Program-made: the position numbers and the translations under genes
The notes under the pieces: generated by a model
Told to the model about the DNA's origin: nothing
Databases searched by the model: none
Seen by the model: the letters and a program-made list of their open reading frames with translations, nothing else
From: Paenibacillus sp. 32352
GTDB taxonomy: Bacteria; Bacillota; Bacilli; Paenibacillales; NBRC-103111
Direction: 5' to 3'
NCBI RefSeq assembly: GCF_002042965.1
Contig: NZ_MZNT01000001.1
Span: 496,001-560,000, forward strand
Length of the DNA: 64,000 nt
Shown: positions 1 through 64,000 of the stretch, in pieces
How positions within the stretch are numbered: position 1 is the stretch's first letter
Layout of the letters: each line of letters opens with the position of its first letter

Positions 1-48
1 GATGATTCTCGTTTGCTCAATAAGCCGCAAGCCTTCTTCCCTCAGCAT
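1..48 (-). CDS. 5' end of an unidentified minus-strand gene (partial)
   Basis: An open frame on the minus strand runs off the left edge. ATG codons lie at 48 and 54, with AAGGTGG just upstream; its spacing favours the one at 48. Only about 16 residues (MLREEGLRLIEQTRII) are inside the window, so the product cannot be named. It is divergent from the OPT operon, a common place for that operon's regulator, but this is inference from position only. Confidence 0.4.
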   Translation of the reverse strand, partial: MLREEGLRLIEQTRII

Positions 49-54
49 ACCCAT

Positions 55-303
55 CCACCTTATCTATAAGTTATGAATCTATTATGCCATGCTTTGGCGC
101 GGTTGTTAATCTTTGAACCTATCCAAAGCGATACAAACGGTCGTATGCCCTGGCTGCAATTGCCTGTACTGCCAGAATGAGCACAGTACAAGCTGTTCCT
201 GAGAAGGAATGTTCAAACCTGAAAAAGCGAATAATGGGTATGTAAAAAACAGGGGGCCTAGGCCGCAGAGAAGATTCTGCCGCAACCCAAGGGGGATGAT
301 TTC
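55..303. other. divergent intergenic region before the OPT operon
   Basis: About 250 bases between the divergent partial gene and the OPT transporter. It should hold the operon promoter, but I could not pick a convincing -35/-10 pair. The only clear element is the ribosome site AAGGGGG at 291-297, before the ATG at 304. No hairpin or riboswitch was recognised. Confidence 0.5.
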
Positions 304-1902
304 ATGGATAATGAAAAGAACCATCCGAGTATATTCGAGCCGTTTGCGCTAGTTCTAAACATTGTAACCGCGGTGCTGGGAGCTATTATCGGCATGCAAA
401 TCGTGACGACGCTCGGGGTAACGCCCAGTACGGCGATTATCGGCGCGCTGGTCGCTATGCTTATCGCAAGAATACCGGTTCAAATGCTGAAAAAGTATAA
501 ATCGGTGCACCGTCAAAATCTGGTGCAGACCTCCATTTCGTCCGCTACCTTCGGGGCTGCCAACAGCCTGCTGATTCCGATAGGAATCCCCTTTGCTATG
601 GGGGCGCCTAATCTGGTCATACCGATGCTTATCGGGGCGGCGCTGGCTATGTTCGTCGATGCCGCGATTTTGTACAAATTGTTCGACTCGAAGCTGTTCC
701 CGGCATCCAGTACATGGGCTCCCGGAGTAGCGACAGCCGAATCCATTAAAGCAGGCGATACGGGCGGCAAACGTGCAGGCTTGCTTGGGGTAGGAGCCGT
801 TGTCGGGCTAATCGGATCTTATTTCAATATTTCGATGTCCGCGTTCGGTGTCGCATTTATCGGCAACATCTGGGCGCTTACGATGTTCGGTATCGGGTTG
901 ATGATCCGCCAATATTCGGTTCCATGGTTCCATGTCGACGTCAATAAGCTGTATATCGCTCACGGCGTTATGATCGGCGCAGGCATAATCGCTCTCATCC
1001 AGGCGGGGATGCTTATCTTCAGCAATCCGGCCAAAAAAAGGGACGGAAAGCAGGCAGGCGACGAGATCGACGAGAGCAAGCTCACGCGGTCGGTTCCAGA
1101 AGCAAGGAGAGCTCTAAGCTGGGGATTCGTCGCTTATCTGGTCATTGCGCTGCTTATCGCGTTTATCGGCGGGATCGTCTCCGAAATGTCCGCGGGGATG
1201 CTGATCGGCTTCATTGTTTTCGCCGCCTTTGCCGCTTTCGTTCATGAGCTGATCGTAGGTATCGCGGCCATGCATTCCGGCTGGTTCCCGGCCTTTGCCG
1301 TAGCTTTCATAACGCTTCTGTTCGGAATGATGATCGGCTTCCCGCCGATTGCGCTCGCTCTGCTCGCAGGCTTCAGCGCCGCAACAGGACCTGCGTTCGC
1401 CGATATGGGCTACGACCTCAAAACAGGCTATATTCTTCGCGGTAACGGGGAGAACAAGGAATACGAGCTGCAGGGAAGAAAGCAACAGTACATTACGGGG
1501 ATGATCGCCTTCGGCGTCGCGCTGTTGACGGTGCTTGTCACCTACAACAGTTATTTCTCCCAGAACCTGGTCCCTCCGATTGACAAGGTATACGTATCTA
1601 CAATCGAAGCGGGTACATCACCTACGGTGGCGAAGCAGCTGCTGATTTGGGCCATTCCGGGTGCCATCGTCCAATTGCTCGGCGGGCCGACCCGGCAGAT
1701 CGGCGTTCTGTTTGCAACCGGGCTGCTCATAGCGACGCCGAATGCATGCTGGGCCGTGCTGGTTGGTATTGCGCTGCGCCTTATCGTGCTCAAAACCAAA
1801 GGCAAGGTCGCCGAAACCCCGATGAGCATTTTGGCTGCCGGCTTTATCGCCGGGGATGCGCTGTACAGCTTCTTTAACTCGATATTCAAAATGAAAAAGT
1901 GA
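304..1902 (+). CDS. OPT/YSL family oligopeptide transporter
   Basis: A 532-residue integral membrane protein with many hydrophobic segments across its whole length and a short charged loop near residues 240-260. Its overall pattern is that of the OPT/YSL family, proton-driven importers of small peptides or metal chelates. The start at 304 has AAGGGGG seven bases upstream. It is the first gene of a tight operon; the next gene begins nine bases after its stop. The partners (DUF917, DUF1177, AroM-like, M29-like peptidase) suggest that the imported compound is a small peptide or modified amide that is then opened and hydrolysed in the cytoplasm. The family call is firm, the substrate is inferred. 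Confidence 0.85.
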   Translation: MDNEKNHPSIFEPFALVLNIVTAVLGAIIGMQIVTTLGVTPSTAIIGALVAMLIARIPVQMLKKYKSVHRQNLVQTSISSATFGAANSLLIPIGIPFAMGAPNLVIPMLIGAALAMFVDAAILYKLFDSKLFPASSTWAPGVATAESIKAGDTGGKRAGLLGVGAVVGLIGSYFNISMSAFGVAFIGNIWALTMFGIGLMIRQYSVPWFHVDVNKLYIAHGVMIGAGIIALIQAGMLIFSNPAKKRDGKQAGDEIDESKLTRSVPEARRALSWGFVAYLVIALLIAFIGGIVSEMSAGMLIGFIVFAAFAAFVHELIVGIAAMHSGWFPAFAVAFITLLFGMMIGFPPIALALLAGFSAATGPAFADMGYDLKTGYILRGNGENKEYELQGRKQQYITGMIAFGVALLTVLVTYNSYFSQNLVPPIDKVYVSTIEAGTSPTVAKQLLIWAIPGAIVQLLGGPTRQIGVLFATGLLIATPNACWAVLVGIALRLIVLKTKGKVAETPMSILAAGFIAGDALYSFFNSIFKMKK

Positions 1903-1911
1903 GGTACCTCC

Positions 1912-2979
1912 ATGGCAATTATCAAGCTGGATGAACAAATGGTGGAATACGCGGTGTATGGCGGGGCCGTGCTGGGAGGCGGCGGGGGCGGATGGATCGA
2001 TGACGGCCTTCAGATTGGCCGGCTGGCCCTCGAGATCGGACAGCCTAAGCTGTACAGCATAGACGAGTTCCATGATGACGACCTGTTTGTAACGGTGTCG
2101 ATGGTAGGCGCTCCAGCCGCCAAGGACCAGTTCGTGAAGCCGATTCATTACGGCAAGGCTTTGGACATTTTAACGCAAAAAATCGGCAAAACCGTTCATG
2201 CGCTTCATACGAACGAGAATGGTGCGGGTACGACCGTCAACGGCTGGTTTCAGTCCGCCATCACAGGGATTCCGCTTGTCGATTTTGCCTGCAATGGGAG
2301 GGCGCATCCTACAGGCGCCATGGGCTCGATGAATTTGTCCGAGGTAGAAGGCTACCTGTCCCACCAGGCGGGGGTAGGCGGTAAAGAGGATAACTACGTG
2401 GAAATCAGTATTTCCGGGTCGCTTGACAAGGCCGCTTCCTTGATTCGCAAGGCTTCGATCGAAGCCGGGGGGCTGGTGGCAGTGGCGCGCAACCCTGTGA
2501 CACGGGCTTACGCTTTGGCCAACGGTGCCCCGGGAGCTATTACTCAAGCCATCGAGGTCGGAGAGGCTCTTCTTGCTCACAAGGGAGAAGCGGCCATCGA
2601 TTCGGTGGTTGCCAAGCTGGGAGGACAAGTGATCGTGACAGGGACGGTCACTGAATTCCAGCTGGAAACGGCCGGCGGCTTCGATGTCGGAACGGTGCGA
2701 ATTGATAGCTCTCACGAAATGACCTTCTGGAACGAGTACATGACGCTGGAGAAGGACGGCGAGAGATTAGCGACGTTCCCCGATCTCATCATGACATTGG
2801 ATGCCAGGACAGCCAAGCCTATCGTAACGGCTGCCATTCAAAAGGGTCAGCAATTAGCGGTGATAACTGTGCCGAAGAGCAAGCTGCTGCTTAGCACCAC
2901 GATGAGCAACGAGAAGCTGATGAAGCCGGTGGAGGACATTATCCACAAATCGATTCTGCCTTATTTGCATGCCAAATAA
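1912..2979 (+). CDS. DUF917 (S-Me-THD) family protein
   Basis: 355 residues. The glycine-rich stretch near the N terminus (GGAVLGGGGGGWIDDGL, residues 14-30) and the following NENGAGTT and HPTGAMGS segments are characteristic of DUF917, a family related to hydantoinase-associated proteins and S-methyl-thiohydantoin desulfurase domains. It follows the transporter closely and should be co-translated. The exact reaction is unknown. A role in processing a cyclic or N-modified amide brought in by the upstream transporter would fit the operon but is inference. Confidence 0.8.
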   Translation: MAIIKLDEQMVEYAVYGGAVLGGGGGGWIDDGLQIGRLALEIGQPKLYSIDEFHDDDLFVTVSMVGAPAAKDQFVKPIHYGKALDILTQKIGKTVHALHTNENGAGTTVNGWFQSAITGIPLVDFACNGRAHPTGAMGSMNLSEVEGYLSHQAGVGGKEDNYVEISISGSLDKAASLIRKASIEAGGLVAVARNPVTRAYALANGAPGAITQAIEVGEALLAHKGEAAIDSVVAKLGGQVIVTGTVTEFQLETAGGFDVGTVRIDSSHEMTFWNEYMTLEKDGERLATFPDLIMTLDARTAKPIVTAAIQKGQQLAVITVPKSKLLLSTTMSNEKLMKPVEDIIHKSILPYLHAK

Positions 2980-3009
2980 ACTAACAAGACGCAGCGGAGG
3001 GTTCCAAGG

Positions 3010-3945
3010 ATGACATTAAAGCAGACGCTTATTACATTGGATGTATTGGACGATGGAACTGTAAACGGAGAAAGGGTCAAGCAGCTGTTCAAGGATTATC
3101 CGAACGTTTCCGTTCAGGTAACGGTCGTTAAGGGAGAGAAGGGCAGCACGGATTTCATTAAGATGGTTATTCCGGGTACGGAGGGCAAAAGCAAAGGAGG
3201 AAACGCCCCGACCTTCGGCATCGTAGGCCGTCTTGGCGGAATCGGGGCGCGTCCGACGCGCATCGGGCTTGTGTCTGATGCAGACGGCGCGGTGGCTGCT
3301 GTGGCCTCCGCCTTGAAGCTCGCAGAAATGCAAACGCGAGGAGACTCGTTAAAGGGTGATGTGATCGTGACGACTCACATTTGCCCGGACGCTCCGACCA
3401 GACCCCATGAGCCGGTTGATTTCATGGATTCGCCGGTCGATATTTTAACCATGAACCAGCATGAGATCGTTCCAGAGATGGAGGCAATTCTGTCCATAGA
3501 TACGACCAAAGGGAACCGCGTGATTAATCATAAAGGCATCGCGATTTCGCCGACGGTAAAGGAAGGCTATATTTTGCGGATCAGCGACGACTTGCTGCGC
3601 ATTATGGAAATGACAACCGGACAGCTGCCGGTCACCTTTCCGGTCACCACACAGGATATTACTCCGTACGGTAATGATCTATATCATATCAATTCGATCC
3701 TCCAGCCGGCTGTAGCAACGGATGCACCGGTAGTGGGGGTTGCGATTACCGCACAATCCATCGTTCCCGGCTGCGGTACGGGGGCCAGCCATGAGATTGA
3801 CATTGCTACGGCCGTCCGCTTTGCCGTCGAGGTCGCCAAGGAGGTTACCAACGGCACCTGCGAATTTTACAGTAAACAGGAGTTCGCACGAATCCAGCAG
3901 CTGTACGGCTCGATGAAAATTCTTCAAACCTCGGGGAAGGCCTAG
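3010..3945 (+). CDS. DUF1177 family protein
   Basis: 311 residues, recognised as DUF1177 from the segments GIVGRLGGIGARPTRIGLVSDADGA near residues 72-96 and TTHICPDAPTRPHEPVDFMDSP near 118-139. The His, Asp and Cys in the second segment could bind metal. The ribosome site GGAGGG lies just before the ATG. No biochemical function is established for the family that I know of. It is repeatedly found beside DUF917 and OPT transporters, so it is probably an enzyme of the same pathway. Confidence 0.8.
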   Translation: MTLKQTLITLDVLDDGTVNGERVKQLFKDYPNVSVQVTVVKGEKGSTDFIKMVIPGTEGKSKGGNAPTFGIVGRLGGIGARPTRIGLVSDADGAVAAVASALKLAEMQTRGDSLKGDVIVTTHICPDAPTRPHEPVDFMDSPVDILTMNQHEIVPEMEAILSIDTTKGNRVINHKGIAISPTVKEGYILRISDDLLRIMEMTTGQLPVTFPVTTQDITPYGNDLYHINSILQPAVATDAPVVGVAITAQSIVPGCGTGASHEIDIATAVRFAVEVAKEVTNGTCEFYSKQEFARIQQLYGSMKILQTSGKA

Positions 3946-3987
3946 ACGAGGGCATCAGCCCTCCCTTGGCGGGGAAGGAGCATTAGG

Positions 3988-4662
3988 ATGGCAGCCCAAT
4001 TAGGAATGATTACTATCGGCCAGGCTCCCCGGCCCGATGTGGCGCCCATCATGGAGAAATATTTGGAGGGTCGCGCGGAGCTTGTACAGGTCGGTGTACT
4101 GGATGGAATGGATAAGGAAGCTATAGAACAGCAGGTAAGCCCGAGAGAAGGGGATTATGTGCTGACCTCACGACTGAGGAACGGGGATTCCGTCGTCATG
4201 TCCCGTGAGAAGATTCAGCCCATCCTGCAAAAGAAAATTACGGAGCTGGAGCGGAGCGGGATCAGGCAGATCCTGCTTCTGTGCACCGGTGTATTTCCGG
4301 GGCTTCGCACAACGACTTCTTATCTGATCGAACCGGACCATATTCTTCCTCCTGCGTTGAAAGCTATGGCTGGAGGCAGACGATTAGGTGTGATCGTACC
4401 GCTCGAGGAACAGAAGGAGGATCTTAAGCCCAAATATACATCTCTGGGCCTCAATCCGCTCTTTGCCGTCGCTTCACCTTACTTTCATCAACCGGATCAT
4501 TATCGGCAGGCGGCGTTCGAGCTGAAGGACAAAGCGGATCTCATCGTGATGGACTGCATGGGTTATACTGAGGAAGCCCGGGAGCTTGCAGCCCAAGCCT
4601 CCGGATTACCAGTTGTATTGTCCAATGCACTTATGGCAAAATTAGTATCGGAAATGATTTGA
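3988..4662 (+). CDS. AroM family protein
   Basis: 224 residues with the AroM signature: an N-terminal GMITIGQAPRPDV, LLCTGVFPGL in the middle, and a C-terminal DLIVMDCMGYTEEAR. The family resembles the Asp/Glu and hydantoin racemase fold, with two paired Cys regions (C103 and C191 roughly). A GGGGAAGGAG site precedes the start. In this operon a racemase-type step before peptidase action is conceivable, but the family has no proven activity. Confidence 0.75.
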   Translation: MAAQLGMITIGQAPRPDVAPIMEKYLEGRAELVQVGVLDGMDKEAIEQQVSPREGDYVLTSRLRNGDSVVMSREKIQPILQKKITELERSGIRQILLLCTGVFPGLRTTTSYLIEPDHILPPALKAMAGGRRLGVIVPLEEQKEDLKPKYTSLGLNPLFAVASPYFHQPDHYRQAAFELKDKADLIVMDCMGYTEEARELAAQASGLPVVLSNALMAKLVSEMI

Positions 4663-4681
4663 CGATAAAGGAAGACAGACG

Positions 4682-5629
4682 ATGAATCCGAAACTTACAG
4701 AAATTAGCAAGAACGTCCTGAAAAACTGTTTGGGGCTTAAAGAGAACGAAACCTTTTTGGTCGTTGCCGACGAAGTGAAGAAGGAGCTGGCCGAGTCCCT
4801 ATTCGAAGCGGGAAAGCAGCTTGGAGCGGAATCGATGCTTGTTGTTATGAAGGAACGATCCAAGTCGGGGGAAGAGCCGCCTGCGCCCGTTGCGACGGCA
4901 ATGGCTAATTCCAACGTGGTGGTCTGCATCACGAAGCATTCCTTGACCCATACGCAGGCCCGCAAGCAGGCAGCGGCAGCTGGTGCCAGGCTGGCGACTA
5001 TGCCGGGCATTACCGAAGACATGTTCCTGGAGGGGGCAATCTCCGCGGATTATGTGAAGGTGAAGGAGCTGACGGAGAAGGTCACAGATATATTGACCGA
5101 AGGTCAAAAGGTTCGGATTGAGAAGGACGGCTGCATCTTAACCTTCTCGATCGCTGGCAGGAACGGAGTTCCGAGCACCGGCATGTATTTGAACCCGGGG
5201 GAGTCGGGCAATCTGCCATCCGGTGAGGCCTATATTGCGCCGATGGAAGGAACGGCGGAAGGGCAGATTGTTATTGACGGCTCTGTAGCGGGAATAGGCA
5301 AGCTGCAATCCCCGCTTAAGGTCACTCTCGAAAAGGGCCGTATTGTCGATGCGGCAGGCCCGGATGCTGCAAGGCTGCTTCAAATTCTGGGCGACGGGGA
5401 TGGGCGTCAGTTGGGCGAATTCGGTATCGGAACCAACGACAAGGCCCGGATTACCGGCGTCGTGCTTGAGGATGAGAAGGTATACGGAACGATTCACGTT
5501 GCGTTCGGCAGCAACAATACCTTCGGCGGGGTCATTGCCGCAGGAGTACATATTGACGGCGTCGTTACGAAGCCGACGGTATACATCGATGACCGTTCGA
5601 TTATGGAGAACGGACAGTTTCTCAGCTAA
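4682..5629 (+). CDS. M29-like leucyl aminopeptidase
   Basis: 315 residues, similar to the thermophilic metallo-aminopeptidase (M29) family and its NicX-like relatives. Family-type metal-site segments are visible: NLPSGEAYIAPMEG near 178-191, GTNDKA near 242, HVAFG near 264 and HIDGV near 283. The length is shorter than classical M29 enzymes (about 410), so this belongs to the short subfamily. The start follows AAAGGAAG. It is the last gene of the operon and is followed directly by a strong terminator. It probably performs the final hydrolysis of the imported compound. Confidence 0.75.
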   Translation: MNPKLTEISKNVLKNCLGLKENETFLVVADEVKKELAESLFEAGKQLGAESMLVVMKERSKSGEEPPAPVATAMANSNVVVCITKHSLTHTQARKQAAAAGARLATMPGITEDMFLEGAISADYVKVKELTEKVTDILTEGQKVRIEKDGCILTFSIAGRNGVPSTGMYLNPGESGNLPSGEAYIAPMEGTAEGQIVIDGSVAGIGKLQSPLKVTLEKGRIVDAAGPDAARLLQILGDGDGRQLGEFGIGTNDKARITGVVLEDEKVYGTIHVAFGSNNTFGGVIAAGVHIDGVVTKPTVYIDDRSIMENGQFLS

Positions 5630-5636
5630 ACAGGCT

Positions 5637-5674
5637 GGCTGGCGGATGAGTTATGCTCATTCGCCGGCTTTTTT
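5637..5674 (+). terminator. Rho-independent terminator of the OPT operon
   Basis: A 13-base-pair stem (GCTGGCGGATGAG against CTCATTCGCCGGC, with G-T wobbles) and a TTATG loop is followed by six T's, starting eight bases after the aminopeptidase stop. Confidence 0.85.
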
Positions 5675-5683
5675 GCATATAAG

Positions 5684-5735
5684 ACGGGTTCCCCTTCAAA
5701 ATACCTGATTCAGCTTCGAAATCAAGTAGTTTTTC
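5684..5735 (+). repeat. decayed copy of dispersed repeat family A
   Basis: The stretch beginning GGTTCCCC and containing TACCTGATTCAGCTTCGAA matches the consensus seen at 9358, 21474 and 34224 (TACCTGAATCAGCTTCGAA). The GGGG-containing right arm is lost. Like the good copies, it lies immediately after a terminator. Confidence 0.5.
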
Positions 5736-5869
5736 TTATCAGAATCGCCCCATCACGAAGGGTTATTTTTTGCCTGTCCATCTAAGCTCCAAATCTGTAT
5801 TTTCGGGGAATACTGTGATAATGTTGGTATAAACGGTATTTGTATAAGAGAGAAAGGAAGTCGATTTCC

Positions 5870-6934
5870 ATGAGTGAAGGGCTAACAGATAAAATCAAAT
5901 TAACCTCGCTTTCGAGCAAAGGAGGCTGCGGTTGTAAAATCGGTCCGGCGGATCTTCAGCAGGTCATCAAAACGCTGCCTCAAGCCATGCCGAATCCCAA
6001 TTTGCTGGTTGGCCTGGATACGAGCGATGACGCCGGGGTCTATAAGCTGACCGACGAATTGGCGCTTGTTCAAACCGTTGATTTTTTTACACCGATTGTG
6101 GATGATCCGTACTCCTTCGGTCAAATCGCCGCTGCCAATGCGCTCAGCGACGTCTATGCCATGGGAGGAAAGCCTCTGACCGTGCTCAATATTGTGGCAT
6201 TTCCTATCAAAAAGCTGGATAAGCAGGTCTTGGCCGATATTTTGCGCGGGGCGGCGGATAAAGTGCAGGAAGCGGGAGCGACCTTGGTAGGCGGTCATTC
6301 TATTGACGATAATGAGCCGAAATTCGGTCTGGCGGTTACGGGCATTATCCATCCGGATAAAGTGAAGCCGAATGCGGGAGCGAAGGCAGGCGACAAATTA
6401 ATTTTGACCAAGCCTATCGGAGTGGGCATTATGACGACTTCTATCAAAAAGGATGCCTTGAGCGAGGAAGAGGTCAAGCGTGTGACCCAAGTTATGAGCA
6501 CGCTGAACAAAACAGCTGCTGAAGTGATGGAGCCGTTCTCTGTGCATGGATGTACGGATGTAACCGGATTCGGCCTGCTGGGCCACGCTGCGGAGCTGGC
6601 GAAGGGCAGCTCGGTCGGCGTTCGCATCGGCTTCCGCCAGGTTCCGGTTCTGCCGCGTGTCCGCGAGCTTGCTGAAGCCGGGTTTGTTCCAGGCGGCACG
6701 AAGAACAATTACGCACATCTGGAAGGCACTGTAACCTTCCCTTCCTCTATGGATCAGATCGATCAATGGATTTTGTGCGATGCGGTCACTTCCGGCGGCT
6801 TGCTCATCTCCGTGGCGGCCGAAGAGGCTGACAAGCTGCTTCGCAGCTTGGTTCAGGCCGGCGTAGAGGCTGCTTTGATCGGTGAAGTGACGAGCGATCA
6901 TCCGGGGCAGATTCAAGTTGTTGATACGCTGTAG
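5870..6934 (+). CDS. selD: selenide, water dikinase (selenophosphate synthetase)
   Basis: 354 residues. SelD makes selenophosphate, the selenium donor, from selenide and ATP. The active-site loop reads GGCGCKIGP near residues 18-26, so the reactive position is Cys rather than selenocysteine and Lys follows. The nucleotide and metal segments GLDTSDDAGVY, TVDFFTPIVDDPY and GGHSIDDNEPK are intact. The ATG at 5870 has AGAAAGGA ten bases upstream; an in-frame TTG at 5840 has no such site. mnmH follows 76 bases later, and no selA, selB or selC is in the window. The selenophosphate therefore most likely serves tRNA selenouridine synthesis. Confidence 0.95.
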   Translation: MSEGLTDKIKLTSLSSKGGCGCKIGPADLQQVIKTLPQAMPNPNLLVGLDTSDDAGVYKLTDELALVQTVDFFTPIVDDPYSFGQIAAANALSDVYAMGGKPLTVLNIVAFPIKKLDKQVLADILRGAADKVQEAGATLVGGHSIDDNEPKFGLAVTGIIHPDKVKPNAGAKAGDKLILTKPIGVGIMTTSIKKDALSEEEVKRVTQVMSTLNKTAAEVMEPFSVHGCTDVTGFGLLGHAAELAKGSSVGVRIGFRQVPVLPRVRELAEAGFVPGGTKNNYAHLEGTVTFPSSMDQIDQWILCDAVTSGGLLISVAAEEADKLLRSLVQAGVEAALIGEVTSDHPGQIQVVDTL

Positions 6935-7010
6935 CCGAATCGGTCTGCAGCAGGAACCATGAAGGACGGTTGCTTAAGCGAATTCGTTCTTTATATAAGG
7001 AGAGAGGCAA

Positions 7011-8042
7011 TTGTTTCAAGATATCACCGTAGAAGAGCTGCTGGAGCAACAGCAGGACCTGACGCTGATTGATGTTCGATCGCCGGGCGAGTACCGGGAT
7101 TTCACCATTCCCGGGAGCATGAACATTCCGCTTCTCGACGATGCGGAGCGTGCAGAAATCGGCACGATCTACAAGCAGGTCAGCTTTCAGGCAGCCAAAG
7201 ACCGGGGGCTTGAGATTATTTCCGCCAAGCTTCCGAAATTTATTAAGCAATTCGAAGAGATTGATTCCCGCAAGGCCGTCTTCTGCTGGCGCGGAGGCAT
7301 GAGAAGCAGAACAACGGCCACAGTGCTTTCGCTTATGGGCATCCGTGTTTATCGGCTGGCTGGCGGTATCCGCTCTTACCGCCAGTGGGTTGTCAAATCG
7401 CTCGAGCATTTCGAATTGAAGCCGCAAATGATCGTAATCAACGGCTATACAGGAACCGGGAAGACCACGCTGCTGCACAGGCTGGCTGAGCAAGGTATTC
7501 CCGTACTGGATATCGAGGGGCTTGCAGGTCACCGCGGCTCCATCTTCGGACAAATCGGCCTGAAGCCGAATAATCAAAAAACCTTTGAAGCGCTTCTGCT
7601 TCAAGATCTGCTCCGGTATAACGATCGTCCCTTCATAGTGATGGAGGCGGAGAGCAAGCGGATCGGCAAAGCCGTCATGCCCGATTTTCTGGTCCAAGCG
7701 AAGGATAAGGGAATTCAGCTGCATTTGGACATGCCGATGGAAGCCAGGATAAGGCACATTATGGAGGACTACGATCCCGCGGCTCACAAAGAAGAATGCC
7801 TCACGGCATTTGAACGGATACGTCGGCGGCTCCATACTCCGATTGCGGCTGAAATCGAAAGGGCGCTCATCATGAACCAGTATGCCGCGGCGGTCGCGCT
7901 GCTTCTCGAGCATTACTATGATCCGCGTTATGAGCATTCCGGCGAAAAGCATGCGAATGACTTCATTCACCTTCCCGTCGAAAATCCTGAAGACGCAGTT
8001 CAAAAGGTCACTTCGTTTTTGCAGCAGCAAAAATGGAAGTGA
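7011..8042 (+). CDS. mnmH: tRNA 2-selenouridine synthase MnmH (SelU/YbbB)
   Basis: 343 residues, the usual size. The N-terminal rhodanese domain (about 1-130) carries the active Cys in AVFCWRGGMRSRT. The C-terminal P-loop domain begins with NGYTGTGKTTLLHRL near 145. The enzyme replaces sulfur of 2-thiouridine at the tRNA wobble position with selenium through a geranylated intermediate, using selenophosphate from SelD. The start is TTG with AAGGAGAGAGG just upstream. It forms an operon with selD and ends in a strong GGCCCC hairpin terminator. Confidence 0.95.
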   Translation: MFQDITVEELLEQQQDLTLIDVRSPGEYRDFTIPGSMNIPLLDDAERAEIGTIYKQVSFQAAKDRGLEIISAKLPKFIKQFEEIDSRKAVFCWRGGMRSRTTATVLSLMGIRVYRLAGGIRSYRQWVVKSLEHFELKPQMIVINGYTGTGKTTLLHRLAEQGIPVLDIEGLAGHRGSIFGQIGLKPNNQKTFEALLLQDLLRYNDRPFIVMEAESKRIGKAVMPDFLVQAKDKGIQLHLDMPMEARIRHIMEDYDPAAHKEECLTAFERIRRRLHTPIAAEIERALIMNQYAAAVALLLEHYYDPRYEHSGEKHANDFIHLPVENPEDAVQKVTSFLQQQKWK

Positions 8043-8048
8043 TGAGGT

Positions 8049-8071
8049 AAGGCCCCTTCGGGGGCCTTTTT
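8049..8071 (+). terminator. terminator after mnmH, left copy of a duplicated hairpin
   Basis: AAGGCCCC-TTC-GGGGGCCTT followed by a T-run. An almost identical hairpin lies at 8275-8302 on the far side of the repeat element. Confidence 0.9.
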
Positions 8072-8072
8072 A

Positions 8073-8273
8073 GTTGTTGAGAAACCTGGAGAGCTTGAAC
8101 TATTGCCAATATACTCCGGTGGGGTATGCCCCTCCAGCCGCTATTGAAACCCGTGAAATGTTATTATATTTAGCGGTATTTTCACGGGTTTCAAAGGCGG
8201 ACGTAAACTCCTCCGAGGCATACCCCACCTCCATATGTAGCATAGTTCAGGCATAACAGGGTTTCTCAACAAC
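8073..8273. repeat. palindromic element B, copy 1 (MITE-like)
   Basis: A 201-base element with perfect 14-base terminal inverted repeats (GTTGTTGAGAAACC and GGTTTCTCAACAAC). Inside it has two nested arms: GGTGGGGTATGCC/GGCATACCCCACC and TTGAAACCCGTGAAA/TTTCACGGGTTTCAA. A second copy in opposite orientation lies at 33651-33845, roughly 87% identical by eye over about 170 bases. There is no coding capacity beyond a meaningless 60-codon frame. The element is flanked on both sides by the local terminator hairpin. Confidence 0.85.
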
Positions 8274-8274
8274 C

Positions 8275-8302
8275 CCTAAGGCCCCTTTGGGGGCCTTATT
8301 TT
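8275..8302 (+). terminator. right copy of the mnmH terminator hairpin
   Basis: TAAGGCCCCTTTGGGGGCCTTATTTT, differing in only a few bases from the hairpin at 8049-8071. Together with the left copy it brackets repeat element B. Confidence 0.8.
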
Positions 8303-8419
8303 GGTATGGGTAGAAAAAATTTTTCCATTTTCAGTGTCAAAACAGGCGCCTGCTACTTATAATGTACTATTCCATAGGCATTCGTCTAGGAAAGTTGCCA
8401 GTGGGGGAGGTGGCGGTAC

Positions 8420-8872
8420 GTGATTTGGCAAATCAGCGTAAGCCTGGCGTCCTTGGCTTTCATCGTCTTGGCAGGGTATCTTCTCTTTATGCTGAGAGAA
8501 TCCCGCAAGGCCATGGCCCAGGCTCAGGAGACATTAAGCGCCATTCAAGTGCAGCTGAAGCTGACTACCGAAGAATCGGTCCGTACGATTCGTCTTTCCA
8601 GACAATTGCTGGAGGACGTACAGGGAAGATTAAAGGCAACGGATGGGTTTGTAGCCGCAATGGAGCAGACGGGGGAAGCTGCCAGTACGCTATCCCATTC
8701 GGTGAAGCTGGTCTCCCGCACATTGTCCGATACGGTTCTGGAGGCTCGGGAATCGCTACATAGCCGACAGGATACAGTTAAGGACCTGATAGAGCTGACG
8801 ACAACGGGAATCCAGCTATGGCAAAGATGGCAGGCCCAGAAGGCCTCCCCCAAGGGCAAGACTGGCGAATGA
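8420..8872 (+). CDS. YtxG-like DUF948 protein
   Basis: 150 residues: one N-terminal membrane segment (about 5-27, WQISVSLASLAFIVLAGYLL) and then a long helical, Gln/Ser/Thr-rich tail predicted as coiled coil. This is the DUF948 pattern of Bacillus YtxG, a general stress protein of unknown mechanism. It starts at GTG with GGGGGAGGTGG upstream. The YtxH-like gene follows immediately, giving the usual ytxGH pair. Confidence 0.85.
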   Translation: MIWQISVSLASLAFIVLAGYLLFMLRESRKAMAQAQETLSAIQVQLKLTTEESVRTIRLSRQLLEDVQGRLKATDGFVAAMEQTGEAASTLSHSVKLVSRTLSDTVLEARESLHSRQDTVKDLIELTTTGIQLWQRWQAQKASPKGKTGE

Positions 8873-8895
8873 TCAAGACGAAGGAGATGAACAGC

Positions 8896-9270
8896 ATGGC
8901 AGCGGATAAAAAAGGAAAAGATATGTTGATCGGAGCCGTAGTAGGCACCGTTTTGGGAGCGGTGACCGCTCTGTTGCTTGCACCTAAATCAGGAAAAGAG
9001 CTTAGAGCCGATCTGGCAGAAGGCGTACACAACGTTTCCGAGAAAACACAGCAGGTTGCAGGTAACGTATTGGATAAATCCAAACAACTAGCCAGCACGA
9101 TTTCGGAAAAAACTCATTCCCTCGGCAGCTCCACTACAGAATGGGCAGGCAAGGTCAAGGAAAAAGCGTTGTCTTGGAAAAACGGAAAAACCGACGAATC
9201 GGCTGAGGTTCCTGTTGCAGCAACGGTCATCGTGAATGAAGACCGGGAAGCTGAAGAGGAAGGGAAATAA
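8896..9270 (+). CDS. YtxH domain protein
   Basis: 124 residues. The N-terminal glycine-rich membrane segment (MLIGAVVGTVLGAVTALLLAP) followed by KSGKELR is the YtxH signature. The rest is a charged amphipathic helix that ends in acidic residues. The AAGGAG at 8881-8886 fits a start at 8896 (MAADKK); the ATG at 8887 directly abuts that site and is less likely. It is the second gene of the ytxGH operon, presumably stress-related and membrane-associated. A terminator follows. Confidence 0.85.
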   Translation: MAADKKGKDMLIGAVVGTVLGAVTALLLAPKSGKELRADLAEGVHNVSEKTQQVAGNVLDKSKQLASTISEKTHSLGSSTTEWAGKVKEKALSWKNGKTDESAEVPVAATVIVNEDREAEEEGK

Positions 9271-9290
9271 CCGAACAAGACATATAGCAC

Positions 9291-9335
9291 AAAAACCATC
9301 CGTCCAAGGCAGAAGACTTGAGGCGGATGGTTTTT
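9291..9335 (+). terminator. terminator after ytxH
   Basis: AAAAACCATCCG pairs with CGGATGGTTTTT across a 21-base loop that can form its own smaller stem. The symmetry lets it act on both strands. Confidence 0.85.
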
Positions 9336-9357
9336 GACATGGTAGAGCTTTATAATC

Positions 9358-9417
9358 GGGGCTCCACGCAAAGTGCCTGAATCGGCTTCGGAGCCAAGCC
9401 CCCGCTTTGTGGGGGCA
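9358..9417 (+). repeat. dispersed repeat family A, copy 1
   Basis: GGGGCTCCACGCAAAGTGCC, then TGAATCGGCTTCGGAGCC, then the arm CCCCGCTTTGTGGGGG. The outer arms CACGCAAAG and CTTTGTGGG pair, and GGCTTCGGAGCC forms an inner hairpin. It lies between convergent genes and directly abuts the stop codon of the gene at 9418. Confidence 0.75.
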
Positions 9418-10572
9418 TTACCATTTCGAAGGATCGATCTTGCTTGGATCGAGTCCCTGCCATATGTTGCGGATATCGGCGGTTTCCGGATGGTCAAACA
9501 CGAGCCAAGCCGTAGGCAAATACCGCTCACCATGCTCACTGGCAGGCTTGTTAATGATTTGGTTATCATGTACCAATACCGTGGACGAGCCGCCGTCCAG
9601 GTTGGCCGCTGTAATGGCTCCATGCTCCAGAAAAATATTCTGAATATCGTACAGCGTCGCGCCGATACTATAGCCCGGCTGTCTGCCGTCAATAATGGCA
9701 AACATGATAGTACCGTCTTCCTTCTGTGCCATACAAGTACGAGGGGCGATTCCCCATCCGTCCGCCTGATTCTTGATTTGGCCTACTCCATTAACGATAA
9801 ACCGCGGAGCGAACGTTACGGCTTCCTGAACACCCATTTGCAGCAGCTCGGATGGCTTGTACTTCCCGGCGATCATCCGCCCGTCCTTATCGATGCCTAC
9901 AATATGATTCGGTGTATTCATGCTTCCGTCGTTATAAAAAATTTTGCCCCCGGACATGACGAGACCTGTAGGCTGGAATCCGTTGCCCATCCATTCCGGG
10001 TCGACGAAGCCGCCAGCATTGACGCCTGCTACAGCTCCAAGCCGTTTCACCATGGAGGATACCTTTTCTCCTTTGCCTACCTTGTTCGGAACGGCAATTC
10101 TCAGCTTTTTGGGGTCATTCACAATAAGCAGCTTTCCTTTGAAATTTTTGCCTTCAATCGGCTCAATCTCAACGAGGGGCTTCTTTTGTTCCTTCTTGGG
10201 CTCCGCGGCGGCCGGCTTGTTGACCTGCACCAGGTGCTGGTCCTTCACTTCCGTGTAAGTGTCAAATTGCTGCCAGTACCGATTGACCCGTTTGTCCAGC
10301 TCATCATTGCCAATCAGGTAAGCGGCCCAATGCCGATGCTGCGTTGTTATTAGCGTATCCGCCATCAGATAGCGAAGATTCGTTCCCGACTCCGTCAAAA
10401 AGAACCAGAGACTGAAGATCATCCCGAAGGTCATCAATACCGACATCGTATAAAAGAAAAGAGTTACAAGAGCGGAAGCCCGTTTCTTCTTCTTCTTTTT
10501 TCGAGAGGAAGGAAGCTTCTTGACGGCCACTGTCGTACGCGTCTTAGGACTGCTCGATAAATTGGCTGGCAT
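9418..10572 (-). CDS. phosphodiester glycosidase (NAGPA domain) family protein
   Basis: 384 residues. A basic, Lys-rich N terminus (RKKKKKKRAS, residues 24-33) precedes one membrane segment (about 36-60), giving a membrane-anchored extracellular enzyme. The C-terminal half is the NAGPA/DUF2233 domain: GVNAGGFVDPEW near 180, APRTCMAQKEDGTIMFAIIDGR near 280 and AANLDGGSSTVLV near 328. Members cleave sugar phosphodiesters in exopolysaccharide or wall polymers. Nothing nearby fixes the substrate. It is transcribed alone. Confidence 0.9.
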   Translation of the reverse strand: MPANLSSSPKTRTTVAVKKLPSSRKKKKKKRASALVTLFFYTMSVLMTFGMIFSLWFFLTESGTNLRYLMADTLITTQHRHWAAYLIGNDELDKRVNRYWQQFDTYTEVKDQHLVQVNKPAAAEPKKEQKKPLVEIEPIEGKNFKGKLLIVNDPKKLRIAVPNKVGKGEKVSSMVKRLGAVAGVNAGGFVDPEWMGNGFQPTGLVMSGGKIFYNDGSMNTPNHIVGIDKDGRMIAGKYKPSELLQMGVQEAVTFAPRFIVNGVGQIKNQADGWGIAPRTCMAQKEDGTIMFAIIDGRQPGYSIGATLYDIQNIFLEHGAITAANLDGGSSTVLVHDNQIINKPASEHGERYLPTAWLVFDHPETADIRNIWQGLDPSKIDPSKW

Positions 10573-10661
10573 GTCTTCGTTCCCTTCAAAATATTGGATT
10601 TTCTACAGTTATAAACGTAAAAAAGAGAAAAAAGTTTCAGTTCAAGACCGCACTTTTTTCC

Positions 10662-12473
10662 CTATTTCGGCAAATATAGCTGTTTTTTCTCTTTTATCAT
10701 CTTTTCAAAATCATCGGCAGCTACCGGCTTGCTGAACACATACCCTTGGATTTCATCGCATCCCCGGGACAGAAGAAATTCGAGCTGCTCCATCGTTTCT
10801 ACGCCCTCCGCCAATGATTTCATCTTCAGCTGCTGCGACATTGCAATAAGCGCCGTCACGATAGCGGCATTATCCTCGTCGGATGTGACGTCCCGAATGA
10901 AGGATTGGTCGATTTTTAACGTATGAACGCGGAACCGTTTCAAATAACTGAGGGAGGAGTAACCCGTTCCAAAATCATCGATAGAAATTCGAACTCCCAG
11001 CTCCTTCAAATGGTGCATCGTTTCGATCACTTGCGGGATATGGTTCATAGCAACGCTCTCTGTAATCTCCAAGCACAAATGCTCAGGCTTAAGCCCGGTT
11101 TCGTCCAAAATCTTTTGAATCATCGGAATAAATTGCGGCTGATGGAATTGAATGGCCGAAATATTCACGGAGACGCATAGTGCAGGATATCCGGAATCTA
11201 TCCACTGCTTGGTTTGAATACAGGATTGCTTAAGAATCCAATGACCGATCGGGACGATGAGTCCGGTTTCCTCGGCCAGGGGGATAAATTCAGCGGGAGA
11301 GATCATACCCCATTCCGGATGGTGCCAACGAACGAGCGCTTCCATTCCATTGATGGTGCCGGTGTGCAAATCGACCAAAGGCTGATATAAAATAAGAAGC
11401 TCTTTTCGTTCCAACGCTTTACGCAGATGAAGCTCCATGTTCAGCGTGTGCAGCGAGCGTTTGTTCATGTCGGGATGGTAATAATGGTATGAATTCCCAC
11501 CTTTCTCTTTGGTGCGGTACATGGCATTGTCGGCGTTTTTCAACAAGGTTTCGGCATCAATTCCGTCATTGGGATAAAGGCTGATCCCTATGCTTGCTGT
11601 TACGAACAGCTCATGCTTTTCAATGTGAAAAGGTTCCTTGACAAGATTAAGAATCCCTTTAGCCAGCTGCGCGGGCTCATCGACATGGGTCGTTTGGGAA
11701 AGCAGAATCATAAACTCATCCCCGCCAAAACGGGCGACAACATTGTGGTCTTTGATATATATTTGAAGCTTGCGCGCCAAAGCTTGCAAGAGCTGATCTC
11801 CAATGTGATGGCCTAGCGTATCATTAATGACTTTAAATCGGTCCAGATCAAAAAAAATAACGGCTACCCGATTTCCCGTTTTCTCCGATTCCTGAAGGCA
11901 GGCTTTGAGACGATCATCAAAATAGAGACGGTTCGGAAGCTCTGTCAACGAATCGTGATAAGCCATATGAATGATTTTTTCCTCTGCCCGCTTACGTTCA
12001 TTCATCGCCCGAATGGTTGCATAGGAACGCAGAAATTGATCGTCTTTAGTCTCATTAACAATACGGGCAAACAATTCATCGTGTTGAATGGGATTGTGAT
12101 GGGCGGAAGAGGGGTCAGAGGTTGTAAGCAATTGTATTACGTTTTCGATGTGCTCTTTGTGAATACGTGCGGCAGAGGCTGTTTTGGAACGTTTGCGGTC
12201 TTTTTCACCTAAATAAACGATGCCTTTTTTCGTATCATAATCTTCTACGTGGTGCATGTTGACGATATTAGCGCTATCTAAGAGCCGAAACCCGTCCTCG
12301 AACAGCCATTCTTCCAAATTATCGAAAGAAAAATCAAGATAATACTGCTGATCCTTGGTGTGAACGATAACTTCACGTTCTCGAATCTTATCGATTTTGA
12401 CAACACTGCTCGAATCCAAGATGATAATTTCCGACCCTCTCTTGCCGTCTCGTGTCACAGGAATTTTCTGCAT
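10662..12473 (-). CDS. LytTR-GGDEF-EAL fusion protein
   Basis: 603 residues with three domains. Residues 1-100 fit a LytTR DNA-binding domain (IIILDSSSVVKIDKI, then FSFDNLEEWLFEDGFRLLD and NIVNMHHVEDYD). A GGDEF domain follows with an intact RFGGDEF near 245, then an EAL domain with EALVRW near 377, DDFGTGYSSL and SLAEGVET, so both halves look catalytically competent. GGAG at 12483-12486 fits the ATG at 12473 better than that at 12488. It lies 58 bases downstream of agrD on the same strand, after a hairpin. It may couple DNA binding, or the agr signal, to c-di-GMP turnover; the coupling is inferred. Confidence 0.9.
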   Translation of the reverse strand: MQKIPVTRDGKRGSEIIILDSSSVVKIDKIREREVIVHTKDQQYYLDFSFDNLEEWLFEDGFRLLDSANIVNMHHVEDYDTKKGIVYLGEKDRKRSKTASAARIHKEHIENVIQLLTTSDPSSAHHNPIQHDELFARIVNETKDDQFLRSYATIRAMNERKRAEEKIIHMAYHDSLTELPNRLYFDDRLKACLQESEKTGNRVAVIFFDLDRFKVINDTLGHHIGDQLLQALARKLQIYIKDHNVVARFGGDEFMILLSQTTHVDEPAQLAKGILNLVKEPFHIEKHELFVTASIGISLYPNDGIDAETLLKNADNAMYRTKEKGGNSYHYYHPDMNKRSLHTLNMELHLRKALERKELLILYQPLVDLHTGTINGMEALVRWHHPEWGMISPAEFIPLAEETGLIVPIGHWILKQSCIQTKQWIDSGYPALCVSVNISAIQFHQPQFIPMIQKILDETGLKPEHLCLEITESVAMNHIPQVIETMHHLKELGVRISIDDFGTGYSSLSYLKRFRVHTLKIDQSFIRDVTSDEDNAAIVTALIAMSQQLKMKSLAEGVETMEQLEFLLSRGCDEIQGYVFSKPVAADDFEKMIKEKKQLYLPK

Positions 12474-12504
12474 GAAATTCAGCTCCATAAGAGAAGGATT
12501 GGTA

Positions 12505-12524
12505 GGCTGTCTTGAGGGACAGCC
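12505..12524 (-). promoter_or_regulatory. hairpin between agrD and the LytTR-GGDEF-EAL gene
   Basis: GGCTGTC and GACAGCC form a perfect 7-base-pair stem with a 6-base loop in the short gap between the two genes. No U-tract follows on the minus strand, so it is not a standard terminator. It could partly terminate, or protect or process the RNA. Confidence 0.5.
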
Positions 12525-12531
12525 CCAGATA

Positions 12532-12654
12532 TTATTTTTTCAGTAGTTCTTGTGGTGTTTCTGGGCGGTGAGTTGATATTGAATTAGTGGTGACAAAAAA
12601 TGCAGCCAGAGTCATTAGAATGCTGTTTGCTAAGATTGCAAGCTTATTTTTCAT
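12532..12654 (-). CDS. agrD: AgrD-like cyclic lactone autoinducer precursor
   Basis: A 40-residue peptide: a basic start (MKNKLAILAN), a hydrophobic amphipathic middle (SILMTLAAFFVTTN), and the tail HRPETPQELLKK. That tail matches the conserved acidic/Pro motif of AgrD peptides (PKEL in Staphylococcus). There is no Cys, so ring closure would have to use Ser25 or Ser27, giving a lactone rather than a thiolactone. An ideal AGGAGG lies inside the end of agrB, and the start overlaps the agrB stop by about 11 bases, which implies coupled translation. AgrB would process it. It is short enough to be missed by length-filtered gene callers. Confidence 0.85.
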   Translation of the reverse strand: MKNKLAILANSILMTLAAFFVTTNSISTHRPETPQELLKK

Positions 12655-13207
12655 GTATAAACCTCCTTTCTACGAAGTCTCTTAAAATATAAGAGTACTT
12701 CGTTGTTAGAAATGCCTGAATAAAAAATGCGGTTGAAAGAATGGAGGATTGAATGAAAAAATTGGAAGATACAATTATAATTGCTAATATTCGCAAATAT
12801 GGATAGTACTTGGGACTAATCTTACTCACATCTTGTATATTATTAGGAGCAGTTATAAAGAAAGTAATAAGTGATATGATATCAAGAATAATAAAAAAAC
12901 TATTATAAGTATGGGTAGTAAATGCGATGGTTACAAAAATAACTATCGATAATAAACAACAAGATAATGAGGATGACATATGCATGCCGCCAGAAACAAA
13001 TCGTATAAGCATATAAGCGAAAATTCCAAGTAAGCACTGTAATAAATGGCCGGTTGCTAAACAAATCATTATAGAGATTATCATAGCTAAAGAAGTATTT
13101 ATTAATAAAATCAAAGAGTACTTCAGCGCAATTTCCGACCCAGCACCTGCGTGATTATTACGTATACTTTTTGCAAGGTATTCCGCAGATTGATCGATAA
13201 CATTCAT
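12644..13207 (-). CDS. agrB: AgrB-like autoinducer processing peptidase
   Basis: 187 residues with several membrane segments and the family signature RFVSGGMHMSSSLSCC near 66-81. It contains the catalytic His (GGMH) and a Cys about seven residues later, as in Staphylococcus AgrB. AgrB cleaves the AgrD tail and helps close the ring at the membrane. Its start overlaps the stop of the preceding 224-residue membrane protein (ATGA), and agrD starts within its 3' end. All three are evidently one transcript. Base composition is AT-rich compared with the flanking genes. Confidence 0.9.
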   Translation of the reverse strand: MNVIDQSAEYLAKSIRNNHAGAGSEIALKYSLILLINTSLAMIISIMICLATGHLLQCLLGIFAYMLIRFVSGGMHMSSSLSCCLLSIVIFVTIAFTTHTYNSFFIILDIISLITFFITAPNNIQDVSKISPKYYPYLRILAIIIVSSNFFIQSSILSTAFFIQAFLTTKYSYILRDFVERRFIHEK

Positions 13208-13878
13208 TTTCGTGACAACCTTTCACGTCTATTCTTCCATAATTTTTGATTATGTTTATAGGATAGATAGATTCCAACTAGAAAAAGGATTCCAATAATT
13301 ATAGGAACAATAATATGCAGTTTGGATTCTTTAAAAGCAACTGTTTGCACTTGGATAATAACAACGGCAATAACTAATACAGCAGAAAGTAAAAAGTTAT
13401 ACCCTTTTTGTGCATCATTAATAGTCGTATGAAACCCTAGCTTATATTTTTGAAGCGGGTATAGTAGTAATAATAGTAGGGCAGAAACAATCAACTCACT
13501 CATAATAAATTGGGAAAGTGATGTTTGAAACGTTTCGGGAGAAAATAAATTCAAATCGGTTCCAACTGATGCTACTAATCCTTCAAAAAGTGTTGTAACT
13601 AGCGAACCGATAACCATAACTAAAATAGAAAAGATTACTGGTAGTCCGAAAAATAGAGTAATTAAGACAATTCCAGAGACTATGATAGGAATAGCTGCGA
13701 GACCGGGCTCATTTATAACATCTCTAAAATAAACAGAAATAAGGGACATAAAAAATGCTATGAGGGCTACTTTATGTAGTGAATAGCGAAAATATATTCG
13801 GAAAAAAGACAAACTTACAAGAATTACTGAAGCAAACTCTATTGAATTTGCAATGATCTTGGCGAAATAAAACATCAC
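13204..13878 (-). CDS. AgrC-sensor-like membrane protein without a kinase domain
   Basis: 224 residues with about six or seven membrane segments, ending in a basic tail (YKHNQKLWKNRRERLSRK). Size, topology and the motif KLGF after the central segments (near 147) link it to the three paralogues upstream, which have RIGF at the same place. The layout resembles the membrane sensor half of AgrC but stops where the dimerisation/His domain would begin. The start is GTG (13878) or ATG (13875) behind AAAGGGG. It overlaps agrB by four bases. It may be the signal receptor, a transporter or an inhibitor of a LytTR protein; the function is unknown. Confidence 0.75.
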   Translation of the reverse strand: MMFYFAKIIANSIEFASVILVSLSFFRIYFRYSLHKVALIAFFMSLISVYFRDVINEPGLAAIPIIVSGIVLITLFFGLPVIFSILVMVIGSLVTTLFEGLVASVGTDLNLFSPETFQTSLSQFIMSELIVSALLLLLLYPLQKYKLGFHTTINDAQKGYNFLLSAVLVIAVVIIQVQTVAFKESKLHIIVPIIIGILFLVGIYLSYKHNQKLWKNRRERLSRK

Positions 13879-13922
13879 GATGCCCCTTTAAGAAATGTCA
13901 AAAGTTATATTGTTTAATTAAA

Positions 13923-13951
13923 TTAAGTTTAATATACTATTGTAAACTTAA
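13923..13951. promoter_or_regulatory. inverted repeat in the agr operon promoter region
   Basis: TTAAGTTTA and TAAACTTAA form perfect 9-base arms 11 bases apart. On the minus strand TCGACA (13962-13967) and TACAAT lie around it with a 19-base spacer, so the repeat would cover the -10 and start site, a typical operator position. The binding protein could be the HTH-LytTR regulator, but this is inferred. Confidence 0.5.
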
Positions 13952-13969
13952 CAAGTAGAAAATTGTCGA

Positions 13970-13983
13970 ATAAAGCGCTTTCT
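13970..13983. promoter_or_regulatory. candidate cre box (CcpA site) upstream of the agr operon
   Basis: ATAAAGCGCTTTCT differs from the ideal TGAAAGCGCTTTCA at two outer positions and keeps the palindromic AAAGCGCTTT core. It lies about 95 bases before the start of the agr operon. It would make the operon sensitive to carbon catabolite control. Sequence match only. Confidence 0.4.
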
Positions 13984-14072
13984 AGCTACGAGTACGTATC
14001 AAACATAGGCGATGTTACCCTGACGTGATAAGAAATTTTAGTAATATAAATCTATCTTTTGTACCATCAAAT

Positions 14073-14720
14073 TCAATCCTCCAGCTCTTTTTCGTAGGAC
14101 ATATGTATTAAGTATAAAAAGACAAGAAATAGCATGGAAATAATAAATGGTATGATTTTTTCGTAAAATATGATTGAAATGCTGCCCAGATATAGTAACA
14201 ATGATCCAAGGACTAGCACTATGTAAAACTTTGATGGAAATTTTGCGGATTTTGAACTAAGATTTCTTGATGAGATAAAGGTAAATCCTATCCGAAGTTT
14301 ATTGAGAACAATAGATAAAACTAAATTCACTGAACATAAAAAATAGACTTGAATGTCGTAATCGTTACGAGTAATTTCAATAAACTTGCCATGGTCGAAG
14401 TTAGCTAAGGCCATATTAAATAAAAGCTCGGACATAACGTTGATAGGATATGTTATAGAAACTAGAAGAAATGAATGCCACAACCTAAAACGATAGATTA
14501 AGAATACACAAAGAAAATAACCGACAGGCTGGAGTATCGATAAGAGGTATATAATTTTGAATGTTAGCAGTACTATTGTGACTTGGGATAATAGTAATGT
14601 GCAAATAATAACGTGTGTTAGATATCTAGTGATCTTTAAACGAAATATAGATAGTCCTAATATTTGCAGTGTAAACCACCAGTAACATGCTTGAAGAAAA
14701 GTTGTCCAAATCTGATCCAT
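14073..14720 (-). CDS. AgrC-sensor-like membrane protein, paralogue 3
   Basis: 215 residues, mostly hydrophobic with about six membrane segments, the motif LRIGFTFISS near 146-155 and a charged C terminus (SYEKELED). The same length, motif and ending occur in the proteins at 14847 and 15951, so these are tandem duplicates. No His-kinase, ATPase or other soluble domain follows. The end corresponds to where a coiled coil would start in AgrC. ATG is preceded by GGGGGAA. Likely a membrane partner or receptor for LytTR signalling; not proven. Confidence 0.7.
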   Translation of the reverse strand: MDQIWTTFLQACYWWFTLQILGLSIFRLKITRYLTHVIICTLLLSQVTIVLLTFKIIYLLSILQPVGYFLCVFLIYRFRLWHSFLLVSITYPINVMSELLFNMALANFDHGKFIEITRNDYDIQVYFLCSVNLVLSIVLNKLRIGFTFISSRNLSSKSAKFPSKFYIVLVLGSLLLYLGSISIIFYEKIIPFIISMLFLVFLYLIHMSYEKELED

Positions 14721-14846
14721 CTAGAAATTCCCCCGCTGTTGTGCATTATGTACTCTAATAACTCATTCCTATAAAACAAATTCATGATTAAACTAACTAA
14801 GCTTGAAAAAGTAATGGAATATGCGGTGCTAGAATAAAACCTCTAC

Positions 14847-15488
14847 TCACTCCATCATCTCTTTCTCATGTGAAAGATGCAAAATAATAACCAGTGCAAA
14901 AAACGTAATCGTTATAGCTAGCATGATAATTTCAGAAAAGTACTCAATAGTTAGGCTAGTAATCATAATAGGAAGCCATCCAAGGATAACCATCAAGATG
15001 AGTTTTTTCGGTAAAGCCTTTTTTCGAATCATTATATTGCTTGTTACGAAAGTAAAGCCGATTCTATAAAAGTACAGTAACACTGTAATTAAATAATTGA
15101 TTGTTGTTAGAACTAAACCTTGGATGAAATAATCGTTTCTTGAGATACGGATAAACTCAATGTAATTATATTGAGCTAGCAGCAGGTTAAAGCTCGATTC
15201 CAACACAACATTTAGGCCGAAGACCAAGGTAGTCATGAGTAAGGATTGGACTATTTGGAGACGATAAAACACCCAAAAGCAAAGTAAAAGAACAATAGGA
15301 TGTAGAATCGACATTAAGAAAATAAGTTTATAAGACTGTAGAAAATATGAGGTTTGTGTCAGAACTAAAGTACTGATAATGATACATTTTAAATATAAAT
15401 GAGGCTTTATACGAAAAAGTACAAGGCCCATTAGCTGAACAGAGGGCCAGAATACCAAATAAAGTATAATCATTTTTATCTGTTCCAA
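14847..15488 (-). CDS. AgrC-sensor-like membrane protein, paralogue 2
   Basis: 213 residues, six or so membrane segments, RIGFTFVTS near 143-151 and a C terminus LHLSHEKEMME matching its neighbours. The start is TTG with GGGGTGGG upstream, lying 12 bases after the remnant copy. It is co-directional with agrBD. The paralogues have diverged strongly in sequence while keeping length and topology, suggesting that different specificities were selected. Confidence 0.7.
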   Translation of the reverse strand: MEQIKMIILYLVFWPSVQLMGLVLFRIKPHLYLKCIIISTLVLTQTSYFLQSYKLIFLMSILHPIVLLLCFWVFYRLQIVQSLLMTTLVFGLNVVLESSFNLLLAQYNYIEFIRISRNDYFIQGLVLTTINYLITVLLYFYRIGFTFVTSNIMIRKKALPKKLILMVILGWLPIMITSLTIEYFSEIIMLAITITFFALVIILHLSHEKEMME

Positions 15489-15500
15489 ACTAACCCACCC

Positions 15501-15837
15501 CTAATCCTCAATCTCCCTTAAATCAGATAAATGAAATATGACGCTTACGATCAATAATAATAAGGTGATAGAAAAGCATAATGATTTTTCAAAATAGACG
15601 ATAGTAAGACAGTGATGCCAATAAGGGATGAGGCCCAACCCTTCATTAATTACTCCGAAATTTCCTTCTTATTAGCCAAATGAAAGCTTTGAATGATGTA
15701 TGTAATTTGAGATAGCAGGACAATCGAGTCAATTGTGGTATGTAGTTTCTAAACTTTAAACGAAATAGTGCCAGACTTAAAGAAAGCATAGAAGTCCAAG
15801 TTACTGCGAAGATAAGAAGTTCGCATAGCTGCCTCAT
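15501..15837 (-). pseudogene. internally deleted AgrC-sensor-like paralogue
   Basis: The first 35 or so codons (MRQLCELLIFAVTWTSML, then LALFRLKFRNYIPQL) align with the N terminus of the paralogue at 15951. The last 45 codons, in a different frame (HHCLTIVYFEKSL and FHLSDLREIED, then stop), align with the C termini of the others. The middle is missing: about 337 bases remain of about 645. The N-terminal part alone reads as 63 residues. It is a clear remnant that records duplication and loss in this array. Confidence 0.8.
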
Positions 15838-15851
15838 TCATTCACCATTCC

Positions 15852-15895
15852 TAAAAAATAAAATCAGCCTAATTGCACTCATAGTACAAATAGGC
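15852..15895 (-). terminator. terminator downstream of sensor-like paralogue 1
   Basis: On the minus strand GCCTATTTGTAC and GTGCAATTAGGC form a 12-base stem with one mismatch around a TATGA loop, followed by TGATTTTATTTTTT. A TTGACA/TACTAT pair overlaps the same bases (15881-15910, 18-base spacer) and might start transcription of the genes beyond. Confidence 0.7.
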
Positions 15896-15950
15896 CGAAC
15901 ACTATGTCAATGATATATTTATCATATTAGTTTATTTACCCATTCACCTA

Positions 15951-16598
15951 TCAATCAGCCAGCTCCTTTTGATAAGACAGCCTTAACACAATGAACCATA
16001 CAAAGATTACAGCTAACTGAAAATAAAAAGCATATTGTTGAACATAAAATATAGTAATACTAGAAATCAAAAGAAAAGCTAATGCAAATAGGCAGGCGTA
16101 CATAAACGGTTTGTTCTGTTTTTTGAATAGGAATCTCCCTTTATCATATTGAGATAAAAAAGAGAAACCAATACGGTATTTTGATAGTATGTAACATAAA
16201 AATACATCGATAACAAGTATAAGGATTGCAATAGCAAAAGTGCCGTCCTGAATAACAACAAGAAATCGACTAACGTTAAATTTAACCAAAGCCATGTTCA
16301 AGATAAACTCCAGAGCAAAATTTATGGAGTACGCTACAATCGTAATGATAATAGAAGGTACTAGGCGAATGCGAAAAAGAAGCCTATAGCACAAAATTGC
16401 ACAGATAGGCTGAACAGTTGCGATTAAGTAGATTTTGTCAAAGCTTCTCAGAAAAACGGAGATATAGTCCAGTAACAGGGAAGAAAGTATGATCTGAACG
16501 AAGTAGGGCTTCAGGGGAAAACGAAATAGAACAAAACCTAGAGAAAGCAATGAAGCCCAACCGAAAAAATAAAAAACAGCTAACTGTAGAGTCGGCAT
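15951..16598 (-). CDS. AgrC-sensor-like membrane protein, paralogue 1
   Basis: 215 residues with repeated hydrophobic segments, RIGFSFLSQ near 146-154 and the ending LRLSYQKELAD. It is the first membrane gene after the HTH-LytTR-like regulator, 41 bases from that gene's stop. A terminator follows it, so the later paralogues are probably transcribed separately. The topology is that of a polytopic sensor domain. No enzymatic motif is visible. Confidence 0.7.
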   Translation of the reverse strand: MPTLQLAVFYFFGWASLLSLGFVLFRFPLKPYFVQIILSSLLLDYISVFLRSFDKIYLIATVQPICAILCYRLLFRIRLVPSIIITIVAYSINFALEFILNMALVKFNVSRFLVVIQDGTFAIAILILVIDVFLCYILSKYRIGFSFLSQYDKGRFLFKKQNKPFMYACLFALAFLLISSITIFYVQQYAFYFQLAVIFVWFIVLRLSYQKELAD

Positions 16599-16639
16599 AA
16601 TGTCCCATCATTTCTTCAATAGTATTCCGAATGAATAAG

Positions 16640-17293
16640 TTACCCCTTAATAAACGAAGGGTTAATCCCGGCGGTCTTGCCGAAGGTAAACTCTAGGCTG
16701 GTCAGATTGTTATTGGCGATTTTGCGCAGGATCAGATCGTGGTATTTGCGTTGGCGCAGGGCGGACATGGAGACGAATAGTCCTTCACCCTTCGAATCGA
16801 AGTAGAGCCGGCCGTTCTTTTCATCATATTTGCGGATATGCTGGAAATTGGCGTAGACGTCCGCGTCCACTTTTTTGAACTCCAGATCGTCCAGCTTTTC
16901 CAGGAACTCGCTGAAGTCTCGTAAGGAATCGATGCTATGTCTTACTTTCGTTGCTTGATTGCAGTACATAATGTCTTTGGTCCCTACCTCAATATAATAG
17001 ACGGTAGCCAAATCTATATCTATATTGGTGCTCGGCGCGTCACTAAAGTCCTGGGCTTTCAAGTGTCCGGCCTTGATCATCAAATCGGTGTAGGAGTAGC
17101 AGTAGGCGTCGGAAAGTTTTTTGAGAGTATCGGGAGAAGGGGTAATCTTTTCGTTGGTGGACCGGTTTTTTTCCAACTCCAAATCACGGATATATGCGTG
17201 CGATAAACCGCTTTTTTTAGCTGCTTCCCTTAAGGACATGGAACCGCGCAAGCCTTCTAAAAATTTACCAAATTCAGGGATAGGTTGTCCCAT
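16640..17293 (-). CDS. HTH (XRE) regulator with a LytTR-like C-terminal domain
   Basis: 217 residues. Residues 5-70 are an XRE helix-turn-helix (FLEGLRGSMSLREAAKKSGL, then SHAYIRDLELEKNR). Residues 88-200 read like a LytTR fold (DLATVYYIEVGTKDIMYC, then SLRDFSEFLEKL and ANFQHIRKYDEKNGRLYFD). They align well with the LytTR part of the protein at 10662. The ATG at 17293 has AGAGGTGA eight bases upstream; an in-frame GTG at 17305 lacks a good site. It heads the agr-like island and is the most likely local regulator. The C-terminal call is by pattern, not by search. Confidence 0.75.
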   Translation of the reverse strand: MGQPIPEFGKFLEGLRGSMSLREAAKKSGLSHAYIRDLELEKNRSTNEKITPSPDTLKKLSDAYCYSYTDLMIKAGHLKAQDFSDAPSTNIDIDLATVYYIEVGTKDIMYCNQATKVRHSIDSLRDFSEFLEKLDDLEFKKVDADVYANFQHIRKYDEKNGRLYFDSKGEGLFVSMSALRQRKYHDLILRKIANNNLTSLEFTFGKTAGINPSFIKG

Positions 17294-17419
17294 TTTGTAA
17301 ATCACCTCTTTCTTTGTTTATTGTAATGGACAAGCTTCCGAAAAGAAATAGCTCTTAAAAAAAAATATAGGGGTTACTAGGCATGAATCTAAAAAATAAT
17401 TAATAAAATAAAGTAAATC

Positions 17420-17448
17420 TTGACGGTTTGTAGTATAAATACTACATT
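17420..17448 (+). promoter_or_regulatory. sigma-A promoter with a palindromic operator in its spacer
   Basis: TTGACG (17420-17425), a 17-base spacer and TACATT (17443-17448). The palindrome GTAGTATAAATACTAC (17430-17445) fills the spacer and enters the -10, an arrangement expected for repressor control. It drives the gene at 17491 and faces the HTH-LytTR gene, whose product is a candidate binder. Confidence 0.7.
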
Positions 17449-17490
17449 AGCATAAAGGGCTGATTATCATCATGAAGGGGGATCATGGAG

Positions 17491-17928
17491 ATGAGAGATA
17501 AGGTCATGAACCGTTGGAGCACTTATGAGCCCTTTTATGTGGCGTTTAACGGGTATAAGATTGCAGATATCGTCATAACAAGCCATGCCATATCCCGCTG
17601 GTCCGAACGCGTGGAGACCGATCAAGGCGGCATTGAGCACATTTGCTCCTATCTGTGGGATGCATTAAAGTTTGAACGGATCAAGCCTTATTACGAGAAT
17701 GAAAAAGACGTGTATTTAATCGACGAAGATCTGGTTATGGTGGCCGAGTTTATGACCATCAAGGACGAAGTGGATATAGCGGGAAATCCTTTACATAAAA
17801 TGATTGTCGTCACCTTCCTTGGAAGAGTGTCTGAAGACATCCAGTTGCGTGATTTGAAAGCTTACTATTCATGGCTGCGGCATTCGCGGCGGATGACCTT
17901 GGTCAAACATGGCCGTAAACGCAAATAA
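17491..17928 (+). CDS. uncharacterised protein divergent from the agr-like island
   Basis: 145 residues, soluble, with a basic C terminus (LRHSRRMTLVKHGRKRK). I do not recognise a family. The segment ITSHAISRWSERVET near 30-44 resembles the opening of some small nuclease-like or DUF4258-like proteins, but this is weak. AAGGGGG at 17475-17481 fits the ATG at 17491 (nine bases) better than the one at 17485. It has its own strong promoter with a palindrome in the spacer and is divergent from the HTH-LytTR gene. Confidence 0.7.
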   Translation: MRDKVMNRWSTYEPFYVAFNGYKIADIVITSHAISRWSERVETDQGGIEHICSYLWDALKFERIKPYYENEKDVYLIDEDLVMVAEFMTIKDEVDIAGNPLHKMIVVTFLGRVSEDIQLRDLKAYYSWLRHSRRMTLVKHGRKRK

Positions 17929-17951
17929 ATATTGGCCAGTTGTTAAAAAAG

Positions 17952-17983
17952 AAGTATGCGGTGTGATGCTGCATGCTTTTTTT
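17952..17983 (+). terminator. terminator
   Basis: AGTATGC pairs with GCATGCT (one wobble) around a short loop, followed by seven T's. It lies just after the gene at 17491. Confidence 0.75.
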
Positions 17984-18083
17984 GTGTTTTCTTCACTGGT
18001 GCTTAAAGAACTTTAAGGCTGATTTGCATAAATTAGGCTTGTATTCGGGGACATTAGGGAGAGATAGGAAGGAGGAGCAATGT

Positions 18084-20123
18084 ATGGCGCGTGATTTACC
18101 TTTGGGTAATGGCAATGTGCTGGTAAATTTCGATACAAGCTATAACCTACGCGATATGTATTACCCTTATGTGGGGCAAGAGAATCAGTCGGCGGATCAT
18201 TTATCTCACTTTGGCGTATGGACGGCGGAAGACTTTTTCTGGATCGACCATCCGGAGCTGGTACGCAAGTCCTCTTATCTTAACGATTCCATGGTCACCA
18301 ATGTGGAAGGGATTCATGAACGGCTGGGACTCAAGCTGCTGCTTCGCGATGGGGTGGATGTACAGGAAAATGTACTCGTACGTAAAGTCGTGGTTGAGAA
18401 TATGAGGCCGCAGGAGAGAGTGGTCAAGCTTTATTTTCATTTGGACCTGCACTTATACGGAAATGGTGTGGGGGATACGGTGTACTATGACCCGGATCTT
18501 CGGTCACTTATTTTTTACAAAGGACATCGTTACCTGTCTCTATCCTGCAGCGGGGCAGGAGGGAAAGGCATCGGCTGCACCAGCTTTGCCATAGGCCAGA
18601 AGGAAATGAATGGCATGGAAGGCACCTGGAGAGATGCCGAGGACGGTCAGCTGGGCCGCAACCCGATTGCACAGGGCTCGGTGGACGGGACGATAGAGCT
18701 GGAGCTCAAGGTTCCAGCCAGCGGCAAGGCGGAGGCGTGGTTTTGGATTGGCTTCGGCAAAAGCCTGGATGAGATTAACGGCATCGAGCAAAATATCCGC
18801 CAAGCGACGCCTCACGCGTTTCTGCAAAGAACCTACAATTACTGGGAACAGTGGCTTGCCAAGGATCGCCATGATCTGAGCCTGATAGATAAGGATATGG
18901 CATCCTTTTATAAAAGAAGCTTGCTCGTTGTGCGCGCGAATATGGATAACCGGGGCGCTATTATAGCGGCGAACGATTCGGATATTTTGAAGTTTGCCAA
19001 GGATACGTACTCCTATATGTGGCCAAGGGATGGAGCGTTGATTGCCCATGCGCTGGATAGATCGGGGTATGTGGCGCTGACGAGCCGTTTTTTTGAATTT
19101 TGCAAACGAGCCATTACGAAGGACGGCTTCCTGCTGCACAAGTATAATCCGGACGGCTCCGTAGGCTCAAGCTGGCATCCATGGATGAACCCGGCCGGAG
19201 AGAAGCAGTTTCCGATTCAGGAGGACGAGACCGCCCTGGTGCTGTTCGCGCTGTGGCATCATCATGAATTGGCCAAAACTCTGGATAACGCGAGAGACGA
19301 CTACGATAAATTCGTCATTCCGGCTGCAGGCTTCCTGGCGAGCTATAGGGATGCTTCGGGGCTTCCTCTTCCTTCGTACGATCTGTGGGAGGAACGGTAC
19401 GGCGTTCATGCCTTCACGGTGGCGAGCGTCTATGCGGGGCTGCTTGCGGCAAGCAAGTTCGCCGAGCATTTCCAGGATAAAGCACGGATGGTCTATTTCC
19501 GGGAAGCGGCGGGTAAGGTGAAAAGCGCTGTCGAGCAATATATGTTTTCGGAGCAGGAGAACCGTTTTATTCGGTCGTTGTACTGGAATCGGGAGAAAAA
19601 TACCTACGAGCCGGATATGACGCTGGACGCCAGTCTGTACGCTCTGTTTGACTTTGAGATGTTCGCCGCTAATGATCCACGGATTGTCTCTACGATGAAG
19701 GCGATTCGGGAGAAGCTGTGGATTCAGTCGGAGGTAGGAGGAATAGGCCGGTACACCGACGATTATTATCATCAGGTTACTCACGATATAGGCAAGGTTC
19801 CGGGGAATCCGTGGTTTATCTGCACGCTTTGGTACGCGGAGTGGGTTATAGCCGTTGCAGGCAGTGAGAGCGAGCTTAAGGAAGCGGAGGATTTGATCCG
19901 CTGGACGATGAAGCATGCCCTGCCGACGGGCATTCTTGCGGAACAGGTTCATCCTTATACAGGAACTCCGCTGTCCGTTTCGCCGCTCACCTGGTCGCAC
20001 GCCTCCTTCGTCAAGGTGGTACAGGAGTATATATCCAAGAAGAAGCTGCTCCAAAATAAACAGTTCGGCAAAGAGGACATCAGCGACGCGAAGCTGCTGC
20101 AGACCACGGGAGCGTCCCAATGA
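18084..20123 (+). CDS. GH15 family glucoamylase-like glycosidase
   Basis: 679 residues, the size of bacterial GH15 enzymes. The N-terminal beta-sandwich domain (about 1-270) is followed by the (alpha/alpha)6 catalytic domain. Visible signatures are TYSYMWPRDGALIAHALDR near 305-323, the general-acid segment YDLWEERYGVHAFTVASVY near 430, GILAEQVHP carrying the likely base near 612, and PLTWSHASFVK near 628. There is no signal peptide, so it is probably cytoplasmic and acts on oligosaccharides or storage glucan. The start at 18084 follows AGGAGG. Its stop overlaps the glucose dehydrogenase start. Confidence 0.9.
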   Translation: MARDLPLGNGNVLVNFDTSYNLRDMYYPYVGQENQSADHLSHFGVWTAEDFFWIDHPELVRKSSYLNDSMVTNVEGIHERLGLKLLLRDGVDVQENVLVRKVVVENMRPQERVVKLYFHLDLHLYGNGVGDTVYYDPDLRSLIFYKGHRYLSLSCSGAGGKGIGCTSFAIGQKEMNGMEGTWRDAEDGQLGRNPIAQGSVDGTIELELKVPASGKAEAWFWIGFGKSLDEINGIEQNIRQATPHAFLQRTYNYWEQWLAKDRHDLSLIDKDMASFYKRSLLVVRANMDNRGAIIAANDSDILKFAKDTYSYMWPRDGALIAHALDRSGYVALTSRFFEFCKRAITKDGFLLHKYNPDGSVGSSWHPWMNPAGEKQFPIQEDETALVLFALWHHHELAKTLDNARDDYDKFVIPAAGFLASYRDASGLPLPSYDLWEERYGVHAFTVASVYAGLLAASKFAEHFQDKARMVYFREAAGKVKSAVEQYMFSEQENRFIRSLYWNREKNTYEPDMTLDASLYALFDFEMFAANDPRIVSTMKAIREKLWIQSEVGGIGRYTDDYYHQVTHDIGKVPGNPWFICTLWYAEWVIAVAGSESELKEAEDLIRWTMKHALPTGILAEQVHPYTGTPLSVSPLTWSHASFVKVVQEYISKKKLLQNKQFGKEDISDAKLLQTTGASQ

Positions 20124-21415
20124 AGACGGTACGTTTGAACGGACTTCAGCCCCAGGCTGAGGGAAGCGGCAAAGATGCGAATGCATCGGCGGCAGCAGAA
20201 CAAGGCCTGCGCGACCAAGCCAAGCAAGACAATCGGAATACCGCCGCAAATCCGGCAGGCGATCAAGTAAGGCTTGAGCTGATGGAAGTGGATCAGCCGG
20301 AGCGGAAGCAGCCTGATGACGTTCTGGTGCGCGTGCTGTGCATCGGTCTTGACGGTACCGACCGCGAGTTAATGACGGAGAAATACGGCGTCCCTCCGGA
20401 AGGAGAGAACGGGCTGACGATTGGTCACGAATCGCTTGGCGTTGTTATCGAGGCGGATGAAGCTTACGGTCTTGCCAAAGGCGATTTGGTCTGCGCGCTG
20501 GTGCGAAGACCGTGCAATGACCCGATGTGCGTCAACTGCCGCAACGGCCATGCGGATTTTTGCGAGACCGGCCATTACGTCGAACGGGGGATTAAGGGCC
20601 GGCATGGCTATCTGTCCGAGTACTACGTCGAGGAAGCCAGATATTTGGTCAAGGTGCCTCCGGCCTGCTTGCATTACGGAGTGCTCACGGAGCCCCAAAG
20701 CATCGTCGAAAAGGTGTGGGATGAAGTCGGACGCATTCAGCAGCGTCTGATCTGGCAGCCCCGTTCGGTGCTGGTGCTGGGCTCCGGGCCGCTCGGCCTG
20801 CTGGCGGCCTTCACCTCACGGTGTCTCGGACTCGACACCGTGGTATGGTCCAAGTCGCCGGCCGACAGTCCGGCGGCGGAGCTGGTTCGCGCCTGCGGTG
20901 CCGAGTACCGGCAGGCGGGAGAGCCCGGCGGCGCAAGCGGGCCGGACCAGGAATCCGCGGATACGCTCAGCGGATTCCTGGAGCGGAGCGGCAAGCGCGC
21001 CGATCTGATATTCGAATGCACGGGCTACAGCCCGCTCGCATTCGAAGCGATGACCGCACTCAGCCCGAACGGAGTGCTTGCCTTGTTAGGCGTCACGCCG
21101 GGCAGCCGGACGCTGAAGATTTCTTCGGATATGATCAACCAGGAGCTCGTCCTGGAGAATAAATGCGTGCTAGGCTCGGTCAATGCCTCGCGAAAGGACT
21201 TTGAAACCGGAATCTACCGGCTCCAGCAAATGGAAGCCAAGTTCCCGGGCCTGCTGGGCCGGTTAATTACGGACCGATTCACGTTGGAGCAGGTGCCTGA
21301 ACTGGATTTTGGCCGCATCGCCATCAAGGCAGCTGTCGATCTGGTCCCCGAGTCCCAATGGCAGGAGCTGCTTACGGACAACGCCCGTCAGGTTGCTTAC
21401 AGCTTTTCGGTATAG
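20120..21415 (+). CDS. zinc-dependent glucose 1-dehydrogenase-like MDR protein
   Basis: 431 residues of the medium-chain dehydrogenase superfamily, closest to the archaeal-type glucose dehydrogenase layout. Catalytic-zinc residues lie in CIGLDGTD and TIGHESLG, and the structural zinc Cys cluster is CNDPMCVNCRNGHADFC. The nucleotide-binding loop is VLGSGPLGLLAA near 216. The N-terminal 45 residues are Ala/Gln/Asp-rich and look like an extension. It overlaps the GH15 gene by four bases (ATGA). The pair suggests that glucose released by the hydrolase is oxidised at once; the substrate is inferred. Confidence 0.85.
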   Translation: MKTVRLNGLQPQAEGSGKDANASAAAEQGLRDQAKQDNRNTAANPAGDQVRLELMEVDQPERKQPDDVLVRVLCIGLDGTDRELMTEKYGVPPEGENGLTIGHESLGVVIEADEAYGLAKGDLVCALVRRPCNDPMCVNCRNGHADFCETGHYVERGIKGRHGYLSEYYVEEARYLVKVPPACLHYGVLTEPQSIVEKVWDEVGRIQQRLIWQPRSVLVLGSGPLGLLAAFTSRCLGLDTVVWSKSPADSPAAELVRACGAEYRQAGEPGGASGPDQESADTLSGFLERSGKRADLIFECTGYSPLAFEAMTALSPNGVLALLGVTPGSRTLKISSDMINQELVLENKCVLGSVNASRKDFETGIYRLQQMEAKFPGLLGRLITDRFTLEQVPELDFGRIAIKAAVDLVPESQWQELLTDNARQVAYSFSV

Positions 21416-21466
21416 CAGCAGAGCGATTCATCGGCATCAGGCTGAAGAATCGCTCTGCTGTTCTGT
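21416..21466 (+). terminator. terminator after the glucose dehydrogenase
   Basis: A perfect 14-base stem (CAGCAGAGCGATTC/GAATCGCTCTGCTG) around a 17-base loop. The T-run after it is weak. Confidence 0.75.
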
Positions 21467-21473
21467 ATATATG

Positions 21474-21535
21474 TCGGGGCTTCCCGCCAAGTACCTGGAT
21501 AAGCTTTGAAGCCAAGGCCCCGCTTGTTTGCGTTG
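21474..21535 (+). repeat. dispersed repeat family A, copy 2
   Basis: CGGGGCTTCCCGCCAAGTACCTGG, then ATAAGCTTTGAAGCC and AAGGCCCCGCTTGTTTGCG. It matches copies 1 and 3, with a degraded right arm. It lies between convergent genes, directly after a terminator and just before the stop of the AraC-type gene. Confidence 0.7.
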
Positions 21536-21537
21536 AT

Positions 21538-22398
21538 TTATTGGCTGCAATCATATGGATTCATCGTCTGATCCTGACGGTAATCCGAAGGAGAGCGGCC
21601 GTACCATTTCTTGAACTGCTTGGAGAAATATAAGGGATCGCTGAAGCCGACGGACGAGGCTACCTGCTCGACCGTCAGCTCATCCTGCAGCAGAAGCTTG
21701 GCCCGCTCCATGCGGATTTTCAGCAGAAAATTCATGGGAGAGAGCCCTGTCTGCTGCTTGAACATTTTGGATAGATGCGTACGGTGATAGCCGAGGCTTT
21801 GGGCCATCGATTCTATGGATATCGGCTGATGGTACTGCAGCGTAAGCCAGCGAATCGCCTGCTCTATCTGCTGCTGGATGCCGGAGGTTTCTTTCTTAGG
21901 GATGCTGTCGTGACCGAGCTCCTGTGCATATTCGGCCAGAAGCAGCCGCAAGTAGCCTTCACACTGCATATCGCAATGCGGCTGCCTCCTGCGCATGGTC
22001 AGCTCCATCTGATGATACAGCGCCTGCATTTTACGATGGTTCTGGGTTAAGGCCACCGGCTGGTGCGGGGAGATTCCGAATCCGCTTAAATATTCGTCCG
22101 CCCTGTTTCCCTTAAACCCTACCCAACGGTAGCACCAAGGATCCTGCTCATCCGAAGCGTAGCTGACCAGCTCTCCGGGGAAGATAAAGAAGCTGCTCCC
22201 CTTCTCCAGACGGTAATCCGTTCCCATGCAGCTGAAGGTGCCGCGCCCGGATACAACATAATGGACGAGATAATAGTCAAGCACCTGGGGACCGACCCGG
22301 TGCAGCGGCTTCGTCTGGGATTGACCGCTGAAAAGAACCGTCAGCTCGCCTTTGCCGGGACGGGGATTAAAGGATACGGAATGATAGGATGCCTTCAT
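21538..22398 (-). CDS. AraC family transcriptional regulator
   Basis: 286 residues: an N-terminal cupin-type sensing domain (HYVVSGRGTFSCMG near 49-62) and a C-terminal pair of AraC helix-turn-helix motifs (MAQSLGYHRTHLSKMFKQQT and VEQVASSVGFSDPLYFSKQF). The ATG at 22398 is preceded by GAGGTG; longer readings extend into the divergent promoter. AraC proteins of this type control sugar genes, and the GH4 melA gene lies 640 bases away, so it is the natural target. That link is inferred. Confidence 0.9.
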   Translation of the reverse strand: MKASYHSVSFNPRPGKGELTVLFSGQSQTKPLHRVGPQVLDYYLVHYVVSGRGTFSCMGTDYRLEKGSSFFIFPGELVSYASDEQDPWCYRWVGFKGNRADEYLSGFGISPHQPVALTQNHRKMQALYHQMELTMRRRQPHCDMQCEGYLRLLLAEYAQELGHDSIPKKETSGIQQQIEQAIRWLTLQYHQPISIESMAQSLGYHRTHLSKMFKQQTGLSPMNFLLKIRMERAKLLLQDELTVEQVASSVGFSDPLYFSKQFKKWYGRSPSDYRQDQTMNPYDCSQ

Positions 22399-22483
22399 AT
22401 GGTACACCTCAATCAATTTTGATATGATGATAGAAGATTTGGAGAAGTATGGTACTAATGACTTGAGGAGAGAGCCGTTTAAG

Positions 22484-22921
22484 ATGAATGGGAACCGATT
22501 TATAAAAGAAAATTCACTACATCTGTCATGGGTGGTAGCTCTTGTCGCCACGCTCGGAAGTCTCTATTTTTCCGAGATTTTGCATTTCTTGCCTTGCAAA
22601 TTATGCTGGTATCAGCGCATTCTTATGTATCCTCTCGTGATTATACTAGCCATCGCGGCCGTGCGCAAGGATACGAAGCAGTACCTCTATGTGCTTCCTC
22701 TCAGTGTATGGGGAATGGGCATTTCACTCTATCATTACTTGATGCAAAAGACTTCTTGGTTTAAAGAGGCGGCAACCGGATGCGGACCGGTTCCGTGCGA
22801 TGTCGACTATATTAATTGGCTGGGCTTTATTACGATCCCGTTCCTTGCGTTGATAGCCTTTACTCTCATAACGATATTGCATCTATTGCTGCTAGCCGTC
22901 GAGCGTCAGAACAGCCGGTGA
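22484..22921 (+). CDS. bdbC: BdbC/DsbB-like disulfide oxidoreductase
   Basis: 145 residues with four membrane segments. The redox pairs are CKLC near 40 (FLPCKLCWYQRILMYP) and CGPVPC near 103, as in BdbC. It reoxidises a thiol oxidase partner and passes electrons to quinone, promoting disulfides in exported proteins. The ATG at 22484 follows GAGGAG. It lies between an AraC-type regulator and melA and is probably unrelated to both. No bdbD is in the window. Confidence 0.9.
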   Translation: MNGNRFIKENSLHLSWVVALVATLGSLYFSEILHFLPCKLCWYQRILMYPLVIILAIAAVRKDTKQYLYVLPLSVWGMGISLYHYLMQKTSWFKEAATGCGPVPCDVDYINWLGFITIPFLALIAFTLITILHLLLLAVERQNSR

Positions 22922-23039
22922 AACGAAACTACAATTATCCATGTAAAAGTGGTTTGTCTCCATATGCATTTCCGGTTCCGGCAAGTATAGTCTAGGTAAG
23001 GTAGTAAGACTTAACTTGGGAAATAGGGGAGGAAGAAAC

Positions 23040-24338
23040 ATGTCCAAAATTACTTTTCTTGGAGCAGGCAGTACCGTATTTGCTAAAAACGTGCTTGGGG
23101 ATTGCATGCTGACCCCATCGCTGCAGGGCTTTGAGCTCGCGTTGTTCGATATCGATCTGGAACGGTTAAAGGATTCGGAGAACATGCTGAACAACCTTAA
23201 GGCAACGACCGGCAGCACGTGTGTGGTGAAAGCGTATACGGACCGTAAAGAAGCTCTTCGCGGCGCCAAGTACGTCGTCAACGCCATTCAAGTCGGCGGA
23301 TACGATCCGTGCACGATTACCGATTTTGAAATTCCGAAGAAATACGGCTTACGCCAGACGATTGCCGACACCGTCGGGATCGGCGGCATTTTCCGCAATC
23401 TGCGGACCATTCCGGTCATGCTTGATTTTGCCAAGGATATTCAAGAGGTATGTCCGGATGCCTGGTTCCTGAACTATACGAACCCGATGGCGGTTCTTAC
23501 CAACGCTATGATTACGTACGGCGGGGTAAAGACCGTAGGCTTGTGTCACAGCGTTCAGGGATGCGTATCGCATCTGTTCAAAAACCTGGAGATGGATTCG
23601 ACAGGCGTTCATTGGAAAATTGCGGGCATCAATCATATGGCATGGCTGTTGGAAGTCACGAAGGACGGTGTCGATCTGTATCCGGAAATCAAACGCCGCG
23701 CCCGCGAGAAGCAGAAGGAAACACACAAGGATATGGTTCGCTATGAGCTGATGTTCCGCTTTGGCTACTATGTGACGGAATCGTCCGAGCATAACGCCGA
23801 GTACCATCCGTATTTCATTAAACGCAATTATCCTGAGCTGATTGAGCGGTTCAACATTCCATTGGATGAGTATCCCCGCCGCTGCATTCGTCAAATCGAT
23901 AAGTGGAAGACGATGCGTGACGAGATTGTCAATAACAAAAGCCTGGAGCATAAGCGCTCCAAAGAGTACGCCTCCTATATCTTCGATGCGATGGAAACGA
24001 ACGTGCCGTTCAAAATCGGCGGCAACGTGATGAACACCGGCTTAATTACGAACCTGCCGAAAGAAGCCTGCGTCGAGGTTTCCTGCCTTGTGGATGCCGA
24101 CGGCGTAACACCGACCTATGTAGGCGATCTTCCGCCGCAGCTGGCAGCGTTGAACCGTACGAACATCAACACGCAGCTGCTGACATTGGAAGCGGCGATA
24201 ACCGGCAAGAAGGAGCATATTTATCATGCAGCTATGCTCGATCCTCATACGGCGGCGGAGCTGTCCATTGACGACATTGTCGCTATGTGCGACGATTTGA
24301 TCGAGGCTCACGGTAACTGGCTTCCCAAGTTTGTCTAA
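23040..24338 (+). CDS. melA: alpha-galactosidase MelA, GH4 family
   Basis: 432 residues. GH4 enzymes work with NAD and Mn through an oxidation/elimination mechanism. The Rossmann loop FLGAGSTVFAKN is at 5-16. NYTNPMAVLTNA near 147 and the Cys/His metal segment GLCHSVQGC near 171 fit the MelA alpha-galactosidase subgroup, and NAEYHPYF near 247 is also typical. GGGGAGGAAG precedes the ATG at 23040. It is monocistronic with a good terminator. The AraC-type gene nearby probably senses the substrate. Confidence 0.92.
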   Translation: MSKITFLGAGSTVFAKNVLGDCMLTPSLQGFELALFDIDLERLKDSENMLNNLKATTGSTCVVKAYTDRKEALRGAKYVVNAIQVGGYDPCTITDFEIPKKYGLRQTIADTVGIGGIFRNLRTIPVMLDFAKDIQEVCPDAWFLNYTNPMAVLTNAMITYGGVKTVGLCHSVQGCVSHLFKNLEMDSTGVHWKIAGINHMAWLLEVTKDGVDLYPEIKRRAREKQKETHKDMVRYELMFRFGYYVTESSEHNAEYHPYFIKRNYPELIERFNIPLDEYPRRCIRQIDKWKTMRDEIVNNKSLEHKRSKEYASYIFDAMETNVPFKIGGNVMNTGLITNLPKEACVEVSCLVDADGVTPTYVGDLPPQLAALNRTNINTQLLTLEAAITGKKEHIYHAAMLDPHTAAELSIDDIVAMCDDLIEAHGNWLPKFV

Positions 24339-24351
24339 ATGAACCGATTGA

Positions 24352-24388
24352 ACTCCCTTTTCAGCGCAATGCTGGAGGGAGTTTTTTT
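24352..24388 (+). terminator. terminator after melA
   Basis: ACTCCCT/AGGGAGT stem with an inner CAGC/GCTG pairing, then seven T's. Confidence 0.85.
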
Positions 24389-24494
24389 GCGTCCGAAGTG
24401 CGGTATTATCGGGCCATGCCTCTATTAGTATCAAGTCTGATGCAGCGGGTTTCTACATATATTTGCAGAAGATCATGTAGAGGAGGAGGCTATT

Positions 24495-27400
24495 ATGTCC
24501 ATTGTTTATGTGGCCAACTCACTGGATAACACGGTAGCTGTCGTCAGCACGGAATTCAATACCGTCACGGCATTTATTCCGGTTGATGTCAATCCGCAAA
24601 TTCCAGTCGTTGCGCCTCATCTCGGTCCGCCTTCGGTCTATGTCACAAACGCAGGCTCGGGGACCGTTTCTGTTATTGACGTGAACGTGCAATTCGCATT
24701 TCAATCCATTCTGGTAGGCAGTAACCCTTCCGGGATTGCCATTTCTCCCGATGAGCAGACGGTGTATGCCCTGAATCGCGGAAATCCTTCGATTTCGGTC
24801 ATCGGGACGTCGTCAAACTCTGTGATCGACACCATTCCTTTAAGCGGTTCGCCTAATCAGGGGGCTTTTGCGAACAACGGCAGCCGGGCTTACATTACGC
24901 TGGATAACGGCTTTGTAGCGGTCATCGATACGGCTTCGAATTCGGTCCTGACGTTGATTCCTGTGGGCAGTGCGCCGAACGGAGTTGCCGTCACGCCGGA
25001 CAGCTCACGGGTGTATGTGGCAAATTCGGGGGACGGGACTGTTACGGTGATCGATGCGGTAACCGATACCGTGATCACAACGATTCCGGCCGGAACGACG
25101 CCTTTGTTTGCAGCGGTTTCTCCTGACGGCACGACGATCTATGTGACGGATGCCGGAGGTTCGAATGTTATTGTGATCGACACCTTCACCAATACGGTAT
25201 CGGGATTCATCCCGCTCTCCGGGCCAACGGCGGGTGTGGTATTCGACCCTTTTCAAAGCCTGGCCTATGTGGTCGAGCCCAACAATCGCTTATTGACGGT
25301 TATCGATACCATAGGCCGATTCCCGATCCAAAGCATTCCCGTAGGGAATGGGCCTTACGGAGTCGCAGTTCTGCCGGATTTTTTTGTGACCTCCACCATT
25401 GAAATTATAAAAATCGATCGAAGCACCGGAAGACTGCTTTCAGACGCGATATTCGGAATCTTTAACGAACAGGGTCAAATCCTGCTTGAAGTGGTTACGG
25501 ATTTCGAAGGAAGAGCGAAGCTTCAATTGCCGTCAGGAAGATATATCGTTAGGGAAATTGCGCCTCCGCCCGGTTTTTTTCCGGAATTTCATGAGCATTT
25601 TGTTGAATTGTTTCCGGGAAGCGTTACTTTCCTGGAGTTTTTCAATATACCGGAGATATCGGAGAACTTTATACAGAAGATCGATGCAGAAACGCAAACC
25701 CCCATACCGAACGTTCAATTCGACGTATTTGATAGTGCAGGCAATCTTGTTCAAAGCGTCATTACGGATGCCAACGGCATTGCCGTCATCCTGGTTCCCC
25801 CGGGAGAATATACCCTTAAGGAAATAACCCCTCCGGGCTTTGAACCAAACGAGCCATTGGTGCTGTTTCTGGAAGGCTATTCGTTCACTACGATTCCGAA
25901 TCGCAGATCGCTAACGCCGAGCGTGCAAATAACCAAGCAAGTCGATAGGATTGAAGCGCTGCCGGGTGACGTGATTCATTATTCCATTACGGTAACGAAT
26001 AATGGAGATGCTTTTTTACATAATGTGGTCATCACCGATGGGCTGCTTAGGATTCAGGAGCATATTGCGGAGCTTCCTCCAGGTGAGTCCGTCGTATTCC
26101 AAGTTCCTTTTGTCGTACCGCCGCTGCAGGGCGGAGAGACTCTTATCAACCTATCTGCCGTTACGACGGACGAAGGGGTGTCGGCGGAAGCCGAGGCTGT
26201 TGTGATTATTACCGCATTGCCCTCGATACAAATAGTGAAACTGCCGGATCGGGCGGCGGCGACGCCTTCTACGCCCATCGTGTATACCGTCGAAGTCACC
26301 AATACCGGCAATGTGCCGTTAACGAACGTTACTTTGCAGGATAATCTGGTTCCGATCTCCGAACCGCCTTTTACTTTGGGGATTGGCGAGACGAGAACGA
26401 TCCAGTATGTACTGACGTTTGATCCGAGCTTTGTGCATAACGGCGTTATCGAGAATACGGTAACAGCTTCGACGAATGAAACTCCGCCTATCTCTGACAG
26501 CTCTACCGTGATCGTGCTGCCGGAGCCGGGAAGTCTCGGAATCAGGAAGAACGTATCCCCGGACATTGCAAGGCCGGGAGATGTGGTCGTGTACACCATT
26601 GAAGTGTTCAATAGCGGGCCTACGACATTAACTAACGTTGTCTTGACGGATGCAACGCTCCAGCTTCATCTATCTATTGGAGATATGAAGGCAGGAGATG
26701 CTTTCTTACTGGATATTCCAGTTTCGATTGACATCGCTCAGGCGGGTCAGACGATTGTCAATACTGCCGTTGCGGAATCGCTAACAAGCGGAGAACGGCT
26801 AACCGCAATGGATGCAGCCACCTTGACTATTGTTGCGGAGCCTTCAATAGGCTTTACGAAGACGGTCAATCATTCTCATATCCAGCAGGGAGGTACAGTC
26901 CTCTATACAATAAGCGTCGTCAACACCGGGCTCATTCCGTTAACGAATGTAAGGATTACCGATCCTGCGTTATCATTCCAAACCATTGTGCCGCTGCTGC
27001 AGCCGAACGAAGTACGAACCTTCGATATTTCGTTTACCGTCCCGCTGACCGTCCCGGCCGGTACCGTTATAACCAATACGGCTGTTGTTGTATCCGATCA
27101 AACGGAGCCGCTGGAGGCAGAGGCCACCATTTCCGTTCTTCCTACGTTCGGTGTCGAAATTTTCAAATCGGTGGAACCATCCAGCGCTTCCCCCGGCGAA
27201 GTGGTGTCTTATACGATCGTTGTCAGAAATACGGGCGGGGCCGATCTGACGAACCTGGTCATTATCGACCCTGATATCGGCTTGAACGAATCCATTGCCA
27301 AGCTTGTTCCCGGCGAAGCGGTCGACTTTAGAGCCTTCTTTACCATACCGGAGAACACGCCTGCCGGCGTTCAAATCCGCAACACGGCTACGGTAACTAC

Positions 27401-29396
27401 GGCGGAAACGGAGCCAGCATCTGATGAGACGGCGGTCGTCGTCCTTGCTGCGCCTCTATTGACGATTGATAAGACGTCCGATATTGATCTTGTCCTCCCG
27501 GGAGGAACGATTCAGTATACGATTACCGTGCACAATGGCGGAAATATCCCGCTCACGAATATCACCATCGACGATCCGATTATCGGCTTCCATACGACCC
27601 TTCCGCTCCTTGCGGTTGGCGGGACTCAATCCTTCACCGTCCCATTTACGATTCCAGCCGGATCTCCTTCCCAGACCGTGCTGGTGAATACGGCTGTCGC
27701 CGTTTCCGATCAAACGCCGCCACAAGAAGCCACAGCAAGAGTGGCGATCGATCCTCCTGTTGGATTGACCATTGCCAAAACAGCGGATCGTACCCTTGCC
27801 GCACCGGGAGATGCCATTCAATATACCATTACTATCGTGAATGGAACCGGGGTGACCTTGACAGGCGTTACGGTGTCCGATCCGCTGATCGGTCTGGAGG
27901 TGCGGTTCGATGAGCTGGGATCTGGTGAAACACGGGTCCTCACCGGCACCTTCATCGTTCCTGCGACGGAGCTTGCGGGCAGCAGCATCGTCAATACAAC
28001 GACCGTTATATCCGACCAAACGGAGACTCTGGAAGCCAGCGCCACGGTTACCGTGCTTGCCGACCCGCGGATCGATATTGATAAAACAACGAATGTGGCG
28101 AGCGCCTTCCCAGGGGAAACGGTCATCTACTCCGTGACGGTGACCAATGTCGGAAATACTCCGCTGACCGGGGTTCATATCACTGATACGCTGATCGGGC
28201 TCGATGCCACTCTGCCCTTTCTGGCTGTCGGAGCGACCGAAGTTATCAAGCAGCCCTTTACCATACCTTTAGATGCTCCTGCAGGAGCCGTTTTCGTAAA
28301 TACGGTCACCGCCGAAACGGATCAGCTTGCCGCGGATCAGACCTCCGCTTCCGTCATTGTGGAACCGGGCTTTAGTCTATCGTTGGAGAAGAGCGTCGAT
28401 AAACCTTCCGCCGTTCCCGGCGAGATCGTTCACTATACCGTCATGCTTCGCAACCAATCAAACGCCGATATCACGAATGTACGGTTTGTAGATTCGTTAC
28501 TGGGAATATCCGAATGGGTCACGAGCATCCCGGCCGGCGCCTTCGTTGAACTGGTCATTGGCTTTGTGATTCCGTCTACGGCAGCAGCAGGCTCCATCAT
28601 TCGTAACACGGTCACTGCGCTGTCGGATCAAACGCCGCCGCAGCAAGCGTCTGCATCGGTTACAGTTGGTGCGGCTCCCAAGCTGGGGCTAAGTAAAATC
28701 GCCGTACCGAACGAGGCTCGGCCGGGGCAAACCGTCACCTTCCTCATCCGAATCGCAAATGAAGGCAATGTTAGACTATCTCCAGTGACGATAGTGGACC
28801 CGCTGCTCGGTCTGAACAATCGGATTGATACATTACCGGAGAATGTCCGGGTTTTGGCTCAAGCCTCTGGAATTATTACCTCGCTGTTCACCATACCCGA
28901 TACGGCTGCGGCAGGTTCTTTAATTACGAATACCGTCATAGCCCAGTCCGGGCAGACCGATCCGGTTGCCGCTTCGGCTTCGGTCACGGTACTGGAATCG
29001 CTGCTTCGTGTTACGAAGCATGCCAATGTGAGGGAAGTCACGGTAGGAGACAGTATAGAATACACCATAACCGTTCGGAACGTCGGCCCTATTGAAGCCA
29101 GGCAGATAAGGGTGTCGGATCTTTTACAGAGCGGCAGCACATTCATACGAGGGAGTGTCAAAGTCAACGGAACGATTCAGCCGGAGTTAACTCCTGAAGG
29201 GGGAATTCCACTTGGCACGTTACAGCCAGGGGATGAAGCCGTCGTCCAATTCCGGGTGGAAGCCGCTCATGCCAACAGGCATCTTGCAAACGACGCGGTA
29301 GCAGAATATGAATATACCGCAGAATCGGGGGCCGTGTTTAGGGCAGCAGCCCGATCTAACCGAACGGAAGTCGTTGTCGTGGAAGAGGAAGAATAG
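24495..29396 (+). CDS. giant beta-propeller/SpaA/DUF11 repeat protein
   Basis: 1633 residues. Residues 1-300 hold seven YVTN-type repeats (VYVANS..TVAVV and similar), enough for one seven-bladed propeller. Residues 298-470 contain two SpaA/Cna-B-like folds (KIDRSTGRLL and KIDAETQTPIPN). Residues 474-1625 carry about eleven DUF11 repeats of 100 or so residues, each with a YTI.V.N.G...LTNV..D core. There is no signal peptide, LPXTG motif or membrane segment, and the end is acidic (VVVEEEE). The start follows GAGGAGGAGG. It may be a spore-surface or otherwise unconventionally located structural protein; function unknown. Confidence 0.85.
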   Translation: MSIVYVANSLDNTVAVVSTEFNTVTAFIPVDVNPQIPVVAPHLGPPSVYVTNAGSGTVSVIDVNVQFAFQSILVGSNPSGIAISPDEQTVYALNRGNPSISVIGTSSNSVIDTIPLSGSPNQGAFANNGSRAYITLDNGFVAVIDTASNSVLTLIPVGSAPNGVAVTPDSSRVYVANSGDGTVTVIDAVTDTVITTIPAGTTPLFAAVSPDGTTIYVTDAGGSNVIVIDTFTNTVSGFIPLSGPTAGVVFDPFQSLAYVVEPNNRLLTVIDTIGRFPIQSIPVGNGPYGVAVLPDFFVTSTIEIIKIDRSTGRLLSDAIFGIFNEQGQILLEVVTDFEGRAKLQLPSGRYIVREIAPPPGFFPEFHEHFVELFPGSVTFLEFFNIPEISENFIQKIDAETQTPIPNVQFDVFDSAGNLVQSVITDANGIAVILVPPGEYTLKEITPPGFEPNEPLVLFLEGYSFTTIPNRRSLTPSVQITKQVDRIEALPGDVIHYSITVTNNGDAFLHNVVITDGLLRIQEHIAELPPGESVVFQVPFVVPPLQGGETLINLSAVTTDEGVSAEAEAVVIITALPSIQIVKLPDRAAATPSTPIVYTVEVTNTGNVPLTNVTLQDNLVPISEPPFTLGIGETRTIQYVLTFDPSFVHNGVIENTVTASTNETPPISDSSTVIVLPEPGSLGIRKNVSPDIARPGDVVVYTIEVFNSGPTTLTNVVLTDATLQLHLSIGDMKAGDAFLLDIPVSIDIAQAGQTIVNTAVAESLTSGERLTAMDAATLTIVAEPSIGFTKTVNHSHIQQGGTVLYTISVVNTGLIPLTNVRITDPALSFQTIVPLLQPNEVRTFDISFTVPLTVPAGTVITNTAVVVSDQTEPLEAEATISVLPTFGVEIFKSVEPSSASPGEVVSYTIVVRNTGGADLTNLVIIDPDIGLNESIAKLVPGEAVDFRAFFTIPENTPAGVQIRNTATVTTAETEPASDETAVVVLAAPLLTIDKTSDIDLVLPGGTIQYTITVHNGGNIPLTNITIDDPIIGFHTTLPLLAVGGTQSFTVPFTIPAGSPSQTVLVNTAVAVSDQTPPQEATARVAIDPPVGLTIAKTADRTLAAPGDAIQYTITIVNGTGVTLTGVTVSDPLIGLEVRFDELGSGETRVLTGTFIVPATELAGSSIVNTTTVISDQTETLEASATVTVLADPRIDIDKTTNVASAFPGETVIYSVTVTNVGNTPLTGVHITDTLIGLDATLPFLAVGATEVIKQPFTIPLDAPAGAVFVNTVTAETDQLAADQTSASVIVEPGFSLSLEKSVDKPSAVPGEIVHYTVMLRNQSNADITNVRFVDSLLGISEWVTSIPAGAFVELVIGFVIPSTAAAGSIIRNTVTALSDQTPPQQASASVTVGAAPKLGLSKIAVPNEARPGQTVTFLIRIANEGNVRLSPVTIVDPLLGLNNRIDTLPENVRVLAQASGIITSLFTIPDTAAAGSLITNTVIAQSGQTDPVAASASVTVLESLLRVTKHANVREVTVGDSIEYTITVRNVGPIEARQIRVSDLLQSGSTFIRGSVKVNGTIQPELTPEGGIPLGTLQPGDEAVVQFRVEAAHANRHLANDAVAEYEYTAESGAVFRAAARSNRTEVVVVEEEE

Positions 29397-29408
29397 CTGA
29401 CGACAAGC

Positions 29409-29448
29409 AAAAACGGAACAAAAATCAAGGTCATTTCGTTCCGTTTTT
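29409..29448. terminator. bidirectional terminator
   Basis: AAAAACGGAAC and GTTCCGTTTTT form an 11-base stem between convergent genes, with T-runs on both strands. Confidence 0.85.
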
Positions 29449-30258
29449 GGCTTTTTGCTTTTTTATCATGCGTCTTCCTTTGGTCATACCGGTTTTCTTA
29501 TGGCGTAAAGATGACTTTGTCTTAGATGAGCTTCGCTTGTGAATGACAGGGGGCTGGGTATCGTTTAAAGAGGGGGCCTTCTCCAGGAGCTGGCCTGCAT
29601 CAAGCTGTTGCCCGGATTCCGGCCGTTCCCGGCGGCGATTTGTTATTTGGATAGGCTCCTCCAGACTCCTCATAGCCATATCTTCGATTTCATCCACGGT
29701 AAGCGGCTGCTTTACCACTAGAAAATGGTACATAATTTCGTCGACGACGTTCGGTTGAATATGCCTTACAATTGTGCGTTCCTCCTCGTCGTACATGTTG
29801 GTCTTGAAGGGCATGGAATAGAAGAACTCCATCCTCAAGAGCTGAAAATCGTAGTTGGGAGGCTCCCGATCCATATCATGCGATGGGAATGCATAGGGGG
29901 TTATCAGCTCTCTCAAATAGGTTTCCCTTAGAAGGCGGCCGGTGAAATAGAAAGGACTGTATTCATTGAACCAGCTTTTGTAATGCGGATTAGCCGCATG
30001 AAAGTAGGTGTGCGCATAAGGAGCGACGATGCATACAATAGCTTTGTGCTTACATATCCGGTATATTTCCTTCATAGTATCCAGCAGAGGATCTATGTAG
30101 GGGAGCGAATGAACCGCAAATAAGCAATCCGCCGAGTCGTCCGGCAGAGGAATGCCCTGCAGGATATCACATACAATATCGACACCGGGTCCATCCTTCT
30201 TGTCAATTCCGATAAATCCGGGATTCTTCTGCGTCCCGCATCCAAGATCAATTTTCAT
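29431..30258 (-). CDS. class I SAM-dependent methyltransferase
   Basis: 275 residues. Motif I is at the very N terminus (MKIDLGCGTQKNPGFIGID), followed by the acidic loop and a VCDILQGIPLPDDSAD segment, the usual arrangement of Methyltransf_11-type enzymes. The C-terminal 70 residues are Arg/Lys/Ser-rich and disordered (RRRERPESG, KRSSSKTKSSLRHKK), which may bind nucleic acid or a surface. The ATG at 30258 has GGAAGGTG upstream; a longer frame to 30318 has no site. Substrate unknown. Confidence 0.8.
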   Translation of the reverse strand: MKIDLGCGTQKNPGFIGIDKKDGPGVDIVCDILQGIPLPDDSADCLFAVHSLPYIDPLLDTMKEIYRICKHKAIVCIVAPYAHTYFHAANPHYKSWFNEYSPFYFTGRLLRETYLRELITPYAFPSHDMDREPPNYDFQLLRMEFFYSMPFKTNMYDEEERTIVRHIQPNVVDEIMYHFLVVKQPLTVDEIEDMAMRSLEEPIQITNRRRERPESGQQLDAGQLLEKAPSLNDTQPPVIHKRSSSKTKSSLRHKKTGMTKGRRMIKKQKAKNGTK

Positions 30259-30411
30259 TAGCAGCACCTTCCCGCTATGAACAATCCGATATGTTACATT
30301 ATGTGGCTCGTCAGCCATCTGCTCTACACGATTGACATGCCCCTCCAGCCTAAATGCTGCTGTACAAGCTCATCTCATCCGGACAGCTTATCTGATATCA
30401 TCGAAATTTCA

Positions 30412-30446
30412 TTGTCACAAGTAGGTGTATTTGGTAAAATATACAC
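30412..30446 (+). promoter_or_regulatory. promoter with inverted repeat, deacetylase gene
   Basis: TTGTCA (30412-30417), a 17-base spacer, TAAAAT (30435-30440). GTGTAT (30425-30430) and ATACAC (30441-30446) form arms around the -10 and could be an operator. Confidence 0.6.
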
Positions 30447-30537
30447 GAACAAAAATTCGCATTGCTGTCTTTGCATAACTTTCGGGACAAGCAGTTGCCG
30501 ATTGAATGTGTGATCATTTTACTTAAAGGGGACATCG

Positions 30538-31584
30538 ATGATGATGAACAGCTCAAGGATAGGTGCTTTTGCAGTAATCTTTTGCCTCGTATGGACGACT
30601 TTGGCTTGTTCAAACCCTAACCCTACCTCTACCGCAGGGGAGAAGCCGATGCCGTCAGGCGAAGCATCCAGCCATACTCCTGCTACCCAGCCGACCCCGT
30701 CCGCAGGCTCGCAAGCCCCAGTCGCAGGGTCCTCCTCAGCGGCTGATGCCAAGGCAGAACCCGGCCCGACGGCTGCGCCGTCTGTTACTGCATCGCCTGA
30801 GCCGGTTAAGGAAGCCGCTGCTCCCAAACCGGAAACGGCTGTGTCGGCGACCTACCAATCGGGCACGGGAACCAAGTCTGCATCGGCTAACGATAAGAAG
30901 GCTCTTTCATGGTACTACATGAAGAAACCGAAGGGACAGGTTCCTTCATTTCCGAATGAAACGAAATCTTTTACCAAAGATATGAAAGCACTCTGGGTCG
31001 GCACAGGAAAAAAAGTATATTTGACGATCGACACGGGAGGTCCGATGGGAGATACGGAGCTGCTGCTCAAATCGTTGAAGGATAACGATGCGAAAGCTAA
31101 CTTTTTCATTGCGGGCTATAACGTGAAGAAGGATCCAGATTTTGTTCGTCAGCTTGTAGCGGACGGGCACCTTGTCGCCAACCATACGATGACGCATACG
31201 GATATGAATAAGCAGACGGATGCACAGGTAAAAAAGGAAATACAGGATTACGAGAAGCTGTATAAAAAAGTAACCGGACAAGACATTCAGCCTTACTTCC
31301 GGTTTCCTTACGGGAGCTACAATATGCATTTGTTGAGCCTGGTTTCCGAGATGGGATATACTTCGGTATTCTGGTCTACGGCCATGAGGGATTGGGAGCC
31401 GAGGAAGAACGGGGCGGACGATCCTTACAACGATATCATGAATAATTTGCATGACGGCAACATTATTCTGATGCATCAAGGCTCGGAGGAGAATATTCAG
31501 GCTCTGGACCGCATAATTAAAGGCGTGCGTGAGGCAGGCTATGAATTTGCCCTTTTAAGCGATATACCGGCGTCAGCCAAATGA
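30538..31584 (+). CDS. lipoprotein polysaccharide deacetylase (PdaA-like)
   Basis: 348 residues. A signal peptide ends in the lipobox LAC (about residue 24), so the protein is anchored outside the membrane. A long Pro/Ala/Ser-rich linker (25-110) leads to a NodB-type deacetylase domain. The metal pair is in ANHTMTH, and the substrate arm reads FRFPYGSYN. The first catalytic motif is TIDTGG rather than TFDDG, so the second Asp is replaced, as also happens in PdaA-type enzymes (FDNG). It likely trims N-acetyl groups from wall glycans. It precedes murI. Confidence 0.85.
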   Translation: MMMNSSRIGAFAVIFCLVWTTLACSNPNPTSTAGEKPMPSGEASSHTPATQPTPSAGSQAPVAGSSSAADAKAEPGPTAAPSVTASPEPVKEAAAPKPETAVSATYQSGTGTKSASANDKKALSWYYMKKPKGQVPSFPNETKSFTKDMKALWVGTGKKVYLTIDTGGPMGDTELLLKSLKDNDAKANFFIAGYNVKKDPDFVRQLVADGHLVANHTMTHTDMNKQTDAQVKKEIQDYEKLYKKVTGQDIQPYFRFPYGSYNMHLLSLVSEMGYTSVFWSTAMRDWEPRKNGADDPYNDIMNNLHDGNIILMHQGSEENIQALDRIIKGVREAGYEFALLSDIPASAK

Positions 31585-31749
31585 TAGCTTTTCTTCAGCT
31601 TCGCATGATGGATGGGCCCGGTTTCCTTCTGGTATGATGAATTGGCGCTGGTCTCGCTTTGTTTGCTGGTACCTTTCTTCTTCTACCATCATACTCTATT
31701 AGAGGCATGCAGCGTATTATCAATTCACAGTCAAAGGAAGCGAACACTA

Positions 31750-32559
31750 GTGCAGCAAGCGATAGCCATTCTGGATTCCGGGGTAGGCGGGCTGACCGTA
31801 GTGAAGGAAGTCATGCGTCAGCTCCCGCAAGAGAAGATCATTTATTTTGGCGACACCGCTCGGGCACCGTACGGACCCAGAGCTCCACATGAAGTGGTTC
31901 AATATACGCATCAAATTGTTGATTATTTATTGCAGTTTCAGCCGAAAATGGTAGTTATCGCCTGCAATACCGCAACTGCTGTCGCATTAGACGAGATTCG
32001 CGCACGTTTGTCTATTCCTGTGGTCGGCGTTATCCACCCGGGCGCACGCGCTGCAATCAAGACAACGCGTAACGGTGTGATCGGCGTTATCGGAACGGAA
32101 GGGACTATCAAAAGCAACGCATATGAGTATGCTCTGCGCCAAATCTCGCCGTACGTTCGGGTGGTCAGTGAGCCTTGTCCCAAGCTCGCCTCATTGGTAG
32201 AATCGGGGCAGTTTTACACGGAGCATACCCGTTCGGTCGTAGAACAGTCGCTTCAGCGTCTGAAGAGCGAGCCGATGGATTGCCTGATCCTTGGCTGTAC
32301 GCATTACCCGTTCTTATCCGATGCGATCTCGGATGTGATGGGACCCAATGTAACGCTGATCAGCTCGGCGGACGAGACAGCCAGAGAAATTAGCACCATC
32401 CTGTACCACAAAGGAATGCTGGCGACCTCCAATTCGATTCCGATTCATCAATTTTTGTGCAGCGGGGATCCTGTGCTGTTTAAGCAGATTGCACAATCTT
32501 GGCTGAATGAGCAGATTCGTGTATCTCCTGTTGTATGGCAAGTCCCGCATATCATTTGA
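31750..32559 (+). CDS. murI: glutamate racemase
   Basis: 269 residues. It supplies D-glutamate for peptidoglycan. Both catalytic Cys segments are present (VIACNTATAVALDE and LILGCTHYPFL), along with AILDSGVGGLTV at the N terminus. The start is GTG at 31750 behind AAAGGAAG; the frame is open further upstream but that part is hydrophobic junk without a ribosome site. Its neighbours (deacetylase, M14 peptidase) are also wall enzymes. A good terminator follows. Confidence 0.95.
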   Translation: MQQAIAILDSGVGGLTVVKEVMRQLPQEKIIYFGDTARAPYGPRAPHEVVQYTHQIVDYLLQFQPKMVVIACNTATAVALDEIRARLSIPVVGVIHPGARAAIKTTRNGVIGVIGTEGTIKSNAYEYALRQISPYVRVVSEPCPKLASLVESGQFYTEHTRSVVEQSLQRLKSEPMDCLILGCTHYPFLSDAISDVMGPNVTLISSADETAREISTILYHKGMLATSNSIPIHQFLCSGDPVLFKQIAQSWLNEQIRVSPVVWQVPHII

Positions 32560-32565
32560 TTCCGA

Positions 32566-32607
32566 ACAGGCAGGCTGGGAATGTCCCGGCTTGTCTGTCT
32601 TATTTTT
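32566..32607 (+). terminator. terminator after murI
   Basis: ACAGGCAGGCTGGGA pairs with TCCCGGCTTGTCTGT (some wobbles), followed by CTTATTTTT. Confidence 0.85.
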
Positions 32608-32715
32608 ATGGATAAAACGAGGGGGGATATGTCGCAGGGTGTTATCATCGGCAGCCTTTGCATGGCATACATATGTATTTGATATAGCTTCAGATGATAG
32701 CCAAGGGGGCGGACT

Positions 32716-33627
32716 ATGAAGAGGTGTATCGTAGATACGAGCCAAGTATACGGCTATGAAGAGCTTTTGGCAGATATCGCGGAGCTTGAGCAGCGTTATT
32801 CCTTTCTTGAAGCGGGTCATGCAGGAAGAAGTGTTCTCGGCAAAAGCATACCCGTGCTTCGGATCGGAACGGGAGATTGTCCTATTCATGTCAATGCATC
32901 CTTTCATGCCAATGAATGGATTACGTCGCTATTGGCAATGAAATTCGTTGAAGATCTGGCCCAAGCGTGCGCAAATAAGGAGAGCCTGTATGGAATGGAT
33001 GTTGATCAGCTGCTTGGGCAGACGACGCTTTGGGTCGTTCCTATGGTAAATCCCGACGGGGTTGAGCTAGTACACGGACGAATGGCTCCGGAGTCCCCGA
33101 TATATGCCCAATTGCTGGATTGGAACCATGGCTCTGCAGATTTCTCCGGCTGGAAGGCGAATGCCAGGGGCGTCGATCTTAATGACCAGTTTCCTGCAGG
33201 CTGGGGGGAGGAAAAGGAACGCAGAGGGGTGACGGCGCCAGGACCCAGGGATTACGGAGGTGATCAGCCGCTCAGTGAGCCAGAAGCTTGTGCTATCGCA
33301 GAGCTTACGCGAAGCCGTGATTTTCGGATGGTTCTTGCGCTGCATACTCAAGGGGAAGAAATTTATTGGAATTATCGTGACTTGGAACCGCCTGAGTCGG
33401 AGGAGATGGCCTGCAGGCTCTCCCTCGTGAGCGGCTATATTCCTATTAAGCTAACGGATAGCGACGCAGGATATAAAGATTGGTTCATCCAGGAATTTCG
33501 GCGGCCGGGCTTTACGATCGAAGCGGGGCTTGGCGTAAATCCGTTGCCTCTTTCCCAGTTTCCCGCCATGTATGTGGCCGTTGCCCGAATGATTCTGGAA
33601 GCCATGGCCATGGGGAGTAGGGTGTAG
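32716..33627 (+). CDS. M14 family zinc carboxypeptidase (YqgT-like)
   Basis: 303 residues without a signal peptide. Zinc ligands are in FHANEW (residues 64-69, HxxE), with the third His in LALHTQGEEIYWNY near 211. The likely catalytic Glu is in FTIEAGLG near 272. NARGVDLNDQFPAGW near 151 is the family's substrate segment. This matches the gamma-D-glutamyl-diaminopimelate peptidase group (Bacillus YqgT, Lysinibacillus endopeptidase I) that recycles wall peptides in the cytoplasm. ATG follows AAGGGGG. The 3' region carries repeat element B. Confidence 0.9.
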   Translation: MKRCIVDTSQVYGYEELLADIAELEQRYSFLEAGHAGRSVLGKSIPVLRIGTGDCPIHVNASFHANEWITSLLAMKFVEDLAQACANKESLYGMDVDQLLGQTTLWVVPMVNPDGVELVHGRMAPESPIYAQLLDWNHGSADFSGWKANARGVDLNDQFPAGWGEEKERRGVTAPGPRDYGGDQPLSEPEACAIAELTRSRDFRMVLALHTQGEEIYWNYRDLEPPESEEMACRLSLVSGYIPIKLTDSDAGYKDWFIQEFRRPGFTIEAGLGVNPLPLSQFPAMYVAVARMILEAMAMGSRV

Positions 33628-33649
33628 GCCGTCCAACGGACGATTTGTT
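33628..33649 (+). terminator. terminator after the M14 gene, left copy of a duplicated hairpin
   Basis: GGCCGTCC-AA-CGGACG followed by ATTTGTTT, directly after the stop. The near-copy lies at 33848. Confidence 0.7.
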
Positions 33650-33650
33650 T

Positions 33651-33845
33651 GTTGAAAACCTGTTTTGCGTGAAGTTTGCTCCATATGGAGGTGGGGTATG
33701 CCTCGGAGGAGTTTACGTCCGCCTTTGAAACCCGTGAAAATTCCGCTAAATCTAATCCTATTCGCGGGTTTCAACAGCGGCTGGAGGGGTATACCCCACC
33801 GGAGTATACTGGCAATAGTTCAAGCCCTGCAGGCTTTTCAATAAC
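33651..33845. repeat. palindromic element B, copy 2 (inverted)
   Basis: It matches copy 1 (8073-8273) when reverse-complemented. The terminal repeats are less perfect (GTTGAAAACCTG and CAGGCTTTTCAAT). The two inner arms are kept, and each has changed at one base in a way that leaves a G-U pair in RNA read from the + strand. The locus-specific terminator hairpin is present on both sides. Confidence 0.85.
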
Positions 33846-33847
33846 AT

Positions 33848-33872
33848 CGCCGTCCGATGGACGGCTTTTTGT
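33848..33872 (+). terminator. right copy of the M14 terminator hairpin
   Basis: GCCGTCC-GAT-GGACGGC then TTTTTG. Its sequence matches the left hairpin at 33628 but has no relation to the hairpins at the other element B site. Confidence 0.8.
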
Positions 33873-33929
33873 TTTTAAAGAAAAGTTCGTTATACTATAG
33901 GGAAGTCGCACTTACAGGAGGAAGTACAG

Positions 33930-34169
33930 ATGTGGAAACGACTGTTATCATTCAAATATTGGGGACATGTGTTTCGCCGCATAGGGCCGATCCTTACCTC
34001 TCCTAGAGTGCCCTTATCCGAAAAGCTGCTGTTTGCCGTCCCGGTTATCGTCTATTGGGTCATGCCCGACTTGATGCCATATCTGCCCATTGACGATATC
34101 GCGGTCACATTGTTTTTAATGAACCTGTTCACCGGCCGTGTGGAACGTAAATATTTATCCACGAAATAA
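33930..34169 (+). CDS. DUF1232 (YkvA-like) small membrane protein
   Basis: 79 residues. The core PVIVYWVMPDLMPYLPIDDIA near 41-61 is the DUF1232 signature, a hydrophobic hairpin with a conserved Pro/Asp pattern. The function of the family is unknown. A clean CAGGAGGAAG lies before the ATG, and a 10-base-stem terminator follows. Confidence 0.85.
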   Translation: MWKRLLSFKYWGHVFRRIGPILTSPRVPLSEKLLFAVPVIVYWVMPDLMPYLPIDDIAVTLFLMNLFTGRVERKYLSTK

Positions 34170-34171
34170 GA

Positions 34172-34199
34172 AAGACCCGAATGGATGTTCGGGTCTTAC
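34172..34199. terminator. terminator after the DUF1232 gene
   Basis: AAGACCCGAA-TGGATG-TTCGGGTCTT, a perfect 10-base stem. Confidence 0.8.
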
Positions 34200-34223
34200 T
34201 AGATAGTATAAAATTTATAAATT

Positions 34224-34287
34224 TCGGGGCTCCCCGCAAAGTACCTGAATCAGCTTCGAAGCCAATGCCCCACTTTGTGGGGTTATT
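34224..34287 (+). repeat. dispersed repeat family A, copy 3 (best preserved)
   Basis: CGGGGCTCCCCGCAAAGTACC, then TGAATCAGCTTCGAAGCC and AATGCCCCACTTTGTGGGG. The outer arms CCCCGCAAAGT and ACTTTGTGGGG pair over 11 bases (one wobble), and GCTTCGAAGC is a perfect inner palindrome. It lies between convergent genes just after a terminator. Confidence 0.8.
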
Positions 34288-34313
34288 TTGTCTAGACTGG
34301 GTACCGCACCGGA

Positions 34314-35402
34314 TTATTCTCCCTCGGGCCAACGAATCCAGCGCTGCAGGTATCCCTGTTCGTAGAGCGCTTTGATCGTGATGATCAAAACCGGGGATAA
34401 GAGAAGCCCGGCGACTCCGAATAAGGATAGCGAAATAATCATGAAGGACAGCATGGTGAAGGCCGATACTCCGAGAGAGTCCCCCGTAATTTTGGGCTCC
34501 ATAATTTGACGCACCAGGATGACAACCCCAAGCAGCGCGGTCAGCCATATGGCTAGCACGGTTTGTCCTACGACAAATAAGTAGATGATCCATGGAATGA
34601 ACAACGTCGAAACGCCGAGCAGCGGAAGCACATCGAATATAGCTGACAGTAAGGCGATGGAAAAGGAGTTTTTCACCCCCAAAACAAGCAGGGCGACAAA
34701 AATGACGATGAAGGTCAGACTGATCAGCTTGGCCTGGGCTTTTATGTACCCGATAATGCCCTTCAATACATTTTCGCGCAAAAAGGTGAAGGCCGACTTG
34801 AACGTTTTGGGCGTCTTCTCCTTTGCGAGTTTTTTCCATGACTCTATCTCGATACTTAAAAAATAGGCCAAAATGATAGCAATAACAAAATTGACGACAA
34901 AGGTCGAAAAGCTGGTCAGCATGTTGAAGGTTCCGGTCAAGAACTGGCCGGCCAGCATGGTCAATTTTTGCGTAATTTGTGTGGAGTACTCCGTTATTTT
35001 TTGGGCTATATCATCAGGTAATGATGGCATGGTTTCAAGACGGCTCTGGAGAAGCTCTGTCTTAAGAATCAGCTGCTTTTGCAGGATCGATGAGTATTCC
35101 GGCAGCTTTTCTTTTAAATTCATGATTTGGCTTGTAAAAATGACGCCGACTCCCGTTAACGCACCCAGGATAACAAGAATGAACACGATCGTTGAAATAG
35201 CCGAGGCTATGCTCTTGCTTACCCCTTTCCTATTAAGAAAGCGGGCAAACGGCTCGATAATCAGAAAGATGATAAAGGCGAGGAAAATCGGTGTGGCTAT
35301 GCCATACAAATAGCTGAACAGCAGCATAAACAAATATACTGTGAGCAGCAGTAAGGCAATATCAAAAACAGTTTTCCAATATTTCTTGTAAAACGCTATC
35401 AT
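34314..35402 (-). CDS. AI-2E/YtvI-like family membrane transporter
   Basis: 362 residues with two N-terminal membrane segments, a long amphipathic region (about 90-150) and five or so C-terminal segments, the usual AI-2E layout. ILVRQIMEPKITGDSLGVS near 295-313 is the family signature. Members include autoinducer-2 exporters, Na/H antiporters and sporulation proteins, so the substrate cannot be assigned. The ATG follows GAGGTG. Confidence 0.85.
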   Translation of the reverse strand: MIAFYKKYWKTVFDIALLLLTVYLFMLLFSYLYGIATPIFLAFIIFLIIEPFARFLNRKGVSKSIASAISTIVFILVILGALTGVGVIFTSQIMNLKEKLPEYSSILQKQLILKTELLQSRLETMPSLPDDIAQKITEYSTQITQKLTMLAGQFLTGTFNMLTSFSTFVVNFVIAIILAYFLSIEIESWKKLAKEKTPKTFKSAFTFLRENVLKGIIGYIKAQAKLISLTFIVIFVALLVLGVKNSFSIALLSAIFDVLPLLGVSTLFIPWIIYLFVVGQTVLAIWLTALLGVVILVRQIMEPKITGDSLGVSAFTMLSFMIISLSLFGVAGLLLSPVLIITIKALYEQGYLQRWIRWPEGE

Positions 35403-35426
35403 TCTACACCTCGTCAGCAGGGGATG

Positions 35427-35792
35427 TTAGGACCATTTGGCGGCCCACAGCTTCATTTCTTTCAGTATTTGATGAAGATCCTGCCCTTTGGGTGTTAGCG
35501 TGTATTCTACGGTGACGGGCACAGTCGGATAAGCGGTACGTTCAAGAACCCCTTGCTCCTCCAGATGGCGGAGTGTTTCGGTTAACGATTTGGGACTGAT
35601 GGCCTTTATTTTCTTTTGCAGCTCGCCGAAGCGCTTGGTTCCGCCGAACAATTCCCGCAGGACTAGAAAGGACCATTTTCCCCCGATCGCATCTAACGTT
35701 TTTTCAATAGAGCATTCGATATGGGTAGGCTGCTTCGGGATGTAATTGTTCTTCTGAATGACCTGGTTCTTCTCCGTTTCTGGCATGGACAT
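35427..35792 (-). CDS. HxlR family transcriptional regulator
   Basis: 121 residues. The winged helix is clear: CSIEKTLDAIGGKWSFLVLR near 26-45, then SPKSLTETLRHLEEQGVLER. CSIEKTL carries the typical N-terminal Cys, a possible redox or aldehyde sensor. AAAGGA precedes the ATG at 35792 by nine bases. It is placed 25 bases upstream of the AI-2E gene on the same strand, so it may be co-transcribed with it. Confidence 0.88.
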   Translation of the reverse strand: MSMPETEKNQVIQKNNYIPKQPTHIECSIEKTLDAIGGKWSFLVLRELFGGTKRFGELQKKIKAISPKSLTETLRHLEEQGVLERTAYPTVPVTVEYTLTPKGQDLHQILKEMKLWAAKWS

Positions 35793-35997
35793 GGCCAACC
35801 ATCCTTTCCCTTTATAGTTGATTACACCGGGGTAAGTTACTAGTTAATTGGTAATTATGTAATCAAAGAATCGCTACTATATTAATAGTAAAGAACAAAG
35901 AAAAAAATAGCAAGCCAGGCCTGCCATCTAAGGTACAGCTTCTTCCTAAGATTTTATTGGAAAAGATGGTTTGCGATTTATTCCTCCATTCGACGGC

Positions 35998-36549
35998 TTA
36001 TCCATGTTTATTTTGATTTGTTTTGCCAGCCCAAATGACATAGCCCATCCCTACGTACGCCAGCCCCCAGAAGAAGGCGAAATATTTGTTGTCCTCCATA
36101 GGGAGCGCAATGGACATTAGCATAAGCACCAGCAGTAACGAAATCCAGCGTGGAAATACACGGGCACGATACGTAAGCACCGTAAATACAATTGTCCCCC
36201 CTGTGAAACCGATAAGTGCTATGGTTCTTGTAAGGTTAAACAACATTCCTTCCGGGTTTATTGCCGGATTGCCGAAAATCATGGAGGCCCATAGCATACA
36301 CGTTGTCAGGATATTGCCTACGGTGATAGCAAGAACCGTAATAAATCCGGTAATTCCCGTCTCTTTTGCCTGAACCATATAGGTAACCATTGTACCGATA
36401 GACATCAGGATGCAGGCGACAAGCCCGAAAGCGAGCCCCTGCATGCTTTCCGACCCCCAGATCAAGGAGCTTGGCGTCATTCCCATACGTGTAATGCCAG
36501 CGAATAAACATATCATGCCTAACCATCGAACCATTTGCTTCTCATACAT
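35998..36549 (-). CDS. uncharacterised six-segment membrane protein
   Basis: 183 residues, nearly all hydrophobic, with about six membrane segments and a short charged tail (AGKTNQNKHG). I recognise no family. GGGGAGGA lies eight bases before the ATG at 36549 (MYEKQMVRW), which makes this start more likely than 36576. It is divergent from the histidine kinase gene. Confidence 0.65.
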   Translation of the reverse strand: MYEKQMVRWLGMICLFAGITRMGMTPSSLIWGSESMQGLAFGLVACILMSIGTMVTYMVQAKETGITGFITVLAITVGNILTTCMLWASMIFGNPAINPEGMLFNLTRTIALIGFTGGTIVFTVLTYRARVFPRWISLLLVLMLMSIALPMEDNKYFAFFWGLAYVGMGYVIWAGKTNQNKHG

Positions 36550-36664
36550 ATCCGATGCATCCTCCCCAAAATTCATTCGTCATCATTTTCTTACATTATT
36601 GATTGTAGGAAAAAAAGCATCATGTGGAATAGAGGAGCGCATCACATTATGATAGGAAGGTAAA

Positions 36665-36746
36665 TCGGGATTTTTCGGGACATTCAGGAAGTCTTTCGGG
36701 AAATTAAAACATCTTCATATTCAAGGTATAGGAGGGCCGCTATAAT
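36665..36746 (+). promoter_or_regulatory. promoter of the two-component operon with TCGGGA repeats
   Basis: TCGGGA occurs at 36665, 36675 and 36696, with a degenerate TCAGGA at 36684. A clear TATAAT (36741-36746) has only a poor -35 (TATTCA) 17 bases upstream, as in activator-dependent promoters. The repeats lie about 50-90 bases before the start of transcription. The core TCCCG (reverse strand) recurs before the gene at 39931. Confidence 0.6.
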
Positions 36747-36783
36747 AGAGGTAGATTTTAACTATGGGAGCGGAGGGAAGTCC

Positions 36784-38958
36784 ATGCCGCAGACGCAGCA
36801 TTCAATCACAGGGACTGGCAGCACCCCGGTCAATTGGCTTCATAGGAAAGGAACCCTTCTCAGTCTCCAGCTGTTAGCGGGAATGTTCAGTCTTATTACA
36901 GTGGTACTATACACAGCACAGATCTCCACCTATTATCATTGGCTTGCCTCTACATGTATCGAGAATGGCTGCGGTACCTGGGTGCCGGCGATGCCTATCG
37001 AAGCCGAAGGACAGCTGCGCCTGTCGCTCGAGATGTATGCACTTATCTTTGTGCTAATTGATGTTATTTTTACATTTGTCTTTTATGCCGCGGCATTTCT
37101 TATCTATTGGAAAGGGTTTCGCGAGCCAATGGCTGTGCTCACTTCACTTGCCATGGTTTCGTTCGGCACCTCGTTTCCGTCGTTGACCTCGGTTGCTTCC
37201 CAGGATACCGTTTTTTTGCACGGATGGTTTTTACTTGTAGCTACCGTGGGATGGATCGGTTTATCGCTTTTGTTCCTTGTATTTCCGAATGGAGAATTTG
37301 TGCCCGGATGGACGTATGTTGTTATACTCCTCATTAGCGCGGTGGACGTAAGCAATTTGTTTTACGGCGGAAGCATTTGGAACGCCCTTGGTATTCCGCC
37401 TTTTTGGCAGTTTCTATGGTATGCTTCCTCGACGCTTATACTCATCTATTCTCAAGTGTACCGTTTTCGCAAAGTATCATCACCATCCCAGCGGCAGCAA
37501 ACCAAATGGGTCGTATATGGGCTAGCCATCGGCATTGCGGGCTTTGTCGTGATGAGCGTGCTGTTCCAGCCGAGCTTGAATGACGGTACAGCCTTGACGT
37601 ATGTGTACCTTAATGCCATCCTTAATTTCATCTTGTTGGCCATTCCCGTAACCTTGACGATGGCTGTGTTAAGACACCGGCTATGGGATATTGACCCGCT
37701 TGTCAACCGGACCCTGGTGTATGCCGCATTGTCCGTCAGCGTCGCCGCGATATATATATTTTCGGTGTATTACTTGAGCCGCCTCTTCGAGACGAAGGAT
37801 AACCTGTTTATCTCGCTCATTGCGACGGCGGTTGTAGCGGTTGTATTCGCGCCGCTGAAAGAGAAGCTGCAGCGCCTCATTAACCGGATGATGAAAGGGC
37901 GTCACGATGATCCCTATGCGGTTCTGCTCGAGCTCGGGAATCAGCTTATTCAGCCCCTAGCACCGGAAGCAATGCTCACAGCAGTCGCCTCTACGATAAA
38001 AGCATCTTTGTGCTTGCCCTATGCCGGCATTGCGATAGGAGTGGGCGGTCAAGATACCTTGGCTGCTTCGGTCGGGAACCCGGTGCACGAGGTGCTGCCT
38101 TTTGCCATTATTCATCGAGGGGAGCAGCTCGGCACGTTGTACTTGTCCAGCCGTTCCCCCGGTGAGGCGTTTTCCTCTGAAGATAATAAGTTTCTGGACG
38201 TACTGCTTCGCCAGGCGGGACCGATTGTGGAAAATGTAAACATGACGCTCGGGATGAAGCTGCTTGCGAAGGATTTGCAGGAATCCAGGGAGAAGCTGGT
38301 GCTGGCGAGAGAAGAGGAGCGGAGGCAGATTCGTAAAAATTTGCACGACGATTTGGCCCCGCGTCTTGCTGCACTTGCTTTGAATGCGGCAACGGCGGAG
38401 AAGTATGTAGAAAAGCAGCCTGCCGTCGCGATCGAGATGCTGGCCGACTTACGCCAGGTGATTCGCTCGACGGTGGATGAAATTAGGACCTTGGTGCATG
38501 ATTTACGTCCGCCTTCGCTAGATGAGCTTGGCTTGATTGGCGCCCTTCAAGAACGAATCCGCGAGCTGACCAAGCCGGCCCGGCTGTTGGCCGATGAGCA
38601 GGGAGCCGCTGCTTTGATCATCCGTTTAATAGAACCTCCGGAGCTTCCCGATTTGCCGGCGGCCGTAGAGGTGGCGGCTTACCGTATCGTTACGGAGTCA
38701 TTGGTCAATGTCATTAAACACAGTCGGGCTACCGCCTGTACTGTCAAGCTGAACGTGTCCGACGCACAGCAGCTATTGGTTGACGTAACGGATAACGGTG
38801 CAGGCTTGCATCCATCTTATACGCAGCTGATTCCAGGTAAGGGAGGCATCGGTCTCGTCTCGATACGGGAACGAGCGGCGGAGCTGGGCGGACATTGTTC
38901 CATAGAACGATTGGAGCAGGGCGGCACCAGGGTGCTTGCCATACTGCCGATTTCATAA
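36784..38958 (+). CDS. NarL-type sensor histidine kinase
   Basis: 724 residues. Seven or eight membrane segments occupy residues 20-345, with a small periplasmic loop holding two Cys (CIENGCGTW). A GAF-like region (about 385-490) follows, then a HisKA_3 domain with the phosphorylated His near 521 (NLHDDLAPRLAALALN) and a C-terminal ATPase with DNGAGLHPSY and GGIGLVSIRERA. The start follows GGAGGGAAG. The cognate response regulator starts 18 bases after the stop. The ligand is unknown. Phased repeats in the promoter suggest autoregulation. Confidence 0.9.
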   Translation: MPQTQHSITGTGSTPVNWLHRKGTLLSLQLLAGMFSLITVVLYTAQISTYYHWLASTCIENGCGTWVPAMPIEAEGQLRLSLEMYALIFVLIDVIFTFVFYAAAFLIYWKGFREPMAVLTSLAMVSFGTSFPSLTSVASQDTVFLHGWFLLVATVGWIGLSLLFLVFPNGEFVPGWTYVVILLISAVDVSNLFYGGSIWNALGIPPFWQFLWYASSTLILIYSQVYRFRKVSSPSQRQQTKWVVYGLAIGIAGFVVMSVLFQPSLNDGTALTYVYLNAILNFILLAIPVTLTMAVLRHRLWDIDPLVNRTLVYAALSVSVAAIYIFSVYYLSRLFETKDNLFISLIATAVVAVVFAPLKEKLQRLINRMMKGRHDDPYAVLLELGNQLIQPLAPEAMLTAVASTIKASLCLPYAGIAIGVGGQDTLAASVGNPVHEVLPFAIIHRGEQLGTLYLSSRSPGEAFSSEDNKFLDVLLRQAGPIVENVNMTLGMKLLAKDLQESREKLVLAREEERRQIRKNLHDDLAPRLAALALNAATAEKYVEKQPAVAIEMLADLRQVIRSTVDEIRTLVHDLRPPSLDELGLIGALQERIRELTKPARLLADEQGAAALIIRLIEPPELPDLPAAVEVAAYRIVTESLVNVIKHSRATACTVKLNVSDAQQLLVDVTDNGAGLHPSYTQLIPGKGGIGLVSIRERAAELGGHCSIERLEQGGTRVLAILPIS

Positions 38959-38976
38959 AAAAAGGGGTAACACTAT

Positions 38977-39615
38977 ATGAGAATCGTCATTGCAGAGGAT
39001 CACCCGTTATTTCGCAGCGGCGTGCGCAACTTGCTTCGTACGACAGACGATCTGGAGGTGATTGGAGAGGCATCGTCAGGTGAGGAGGCGCTGGAGCTGG
39101 CAGGCCAGCTGCAGCCCGATCTGATTCTGATGGATATCCGCATGCCGGGTCTGAACGGCATTGAGGCGACTCGCCTGATCAAAGAACGATACCCGGCGGT
39201 TGAGGTTTTGATCCTGACGATGTTTAGGGATGATCAGTCGGTTTTTACGGCTATGCGTGTGGGAGCGAAAGGGTACGTACTGAAGGATGCCGATGAAGTA
39301 GAGCTGCTGCAATCCATCAGGATGGTGGGCAGCGGCGGCGCGGTGTTCAGCTCGGATATTGCCAGCCGAATGATGCACTACTTCTCGCAGCCCTCAGCGG
39401 TAGCTGTGGATGATCCTGCCTTTGCAGAGCTGACCAGACGCGAGCTGGAAATTTTGGAGCGGATCGCCGAGGGGGATACCAATGCCCAGATCGCTAACCG
39501 GCTGCATATCAGTAATAAAACGGTGGCGAACTATGTGTCCAATATTTTAAATAAACTTCAGGTTACGGACCGTAATGCTGCAAAACGTTTGGTTCAAAAA
39601 TCGCGCGAGGAATAG
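38977..39615 (+). CDS. NarL/LuxR-type response regulator
   Basis: 212 residues. A receiver domain with acidic pocket E7/D8, phosphoacceptor Asp53 (LILMDIRMPG), Thr in LILTMF and Lys in GYVLKDAD is followed by a LuxR helix-turn-helix (LTRRELEILERIAEGDTNAQ, then RLHISNKTVANYVSNIL). It pairs with the kinase just upstream. Likely targets are its own operon and the KPEA-repeat gene, both preceded by TCCCG-core repeats. Confidence 0.92.
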   Translation: MRIVIAEDHPLFRSGVRNLLRTTDDLEVIGEASSGEEALELAGQLQPDLILMDIRMPGLNGIEATRLIKERYPAVEVLILTMFRDDQSVFTAMRVGAKGYVLKDADEVELLQSIRMVGSGGAVFSSDIASRMMHYFSQPSAVAVDDPAFAELTRRELEILERIAEGDTNAQIANRLHISNKTVANYVSNILNKLQVTDRNAAKRLVQKSREE

Positions 39616-39725
39616 GATGAGATGAGGTCAAAATATATGCTCTAAGCTGGGAATCAACACGAGGACGCAATTAGCGGCAAACATGCGGGCCGATTGAGAT
39701 CAGCTGTTCAGGATAGTTAGGTACA

Positions 39726-39768
39726 GAAGCCCAATCCTCTTTGTAGAGGATGAGAGGCTTCTTTTTTT
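39726..39768 (+). terminator. terminator of the two-component operon
   Basis: GAAGCC and GGCTTC enclose CCTCT/AGAGG, and eight T's follow. Confidence 0.85.
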
Positions 39769-39826
39769 TCGCAATGTCTGAATCAAAGCTTTCATTTTAG
39801 CATAAGGGGGAACAGGTGCAGGTTGA

Positions 39827-39893
39827 TTCCCGGAATATTCCCGGGCTTTTCCCGGCTATGTCTCATGTATCCCAGCTGCCCTTGCTGTAAGAT
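39827..39893 (+). promoter_or_regulatory. three TTCCCGG repeats with exact 11-base spacing, promoter of the KPEA gene
   Basis: TTCCCGG starts at 39827, 39838 and 39849. A possible -10 (TAAGAT, 39888-39893) has no good -35. The repeats lie about 45-75 bases before the expected start of transcription, similar to the repeats before the kinase gene. The remainder of the 315-base gap from 39616 holds the operon terminator and nothing else I can identify. Confidence 0.6.
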
Positions 39894-39930
39894 GGATGAA
39901 GAAAGTCAAATTCAATGTATGGAGGTCATG

Positions 39931-40110
39931 ATGATGAACGTTAAAAAAGGCTTGAAATGGATCTTAGGAGCGATGGTGATTGCAGCGCTTGCAGTTCCAA
40001 TTGCTGTGAGTGCCAAACCGGAAGCAAAACCTGAGGTAGCAGCAAAACCGGAAGCTAAGCCTGAGATGCGGTATGCAGCTAAGCCGGAAGCAAAGCCGGA
40101 GGCGGGTTGA
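39931..40110 (+). CDS. small secreted KPEA-repeat protein
   Basis: 59 residues: a signal peptide (MMNVKKGLKWILGAMVIAAL, cleavage probably after VSA) and then a mature part of only about 31 residues built from AKPEAKPE units, with one MRYA interruption. GGAGG at 39921-39925 fits ATG at 39931 or 39934. There is no known family. The mature peptide is alternately charged and Pro-rich, so it is likely extended. It follows the two-component operon and shares its promoter repeats, so it is a probable target or signal of that system. Confidence 0.7.
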   Translation: MMNVKKGLKWILGAMVIAALAVPIAVSAKPEAKPEVAAKPEAKPEMRYAAKPEAKPEAG

Positions 40111-40282
40111 CCTTCAAAGAAGCTTGGAACGGATATTCGGGATGACGTCCGCTAGGCCGATATAAGAATGCTGCAAGGTAGCTTCCAGATGGCTGTGCTC
40201 CTGTCCCGCTACAGATAAGAATACTTCTACACTCCTTCGTCAACCCACTTCAGGGTGAGTAGCTTAAGCAGGCTGACAACTC

Positions 40283-40319
40283 AAAAAGCCGTCCTTCTCT
40301 CAGGAGATGGGCGGCTTTT
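40283..40319. terminator. bidirectional terminator
   Basis: AAAAAGCCG pairs with CGGCTTTT, and the internal bases are also complementary. It lies between convergent genes. Confidence 0.8.
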
Positions 40320-40341
40320 GGGTACTATGCAGCGGTTCACC

Positions 40342-41547
40342 TCATGACTTAGCGTTGAAGCGAACCGGAAATTGTTTTACGCCATAGACGAACGGGCTTT
40401 GAATAGTATCCAGCTCGGTGCCTTCGATAAATTGAATCTCATCGAGCCGTTCAAGCAAGTGCTGGATGACGATTCGCCCTTCCAGGCGGGCCAAGGGGGC
40501 GCCGAGGCAAAAATGGGTGCCGAAGCCGAAGGAGAGATGGGCATTCGGCTTGCGGTCTGCAATGAACTGATCGGGATTCGGAAAATGCGATTCATCCCGA
40601 TTGGCCGACGCAACCCATGAAACAATTTGCTGGCCCGCTTGAATCGGTGTTCCGTGGATTTCAACATCTTGGGTAACTACGCGGCCGATAGCCTGGATAG
40701 GCGGGTAATAGCGCAGCACTTCCTCGATGAAGCCGGCTGTCTGTTCCGGCTGATTCCGAAGCTGTCTTTGCAGCTCTTGGTCCTCTGTCAATCGCCGTAC
40801 GGCATTTGTGATCAGGTTCGTTGTGGTTTCGTTGCCGGCGGCCAATAAGAGGATACAGAAACCGAGAAGCTCCTCCTGCTCCAGCTTTTTTTCTTCGATT
40901 TCTGCAGCCAGCAGAAGCGTGATCAGGTCTTCCTGCGGCTGCCGTCGTCTATCCTCAACAATCGTAGCAAAATAAGCATTTAGCTCCTTCATGGCTTGCG
41001 CCTTTTCCGTCATCACGCGATGAAAGGCTTCATCCGTATTCACTTCCGGTCCTTTAACGAGAACATCGGACCATTCCTTGAACAGATGCCGGTCTTTGGG
41101 AGGAACCCCGAGCAGCTCGGCAATAACGATGACGGGAAGCGGAACTGCCAGATCATGAACCGTGTCCATCTGGCCGGAGCGGATAACCTTATCCAGCAAT
41201 TCGTTAGTTATGGAAGCGATATGCGGAGCCAAATCGTTGACTACTTTGGGCGTAAAAGCTTTGTTGACGATAGCTCTCATCTGGGTATGCCGCGGCGGAT
41301 CCGTCGTCAGAAGGGTTTCTCTCTCCGACAGCTTGCGAACAGAGGAGAAGGTAGCGGGATCCTTCAAGATCCTATGCACGTCCTCATAACGAAACACGTC
41401 CCAGCAGCTGCGGCTTTCATCATAACGGACCGGATGGCTTTCCCGAAGACGATTGTATACGGCAAAAGGGTTCAGTCTCTTCTCCTTCGTATCCAGCTCG
41501 GCCATGGGCAGAATATTGGCATAGCGTTCAGCTTTAGCGATATCCAT
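40342..41547 (-). CDS. cytochrome P450
   Basis: 401 residues, a soluble bacterial class P450. The haem loop is FGFGTHFCLGAPLAR near 340-354, the I-helix reads LLAAGNETTTN near 238 (Glu before Thr), and the ExxR pair is in FIEEVLRYYPP near 270. Its general layout resembles CYP107/CYP109-type hydroxylases. No ferredoxin or reductase gene is adjacent. The ATG follows GAGGAG. ACCCA and TGGGT (41589-41604) form a small inverted repeat upstream that could be an operator. Substrate unknown. Confidence 0.93.
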   Translation of the reverse strand: MDIAKAERYANILPMAELDTKEKRLNPFAVYNRLRESHPVRYDESRSCWDVFRYEDVHRILKDPATFSSVRKLSERETLLTTDPPRHTQMRAIVNKAFTPKVVNDLAPHIASITNELLDKVIRSGQMDTVHDLAVPLPVIVIAELLGVPPKDRHLFKEWSDVLVKGPEVNTDEAFHRVMTEKAQAMKELNAYFATIVEDRRRQPQEDLITLLLAAEIEEKKLEQEELLGFCILLLAAGNETTTNLITNAVRRLTEDQELQRQLRNQPEQTAGFIEEVLRYYPPIQAIGRVVTQDVEIHGTPIQAGQQIVSWVASANRDESHFPNPDQFIADRKPNAHLSFGFGTHFCLGAPLARLEGRIVIQHLLERLDEIQFIEGTELDTIQSPFVYGVKQFPVRFNAKS

Positions 41548-41742
41548 TCTTGCTAGCTCCTCTCGATTATCCTATGCCTTTTTAACTTACCCACTTTACT
41601 GGGTTGAAAAACCTCCTTTGCCATTTTCCAACGCTTGCGAATTCCCAGGCATAGGTGACGGCGCTGCGGGACAGTACCGCCGAATCCGGCGCGTCATTAT
41701 CACTCCCCATCCCTTTGAGGAAGCCTGGTTCTTGCACAATGG

Positions 41743-42645
41743 CTAGGTCAAAGGAACAAAGGGCATCCTTTGCTTCACAAAGGAACCAAAATGCTGAGCA
41801 GCCGGTGAAAGCTCCTCATTCGCTCTGCTGTACAATGCGATCGGATTGGTTAGCTGAACGCCCTCCACATGAACTCTCGCAACCGTACCATGACGGACAT
41901 GCTCGCCGACTTCCATAGCGGATACCAGGATGGCGCCGTACCCGGACGAAACTGCACGGATCGTTTCCCCAAGGCCGTTGAACTGCAAGCCGACCTTCGG
42001 GGGCTCGATATTATGCAGCGAGCACAGCGCGAACAGCTTCTCCCGGGTAGAGCTGCCCTGCTCCCTCAGAATGAACGGCTCGCGGACGATTTCCTTGAGT
42101 TCAACGGTGGTGTTGGCCAGTCGATGACCGGAAGGCACGATGAACCAGAGCTCATCCTCCATCAGCTCCTCGCGTTCGATACCGGCAGGGGCCTCTTTAC
42201 TGCCCCCGATGACGGCAAGATCGGCTTCGTAATGGAGTAGCTTGCTGAATACCGATTGGGAATTGGCCGTTGTTAATGTAAGGTCAACGTGCTCGTTCTG
42301 CTGCTTGAAAGCGGCCATGAGGGAAGGAAGAACAAAATTGGCAGGCAGGTACGTAGCGGCAATGGATAAAATACCGAGCTTTCCGCTGCGGTATTCGTTC
42401 AGTCGGGCATCCATTTCCTTCTCCAGCGCAAACAGCTTGGCTGCGTAACCGAAGAGCAGTTCCCCGGCTTCCGTCAGCTGGACTCCCCGGCCTTGGGAGG
42501 CCAGCAGCTGCAGGCTGAGCTCCTGCTCCAGATTACGAATTTGCGCCGTTACAGCCGGCTGGCTGATATGGAGAGCTTCTGCAGCCCTCGTGACCCCGCC
42601 GCGAACGGCCGTTTCGTAAAAAAGCTTTAGCGCATGCAAGTTCAT
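41743..42645 (-). CDS. LysR family regulator, divergent from the threonine synthase-like gene
   Basis: 300 residues. The N-terminal winged helix (LKLFYETAVRGGVTRAAEAL, then HISQPAVTAQIRNLEQEL) is followed by a LysR effector-binding domain. The ATG has AAAGGAG upstream. Its divergent arrangement with the PLP enzyme at 42781 and the AT-rich palindrome between them make that enzyme the likely target. Confidence 0.92.
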   Translation of the reverse strand: MNLHALKLFYETAVRGGVTRAAEALHISQPAVTAQIRNLEQELSLQLLASQGRGVQLTEAGELLFGYAAKLFALEKEMDARLNEYRSGKLGILSIAATYLPANFVLPSLMAAFKQQNEHVDLTLTTANSQSVFSKLLHYEADLAVIGGSKEAPAGIEREELMEDELWFIVPSGHRLANTTVELKEIVREPFILREQGSSTREKLFALCSLHNIEPPKVGLQFNGLGETIRAVSSGYGAILVSAMEVGEHVRHGTVARVHVEGVQLTNPIALYSRANEELSPAAQHFGSFVKQRMPFVPLT

Positions 42646-42685
42646 AACCTAATCGCTTCTCCTTTAAAGCATCAATATAATTTAT

Positions 42686-42699
42686 ATTTTTATAAAAAT
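42686..42699. promoter_or_regulatory. palindrome in the LysR/threonine synthase intergenic region
   Basis: ATTTTTATAAAAAT is a perfect 14-base palindrome between divergent starts, fitting the T-N11-A style of LysR sites. It lies in a very AT-rich stretch, so chance is possible. Confidence 0.4.
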
Positions 42700-42780
42700 C
42701 ATATATTAGTTTTATGAATGAGTTTCTTTTATTGTAATGGGTAAGCGATAGAAAACTCAACTACCCGAAGGAAGGTGCTT

Positions 42781-44067
42781 ATGGTGCGGTTTCAATGTAT
42801 AGATTGCCAAGCGGAATTATCAATAGACGAGGCCAGGAACCCTTACATTTGCTCGTGCGGAGGTCTGCTCGATATCGTGCAGGATTTTCGGTCTGTCGAT
42901 ACGGAACGGTTGAAGCGGGAGTTCGATAACCGGTTGTCGGAACGCCTGTCACCTTATGCAAGCGGGGTATGGCGCTATAAGGAGCTCATTCATCCGCTGC
43001 TGCCGGATGCCTTCATGACGACGAAATATGAGGGGAACACAGGTCTTTACTCCTCTGGCGTCCTGGCCTCGTATGCGGGAGTACGGAATCTGATGCTGAA
43101 AGCGCAGAGCGAGAATCCCAGCGGCTCCTTCAAGGATAATGGGATGGCGGTAGCTGTCTCCCACGGACGTTCCGTCGGTTACACGAGGTTTACATGCACC
43201 TCCACGGGGAATACCTCTTCTTCATTAGCCATGTATGCGGCTCTTTCAGGCTGTTCTTCTTACGTATTTTTGCCGGACCGAGGCATCTCGATGAACAAAG
43301 TATTGCAAACCCTCGCTTACGGAGCTCATTTGATTTCATTCCCGGGAACCTACGACGACGGGATCCGGTTTAGCGAAATGTACAGCGAGGCGCTCGGCTT
43401 CTACGTATGCAATTCGGTCAATCCTTTCCGGATCGAGGGACAGAAGAGCATCCTATATGAAATTGCCCATCAGCTCCGCTGGCAGCTGCCGGATTGGATC
43501 GTGGTGCCAGGGGGTGCCTTAAGCAACGCAACGGCCTTGGGTAAAGGTCTCAAGGATCTGTATGAGCTCGGATTCATCCATAAGCTGCCGAACGTTGCCA
43601 TAGTACAAGCGGACGGGGCAAGTCCGTTTCATGCGATGGTGGAGGGAGGCTTAAGCGAGCTTAAGCCGGAGCCGAATCCTGCCACAAGAGCTTCTGCGCT
43701 GAATATCGGAAACCCGCCAAGCTGGAAGAAAGCCCTTCAGTACACATTAAAGCCGACTCAAGGAATCACCGTGTCCGTTACGGATGAGGAAATTATGGAC
43801 GCCAAGGCGCAGGTGGACCGAAGCGGTATTGGATGCGAGCCTGCTTCTGCGGCTTCGGTTGCGGGACTCCGCAAGCTGGCAGGTCAAGGTATAATAGATA
43901 AGGACTCTACAGCTGTCTGCATATTGACGGGGCATATACTGAAGGATACGGACGCAATAAGAGAATATCATCTGGAAGAGGAGACGAAAGGTAGATTCCC
44001 CAATTCAATCCATTATTCCAAGCTTGACGAAGCCAGTATTTCCCGATTCCTACAAACTGCCCGATAA
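42781..44067 (+). CDS. thrC: threonine synthase-like PLP-dependent enzyme
   Basis: 428 residues. A short N-terminal zinc-ribbon-like part (CIDCQAEL...CSCGG) precedes a fold II PLP domain with the Schiff-base Lys in NPSGSFKDNGMAVAVSHGRS near 111-130 and the phosphate loop STGNTSSSLAMYAAL near 140. This fits threonine synthase, which makes threonine from O-phosphohomoserine, but fold II paralogues are hard to tell apart. No hom or thrB is adjacent, and a LysR gene is divergent, so a specialised second copy is possible. ATG follows AAGGAAGG. Confidence 0.75.
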   Translation: MVRFQCIDCQAELSIDEARNPYICSCGGLLDIVQDFRSVDTERLKREFDNRLSERLSPYASGVWRYKELIHPLLPDAFMTTKYEGNTGLYSSGVLASYAGVRNLMLKAQSENPSGSFKDNGMAVAVSHGRSVGYTRFTCTSTGNTSSSLAMYAALSGCSSYVFLPDRGISMNKVLQTLAYGAHLISFPGTYDDGIRFSEMYSEALGFYVCNSVNPFRIEGQKSILYEIAHQLRWQLPDWIVVPGGALSNATALGKGLKDLYELGFIHKLPNVAIVQADGASPFHAMVEGGLSELKPEPNPATRASALNIGNPPSWKKALQYTLKPTQGITVSVTDEEIMDAKAQVDRSGIGCEPASAASVAGLRKLAGQGIIDKDSTAVCILTGHILKDTDAIREYHLEEETKGRFPNSIHYSKLDEASISRFLQTAR

Positions 44068-44145
44068 ATCGGCAGGATCAGGTTGCTTTCCCGGACAGGT
44101 TTCTTTACAATAAGGAGAAAACAATCAGTAGGAGATGTCATACAG

Positions 44146-44448
44146 ATGAATTGCAAAATTTCGCGCAATGCCGCCAAAATGCTTTTAGCTGAGCTGGAAA
44201 AAGAAGAAAACAAGGATTTGAAGCTGCGTGTCTACATTACGCACAGCCATGGCGATCATGCCCATTATGGCATGAGCCTGGATACGCCTACTGATAAGGA
44301 CGTAGTCGTAAGCACGGACAAGAACATCGATGTCATTCTGGAAAAAGACCAGCCGTTGTTGGATGGCGTGCGCATCGATTATTTCTATACGCCAGAAGAG
44401 GGCTTTGCTGTTACCAATCCTAGCAAGGGTAACCACGGAGACCACTAA
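44146..44448 (+). CDS. HesB/IscA-like fold protein without the Cys motif
   Basis: 100 residues. The N-terminal ISRNAAKMLLAELEKEENKD and the LRVYITHSHGDHAHYGMSLD segment have the spacing of HesB/IscA-type proteins. The three Cys of IscA are absent; a His-rich pair (THSHGDHAH and GNHGDH) stands in their place. It may bind a metal other than an Fe-S cluster. The ATG at 44146 follows AGGAGATG. It is closely followed by the YuzB-like gene. Confidence 0.65.
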   Translation: MNCKISRNAAKMLLAELEKEENKDLKLRVYITHSHGDHAHYGMSLDTPTDKDVVVSTDKNIDVILEKDQPLLDGVRIDYFYTPEEGFAVTNPSKGNHGDH

Positions 44449-44481
44449 GCCGTCTTCGGTTACGAAAGGATTGGGTTCACC

Positions 44482-44709
44482 ATGGCGAATGATATTCGCG
44501 TTTGCGATAAGTGCAAACATATGAAGATGAAGACGGCGCTGCCCAAGCTGCAAAAACTGGCTCCGGACGCCGACATTAAAGTGGCGTGCAAATCGTACTG
44601 TGGTCCTTGCTCCAGATTTGCATTCATTTATATCAATGGCCGTTACGTTACAGGGGCTACAGAGGACGAAGCCATCGAGAAAGCCAGTAAATATGTCAAA
44701 AAAGGATAG
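44482..44709 (+). CDS. DUF1450 (YuzB-like) protein
   Basis: 75 residues. It has a Cys pair at the start (VCDKCKHM) and a second CKSYCGPC motif near 36-43, typical of the thioredoxin-like DUF1450 family. It ends in a basic tail. Likely a small redox or metal protein. It lies 33 bases after the IscA-like gene and was probably co-transcribed with it. Confidence 0.85.
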   Translation: MANDIRVCDKCKHMKMKTALPKLQKLAPDADIKVACKSYCGPCSRFAFIYINGRYVTGATEDEAIEKASKYVKKG

Positions 44710-44722
44710 TTGTACATTAAGG

Positions 44723-44754
44723 GAACGTTTAGCTGAAGCTAGGCGTTCTTTTTT
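44723..44754 (+). terminator. terminator after the YuzB-like gene
   Basis: GAACG...CGTTC with an inner AGC-TGAA-GCT, followed by a run of T's. Confidence 0.8.
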
Positions 44755-44905
44755 CAATTCTGCAAAGTACCGGGCGGTTTCGACGTGAAGTCCTTGCTCT
44801 ATGAGGTTGTCTTTACAAAATCTTCAAATGGCCTTCATATTCCATAAACAAATCGCTTCTATACTTGAAATCGTGAGTCTACGATGAAGAGTGCGGAGGG
44901 GTTCT

Positions 44906-46393
44906 ATGAAAAAGTGGTTAAGAAAAAGAAAATGGTTGATCGCATCATTGGCCGTTTTTGCTTTAATGGGGACGCAGGCGGCCGGAGCGGCGCAAAATGT
45001 ATTGGAGGCGATAGCGGTTAAGTTCAATATCGTATCCAACGGCAAGCCGGTTAAGCTGGATCAAGATGCAGTCGTCATCGACGGCAGTACCTATGTGCCG
45101 CTGCGTGCGCTCAGTGAAGCACTCGGCAAGCAGGTAGAGTGGAATGAAGCGACCCAGACGATTCAGCTAAAGGAGCAGCCTAAAGTAGAGGCCATCCATG
45201 AATGGAAAAACCCGTCCGAGCTTACGGCAGGAATTAAGGAAGGCGGCTTCTCCGGACTGCTTCACATGCCGAACGATCCGGCCGATGTGTTCTATACGCT
45301 GGCTGATCGCGGTCCGAACGGCGAATTCGGCAAGGACAAGCTGCGCACGTTCCCGGACGACAAGTACGTTCCGCGCATATATAAAATAAAAGCGGCGAAC
45401 GGAACCATCGAAGTGCTGGAAACGATCAAGCTGCATTTACCGGAAGGCAAAACGGATGTCTATTCCAAGACCTCGGAATTGACCGGAATGCCGAACCTGG
45501 AAGGAAGAGACGAGGTACCATATGACGGCTCCGGCACGAAGAAGCTGGGCTACGATCCGGATGGTCTGGATCTGGAGGGCATCGCCTACAGCCCGAGCGA
45601 CGATACCTTCTGGCTGTCCGATGAATACCGTCCGTCTATCCTTCAAGTGAAGAGAGATGGAACGGTCATCGGCCGCTATGTGCCGCAAGGCTCAAAGGAC
45701 AAGCTTGTGGCTGCCGGCGCTCAGATGGAAATCTATGATACGCTGCCTGCAGTATACAATAACCGCATTGCCAATCGCGGCTTTGAGGGCGTAACCATTT
45801 CTCCGGACGGGAAGTATTTGTACACCTCCATTCAAAGTCCGATGGCGGTACCCGATAAAAAGACCGGCGAAGAATCCCGCCATCTGCGGATTTTAAAGAT
45901 GGATCTGTCCACCAAGAAAATCATCGGCGAGTACGTCTATGTTGCTGAAAACGCAAGCACCTTCAAAAATGTCAAACAAAAGGATGTCGTCATCAGCGAC
46001 TTGTCCGCGCTTAGCTCTGACGTAGTTCTGGTAGACGAGCGTGATAAAAACGCGGGAGAGGAAGCGCAGCTCAAGCGGATCTACAGAGCGGATTTTTCCA
46101 AAGCAACGAATCTGTTAGGCACTGAGGCCAGCAACGATCTGGAGAAGCTGACGATAGCGCAGTTGAAAGAGAAAGGAATCGTTCCTGTTACGAAGGAACT
46201 GGTTGTCGATGTCGCCAAGCTAGGCTATCCCCATGAAAAATTGGAAGGCTTGACGGTCATTGATAAAAATACGATTGCGGTTGTAAACGACAACGACTTT
46301 GGCGTGGACGGCTACGATGATCAGGGCAAATTGAAGCTGAACCAGAACCCGTCTCAAATGTACGTGATCAAGGTAAGTGAAGATTTAAAATAA
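44906..46393 (+). CDS. secreted stalk-domain protein with esterase-like phytase domain
   Basis: 495 residues. A signal peptide (KKWLRKRKWLIASLAVFALM, cleavage near AGA) is followed by a copper-amine-oxidase-N-like stalk domain (KLDQDAVVIDGSTYVPLRAL, about 40-85). From about 95 onward there is a beta-propeller of the esterase-like phytase family (FSGLLHMPNDP, LDLEGIAYSPSDDTFWLSDE, RGFEGVTISPDGKYLYTSIQ). It may hydrolyse organic phosphate outside the cell, but activity is not proven for this family. The ATG at 44906 follows GGAGGGG. Confidence 0.88.
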   Translation: MKKWLRKRKWLIASLAVFALMGTQAAGAAQNVLEAIAVKFNIVSNGKPVKLDQDAVVIDGSTYVPLRALSEALGKQVEWNEATQTIQLKEQPKVEAIHEWKNPSELTAGIKEGGFSGLLHMPNDPADVFYTLADRGPNGEFGKDKLRTFPDDKYVPRIYKIKAANGTIEVLETIKLHLPEGKTDVYSKTSELTGMPNLEGRDEVPYDGSGTKKLGYDPDGLDLEGIAYSPSDDTFWLSDEYRPSILQVKRDGTVIGRYVPQGSKDKLVAAGAQMEIYDTLPAVYNNRIANRGFEGVTISPDGKYLYTSIQSPMAVPDKKTGEESRHLRILKMDLSTKKIIGEYVYVAENASTFKNVKQKDVVISDLSALSSDVVLVDERDKNAGEEAQLKRIYRADFSKATNLLGTEASNDLEKLTIAQLKEKGIVPVTKELVVDVAKLGYPHEKLEGLTVIDKNTIAVVNDNDFGVDGYDDQGKLKLNQNPSQMYVIKVSEDLK

Positions 46394-46402
46394 CATGTTT
46401 CC

Positions 46403-46438
46403 AGAGGGCTTTCCCATGAGGGAGGCTCTCTTTTTTTT
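46403..46438 (+). terminator. terminator
   Basis: AGAGGGCTTTCCC pairs imperfectly with GGGAGGCTCTC, followed by eight T's. Confidence 0.75.
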
Positions 46439-46443
46439 GACTA

Positions 46444-46501
46444 AAGACAGGATGGAGGTTTTGAAGTATAATGAGTAAATCTTTTATTTACCAATGGTAA
46501 A
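46444..46501 (+). promoter_or_regulatory. promoter and operator of the MFS exporter gene
   Basis: AAGACA (46444-46449), a 17-base spacer and TATAAT (46467-46472). A perfect inverted repeat TTTACC-AAT-GGTAAA lies at 46487-46501, just after the expected start of transcription, as for a repressor of an efflux gene. Confidence 0.65.
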
Positions 46502-46533
46502 AAACTAGAGTTGGCCGCAAAGGAGAACACTGC

Positions 46534-47757
46534 ATGCAGCGATTAGCATCATTTTTTCGTGAATATCATCCCATTGTCCACGTTCTTCTTTTCGGAACCA
46601 TATTAGCCCGCACAGCCTCCTCTATGAGTATGCCGTTTTTGGCTATCTACTTATCCAAGGATACGCAGCTCAGTCCCGTTCTCATAGGAATGATTATCGG
46701 ATTAGGGCCGTTAGCCTCCACGGTAGGAGGATTCGTCGGCGGAGCGCTGTCGGACAGGCTGGGACGGAAAACCATCATGCTGGCGGCACTGTACGGATGG
46801 GTGCTCGTATTTTTTGGTTTTGCCTTGGTGAAGTCTCCGGTTGCATTCATGCTGCTCAATATGCTGAACGGACTTTGCCGTTCCTTATACGAACCGGTAT
46901 CCCAGGCGTTAATGGCGGACGTGACGGTCAAGGAGAAACGGCTCAAGGTATTTTCCTTACGGTATATTGCCATTAATGTAGGCGTATCGGTGGGGCCGCT
47001 GCTCGGCGCTTTCTTCGGTACGATGGAAGTTTGGCTGCCATTTATGATTACGGGGTTATTTTATCTTCTGTATGCGGCAGGTCTGGGAGTGCTGCTGCGC
47101 AGGTTCGGCATCAAACGGATCGAGGGGGAGAAACGCAGCAGTGTAACGATATTATCCGCATGGAATATCGTACGAAAAGACAGGGTGTTCCGCTTTTATA
47201 TCGGCGGCGCTATCATGGGAGCGATCGGATACTCCCAGATGACCGTGACCTTATCGCAATATATTGAACAAAATATTGCCGGCGGCGCCTCATTATTCGC
47301 GCTGCTTATGAGCCTGAATGCCGTTGTCGTCGTGCTGCTTCAAGTTCCGTTGTCAAGACTGTTCGAACGGTGGGGGCCGATGACAGCTATTGCAATCGGG
47401 AACGTGATGTTTGCCGTAGGGGATATCGGATTCGCTCTGTCGGCGGGCTGGATCAGCTTTATGCTATCCATGTTCTTCTTCACGCTGGGAGAAATTCTGA
47501 ATTATCCGCAGGCAAACGTACTGGTAGACCGGCTGGCACCGGAAGGCATGAGGGGCACTTATTTCGGTGCGCAATCGTTCAATAATTTGGGACATTTCAT
47601 AGGTCCGATGGTGGGGGGTGTCCTTCTTACGCATTGGGGCGGATCGGGACTATTTGTCACAATGGCTGTGATTACCTTGTTCGGAACCTTATTCTACCGC
47701 AGGGGAGAACAATTTTATAAATTAGGTCTAAAGTCCGTGGAAAATTCGCGAAATTAG
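46534..47757 (+). CDS. MFS transporter
   Basis: 407 residues with twelve hydrophobic segments. The MFS signature GGALSDRLGRKTIMLAAL near 69-86 is present, and an RLAPEGMRGTYFGAQ stretch near 328 is typical of drug-exporter-type members. ATG follows AAGGAGAAC. An inverted repeat in its leader suggests repression by a local or distant regulator. Substrate unknown. Confidence 0.9.
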   Translation: MQRLASFFREYHPIVHVLLFGTILARTASSMSMPFLAIYLSKDTQLSPVLIGMIIGLGPLASTVGGFVGGALSDRLGRKTIMLAALYGWVLVFFGFALVKSPVAFMLLNMLNGLCRSLYEPVSQALMADVTVKEKRLKVFSLRYIAINVGVSVGPLLGAFFGTMEVWLPFMITGLFYLLYAAGLGVLLRRFGIKRIEGEKRSSVTILSAWNIVRKDRVFRFYIGGAIMGAIGYSQMTVTLSQYIEQNIAGGASLFALLMSLNAVVVVLLQVPLSRLFERWGPMTAIAIGNVMFAVGDIGFALSAGWISFMLSMFFFTLGEILNYPQANVLVDRLAPEGMRGTYFGAQSFNNLGHFIGPMVGGVLLTHWGGSGLFVTMAVITLFGTLFYRRGEQFYKLGLKSVENSRN

Positions 47758-47834
47758 GTATTAAAGAATATGTATTCCTTAGGGCCTATCTTATATGCTA
47801 GGAATGTCGTATTTTGTTGCGCGAATTGACAGAT

Positions 47835-47936
47835 TTCGATCTCGAAAAGGCAAAGCAGGTGAAAGCTTGTGACGCAAAGCTACAGGGGCTACGAATCCTT
47901 GCAGAGGTTCTTGCCAGCCAGCTGCCGAAGGAACGG
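47835..47936 (+). ncRNA. cyclic di-GMP-I (GEMM) riboswitch aptamer
   Basis: Conserved blocks occur in the right order: AAAGGCAAAGC, a GAAA tetraloop closed by a 6-base stem (GCAGGT/GCTTGT with wobbles), GACGCAAAGCTACAGGGGCTA with the tetraloop-receptor region, a variable stem, then GCCAGC...GCTGCCG. The base aligning with G20 of the Vc2 aptamer is G, which fits c-di-GMP rather than cGAMP. A terminator follows at 47955 and then a small gene, so it probably controls transcription of that gene. Confidence 0.85.
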
Positions 47937-47954
47937 TGTTACGCATAGATAGCG

Positions 47955-47985
47955 GACTCCTGCCTAGGCTCAGAGGGGTCTTTTC
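47955..47985 (+). terminator. expression-platform terminator of the c-di-GMP riboswitch
   Basis: GACTCCT and AGGGGTC (one wobble) close a stem around a CCTAGG-containing loop, followed by TTTT. It sits between the aptamer and the ribosome site of the gene at 48030. Confidence 0.7.
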
Positions 47986-48029
47986 GTCGTGTTTGGGTAC
48001 GCAAAAGTTACAGTCAGGAGGGTCTCGCC

Positions 48030-48329
48030 ATGTCGGGTGAAGAACGGGAGTTTATGACCAAGCAAGGCTTTTTTACAAAGCTCGGAAGCAATTTGATCGG
48101 CGTATATTTGTCTAATGAAGGACCCAAGATGTTTATTAACCAGGAAGTGTTCGAGCTGCAGCATCCCTGTTGGGACGTAGAGATGGTTATGGGTAAAAAC
48201 AGCCATCTGCTGACCTTTTACTGGCGCGGGGAAGTGAAATTCTCGTTTCGGTGCGATTTCGTGAACGATTTGTTTTTGAGCCTGTACGATTATTTAAGCT
48301 GCAGACTCGAAGCAAGAAGGCTGGCTTAG
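48030..48329 (+). CDS. orphan protein under c-di-GMP riboswitch control
   Basis: 99 residues, soluble, no recognised family. It is moderately acidic in the first half, with aromatic stretches (LLTFYWRGEVKFSFRCDFVN near 63-82) and two Cys. CAGGAGGG precedes the ATG. The riboswitch immediately upstream implies a job in the motile-to-sessile switch. A strong terminator follows, so it is transcribed alone. Confidence 0.8.
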   Translation: MSGEEREFMTKQGFFTKLGSNLIGVYLSNEGPKMFINQEVFELQHPCWDVEMVMGKNSHLLTFYWRGEVKFSFRCDFVNDLFLSLYDYLSCRLEARRLA

Positions 48330-48339
48330 CCGCCAAAAG

Positions 48340-48376
48340 GAATGCATTGCTGAAAGCAGCGGTGCATTCTTTTTTC
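48340..48376 (+). terminator. terminator
   Basis: GAATGCATTGCTG-AAAG-CAGCGGTGCATTC followed by six T's. Confidence 0.85.
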
Positions 48377-48409
48377 ATATGGCTATTGAAATTAAACTGT
48401 TGTTTTTCG

Positions 48410-48442
48410 ATTAAATAGGAAACCGCCTAATAGAAAGGCGGC
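48410..48442 (-). terminator. terminator of the NTF2-like gene
   Basis: AGGCGG and CCGCCT form a short stem; on the minus strand TTTCCTATTT follows. Confidence 0.6.
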
Positions 48443-48456
48443 TGATTTAGCTATTA

Positions 48457-48870
48457 CTACTTTGAAATGTCAATAATAAAAGTAGTAATTTCTTTAATTT
48501 TTGTTTTGTTCAAACTGCTATTGAAACGATAAATATTACAGAAAGCGTAGCTAATATTGCTTTGGAGATGCAGGGTGCCATGTAAAGAACCGGAATATCC
48601 GTGCGTTATGATATTGCTAATAACTAGCTCCGTTGGCTTCTTGTCCATCAATTTTCCAAGCATTCTGAACACTTGATCCTTGCCCTGTAATACATTGCTG
48701 CCGATAAAATTCCATTGGATATCTTCTATGATGGTATCCGTGATGAAGCCAATATCGTTACGTACAAAGGCAGCATTAAACGCTCTAAGTAATTCTTTTT
48801 TTGGTGCATTTCCACAATCTTCTGCACAAATAATGTTCACTTGATCGTATCCAATGTTGTCCTCTGACAT
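48457..48870 (-). CDS. NTF2-like (SnoaL) family protein
   Basis: 137 residues. The pattern LLRAFNAAFVRNDIGFITDT, then IIEDIQWNFIGSNVLQGKDQV, is that of the NTF2-like superfamily: a cone-shaped fold used for small enzymes and for dimer or ligand binding. Base composition is AT-rich compared with its neighbours, hinting at a recent gain. It is transcribed alone. No substrate can be inferred. Confidence 0.7.
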   Translation of the reverse strand: MSEDNIGYDQVNIICAEDCGNAPKKELLRAFNAAFVRNDIGFITDTIIEDIQWNFIGSNVLQGKDQVFRMLGKLMDKKPTELVISNIITHGYSGSLHGTLHLQSNISYAFCNIYRFNSSLNKTKIKEITTFIIDISK

Positions 48871-49029
48871 ACTTCACTATCCCCTCTCAACCAAAAGGAA
48901 TCCTCTTCGTCCATAGTATTACACAAATGATAGAACGAATGCTCGGAAATATCAAATACCAACATAGCCATACTGAAAAAGATGTTTGTCGGAGTTTAGA
49001 ATTGTTCATAAGAAGCTGCTTCCATCCGG

Positions 49030-49929
49030 CTATTGAGCGGCAGGTCCGTCCTTCAGACAAAGATCAAGCATCGTTGTAGCCGCAATCGATAACGGGACAT
49101 CCTTCAAGGTCACGATACCGATATGACGGGGAGGAATTTCGGGCTCCAGCAGCACCGGGAACAGCTCGCCCGAAGCCAGCTCATCGCTGACGAACTGCTT
49201 GGTGACGCAGGAAATGCCTAATCCTGCCTTGGCGAACTGGATCAGCAGATCCATGCTTCCCAGCTCGAATTCCGGAGTGATTCTAACTTGCTGACCATTG
49301 AAAAAACGTTCCACATATTGACGAATGCTGCTATCCCGCTCGAGCATAATGAGCGGCTGCAGGGCAAGCTCGGCGGCTGTCACCGGCCTATTCATCAGCT
49401 CGGCATAGCTTGCTCCGGCAACGAAGATATCATGCAGCGGCTTCCAGCTTCGAATGGTTAGCTGATGATCCTGAATGGGTAGGTTCACGACCCCGAAATC
49501 GATCTTCCCTTCCTTTAACAGCTTGACGGTTTCCTGCGTCGTACGGTTCGTTACATGCATCTTCACTTGCGGATAGCTATTGTGGAACGATTCCAGGTAA
49601 GGCATCAGCACGTGCTTGCAAATGGTATCATTAGCTCCGATATGCACGACGCCGCCAAGCATCTGATGCATTTCCGTCAGCTTGCGCTCTCCTTCAGCCA
49701 GGAGCTGGAACGCTTGATCCACATAACGAAGCAGCATCTCGCCCTCTGCGGTCAGCTTAACGCCCCTGGAGGTTCGGAAGAACAGAGGACCTCCCAGCTG
49801 CTCCTCCAGCTGCTTGATCGAATGGCTGACCGCAGGCTGGGTAATAAACAATGCTTCGGATGCCTTCGAGAAGCTCCCGGCTTTGGCCACGGCCAAAAAT
49901 ACTTTTAATCCTTCCAGATTCGTCTCCAT
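49030..49929 (-). CDS. LysR family regulator, divergent from the purA paralogue
   Basis: 299 residues. The N-terminal winged helix (LKVFLAVAKAGSFSKASEAL, then FITQPAVSHSIKQLEEQL) is followed by a LysR effector domain. The ATG at 49929 lies seven bases after GGAGAT. It faces the adenylosuccinate synthetase-like gene 109 bases away, so it most likely senses a purine-related or amino-acid ligand to control it. That control is inferred from the arrangement. Confidence 0.92.
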   Translation of the reverse strand: METNLEGLKVFLAVAKAGSFSKASEALFITQPAVSHSIKQLEEQLGGPLFFRTSRGVKLTAEGEMLLRYVDQAFQLLAEGERKLTEMHQMLGGVVHIGANDTICKHVLMPYLESFHNSYPQVKMHVTNRTTQETVKLLKEGKIDFGVVNLPIQDHQLTIRSWKPLHDIFVAGASYAELMNRPVTAAELALQPLIMLERDSSIRQYVERFFNGQQVRITPEFELGSMDLLIQFAKAGLGISCVTKQFVSDELASGELFPVLLEPEIPPRHIGIVTLKDVPLSIAATTMLDLCLKDGPAAQ

Positions 49930-50038
49930 CCATTATCTCCATTTATAGTAGATATTCATATTATTCATTATTTTTATATCACAATAATCAATATAATGAC
50001 AATGTGAGGCTAACAAAATCAAAAGGAGAGGATACTCT

Positions 50039-51340
50039 TTGAAAGGAACGGTAACGGCAGTCGTAGGAGCGAACTGGGGAGATGAAGGGAAAGGGAAGGT
50101 AACGGATTTACTGGCATCCGATGCGGATGTGGTGGTTCGATTTCAGGGAGGTAACAACGCGGGGCATACGATTATCAATGAATTCGGCAAGTTTGTGCTG
50201 CATATGCTTCCTTCCGGCGTTTTCCACGAACGGGTTATCAATGTCATAGGGCCCGGTGCGGCGCTCAATATAAGTGGATTCGTTCAGGAGTATGAGAAGC
50301 TTCTGGCAAGCCAAGTTCCGAAGCCTCAGCTTCGGATTTCGGATCGGTGCCAGGTCATTCTGCCCTATCATTTGCTGTTCGACGCGCTGGAGGAGGAACG
50401 GCTCGGAAGCAGACAATTCGGTTCTACGAAATCCGGGATAGCGCCTTTTTATGCGGATAAATATTTGAAAATCGGCATTCAGGTCGCTGATTTATACGAT
50501 CGGCAGCGCCTGCTGAACCGGTTGGAGCAAGCGCTGGAATCGAAGAACATTATACTTGAGCATTTGTATCACAAAGATGCGCTTGCAGTGGAATCACTCA
50601 TGGAGCAGCTGCTGCAGGAAGGCGAAGCCATTAAGCCGTTTGTGTGCGATACGACTTCGCTGCTGAATCGAATGCTGCATGAAGGTAAATCGGTGTTGAT
50701 AGAGGGACAGCTCGGTGCTCTGCGCGACCCGGATCACGGGATATACCCCTATTCCACTTCCTCATCGACTTTGGCAGGCTTCGCTCCGGTAGGAGCGGGG
50801 ATTCCCCCTTATGCTATCCGGCGCATTATTGCTGTCGCCAAGGCGTATTCCAGCTGCGTGGGAGCAGGGCCCTTCGTTACCGAGCTGCAGGGTGAGGAAG
50901 GGGACGAGCTTCGCCAACGCGGCGGTGATGGGGGCGAATTCGGCTCCAAGACAGGCAGACCCCGCCGTGTAGGTTGGTTCGACGCCGTTGCCACCCGTTA
51001 TGGCTGCATGGTGCAGGGCGCTACGGAGGTCGCTCTTTCACTGCTCGACGTATTGAGCTATCTGGACCGCATCCCGGTCTGCACCGCTTATGAGATCAAC
51101 GGGGAACGGACGAAGGAGTTTCCGACGACAGGGAGACTGGAGCAGGCCGTGCCTGTCTACGAATGGCTCCCCGGCTGGAAATGTGACATCACGGGAATCA
51201 AGACATTCGATGAGCTGCCGGAAGAAGCCAAGCAGTACGTCCGCTTTCTGGAGAAGCAGATCGGCGTTCCGATACGCTCGATATCGAACGGCCCTCGGCG
51301 GGAGCATTTTATATGGCGAGAGGAAGAAGTAGAGATATAG
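50039..51340 (+). CDS. adenylosuccinate synthetase paralogue (PurA-like)
   Basis: 433 residues, normal PurA length. The catalytic Asp and P-loop (GANWGDEGKGKVTDLL) and catalytic His (GGNNAGHTI) are intact, as is GRPRRVGWFDAVATRYG. The IMP-binding loops are altered: STKSGIAPFYADK replaces the usual TxRGIGPAY form, and EGQLGALRDPDHGIYP replaces EGAQGTLLDIDFG. The initiation codon is TTG behind AAAGGAG. Linked to a divergent LysR gene and not to other purine genes, it looks like a specialised second copy that joins a nucleotide or analogue to an amino acid. The family is certain, the substrate is not. Confidence 0.85.
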   Translation: MKGTVTAVVGANWGDEGKGKVTDLLASDADVVVRFQGGNNAGHTIINEFGKFVLHMLPSGVFHERVINVIGPGAALNISGFVQEYEKLLASQVPKPQLRISDRCQVILPYHLLFDALEEERLGSRQFGSTKSGIAPFYADKYLKIGIQVADLYDRQRLLNRLEQALESKNIILEHLYHKDALAVESLMEQLLQEGEAIKPFVCDTTSLLNRMLHEGKSVLIEGQLGALRDPDHGIYPYSTSSSTLAGFAPVGAGIPPYAIRRIIAVAKAYSSCVGAGPFVTELQGEEGDELRQRGGDGGEFGSKTGRPRRVGWFDAVATRYGCMVQGATEVALSLLDVLSYLDRIPVCTAYEINGERTKEFPTTGRLEQAVPVYEWLPGWKCDITGIKTFDELPEEAKQYVRFLEKQIGVPIRSISNGPRREHFIWREEEVEI

Positions 51341-51403
51341 GAAGCCGGTCAACCAGCCATACCTGCACGGATGTAGAACCGTAGGAACAGAATGATCTTC
51401 TGC

Positions 51404-51451
51404 AAAAAAAGCCCCATCTGCCGCCCTGTTCTAGGGAGGAAGATAGGGCTT
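51404..51451 (-). terminator. terminator of the RNA methyltransferase gene
   Basis: On the minus strand AAGCCC pairs with GGGCTT around an inner stem (CCC/GGG), followed by seven T's. Confidence 0.8.
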
Positions 51452-51491
51452 GCTGCTTTGCATGGCAGAGCTCCATACGGTGAACCGGAAC

Positions 51492-52667
51492 TTACTTCGA
51501 CGTATCGGGCTCCTTCTTTTCCTCTTTGCGCCAGCCATAGAGTCCGCCGGGAGCAAAGTATTGATAAAGGTTGCATTCGATCCGTCCGTTGAACAGCTTG
51601 CGCTTCTTATCGGCCGGCCGGCCCATGTACCGTTCCAGCTGCTTGCTTGGGCTCAGTATGAAGGTGGACCAGCTAGGCAGATGGGCGGTTACCCCGCCAA
51701 GCTGGCGAAGCACCTTCTCGACCTCGCTGCTGTCGCCAAGCCGTTCGCCGTACGGCGGATTCGTGATAATGCAGCCATAATCGCCGCGGGGATGCGCCTT
51801 GGCTACAGGCACCACCTGCAGGCTCAGCTCCTTCGCCAGCCCGGCCGCCTTGGCGGCGGCCAACGCCACATCGATCGCCTTGCTGTCGATGTCCGAGCCC
51901 GTGATCTCGAGCGGCACATCGTCCCGCACGAGATCGAAGGCTTCCTCCCGTGCCTCGGCCCACAGGGCCTCCGGCACGACAGGCCACGCCTCGGCGGCGA
52001 AGGTGCGCCTGAGGCCCGGCGCCAAGTTCCACCCGATCATCGCAGCCTCGATCGGAATGGTGCCCGACCCGCAGAACGGGTCGTACAGCGGGCGCTCCGC
52101 CTGCCAGCGGCTTAGCAGGATCATCGCTGCAGCCATCGTTTCCTTGAGCGGTGCTTCCGTCACGAGCTTGCGATAGCCCCGCTTATGCAGGCCGACGCCC
52201 GTAGTGTCGAGGGTCAGCGTCGCCACGTCGTTCAACAGCGCCACCTCAATGACGTACCGCGCTCCGGTTTCGCGGAACCATTCCGTTTGGTAGCGCTGCT
52301 TCATGCTCTCGACGATCGCCTTTTTAACAATCCCCTGACAGGCCGGAACGCTCGACAGCTGGGATTTATGGGAACGGCCTTCCACGGGAAATTCCGCATG
52401 CTCCGGTATCCAATCCGGCCAAGGCAGCGCTTTGGTTCCTTCGAACAGCTCGTCGAAGGTGACTGCCTTGAACTGTCCCATCTTGACCAGGATGCGGTCC
52501 GCGGTGCGCAGCCACAGATTGGCCCGGGCAATGGCAAGCTCATCCCCGACGAAGGTCACCCGTCCGTTCTCGACCGTGACCTGATCGTACCCGAGGTCGC
52601 GAACCTCCCTTGCTACAATAGCCTCCAAGCCCATAGGAGCCGTAGCAATCAAATGAATTTCTGACAT
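51492..52667 (-). CDS. THUMP-domain class I rRNA methyltransferase (RlmL/YpsC-like)
   Basis: 391 residues. An N-terminal THUMP RNA-binding domain (about 1-155) is followed by a Rossmann methyltransferase with PLYDPFCGSGTIPIEAAMIG near 193-212 and the N6-adenine/N2-guanine motif NPPYGERLGD near 300. This fits the 23S rRNA G2445-type methyltransferases, the Bacillus YpsC group. The ATG follows GGAGTGA. GC is higher here than in the flanks. Confidence 0.9.
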   Translation of the reverse strand: MSEIHLIATAPMGLEAIVAREVRDLGYDQVTVENGRVTFVGDELAIARANLWLRTADRILVKMGQFKAVTFDELFEGTKALPWPDWIPEHAEFPVEGRSHKSQLSSVPACQGIVKKAIVESMKQRYQTEWFRETGARYVIEVALLNDVATLTLDTTGVGLHKRGYRKLVTEAPLKETMAAAMILLSRWQAERPLYDPFCGSGTIPIEAAMIGWNLAPGLRRTFAAEAWPVVPEALWAEAREEAFDLVRDDVPLEITGSDIDSKAIDVALAAAKAAGLAKELSLQVVPVAKAHPRGDYGCIITNPPYGERLGDSSEVEKVLRQLGGVTAHLPSWSTFILSPSKQLERYMGRPADKKRKLFNGRIECNLYQYFAPGGLYGWRKEEKKEPDTSK

Positions 52668-52808
52668 ATCAATTATTCACTCCGTAGTCTGTGATCAATC
52701 CCAAATTACCGCTTCATCTTCGGTTGAAGTCTTTTTGGAAAAGCCATACAATAGTCTAGTATAGGATAAACATGGCGTTTATACAAATGATTCGGGAGGA
52801 AAAATTGC

Positions 52809-53444
52809 ATGGAGCAGCTGACGGCGGAGCAATACGTAGAATCTCTTTTGGAACAGGATGAGCAATTGGAAAAGGTAACGAAGAGCATTGCCGAAAGCGG
52901 CATGAGGGACATTTCGGTAGCCAAAGGCTACGGCAAGCTGCTGACGCTTCTTGTCAAAATGAACGGAGCACGCAATATACTGGAGATTGGGGCGCTCGGC
53001 GGCTACAGCGGCATCTGTCTGGCCCGCGGATTAGGGGAGCAGGGGAAGCTGTACTCGCTGGAGCTGAAGCGGGAATATGCCGACCTGGCCCATCGCAATC
53101 TTACGGAAGTGGGGCTTGGCGATAAGGTTGAGTATCGGGTAGGGGAGGCTTTGGACAATCTGGCCCAGCTGGAAGCGGAAGGTCACAGGTTCGACCTGTT
53201 CTTCATCGATGCGGACAAAGGCAATTATCCGAATTATTTGGAATGGGCGATCAAGCTGGCTAACCCGGGTGCCGTTATCGTCGGGGATAACACGCTTCTG
53301 CACGGGGATTCCATGAACCCGGAGGAGAACGGGAACCGGGTAATCAAGATGCGGGAGTTCAATGAGGGCATCACGCGCGATCCGCGTTTGGAAGGTGTTA
53401 TCTTGCCGGCCTACGACGGATTGGCTATTGCCAGAGTCCGCTAA
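52809..53444 (+). CDS. class I O-methyltransferase (YrrM-like)
   Basis: 211 residues. SAM motif ILEIGALGGYSGICLARGL near 58-76, the metal-site FFIDADKGNYPNYLEWA near 136-152, and DNTLLHGDS near 165 mark the catechol/caffeoyl-CoA O-methyltransferase family, which uses a divalent metal. In Bacillus the YrrM relative modifies tRNA hydroxyuridine, one possible role. ATG follows GGGAGGA. Transcribed alone with a strong terminator. Confidence 0.88.
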   Translation: MEQLTAEQYVESLLEQDEQLEKVTKSIAESGMRDISVAKGYGKLLTLLVKMNGARNILEIGALGGYSGICLARGLGEQGKLYSLELKREYADLAHRNLTEVGLGDKVEYRVGEALDNLAQLEAEGHRFDLFFIDADKGNYPNYLEWAIKLANPGAVIVGDNTLLHGDSMNPEENGNRVIKMREFNEGITRDPRLEGVILPAYDGLAIARVR

Positions 53445-53457
53445 AGCCGCATACAAC

Positions 53458-53510
53458 AAAGCCGCTGCATGCGTGCTCCCTGATCGGGCGCGGTGTCAGC
53501 GGCTTTTTTA
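53458..53510 (+). terminator. terminator after the O-methyltransferase
   Basis: AAAGCCGCTG pairs with CAGCGGCTTT; the loop can form a second stem. Six T's close it. Confidence 0.85.
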
Positions 53511-53628
53511 AGATTTCCCCGAAAAGAACGGAATCGGCTTCAAGGCCCACTCCTTCTCTGCGGATTTATTATGTAATACCTGGCCCGCGTTGTTCCGCAG
53601 GATCCGTTCCTAAGAGGAGCTTGCCGAT

Positions 53629-53811
53629 TTACGAAGCCTTCTGAAGTACGGTTTCGTTATCTTCCGGTTTCTGAGGTGCTTGCTTCTCATGATTGTTTTG
53701 ATGGTAGACAACCTGCTTGTTGTGGTCATGGACATCCCACTGTGACCAATACCATATCATCAGCTCTGCACATACGATGACGAACAAAACCTTTTTTACA
53801 CTCACTTTCAT
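53629..53811 (-). CDS. small single-span membrane protein
   Basis: 60 residues. One membrane segment (VLFVIVCAELMIWYW, about 8-22) is followed by a His/Asn/Gln-rich tail (HDHNKQVVYHQNNHEKQ) that could bind metal. GGGGGTG lies five bases before the ATG at 53811. It is downstream of the MFS gene on the same strand and 36 bases from it. No family is recognised. Confidence 0.6.
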   Translation of the reverse strand: MKVSVKKVLFVIVCAELMIWYWSQWDVHDHNKQVVYHQNNHEKQAPQKPEDNETVLQKAS

Positions 53812-53846
53812 GTAAGCACCCCCGAAACTTCGTAAAATGATCCCCG

Positions 53847-55061
53847 TTATGAAGATGAATCCCCAGTACGGGGTTGAGACTTGAAGAGCGCTTTGCGTAC
53901 CCATAATGCATTGGCGAACAGCAGCACGGCGGCCATAAGAAACAGCCCTTGAATATGAAGCCAGCCGGACAATACACCGCCTATAACCGGGCCCAGCATA
54001 TTGCCGAGACTCAGGGCGCTGGTATTAAAGCTGTAAGCGCGGCTTTCCATTCCCTTGGGAGCAAAGCTGCTAATTAATGTTTGCACGGATGGCAGCATTC
54101 CGCCCATAAAGACCCCGAGCATGAAACGTGCGGCAAACAATTGCCAAATATTCGTGACAAAGGCTTGCGGGATGAAGGAGATAGCGGCGCCGATCAAACA
54201 GACGGCCAGGATTTTGACCGACCCGATTCTGTCGCTTAACCGTCCCAGAAGCGGTGAGGCGATCATGTTGGAGAAGCCGGTGACCGAACTGACGAGCCCT
54301 GAATAAAAGGCCAGCATTTCGCCTTTGCCGTGTAAATCCTGAACGAACAAGGGGATCAGCGTCATGGAGCTCAGCATGGAAAATTGAATGACGAAAGTAA
54401 CCGCATAAAGAGCGGGCAGCTCTTTCGTTTTTTTAATTTCCTTGAAGCCCTCGATGGTGGAAATATTCGCTTTTTTCTTGGCTGCGGCGGCATCGAAGTT
54501 CTCCTTCACAAGGAACATGGCGAGCAGCGAAGCGAAGAATAGCAGCGGTCCGGTAATGTAGAAGATCGGTCGGAAGCCGACCCATTCGGCCATCAAGCCC
54601 CCGATGAACGGACCAAGGATCGAGCCAGCGACACCGCCGGACTGCAGTGTTCCCATTGCAAACCCCATTTTGTCCTTGGGCGTATTGGTGGACATTAAAG
54701 CGACGGCCGCCGGCATGAATCCGGAGATGACGCCGTTGATAATGCGGAGTCCGAGCAGTTGCCAGGGGCTTGTTGCGAAGCCCATCAGTGTCATGACAAT
54801 AGCCATGCCGAAGCCGGAACGAAGCAGCATGACCTTGCGCCCGTAACGGTCGGAGAGTCCTCCCCAGATGGGCTGGAATAAAAATGAGGTGACGAAATTA
54901 CCCGCGAAGATGAAGCCTGACCACATCGCGATTTGATGGGGATCCGACATGCCCATTTCCTGAATATACAGCGGCAAAAACGGAGTAATCATCGTCATGC
55001 CGCTCATCACTAGAAATTGTCCGATCCATAGGACGATTAAATTAATTTGCCATCTTGCCAA
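53847..55061 (-). CDS. MFS multidrug-type transporter
   Basis: 404 residues with twelve membrane segments. The loop GGLSDRYGRKVMLLRSGFGM near 68-87 and a second copy LLGRLSDRIGSVKIL are diagnostic of MFS drug exporters. AGAGGAGA precedes a TTG at 55061, which starts the protein just before ARWQINLIVLWIGQF, the family's usual N terminus. An ATG at 55094 lacks a ribosome site. Substrate unknown. Confidence 0.88.
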   Translation of the reverse strand: MARWQINLIVLWIGQFLVMSGMTMITPFLPLYIQEMGMSDPHQIAMWSGFIFAGNFVTSFLFQPIWGGLSDRYGRKVMLLRSGFGMAIVMTLMGFATSPWQLLGLRIINGVISGFMPAAVALMSTNTPKDKMGFAMGTLQSGGVAGSILGPFIGGLMAEWVGFRPIFYITGPLLFFASLLAMFLVKENFDAAAAKKKANISTIEGFKEIKKTKELPALYAVTFVIQFSMLSSMTLIPLFVQDLHGKGEMLAFYSGLVSSVTGFSNMIASPLLGRLSDRIGSVKILAVCLIGAAISFIPQAFVTNIWQLFAARFMLGVFMGGMLPSVQTLISSFAPKGMESRAYSFNTSALSLGNMLGPVIGGVLSGWLHIQGLFLMAAVLLFANALWVRKALFKSQPRTGDSSS

Positions 55062-55243
55062 AACGGTTCTCCTCTTTTCCTGATGTCTATCCATATGCGT
55101 ATTGAGTCGCGACCTGAGAATCGCCTAACCCGTCTAATCTCATTGTACCATATGCTTGGGAAATATTCACATTTTGCCCCTTCGACTAGTACCATGGCTT
55201 ATTCTCCAACGAGTTATACAGGACTTTATAGGTGATTGGTTCC

Positions 55244-55272
55244 ATGACCCGCTCGGGAAGATTTGGTATAAT
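55244..55272 (+). promoter_or_regulatory. promoter before the CapA gene
   Basis: ATGACC (55244-55249), a 17-base spacer and TATAAT (55267-55272), with TGG before the -10 giving an extended -10. Confidence 0.6.
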
Positions 55273-55423
55273 GGCAGAAGGTCTTCTTTTTCCCGTACGA
55301 CGTCATTGAGCGGACGGCTGTCTTTCATGCAGCATTTTTAAAAAGGGGTAGATCATCATAGAAGAAACACGATCCGAAATCCAGCAGGAACTGATAGAAG
55401 CACCATCCGAAGAGCAAAAGGAA

Positions 55424-56986
55424 TTGGTGGAATCACGCACCCAAAAACAGCTGGAGGAAAAGAAAAATATTCGCAAGACCTGGATCACTCTCGGCGTTCT
55501 GACCGTATTGACCATTGCCTCATTCAGTTATCTTATGAACTGGTTGAACAAGAAGGATAATCCGGAATTATCCGCACCTCCGGTTGAAGTATCTCCCAAG
55601 GGATCGAGCGGCGCCGCGCCGGGGAATAATCTCGTCAACGGCAGCACAGGGAATACCGATTCCGCGCTTAACGGAAATGCCAAAGATCCCGCTCCTGCCG
55701 CAGATGCAGCGGATAGCGGCAAACAGACCGTCAAGCTAAGCTTTGTAGGGGATGTCATGTTCGGGAGCAAGGTGGAGGACATCCTGAAGAAGAACGGTTG
55801 GGACTATCCATACCGTTATGTAAAGGACTACTTATCGAAGGCCGACATTACAGTAGCGAATCTGGAGACTCCCATTACGATGCGCGGAAGCGCCCAATCC
55901 AAGGATTATGTATACAGATCGTCTCCGCAAGCACTTCCTGCGCTGCAGGCAGCGGGTATCGATTTGGTGAACACCGCCAATAACCATATTCTGGATTATG
56001 GTCCGGAGGGCCTTCTCGATACGCTGGACGAGCTGGATAAGATAGGCATGAAGCGCGTCGGAACGGGGCGGAATAGTGATGAAGCCTATCAATCGGTTAT
56101 TATGGAACGCAATGGAATCAAGATCGCATTTCTCGGATTCAGCCGGGTAGCGGAAAATACGGACTGGTACGCGGGCAAGAACAAGCCTGGTGTAGCGGAA
56201 TCCTACAGCACGAAGCTCCCCCTGGAGGCGATCGCCAAAGCGAGAGCGGAAGCGGATTTGGTTGTCGTCATCGCTCACTGGGGCGTGGAACGCAAAGATC
56301 GTCCGGTTAAGGACCAGACGGATCTGGCACATAAATATATCGATCAGGGCGCTGATCTGGTCATTGCGAGCCATCCGCATGTCGTACAGGGCTTCGAGGT
56401 ATACAAAGGCAAATGGATTGCGTACAGCCTGGGTAATTTTATATTCACGACGAATGAGGAGCCGGCCACATGGGAAAGCATGGTTCTTCATGCGGAATGT
56501 ACAAAGGAAAGGACCTGCGAGCTGCAAATGGTCCCGATCCTGACGAAATGGGCCCAGCCGGTTCGAATGACGGATGAGGACGGAGCCAAGCTGTTTGACA
56601 AGCTTAGCAGCCTGTCCATTAACGCCAAGGTGGATAAGGAAGGGAATATAACAGAAGGACCTCCTCCGCCGCAGCCAACGCCTACTCCTACGCCTACACC
56701 TAAGTCGGCGACTCCAACGAAAAAGCCGGCAGCAACGGACACGAAGAAGGACCAGGGAGCCCCTTCGCAGAAATCGGGAATCACCTCCGATAACGGATCG
56801 ACGAAGTCCTCCGGAAATAATACGGGTTCTGCTACTTCCAAACCGGGAGAACCGCAGCAGACGGTCAAACCTAAGGGAAGCACATCGCCAAAGCCGACAC
56901 CGACACCTACGGCGACACCGAAACCGAAAACGTCGGCCAAGCCGAAACCAACACCGACTCCGGATTCGGATAACAAGGACCCATAA
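55424..56986 (+). CDS. CapA-family metallophosphoesterase (poly-gamma-glutamate type), start uncertain
   Basis: 520 residues from a TTG start. One membrane segment (about 21-41) anchors it with the body outside. A CapA domain spans about 105-390: LSFVGDVMFGSK, TVANLETPIT, NTANNHILDYG, VVIAHWGVE and IASHPHVVQGFE are the metal-site motifs. A Pro/Thr/Lys-rich tail (PTPTPTPTPK and similar) fills the last 120 residues. The frame is open and highly charged back to 55352, where AAAAGGGG sits before ATC-ATC-ATA, so translation may begin at a non-standard codon. It acts on exopolymer or wall substrates, by family. Confidence 0.85.
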   Translation: MVESRTQKQLEEKKNIRKTWITLGVLTVLTIASFSYLMNWLNKKDNPELSAPPVEVSPKGSSGAAPGNNLVNGSTGNTDSALNGNAKDPAPAADAADSGKQTVKLSFVGDVMFGSKVEDILKKNGWDYPYRYVKDYLSKADITVANLETPITMRGSAQSKDYVYRSSPQALPALQAAGIDLVNTANNHILDYGPEGLLDTLDELDKIGMKRVGTGRNSDEAYQSVIMERNGIKIAFLGFSRVAENTDWYAGKNKPGVAESYSTKLPLEAIAKARAEADLVVVIAHWGVERKDRPVKDQTDLAHKYIDQGADLVIASHPHVVQGFEVYKGKWIAYSLGNFIFTTNEEPATWESMVLHAECTKERTCELQMVPILTKWAQPVRMTDEDGAKLFDKLSSLSINAKVDKEGNITEGPPPPQPTPTPTPTPKSATPTKKPAATDTKKDQGAPSQKSGITSDNGSTKSSGNNTGSATSKPGEPQQTVKPKGSTSPKPTPTPTATPKPKTSAKPKPTPTPDSDNKDP

Positions 56987-57000
56987 TCATCGCTTAGGAG

Positions 57001-57036
57001 AGTGAAGGACATCTAGTCGGATGCCTTCACTTTTTT
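57001..57036 (+). terminator. terminator after the CapA gene
   Basis: AGTGAAGG/CCTTCACT stem with an inner CATC/GATG, then a T-run. Confidence 0.85.
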
Positions 57037-57162
57037 ATTGCTTTTCGTAAAGACTATGGCTAATCAGGATAATAAATACTTTCAAAACCACTAGATATAT
57101 AGCATGGAATGGTTTAGAATATAATTATATTTTGAAACTCGATTTCGCTAGTTGAAACAATC

Positions 57163-57291
57163 ATGGCGTGCATGTCCTGCCATTGTTCGGGCATTGACCA
57201 TGCGCAGCTGGCGGCTCTTAAAGGCTGTGAAGAGGCAGCCAGGCCAGCCATTGAGATTTCTTCTCCATTCGATTATGCTATTGGAAAGTAA
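57163..57291 (+). CDS. possible 42-residue Cys-rich small protein
   Basis: ATG to TAA, MACMSCHCSGIDHAQLAAL and so on, with four Cys, three of them in the first eight residues. No ribosome site precedes it, and I know no family. It lies just upstream of the FAH hydrolase gene. It may be chance. Confidence 0.25.
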   Translation: MACMSCHCSGIDHAQLAALKGCEEAARPAIEISSPFDYAIGK

Positions 57292-57317
57292 CTATTATGA
57301 GAAAAGGAATGACCTCT

Positions 57318-57944
57318 ATGGAATCCATTCGCAATATCTACTGCGTCGGCCGCAATTACGGCCTTCATGCGGCTGAGCTCGGCAATGAAGTACCGGATGA
57401 GCCAATGATTTTTACGAAGCCGACCCATGCGCTTGCTGTCATCCAGGGCCAGCCGATTGCGCTTCCGGGAGATCGGGGGGAGCTTCATTTTGAGACGGAG
57501 CTGGTGCTTCACATAGGGACTGATTATCAACCGGGAATGACCGTGGATCAGCTGGTGGATACGATGGCTCTGGGCATTGATTTTACGCTGAGGGACGTGC
57601 AGTCGGTTATCAAGAAGAAGCGCCAGCCTTGGCTGCCGGCCAAAGGATTCCGGAACTCGGCTGCGGTTACAGCATTTCGTGCCTTCCCGGGATCGGATAA
57701 GGTGAAGCAAACGGAATTTTCTCTGCGGCGCAATGGAGCGGAGGCTCAGCGCGGCAACATCAATGACATGATCTTCAACCTTCAAGTCATTGTCGATTAC
57801 ATAGCGAAGCATTATGGTCTGGGTCGCGGGGATATTATTTACACCGGAACACCGGCGGGTGTGGCGGCTGTGTCCTCGGGCGACCGGATGGAGCTCCTGT
57901 GGGGAGAAGAAACCTGGGGAGAATTTACGGTACAATTGGTATAA
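57318..57944 (+). CDS. fumarylacetoacetate hydrolase family protein
   Basis: 208 residues, the short YcgM/acylpyruvate hydrolase type. The opening IYCVGRNYGLHAAELGN, the metal-site HFETELVLHIG near 63 and YTGTPAGVAAVSSGD near 182 are family signatures. Such enzymes hydrolyse or decarboxylate short beta-keto acids such as acylpyruvates or oxaloacetate. AAAAGGAA fits the ATG at 57318 better than that at 57297. The helicase gene follows 17 bases later, so the two are probably co-transcribed. Confidence 0.88.
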   Translation: MESIRNIYCVGRNYGLHAAELGNEVPDEPMIFTKPTHALAVIQGQPIALPGDRGELHFETELVLHIGTDYQPGMTVDQLVDTMALGIDFTLRDVQSVIKKKRQPWLPAKGFRNSAAVTAFRAFPGSDKVKQTEFSLRRNGAEAQRGNINDMIFNLQVIVDYIAKHYGLGRGDIIYTGTPAGVAAVSSGDRMELLWGEETWGEFTVQLV

Positions 57945-57961
57945 TTGGGGAAGGATACCGG

Positions 57962-59998
57962 ATGGATTCCAGTATCCTTTTTTCAATAGAGGGATTTCAA
58001 CATTTTGAACAGCATGGGGGCAAACGAACTTTGGAGCGGTATCCTTTTCAATATGATCATTCCCGGCCCTTTCTTCAACAGGTTGGGAATTGGGTCGCGG
58101 ACGTATTTTACGATATTTTACCGGAATCGGGGTTTGAGGTCCGCGATGAGCAGATTTACATGGCGTTCCAGCTCGAGCGGGCCTTTGCGGAAAAGCAGAC
58201 CATATTTGCCGAAGCGGGCGTTGGCACGGGCAAGACGCTGGTTTATTTGCTGTACGCGATCTGCTACGCAAGATATACGAGAAAACCGGCTGTCATAGCC
58301 TGTGCGGACGAATCGCTCATTGAGCAGCTGGTAAAGCCGGAAGGTGACATCGCCAAGCTGTCTCGCCACTTGAACATGGCTATCGACGCGAGATTAGGCA
58401 AATCGCCGGACCAATATGTGTGTCTGGTTAAGCTGGATGAAGCCAGACTGGGACACGTTGACGTAGACACCTACTCGGATGTGTATGAGCAGCTGCCCGA
58501 ATTTGTCCATGCCAGAGATACGATGCAGGCATTTCATGCCTATGGTGACCGTAGGCAGTACCCTTCTCTCAATGATAATCAATGGGAGAACATCAATTGG
58601 GATGCCTTCCAAGACTGCTTCGTATGCGATCGAAGGCATCGCTGCGGACAGACGCTTTCCCGGGATCATTACCGGAGAGCAGCGGATTTGATCATATGCT
58701 CTCATGATTTTTATATGGAGCATGTGTGGTCCAGTGAGGGAAGAAAGCGGGAAGGGCAGCTGCCTTTGCTTCCTGAGCACTGTGCTGTCGTTTTCGATGA
58801 AGGGCACTTATTGGAATCGGCTGCCCAGAAGGCACTGACCTATAAGCTGAAGCATGTAGTGTTTGAGGAGCTTATCACCCGACTGCTCAAGGGAGAGGTT
58901 CGAGAATCGCTGGCTGTACGCATAGACGAAGCCATTATGCTGAGTGAAGCGATGTTTGAGGTGCTCGAATCCCAGAGCAGGACGATTGCCGGATCGGACC
59001 GGAAGCAGGTCATACTAAATGATCGGCTGCTGCAGGCCATTCAAGCATTTCAACATGTGCTGACTCAGATTGAGGAGGAGCTCGTATTCGAGAGTGAGTT
59101 GTTTACTTTGAACGAGTACCAGCTGCGGATTGTCGAAGAGCATCTGGAGATGATGCAGAAGGCGCTTGCGCTGTTCCATCAATCCGACAATGTGATTTGC
59201 TGGGTAACCGAAAGCATCAACGGGCTGTCGCTCGTCATCATGCCGAGAATGGTGAAGGAAGTACTTCGCGAGAGAGTATTCAGCACGCAGATGCCGGTCA
59301 TATTCTCATCGGCTACTTTATCCGTCGAGGGCTCCTTCGATTACGTTGCGGAGAGCTTGGGCATCGATAAGTATTTATCGTTCTCGGTTGAGTCCTCCTA
59401 CGATTATGAGCATCAAATGGAGGTCATCGTGCCCAAATGGTCCCATAAAGGAACGTTCTCGGAGAAAATGAAAACCGCCGTACGGCTATTGAAGCATACG
59501 GAAGGGAGAGCCTTGATCCTGTTCCCCGCGAAGGATGAGCTCCTGAGGTTCAAGAATGAGATTGTCAACTACCCGGAATGTGCCGATATGCGCTTCGGGT
59601 TTGAGGGGGAGCGGGAGATTAGCCATCTGATAGCGGCATTTCAGAATGACGAACCAAGCATTCTGTGTGCGGTCAGCTTATGGGAAGGCCTGGACGTGCC
59701 GGGGCCATCGCTCTCCAACGTCATTATTTGGTCGCTGCCGTTCCCGCCGCAGGATCCGGTCTTTATGGCCAAACGGCAGGCTTCGGCATCCCCCTTCGAA
59801 GAAGTCGATATGCCGTATATGCTGCTGCGTCTGAAGCAAGGGATGGGTCGATTGATCCGTTCGCGGGAGGACCGCGGGATCATATCGATCTTCAGTGAGG
59901 AGCGTCCGGAGTTCGAAGGTGTATGGGAGCATATTGCGAGGCTGATGCCGCCGGGAGTACATTGGAAGGAAGCGCTGGAGCCTTCGCTTACGACATGA
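57962..59998 (+). CDS. DinG/XPD-type DNA helicase (YpvA-like)
   Basis: 678 residues, superfamily 2 Fe-S type. Walker A is EAGVGTGKTLVYLLYA near 85-100. The Fe-S Cys ligands appear as CLVKLD and CFVCDRRHRCGQ. Walker B is VVFDEGHLLE near 278 (DEGH instead of DEAH). C-terminal motifs are SSATLSVEGSFDY, ILFPAKDELLRF, SLWEGLDVPGPSL and QGMGRLIRSREDRG. By family it unwinds DNA at damaged or blocked forks. GGGGAAGGA precedes the ATG at 57962. A hairpin follows its stop. Confidence 0.92.
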   Translation: MDSSILFSIEGFQHFEQHGGKRTLERYPFQYDHSRPFLQQVGNWVADVFYDILPESGFEVRDEQIYMAFQLERAFAEKQTIFAEAGVGTGKTLVYLLYAICYARYTRKPAVIACADESLIEQLVKPEGDIAKLSRHLNMAIDARLGKSPDQYVCLVKLDEARLGHVDVDTYSDVYEQLPEFVHARDTMQAFHAYGDRRQYPSLNDNQWENINWDAFQDCFVCDRRHRCGQTLSRDHYRRAADLIICSHDFYMEHVWSSEGRKREGQLPLLPEHCAVVFDEGHLLESAAQKALTYKLKHVVFEELITRLLKGEVRESLAVRIDEAIMLSEAMFEVLESQSRTIAGSDRKQVILNDRLLQAIQAFQHVLTQIEEELVFESELFTLNEYQLRIVEEHLEMMQKALALFHQSDNVICWVTESINGLSLVIMPRMVKEVLRERVFSTQMPVIFSSATLSVEGSFDYVAESLGIDKYLSFSVESSYDYEHQMEVIVPKWSHKGTFSEKMKTAVRLLKHTEGRALILFPAKDELLRFKNEIVNYPECADMRFGFEGEREISHLIAAFQNDEPSILCAVSLWEGLDVPGPSLSNVIIWSLPFPPQDPVFMAKRQASASPFEEVDMPYMLLRLKQGMGRLIRSREDRGIISIFSEERPEFEGVWEHIARLMPPGVHWKEALEPSLTT

Positions 59999-60002
59999 CA
60001 AC

Positions 60003-60036
60003 AACAGCCATGCAACCGCATGGCTGTTACCTTTTC
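60003..60036. terminator. hairpin terminator between convergent genes
   Basis: AACAGCCATGC-AACC-GCATGGCTGTT, a perfect 11-base stem followed by ACCTTTTC on the + strand. Confidence 0.75.
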
Positions 60037-61211
60037 TAGGGGAAGCGTACCGTATCGGAATAGGCTTCCCGTACCTCCAGCAGCTTGGGCAGCTGCTCCA
60101 TGAACGTATCAACGAGCGCTGGATCAAAATGGCTTCCGCGCTCTTCCTTGAACAGAGCCAATATTTGATCAAGCTCCCATGCCTTCTTGTATACGCGTTC
60201 GGTTCCCAATGCATCGAATACATCGGCTATCGCCGTAATTCTTCCGTAGATGTGGATATCCTCGCCCTTTAACCCCCGAGGATATCCGGTTCCGTTCCAT
60301 TTCTCATGATGCTCGTGAGCAACGATAGCGGCGGCTTTCAATATACGTCGTTTGGAGTTTTTGAGCAGCGAGTACCCGATTTCACTGTGGGTTTTCATAA
60401 CGGCGAACTCTTCGTCTGTCAGCTTGCCCGGCTTTTGCAGCAGCTCGTCCGGAATGGCGACCTTGCCGATATCATGCATAGGGGAAGCAATCCTTAACAG
60501 CTCTGCTTCCTCTTGACTCATTCCGTGGCCGAGAGCTAACAGATAGGAATATTCAGCAACGCGCTTGACGTGGTTACCGGTTTCCTTGGAGCGGCTTTCG
60601 CCGATCTCACCCATCATATAAATGATTTCTTTTTGGGTTTCCTCAATTTCGGCCGATAGTAAGGCGGATTCCAGCGACTTTGCTACGTAGGATGCAGCCA
60701 GGGATAAATATTCAACGTCCTTATCCGTAAACGCTTCATCCTCTGTAAGCTTATTGACCGCTTGATAGGCTCCCATGACTTCACCCTCATTGTTGTGGAA
60801 CGGGATCACCATCAGCGACTTGGTGCGGTAGCCGGTCTTTTTGTCCATAGCGATGGCACCGCTTAGCAGCACTTCTCTATACTCCATATTGGTATACGCA
60901 TCGTTAATAAAAATCGGCAGCCCCGTAGCGATGGACCGTCCGACCAGGCCGGCATCGGCAGACATTTTGAGCGGGGGAACGCCATGAGCGACCTTGGAGT
61001 AAAGCTCGTTCTTTTGTTTGTCCAGCAGCCAGACGGTGCAGCGGTCGGCAACGATCATTTCTCTTCCCATATCCGCCATCAGAAGCAGCAAATGATCCAG
61101 GCACCGTTCATTCGTTATTTTGGAGACATAATGAAAAATAATCCGAAGCAGCTGCTGCGGATCATGCTCCTGTTTCTTTCCGGGCGCATTCACAGGGAGA
61201 TCACTCTTCAC
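60036..61211 (-). CDS. GAF-HD-GYP phosphodiesterase
   Basis: 391 residues from the GTG at 61211. A GAF sensor domain (about 30-185, DRCTVWLLDKQ and GLVGRSIATGLP) is followed by an HD-GYP domain with SPMHDIGKVAIPDELLQKPG near 241 and HHEKWNGTGYPRGL near 299. HD-GYP enzymes degrade c-di-GMP to GMP. GGGAGGA lies eight bases before the GTG. The ATG at 61259 falls inside a likely -10 (TATGAT), so it is unlikely to be the start. It may counter the GGDEF proteins in this window. Confidence 0.9.
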   Translation of the reverse strand: MKSDLPVNAPGKKQEHDPQQLLRIIFHYVSKITNERCLDHLLLLMADMGREMIVADRCTVWLLDKQKNELYSKVAHGVPPLKMSADAGLVGRSIATGLPIFINDAYTNMEYREVLLSGAIAMDKKTGYRTKSLMVIPFHNNEGEVMGAYQAVNKLTEDEAFTDKDVEYLSLAASYVAKSLESALLSAEIEETQKEIIYMMGEIGESRSKETGNHVKRVAEYSYLLALGHGMSQEEAELLRIASPMHDIGKVAIPDELLQKPGKLTDEEFAVMKTHSEIGYSLLKNSKRRILKAAAIVAHEHHEKWNGTGYPRGLKGEDIHIYGRITAIADVFDALGTERVYKKAWELDQILALFKEERGSHFDPALVDTFMEQLPKLLEVREAYSDTVRFP

Positions 61212-61347
61212 ATTATTATCCTCCCGAAGGGACTCTATTTTTTCAGCTAAGAAAATCATATTATAATGACTAAAGATCTGTAAATCATTTGTTTATAAGA
61301 AAATATTCAGGAAACCGGAAGTTCCCCTGGAATTCGGAGGAGGGTTT

Positions 61348-62172
61348 ATGTTGGATTGGGTCATTGGAATCGTGTGCAGCCTGGTCATAGCCGCGGCGGC
61401 TTATACCAAAAGATCACTATCAGCGTCAGGCGCGGCTGCGGCTGTTATCGTAGGAACCGTAATGTATGTGTTCGGCAGCCTGTCGTGGTTCGGGACGCTG
61501 ATCGTATTTTTTATTACCTCATCGCTATTGTCCAAGTGGAAGCAGCGCCGCAAGGCTGCGGTAGAACAGCATTATGCCAAATCAGGCAGAAGGGATGCGG
61601 GACAAGTATTGGCGAACGGCGGGATCGGCATGCTTCTTTGTATCGGTCACAGCCTATGGGCGCACCCGTTCTGGTGGGCGGCTTTTATCGGGGTCATGGC
61701 AACGGTCAATGCAGATACGTGGGCAACGGAAATCGGCGGACTCAGCAGGTCGATGCCCAGGTCTATCGTCAACGGGCGCAAGGTCCCGGCCGGAACGTCA
61801 GGAGGAATTACATGGCTCGGGCTGGCAGCTTCCCTGGCCGGGGGCATCGTAATAGGCGTATCCGCATGGGCGCTGCTTCAGCTTCAGGGAGTACCTGAAG
61901 CCGGCCAAGCGAATGAAGGGTCCTTAACGGGTCTGGTACTCCTAGGCGCCCTGGGGGGAATGGCCGGCTCGCTTATCGATTCGTGGCTTGGGGCTGTATG
62001 CCAGGTCATGTACCGCTGTAAGGTATGCGGAAGGGAATTAGAGAAGAGCCGTCACTGCGATACGGCGGCAGAACGGATTCGGGGAGCCTCGGTGATGACG
62101 AACGATGCGGTGAATCTGTTGAGCTCATGCTTAGGAGGGGCTGTTTGCCTGATGGTGTACCGCTTGCTGTAA
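61348..62172 (+). CDS. DUF92 family membrane protein
   Basis: 274 residues with about six or seven membrane segments. DTWATEIGGLSRSMPRSIVNGRKVP near 127-151 and GTSGGITWLG are the DUF92 signature, a family related to plant phytyl-phosphate kinase VTE6. It possibly handles a prenyl or lipid phosphate. A Cys pair (CRYKVCGRELEKSRHC-type segment near 227-240) is notable. ATG follows GGAGGAGGG. Confidence 0.88.
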   Translation: MLDWVIGIVCSLVIAAAAYTKRSLSASGAAAAVIVGTVMYVFGSLSWFGTLIVFFITSSLLSKWKQRRKAAVEQHYAKSGRRDAGQVLANGGIGMLLCIGHSLWAHPFWWAAFIGVMATVNADTWATEIGGLSRSMPRSIVNGRKVPAGTSGGITWLGLAASLAGGIVIGVSAWALLQLQGVPEAGQANEGSLTGLVLLGALGGMAGSLIDSWLGAVCQVMYRCKVCGRELEKSRHCDTAAERIRGASVMTNDAVNLLSSCLGGAVCLMVYRLL

Positions 62173-62198
62173 CTCGTAAGAACAAGCGCAAGCAGGAG

Positions 62199-62294
62199 TC
62201 AACGGGAGGAAGCTCTCCTGAGATACCATATCGTTAGTCCGAGTACAGTGAACAAGATGATGAACGCTACGACCCAAATCATAGTTATAATCAA
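62199..62294 (-). CDS. possible 31-residue membrane peptide
   Basis: A TTG start eight bases after TGGAGGA opens LIITMIWVVAFIILFTVLGL and then TIWYLRRASSR, a single membrane helix with a basic end. It has the look of a small membrane protein, but it lies in the gap between two genes and no family is known. Confidence 0.4.
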   Translation of the reverse strand: MIITMIWVVAFIILFTVLGLTIWYLRRASSR

Positions 62295-62325
62295 TTCTGT
62301 TTCCTCCATTCTTGGATTGACTAAG

Positions 62326-62357
62326 AACAGAGCGGCTTGCTCCGACAACGCTCTGTT
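62326..62357. terminator. hairpin, possible terminator after DUF92
   Basis: AACAGAGCG and CGCTCTGTT form a 9-base stem around a 14-base loop. The following T-run is short. Confidence 0.5.
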
Positions 62358-62392
62358 TAAAGTTTGCGCCATTTGAGGAAAAAGAAATCATA

Positions 62393-62431
62393 AGACGAAA
62401 ACAGCCGCCTGTTCCGATTGAACCTGCGGCT
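62393..62431 (-). terminator. terminator of the PAS-GGDEF gene
   Basis: On the minus strand AGCCGC pairs with GCGGCT and TGTTTTCG follows, just after the stop at 62440. Confidence 0.7.
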
Positions 62432-62439
62432 AGTTTGAA

Positions 62440-63771
62440 TTATTCGTCCCGGTGATAGAGTCTGACAACATTTCTGCCCTCCTGCTTTGCTTGATATAGT
62501 GCTTTATCAGCTCGGAGGAAAAGCTCGCTCGGGTCCATGTCGCGGGAAGGGATCATCGTTGCCGTACCGGAGCTGATGGTGATATAAGGAGAATGCTCGG
62601 ATCGGGTATGGGGGATTTGGAGCAGCTCCACCTGCTGCCTGAGATGCTCGGCAACGGTTCTGGCCCCCGCAGCGTCGGTGGAAGGAAGCAGAACGACGAA
62701 TTCTTCCCCGCCATAACGCGCAATAAAGTCTCCGGGCCGCTTGGCGGCTTTCCGCAATGACTCCGCTACACGTTGTAAGCATATATCTCCCTCGATGTGC
62801 CCATATGAATCATTGTATCGTTTGAAAAAATCAATGTCGACCAGGATAAGCGACAGCGGAGTGGACATTCGGCTGCCCTGCTTCCATTCCTTGAGCAGGC
62901 ATTCGTCAAAGCCGCGGCGGTTTGCTACCCCTGTTAAAGCATCGACGGTTGAAATTCTCTGGAGCAGCTCGTTCGTCTCGCGAAGCTGATTCTCCACATG
63001 CTTGCGGGCGGTTATATCCCTGGAGACCGTTATAACTTCTTTATTCAGGCCGCGTTTGTCGAGAATGGGCCTTGCCGTCGTTTCAAACCAAATATAGGTC
63101 CCGTCTTTCTTTCGGATCCGATAAGCGGACAGATCGATACGCAGATCAGTCAAGCTGGGCTCTTTATGCCCATCCGTGAATTGAAGATCGTCCGGGTGCA
63201 GCATATCAAATACGCTGCTCCCTATCAAGGCATCCGGTTCGTAACCGAGCAGGGTTCTAGAGGCGGGAGAAACATATAGGAAAGTGCCGTTCATGGCAAT
63301 TCTTGAAATCATATCCGTCGAGTTCTCGGTTATCATCCGAAACATCTCTTCACTCTCGCGAAGGGCAGCCTCGTTGTTTTTTTGCATCGTGATGTTGCGC
63401 AGATTAATGGTGAATAAATTCTTCCCCGGATAGGTTCGCACATCGAACCATTTGCCCAGCGGGGAGAACCACCATTCAAACGTTTGCGGAGTCTGTGTTG
63501 TCAACGCTGCCAGATAGTAGTCATAGAGAGGGGTACCGGCAGCATCAGGAAAGCATGTCCAAAACGAAGCGCCGAGCAGGTCGCTGCGGCTGCGCTCCAG
63601 TAAGTGTTCAGCGGCGCTGTTCAAATAGATGAAACGTCCATAGCTGTCCAGACTAAAAATACCGTCTGAAATATTCTCCAATATTTCCGATAGAAAGGGG
63701 GAGGATGTAGGGTTCATCTCGCTGATAGAATAGGACTGCTGCTCTTCGACTTCCTTCAACGGTTCTAGCAT
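62440..63771 (-). CDS. PAS-PAS-GGDEF diguanylate cyclase
   Basis: 443 residues from the ATG at 63771. Two PAS domains (about 25-135, ILENISDGIFSLDSYGRFIY; about 145-265, ISRIAMNGTFLYVSPASRTLL) are followed by a GGDEF domain (about 280-440) with an intact RYGGEEF near 350, so it should make c-di-GMP. There is no membrane segment, hence a cytoplasmic sensor. AGGAAGGA lies nine bases before the ATG at 63771; a longer frame starts at 63819 without a site. Confidence 0.9.
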   Translation of the reverse strand: MLEPLKEVEEQQSYSISEMNPTSSPFLSEILENISDGIFSLDSYGRFIYLNSAAEHLLERSRSDLLGASFWTCFPDAAGTPLYDYYLAALTTQTPQTFEWWFSPLGKWFDVRTYPGKNLFTINLRNITMQKNNEAALRESEEMFRMITENSTDMISRIAMNGTFLYVSPASRTLLGYEPDALIGSSVFDMLHPDDLQFTDGHKEPSLTDLRIDLSAYRIRKKDGTYIWFETTARPILDKRGLNKEVITVSRDITARKHVENQLRETNELLQRISTVDALTGVANRRGFDECLLKEWKQGSRMSTPLSLILVDIDFFKRYNDSYGHIEGDICLQRVAESLRKAAKRPGDFIARYGGEEFVVLLPSTDAAGARTVAEHLRQQVELLQIPHTRSEHSPYITISSGTATMIPSRDMDPSELFLRADKALYQAKQEGRNVVRLYHRDE

Positions 63772-63931
63772 ATGGAGGAATCCTTCCTGCATATTATGCA
63801 ATAATTGGTAACATGGCATAGCTTTATTTTAATGAATGAAGCGGGAGAGTTCAATGGATAAATGGAAAAAAACGGGCGGATTTTAACCATTCTCCAATAC
63901 ACAACCTGCCCTTGCTTTGAATGTACAATGT

Positions 63932-64000
63932 TTAAGGCTCGGGATGGGGCGGGAGAGCTGTTTCCGAAGGCTCAACTACGGCCGGACTGGCTGTAGCAAC
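63932..64000 (-). CDS. possible 3' end of an unidentified minus-strand gene (partial)
   Basis: The frame entering from the right edge ends at TAA (63932-63934) with a Pro/Thr/Ala-rich tail (ATASPAVVEPSETALPPHPEP). It looks like a linker-type C terminus, but 22 codons are too few to be sure that it is a gene. Confidence 0.3.
   Translation of the reverse strand, partial: VATASPAVVEPSETALPPHPEP

Follow-up and report, generated by a model that had tools for sequence, protein, structure and literature searches.

The soil bacterium Paenibacillus sp. 32352 carries an RNA predicted to sense c-di-GMP in front of a gene for a protein of only 99 residues, which raises the questions of what the protein is, whether the second messenger controls it, and in which direction. 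We analysed the locus within a 64-kb window (C11:496001-560000), i.e., the whole stretch of DNA under study, and compared it with its relatives in other genomes. The riboswitch belongs to a known class, and what is new is the undescribed conserved target family tied to this RNA. No paper on gene 48030 was found in the mostly open-access literature searched. The riboswitch-gene pair offers a concrete, testable entry into the lifestyle change of Paenibacillus.

The leader carries a c-di-GMP-I aptamer

The original prediction of a c-di-GMP-I riboswitch had named a covariance-model search as its check, and this search scored well over threshold. The region 47839-47929 (+) matched Rfam model RF01051 (c-di-GMP-I) over the full length of the model (positions 1-87), scoring 68.3 bits (E = 2.9e-11) where the gathering threshold is 35, and it was the sole Rfam match over threshold across the 64-kb window. 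The GAAA tetraloop, the GGCAAA block and the GACGCAAAGC block were all found. The predicted specificity base was found as well: the window sequence has G at 47850, the position selecting c-di-GMP over cGAMP, which we take to be the equivalent of G20 in Vc2 numbering. A review (PMC10333796) describes G20 as decisive for c-di-GMP versus cAMP-GMP. Because this ligand-selecting G is present, c-di-GMP, and not cGAMP, is expected to be the ligand of the window aptamer. The features of the locus are collected in Table 1.

Table 1 Features at the riboswitch-gene locus, in window coordinates.
Feature	Position	Strand	Basis or details
Two AAATTAGGT-type copies, putative regulator-binding region	47719-47778 (47719-47733, 47751-47778)	+	Leader comparison
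TATGCT, putative -10 element with no obvious -35	47794-47799	+	TATNCT conserved in leaders
c-di-GMP-I riboswitch aptamer	47839-47929	+	RF01051; G20 equivalent 47850, GACGCAAAGC 47871-47880
Candidate antiterminator, P1 3' flank pairing with terminator 5' arm	47930-47961	+	-12.2 kcal/mol, z -0.6 versus shuffles
Terminator-like hairpin and four U	47954-47984 (stem 47954-47981)	+	-11.4 kcal/mol
Ribosome-binding site AGGAGGG	48016-48022	+	Sequence
Gene for 99-residue protein, undescribed conserved family	48030-48329	+	ATG start; family matches; codon differences versus L011
Terminator-like hairpin past the gene, GAATGCA...TGCATTC, six T	48340-48375	+	Read from sequence

The gene belongs to an undescribed conserved family

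Compared with its relative at locus L011, the window gene differs at 5, 0 and 37 sites of codon positions 1, 2 and 3, respectively, a pattern indicating that 48030-48329 is a real gene. It seems to be monocistronic, as suggested by the hairpin past its end, which the terminator scan tool, restricted to loops of up to 8, did not list. Pfam, NCBIfam and PHROGs gave nothing for the window protein at E<=1, in line with the claim of a gene of no known family. The NCBIfam Omp28 lipoprotein model matched 13 of the 39 members, at best with E 0.0015, and was set aside as weak; other Pfam or PHROG matches of single members were scattered (best E 0.056 or more), and the single match of a sequence search against solved structures (E 0.4) was set aside too.

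The gene had also been called an orphan, which stands insofar as its relatives all lack a known function and fails in that relatives exist in 83 of 197 related genomes, spread over 12 of 44 genera. Searched against 392 genomes from the order, a profile built from 39 members matched 104, of which 83 were strong matches and 21 weak ones, with all 21 weak matches falling in another family, f10. Among 299 genomes spread over the phylum there was no match except the window's own, and one short pattern searched against named genomes gave 67 loci, 66 from Paenibacillus and one from Gordonibacillus. Seven columns were invariant among the 39 members (L43, W48, D49, E51, Y64, W65 and G67). A group II intron match (43.6 bits against 40) lies near the gene at L065, positions 407-492.

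The aptamer-gene linkage is conserved

The upstream regions of all 84 matches, comprising 83 family members and the distant paralogue L093, were scanned with Rfam. We found a c-di-GMP-I-class aptamer above the cut-off upstream of 76 of the 83 family genes, with at least one such case in each of the 12 genera. By batch, upstream matches were obtained at 17/20, 16/20, 20/20, 19/20 and 4/4 loci, the single miss in the 19/20 batch being the paralogue. The aptamers of L023, L025 and L028 are visibly degenerate (31.8 bits for L028; L023 and L025 unfound at E<=0.1), other sequence occupies the place of the aptamer in L040 and L042, L045 has no aptamer, and L047 is without an intact aptamer and has a gene that is itself broken by a stop.

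All 77 located aptamers, L028 included, lie on the strand of the gene. In 76 of them the aptamer ends 62-201 nt ahead of the start codon, distances that may shift slightly since start codons were chosen by a simple rule; the aptamer of L085 ends 496 nt ahead, with an ORF between. The pocket blocks are exact in 70/77 (GGCAAA) and 56/77 (GACGCAAAGC) aptamers, and both are exact in 53, the window aptamer among them. The 37 gene-bearing genomes searched contain 330 c-di-GMP-I matches, or 8.9 per genome, and the chance of an aptamer within 300 nt upstream of a given gene on the same strand was estimated at about 2e-4; as the genomes are related, the 76 linked cases are not independent.

The linkage supports the view that direct c-di-GMP control is the main known feature of the protein, and the linked family has no description in Pfam, NCBIfam or PHROGs. 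That the pair was kept in so many relatives suggests that the protein is a so far unstudied member of the c-di-GMP network, and judging by the conserved leaders it very likely functions in the response to c-di-GMP.

Genome context and longer cousins

The genome of origin (7.93 Mb) contains eight c-di-GMP-I matches that pass the cut-off and a ninth that falls short of it, together with 27 GGDEF and 4 PilZ matches, which suggests that the c-di-GMP signal is probably in use. Two of the GGDEF matches lie inside the window, at 11493-11963 (-) and 62470-62949 (-) (G000:C11:507493-507963 and 558470-558949 in contig coordinates). Elsewhere in the genome, riboswitch-linked genes presumably encode proteins resembling CheX, an EAL protein, a transglutaminase-like protein and large exported proteins, two loci being without assignment. 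An operon partner was sought and rejected, the recurring neighbours appearing to be ordinary syntenic genes of the region. The gene downstream (48457-48870, -; 137 aa) has a sub-threshold SnoaL_2 match (E 0.0016, 19.4 bits against a cut-off of 27).

The weak profile matches in f10 genomes (E 6e-10 to 7e-4) are longer cousins of about 140-170 aa, studied in 20 of the 21 genomes (L162-L181; G334 left out). They share the aligned core RGFY...GP.FF...W.G with the 99-residue family and have longer ends; the four proteins scanned with Pfam, L093 among them, gave no match. None of the 20 loci has an aptamer directly in front of the cousin. A response-regulator-like gene lies upstream in 18/20 loci, a large exported protein is encoded nearby in nine and a transglutaminase-like protein in six. 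Three of the 20 pieces do contain a c-di-GMP-I-class aptamer, each immediately ahead of a transglutaminase-like gene or at its beginning, and not ahead of the cousin. Aptamers adjoining such transglutaminase-like exported proteins were seen at L170 (1459-1538), L175 (1735-1820) and L178 (3116-3200), and also at L005 in the genome of origin. The surroundings of the cousins hint at envelope functions, which is no proof for the 99-residue protein.

Predicted structure of the protein

AlphaFold2 predicted eight strands and a C-terminal helix for the window protein (mean pLDDT 79.4, pTM 0.65), residues 1-10 of the model being unreliable. Neither Foldseek nor a viral structure library returned anything for this model at E<=0.001. 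In a second look with VIA-align the top rows were PH-like domains (3tvv, 3u12, 3b77, 3hsa and 3dcx; Z 5.8-6.8, the best having Z 6.8 and an rmsd of 4.2 over 87 residues), a level that may reflect a common arrangement only. The model of a longer cousin was better (pLDDT 86.4, pTM 0.81); it also had PH-like domains in the top rows, at Z 4.1 or less, and none from Foldseek at E<=0.001. Hydropathy does not suggest a membrane segment, the highest 19-residue value being 0.58 in the window protein and 1.12 in the family. With low confidence, we guess from the models that the product may be a cytosolic PH-like binding module. A PilZ domain was rejected: PF07238 matched neither the window protein nor any of the 39 members scanned with Pfam, and the RxxxR...DxSxxG motif pair occurs in 0 of 83 members.

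Expression platform and direction of control

The hairpin at 47954-47984, between the aptamer and the gene at 48030, agrees with the predicted terminator-type platform. The terminator is weak in the window copy: its U-run is short, and the scan tool, which asks for at least five T and a loop of 3-8, reported none on the + strand of 47700-48420. Its stem does not overlap P1. In a leader fold that ended at the U-run, the terminator formed alongside P2 and P3, and P1 was not canonical; in a longer fold reaching the start codon, the local terminator was replaced by other pairs. The candidate antiterminator averaged -8.8 kcal/mol over 67 leaders versus -7.1 kcal/mol for shuffles, with a mean z of -0.72 and 18/67 leaders under a z of -1, and group alignments of the leaders gave no consensus antiterminator.

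PMC9262584 describes the OFF switch Cd1 as one whose aptamer and terminator may form side by side, and the ON switch pilM as one where each excludes the other. As the two can coexist in the window leader, at least in the shorter fold, in the manner of Cd1, we infer that c-di-GMP would switch gene 48030 off, which is the least certain step of the analysis; we rated OFF well above ON for the window switch. The leader 47839-47984 would then be a c-di-GMP-I transcriptional riboswitch serving one gene. At high c-di-GMP, the bound aptamer would close P1 and hold its own 3' strand, leaving the downstream hairpin to terminate transcription; at low c-di-GMP, the 3' strand of P1 would be free to pair with the 5' arm of the hairpin, and the gene would be transcribed. 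The gene would yield a small, soluble and beta-rich protein, perhaps PH-like, mostly while c-di-GMP is low and the cells are motile or planktonic.

We regard this model of an OFF riboswitch with a low-c-di-GMP beta-rich protein as probable overall. Its computed parts are the aptamer identity, the specificity base, the coding selection and the conserved linkage. Counted against it are the weak antiterminator, the non-canonical P1 of the shorter fold and the loss of the local terminator in the longer one, the modest outer-helix scores of the short-platform relatives described below, the short U-run of the window, the 7/83 genes without an intact aptamer, and PH-like matches too low to carry much weight. 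Its inferred parts are the switching direction (OFF), the antiterminator pairing, the protein fold and the role in the cell.

The opposite direction, in which c-di-GMP favours read-through and the protein would be a product of sessile cells with high c-di-GMP, is unlikely on our assessment yet the strongest of the competing readings. The computed antiterminator is weak, switches of the c-di-GMP classes can be ON, as in the pilM-type architecture (PMC9262584), and large exported proteins seem to be encoded by two further riboswitch-linked genes in the genome, which would fit a sessile state. Against an ON switch, the window terminator is free of P1 overlap, and eight relatives with short platforms, in which the U-run begins 11-15 nt past the aptamer end, speak for the other direction: in 7/8 (all except L092) an outer helix round the aptamer is predicted to abut the U-run, so that closure of the aptamer would itself form the terminator stem. 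The outer-helix duplex was clearly beyond shuffles only in L053 (3/500 as good), the others having 22 to 269 of 500.

Upstream promoter elements and the remaining alternatives

The second AAATTAGGT copy takes the form of a palindrome, AATAGTTC-N4-GAACTATT, in many relatives (e.g., L066 and L070) and is degenerate in the window. With at most two mismatches the palindrome was found in 36 of 77 leaders, about 85-120 nt ahead of the aptamer, with none below four mismatches in 77 shuffles, and TATNCT was found 25-80 nt ahead of the aptamer in 72/77 (shuffles: mean 9.3, maximum 16); the leaders are related, and these promoter and palindrome counts are not independent. A sigma-70 scan gave no promoter at 47794-47799, and no clear -35 was seen by eye in 38 leaders. 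The exact palindrome is absent from the 64-kb window, where inexact copies elsewhere are at chance level. It occurs at one place per genome in 11 of the 13 genomes searched, and nine of these 11 single copies lie at this gene, in g21 genomes (9/10 g21 genomes searched). The remaining two (G071 and the genome of origin) are near genes without a clear tie, and no palindrome regulon was evident. A fair guess from these patterns is that the palindrome is a putative site of a dedicated regulator.

A AAATTAGGTCTAAAG repeat seemed to recur at other riboswitch loci in the genome of origin, two or three in number. As a general riboswitch-promoter motif it was rejected: a pattern drawn up once those loci had been seen had 17 genome matches versus 33 for the reversed control, and three of the 17, the window's included, precede riboswitches. 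Upstream of 40 aptamers unlinked to the gene the pattern was found in none with one mismatch and in two with two (three on the reverse strand). An earlier general riboswitch-promoter pattern was rejected as well (3 matches; control 7).

Such a conserved palindromic promoter site could be the true control of the gene, the aptamer being a relic and the protein having no tie to c-di-GMP. The seven genes without an intact aptamer, the promoter element still readable in L040, L042, L045 and L047, and the exact palindrome, unique in the genome and at this gene in nine g21 genomes, would fit such a reading. However, one of these exceptions, L047, is a broken gene, and the 76 aptamers above the cut-off, as well as the 53 with both pocket blocks exact, speak against this reading, and we consider a relic very improbable.

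Weakest of all, with hardly any probability in our view, is an RNA sensing another cyclic dinucleotide, e.g., cGAMP, or a c-di-GMP-I-GGC variant: the GGC variant model RF03167 scored best in 14 of the 76 above-threshold leaders and the degenerate L034 and L035 have G at the variant position, whereas the window scored best with RF01051, has G at the G20 equivalent (on its role, see PMC10333796) and, with A at 47876, the first A of GACGCAAAGC, lacks the RF03167-defining G. All 14 RF03167-best leaders have A where the RF03167 consensus is G, so c-di-GMP is expected as their ligand, and according to PMC9943018 the RNAs recovered by these models tend to be the same.

Physiological role

Domain searches and the comparison of neighbours gave no domain or operon partner pointing to a role in surface or motility behaviour. 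The leads in this direction are the proposed OFF switch, the CheX- and EAL-like riboswitch-linked genes, and the cousins near response-regulator and exported genes. We tentatively suggest, as a possibility that we consider rather doubtful, that c-di-GMP signalling in Paenibacillus and its relatives has in this family a new protein component devoted to it, a small adaptor of PH-like fold produced only at low c-di-GMP, additionally controlled by a dedicated regulator at its promoter, and relaying the low-c-di-GMP signal to the motility or envelope machinery.

Comparison with known systems

In its predicted model the window protein weakly resembles PH-like domains in having a beta domain and a C-terminal helix, at identities of 4-10%. 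Like the PilZ domain, a c-di-GMP receptor, it is small and beta-rich and occurs in a c-di-GMP context. In architecture the window leader resembles the Cd1 riboswitch of Clostridioides difficile, an OFF switch before flagellar genes, in having a separate terminator that can coexist with the aptamer in a predicted fold; in contrast to Cd1, the window has a short U-run, a weaker antiterminator and a single, non-flagellar target. With the c-di-GMP-I (GEMM-I) class RF01051 the window shares the full-model match, the pocket blocks and the specificity G. The usual named targets of this class are motility, chemotaxis, surface and turnover genes, whereas the gene controlled here belongs to an undescribed family.
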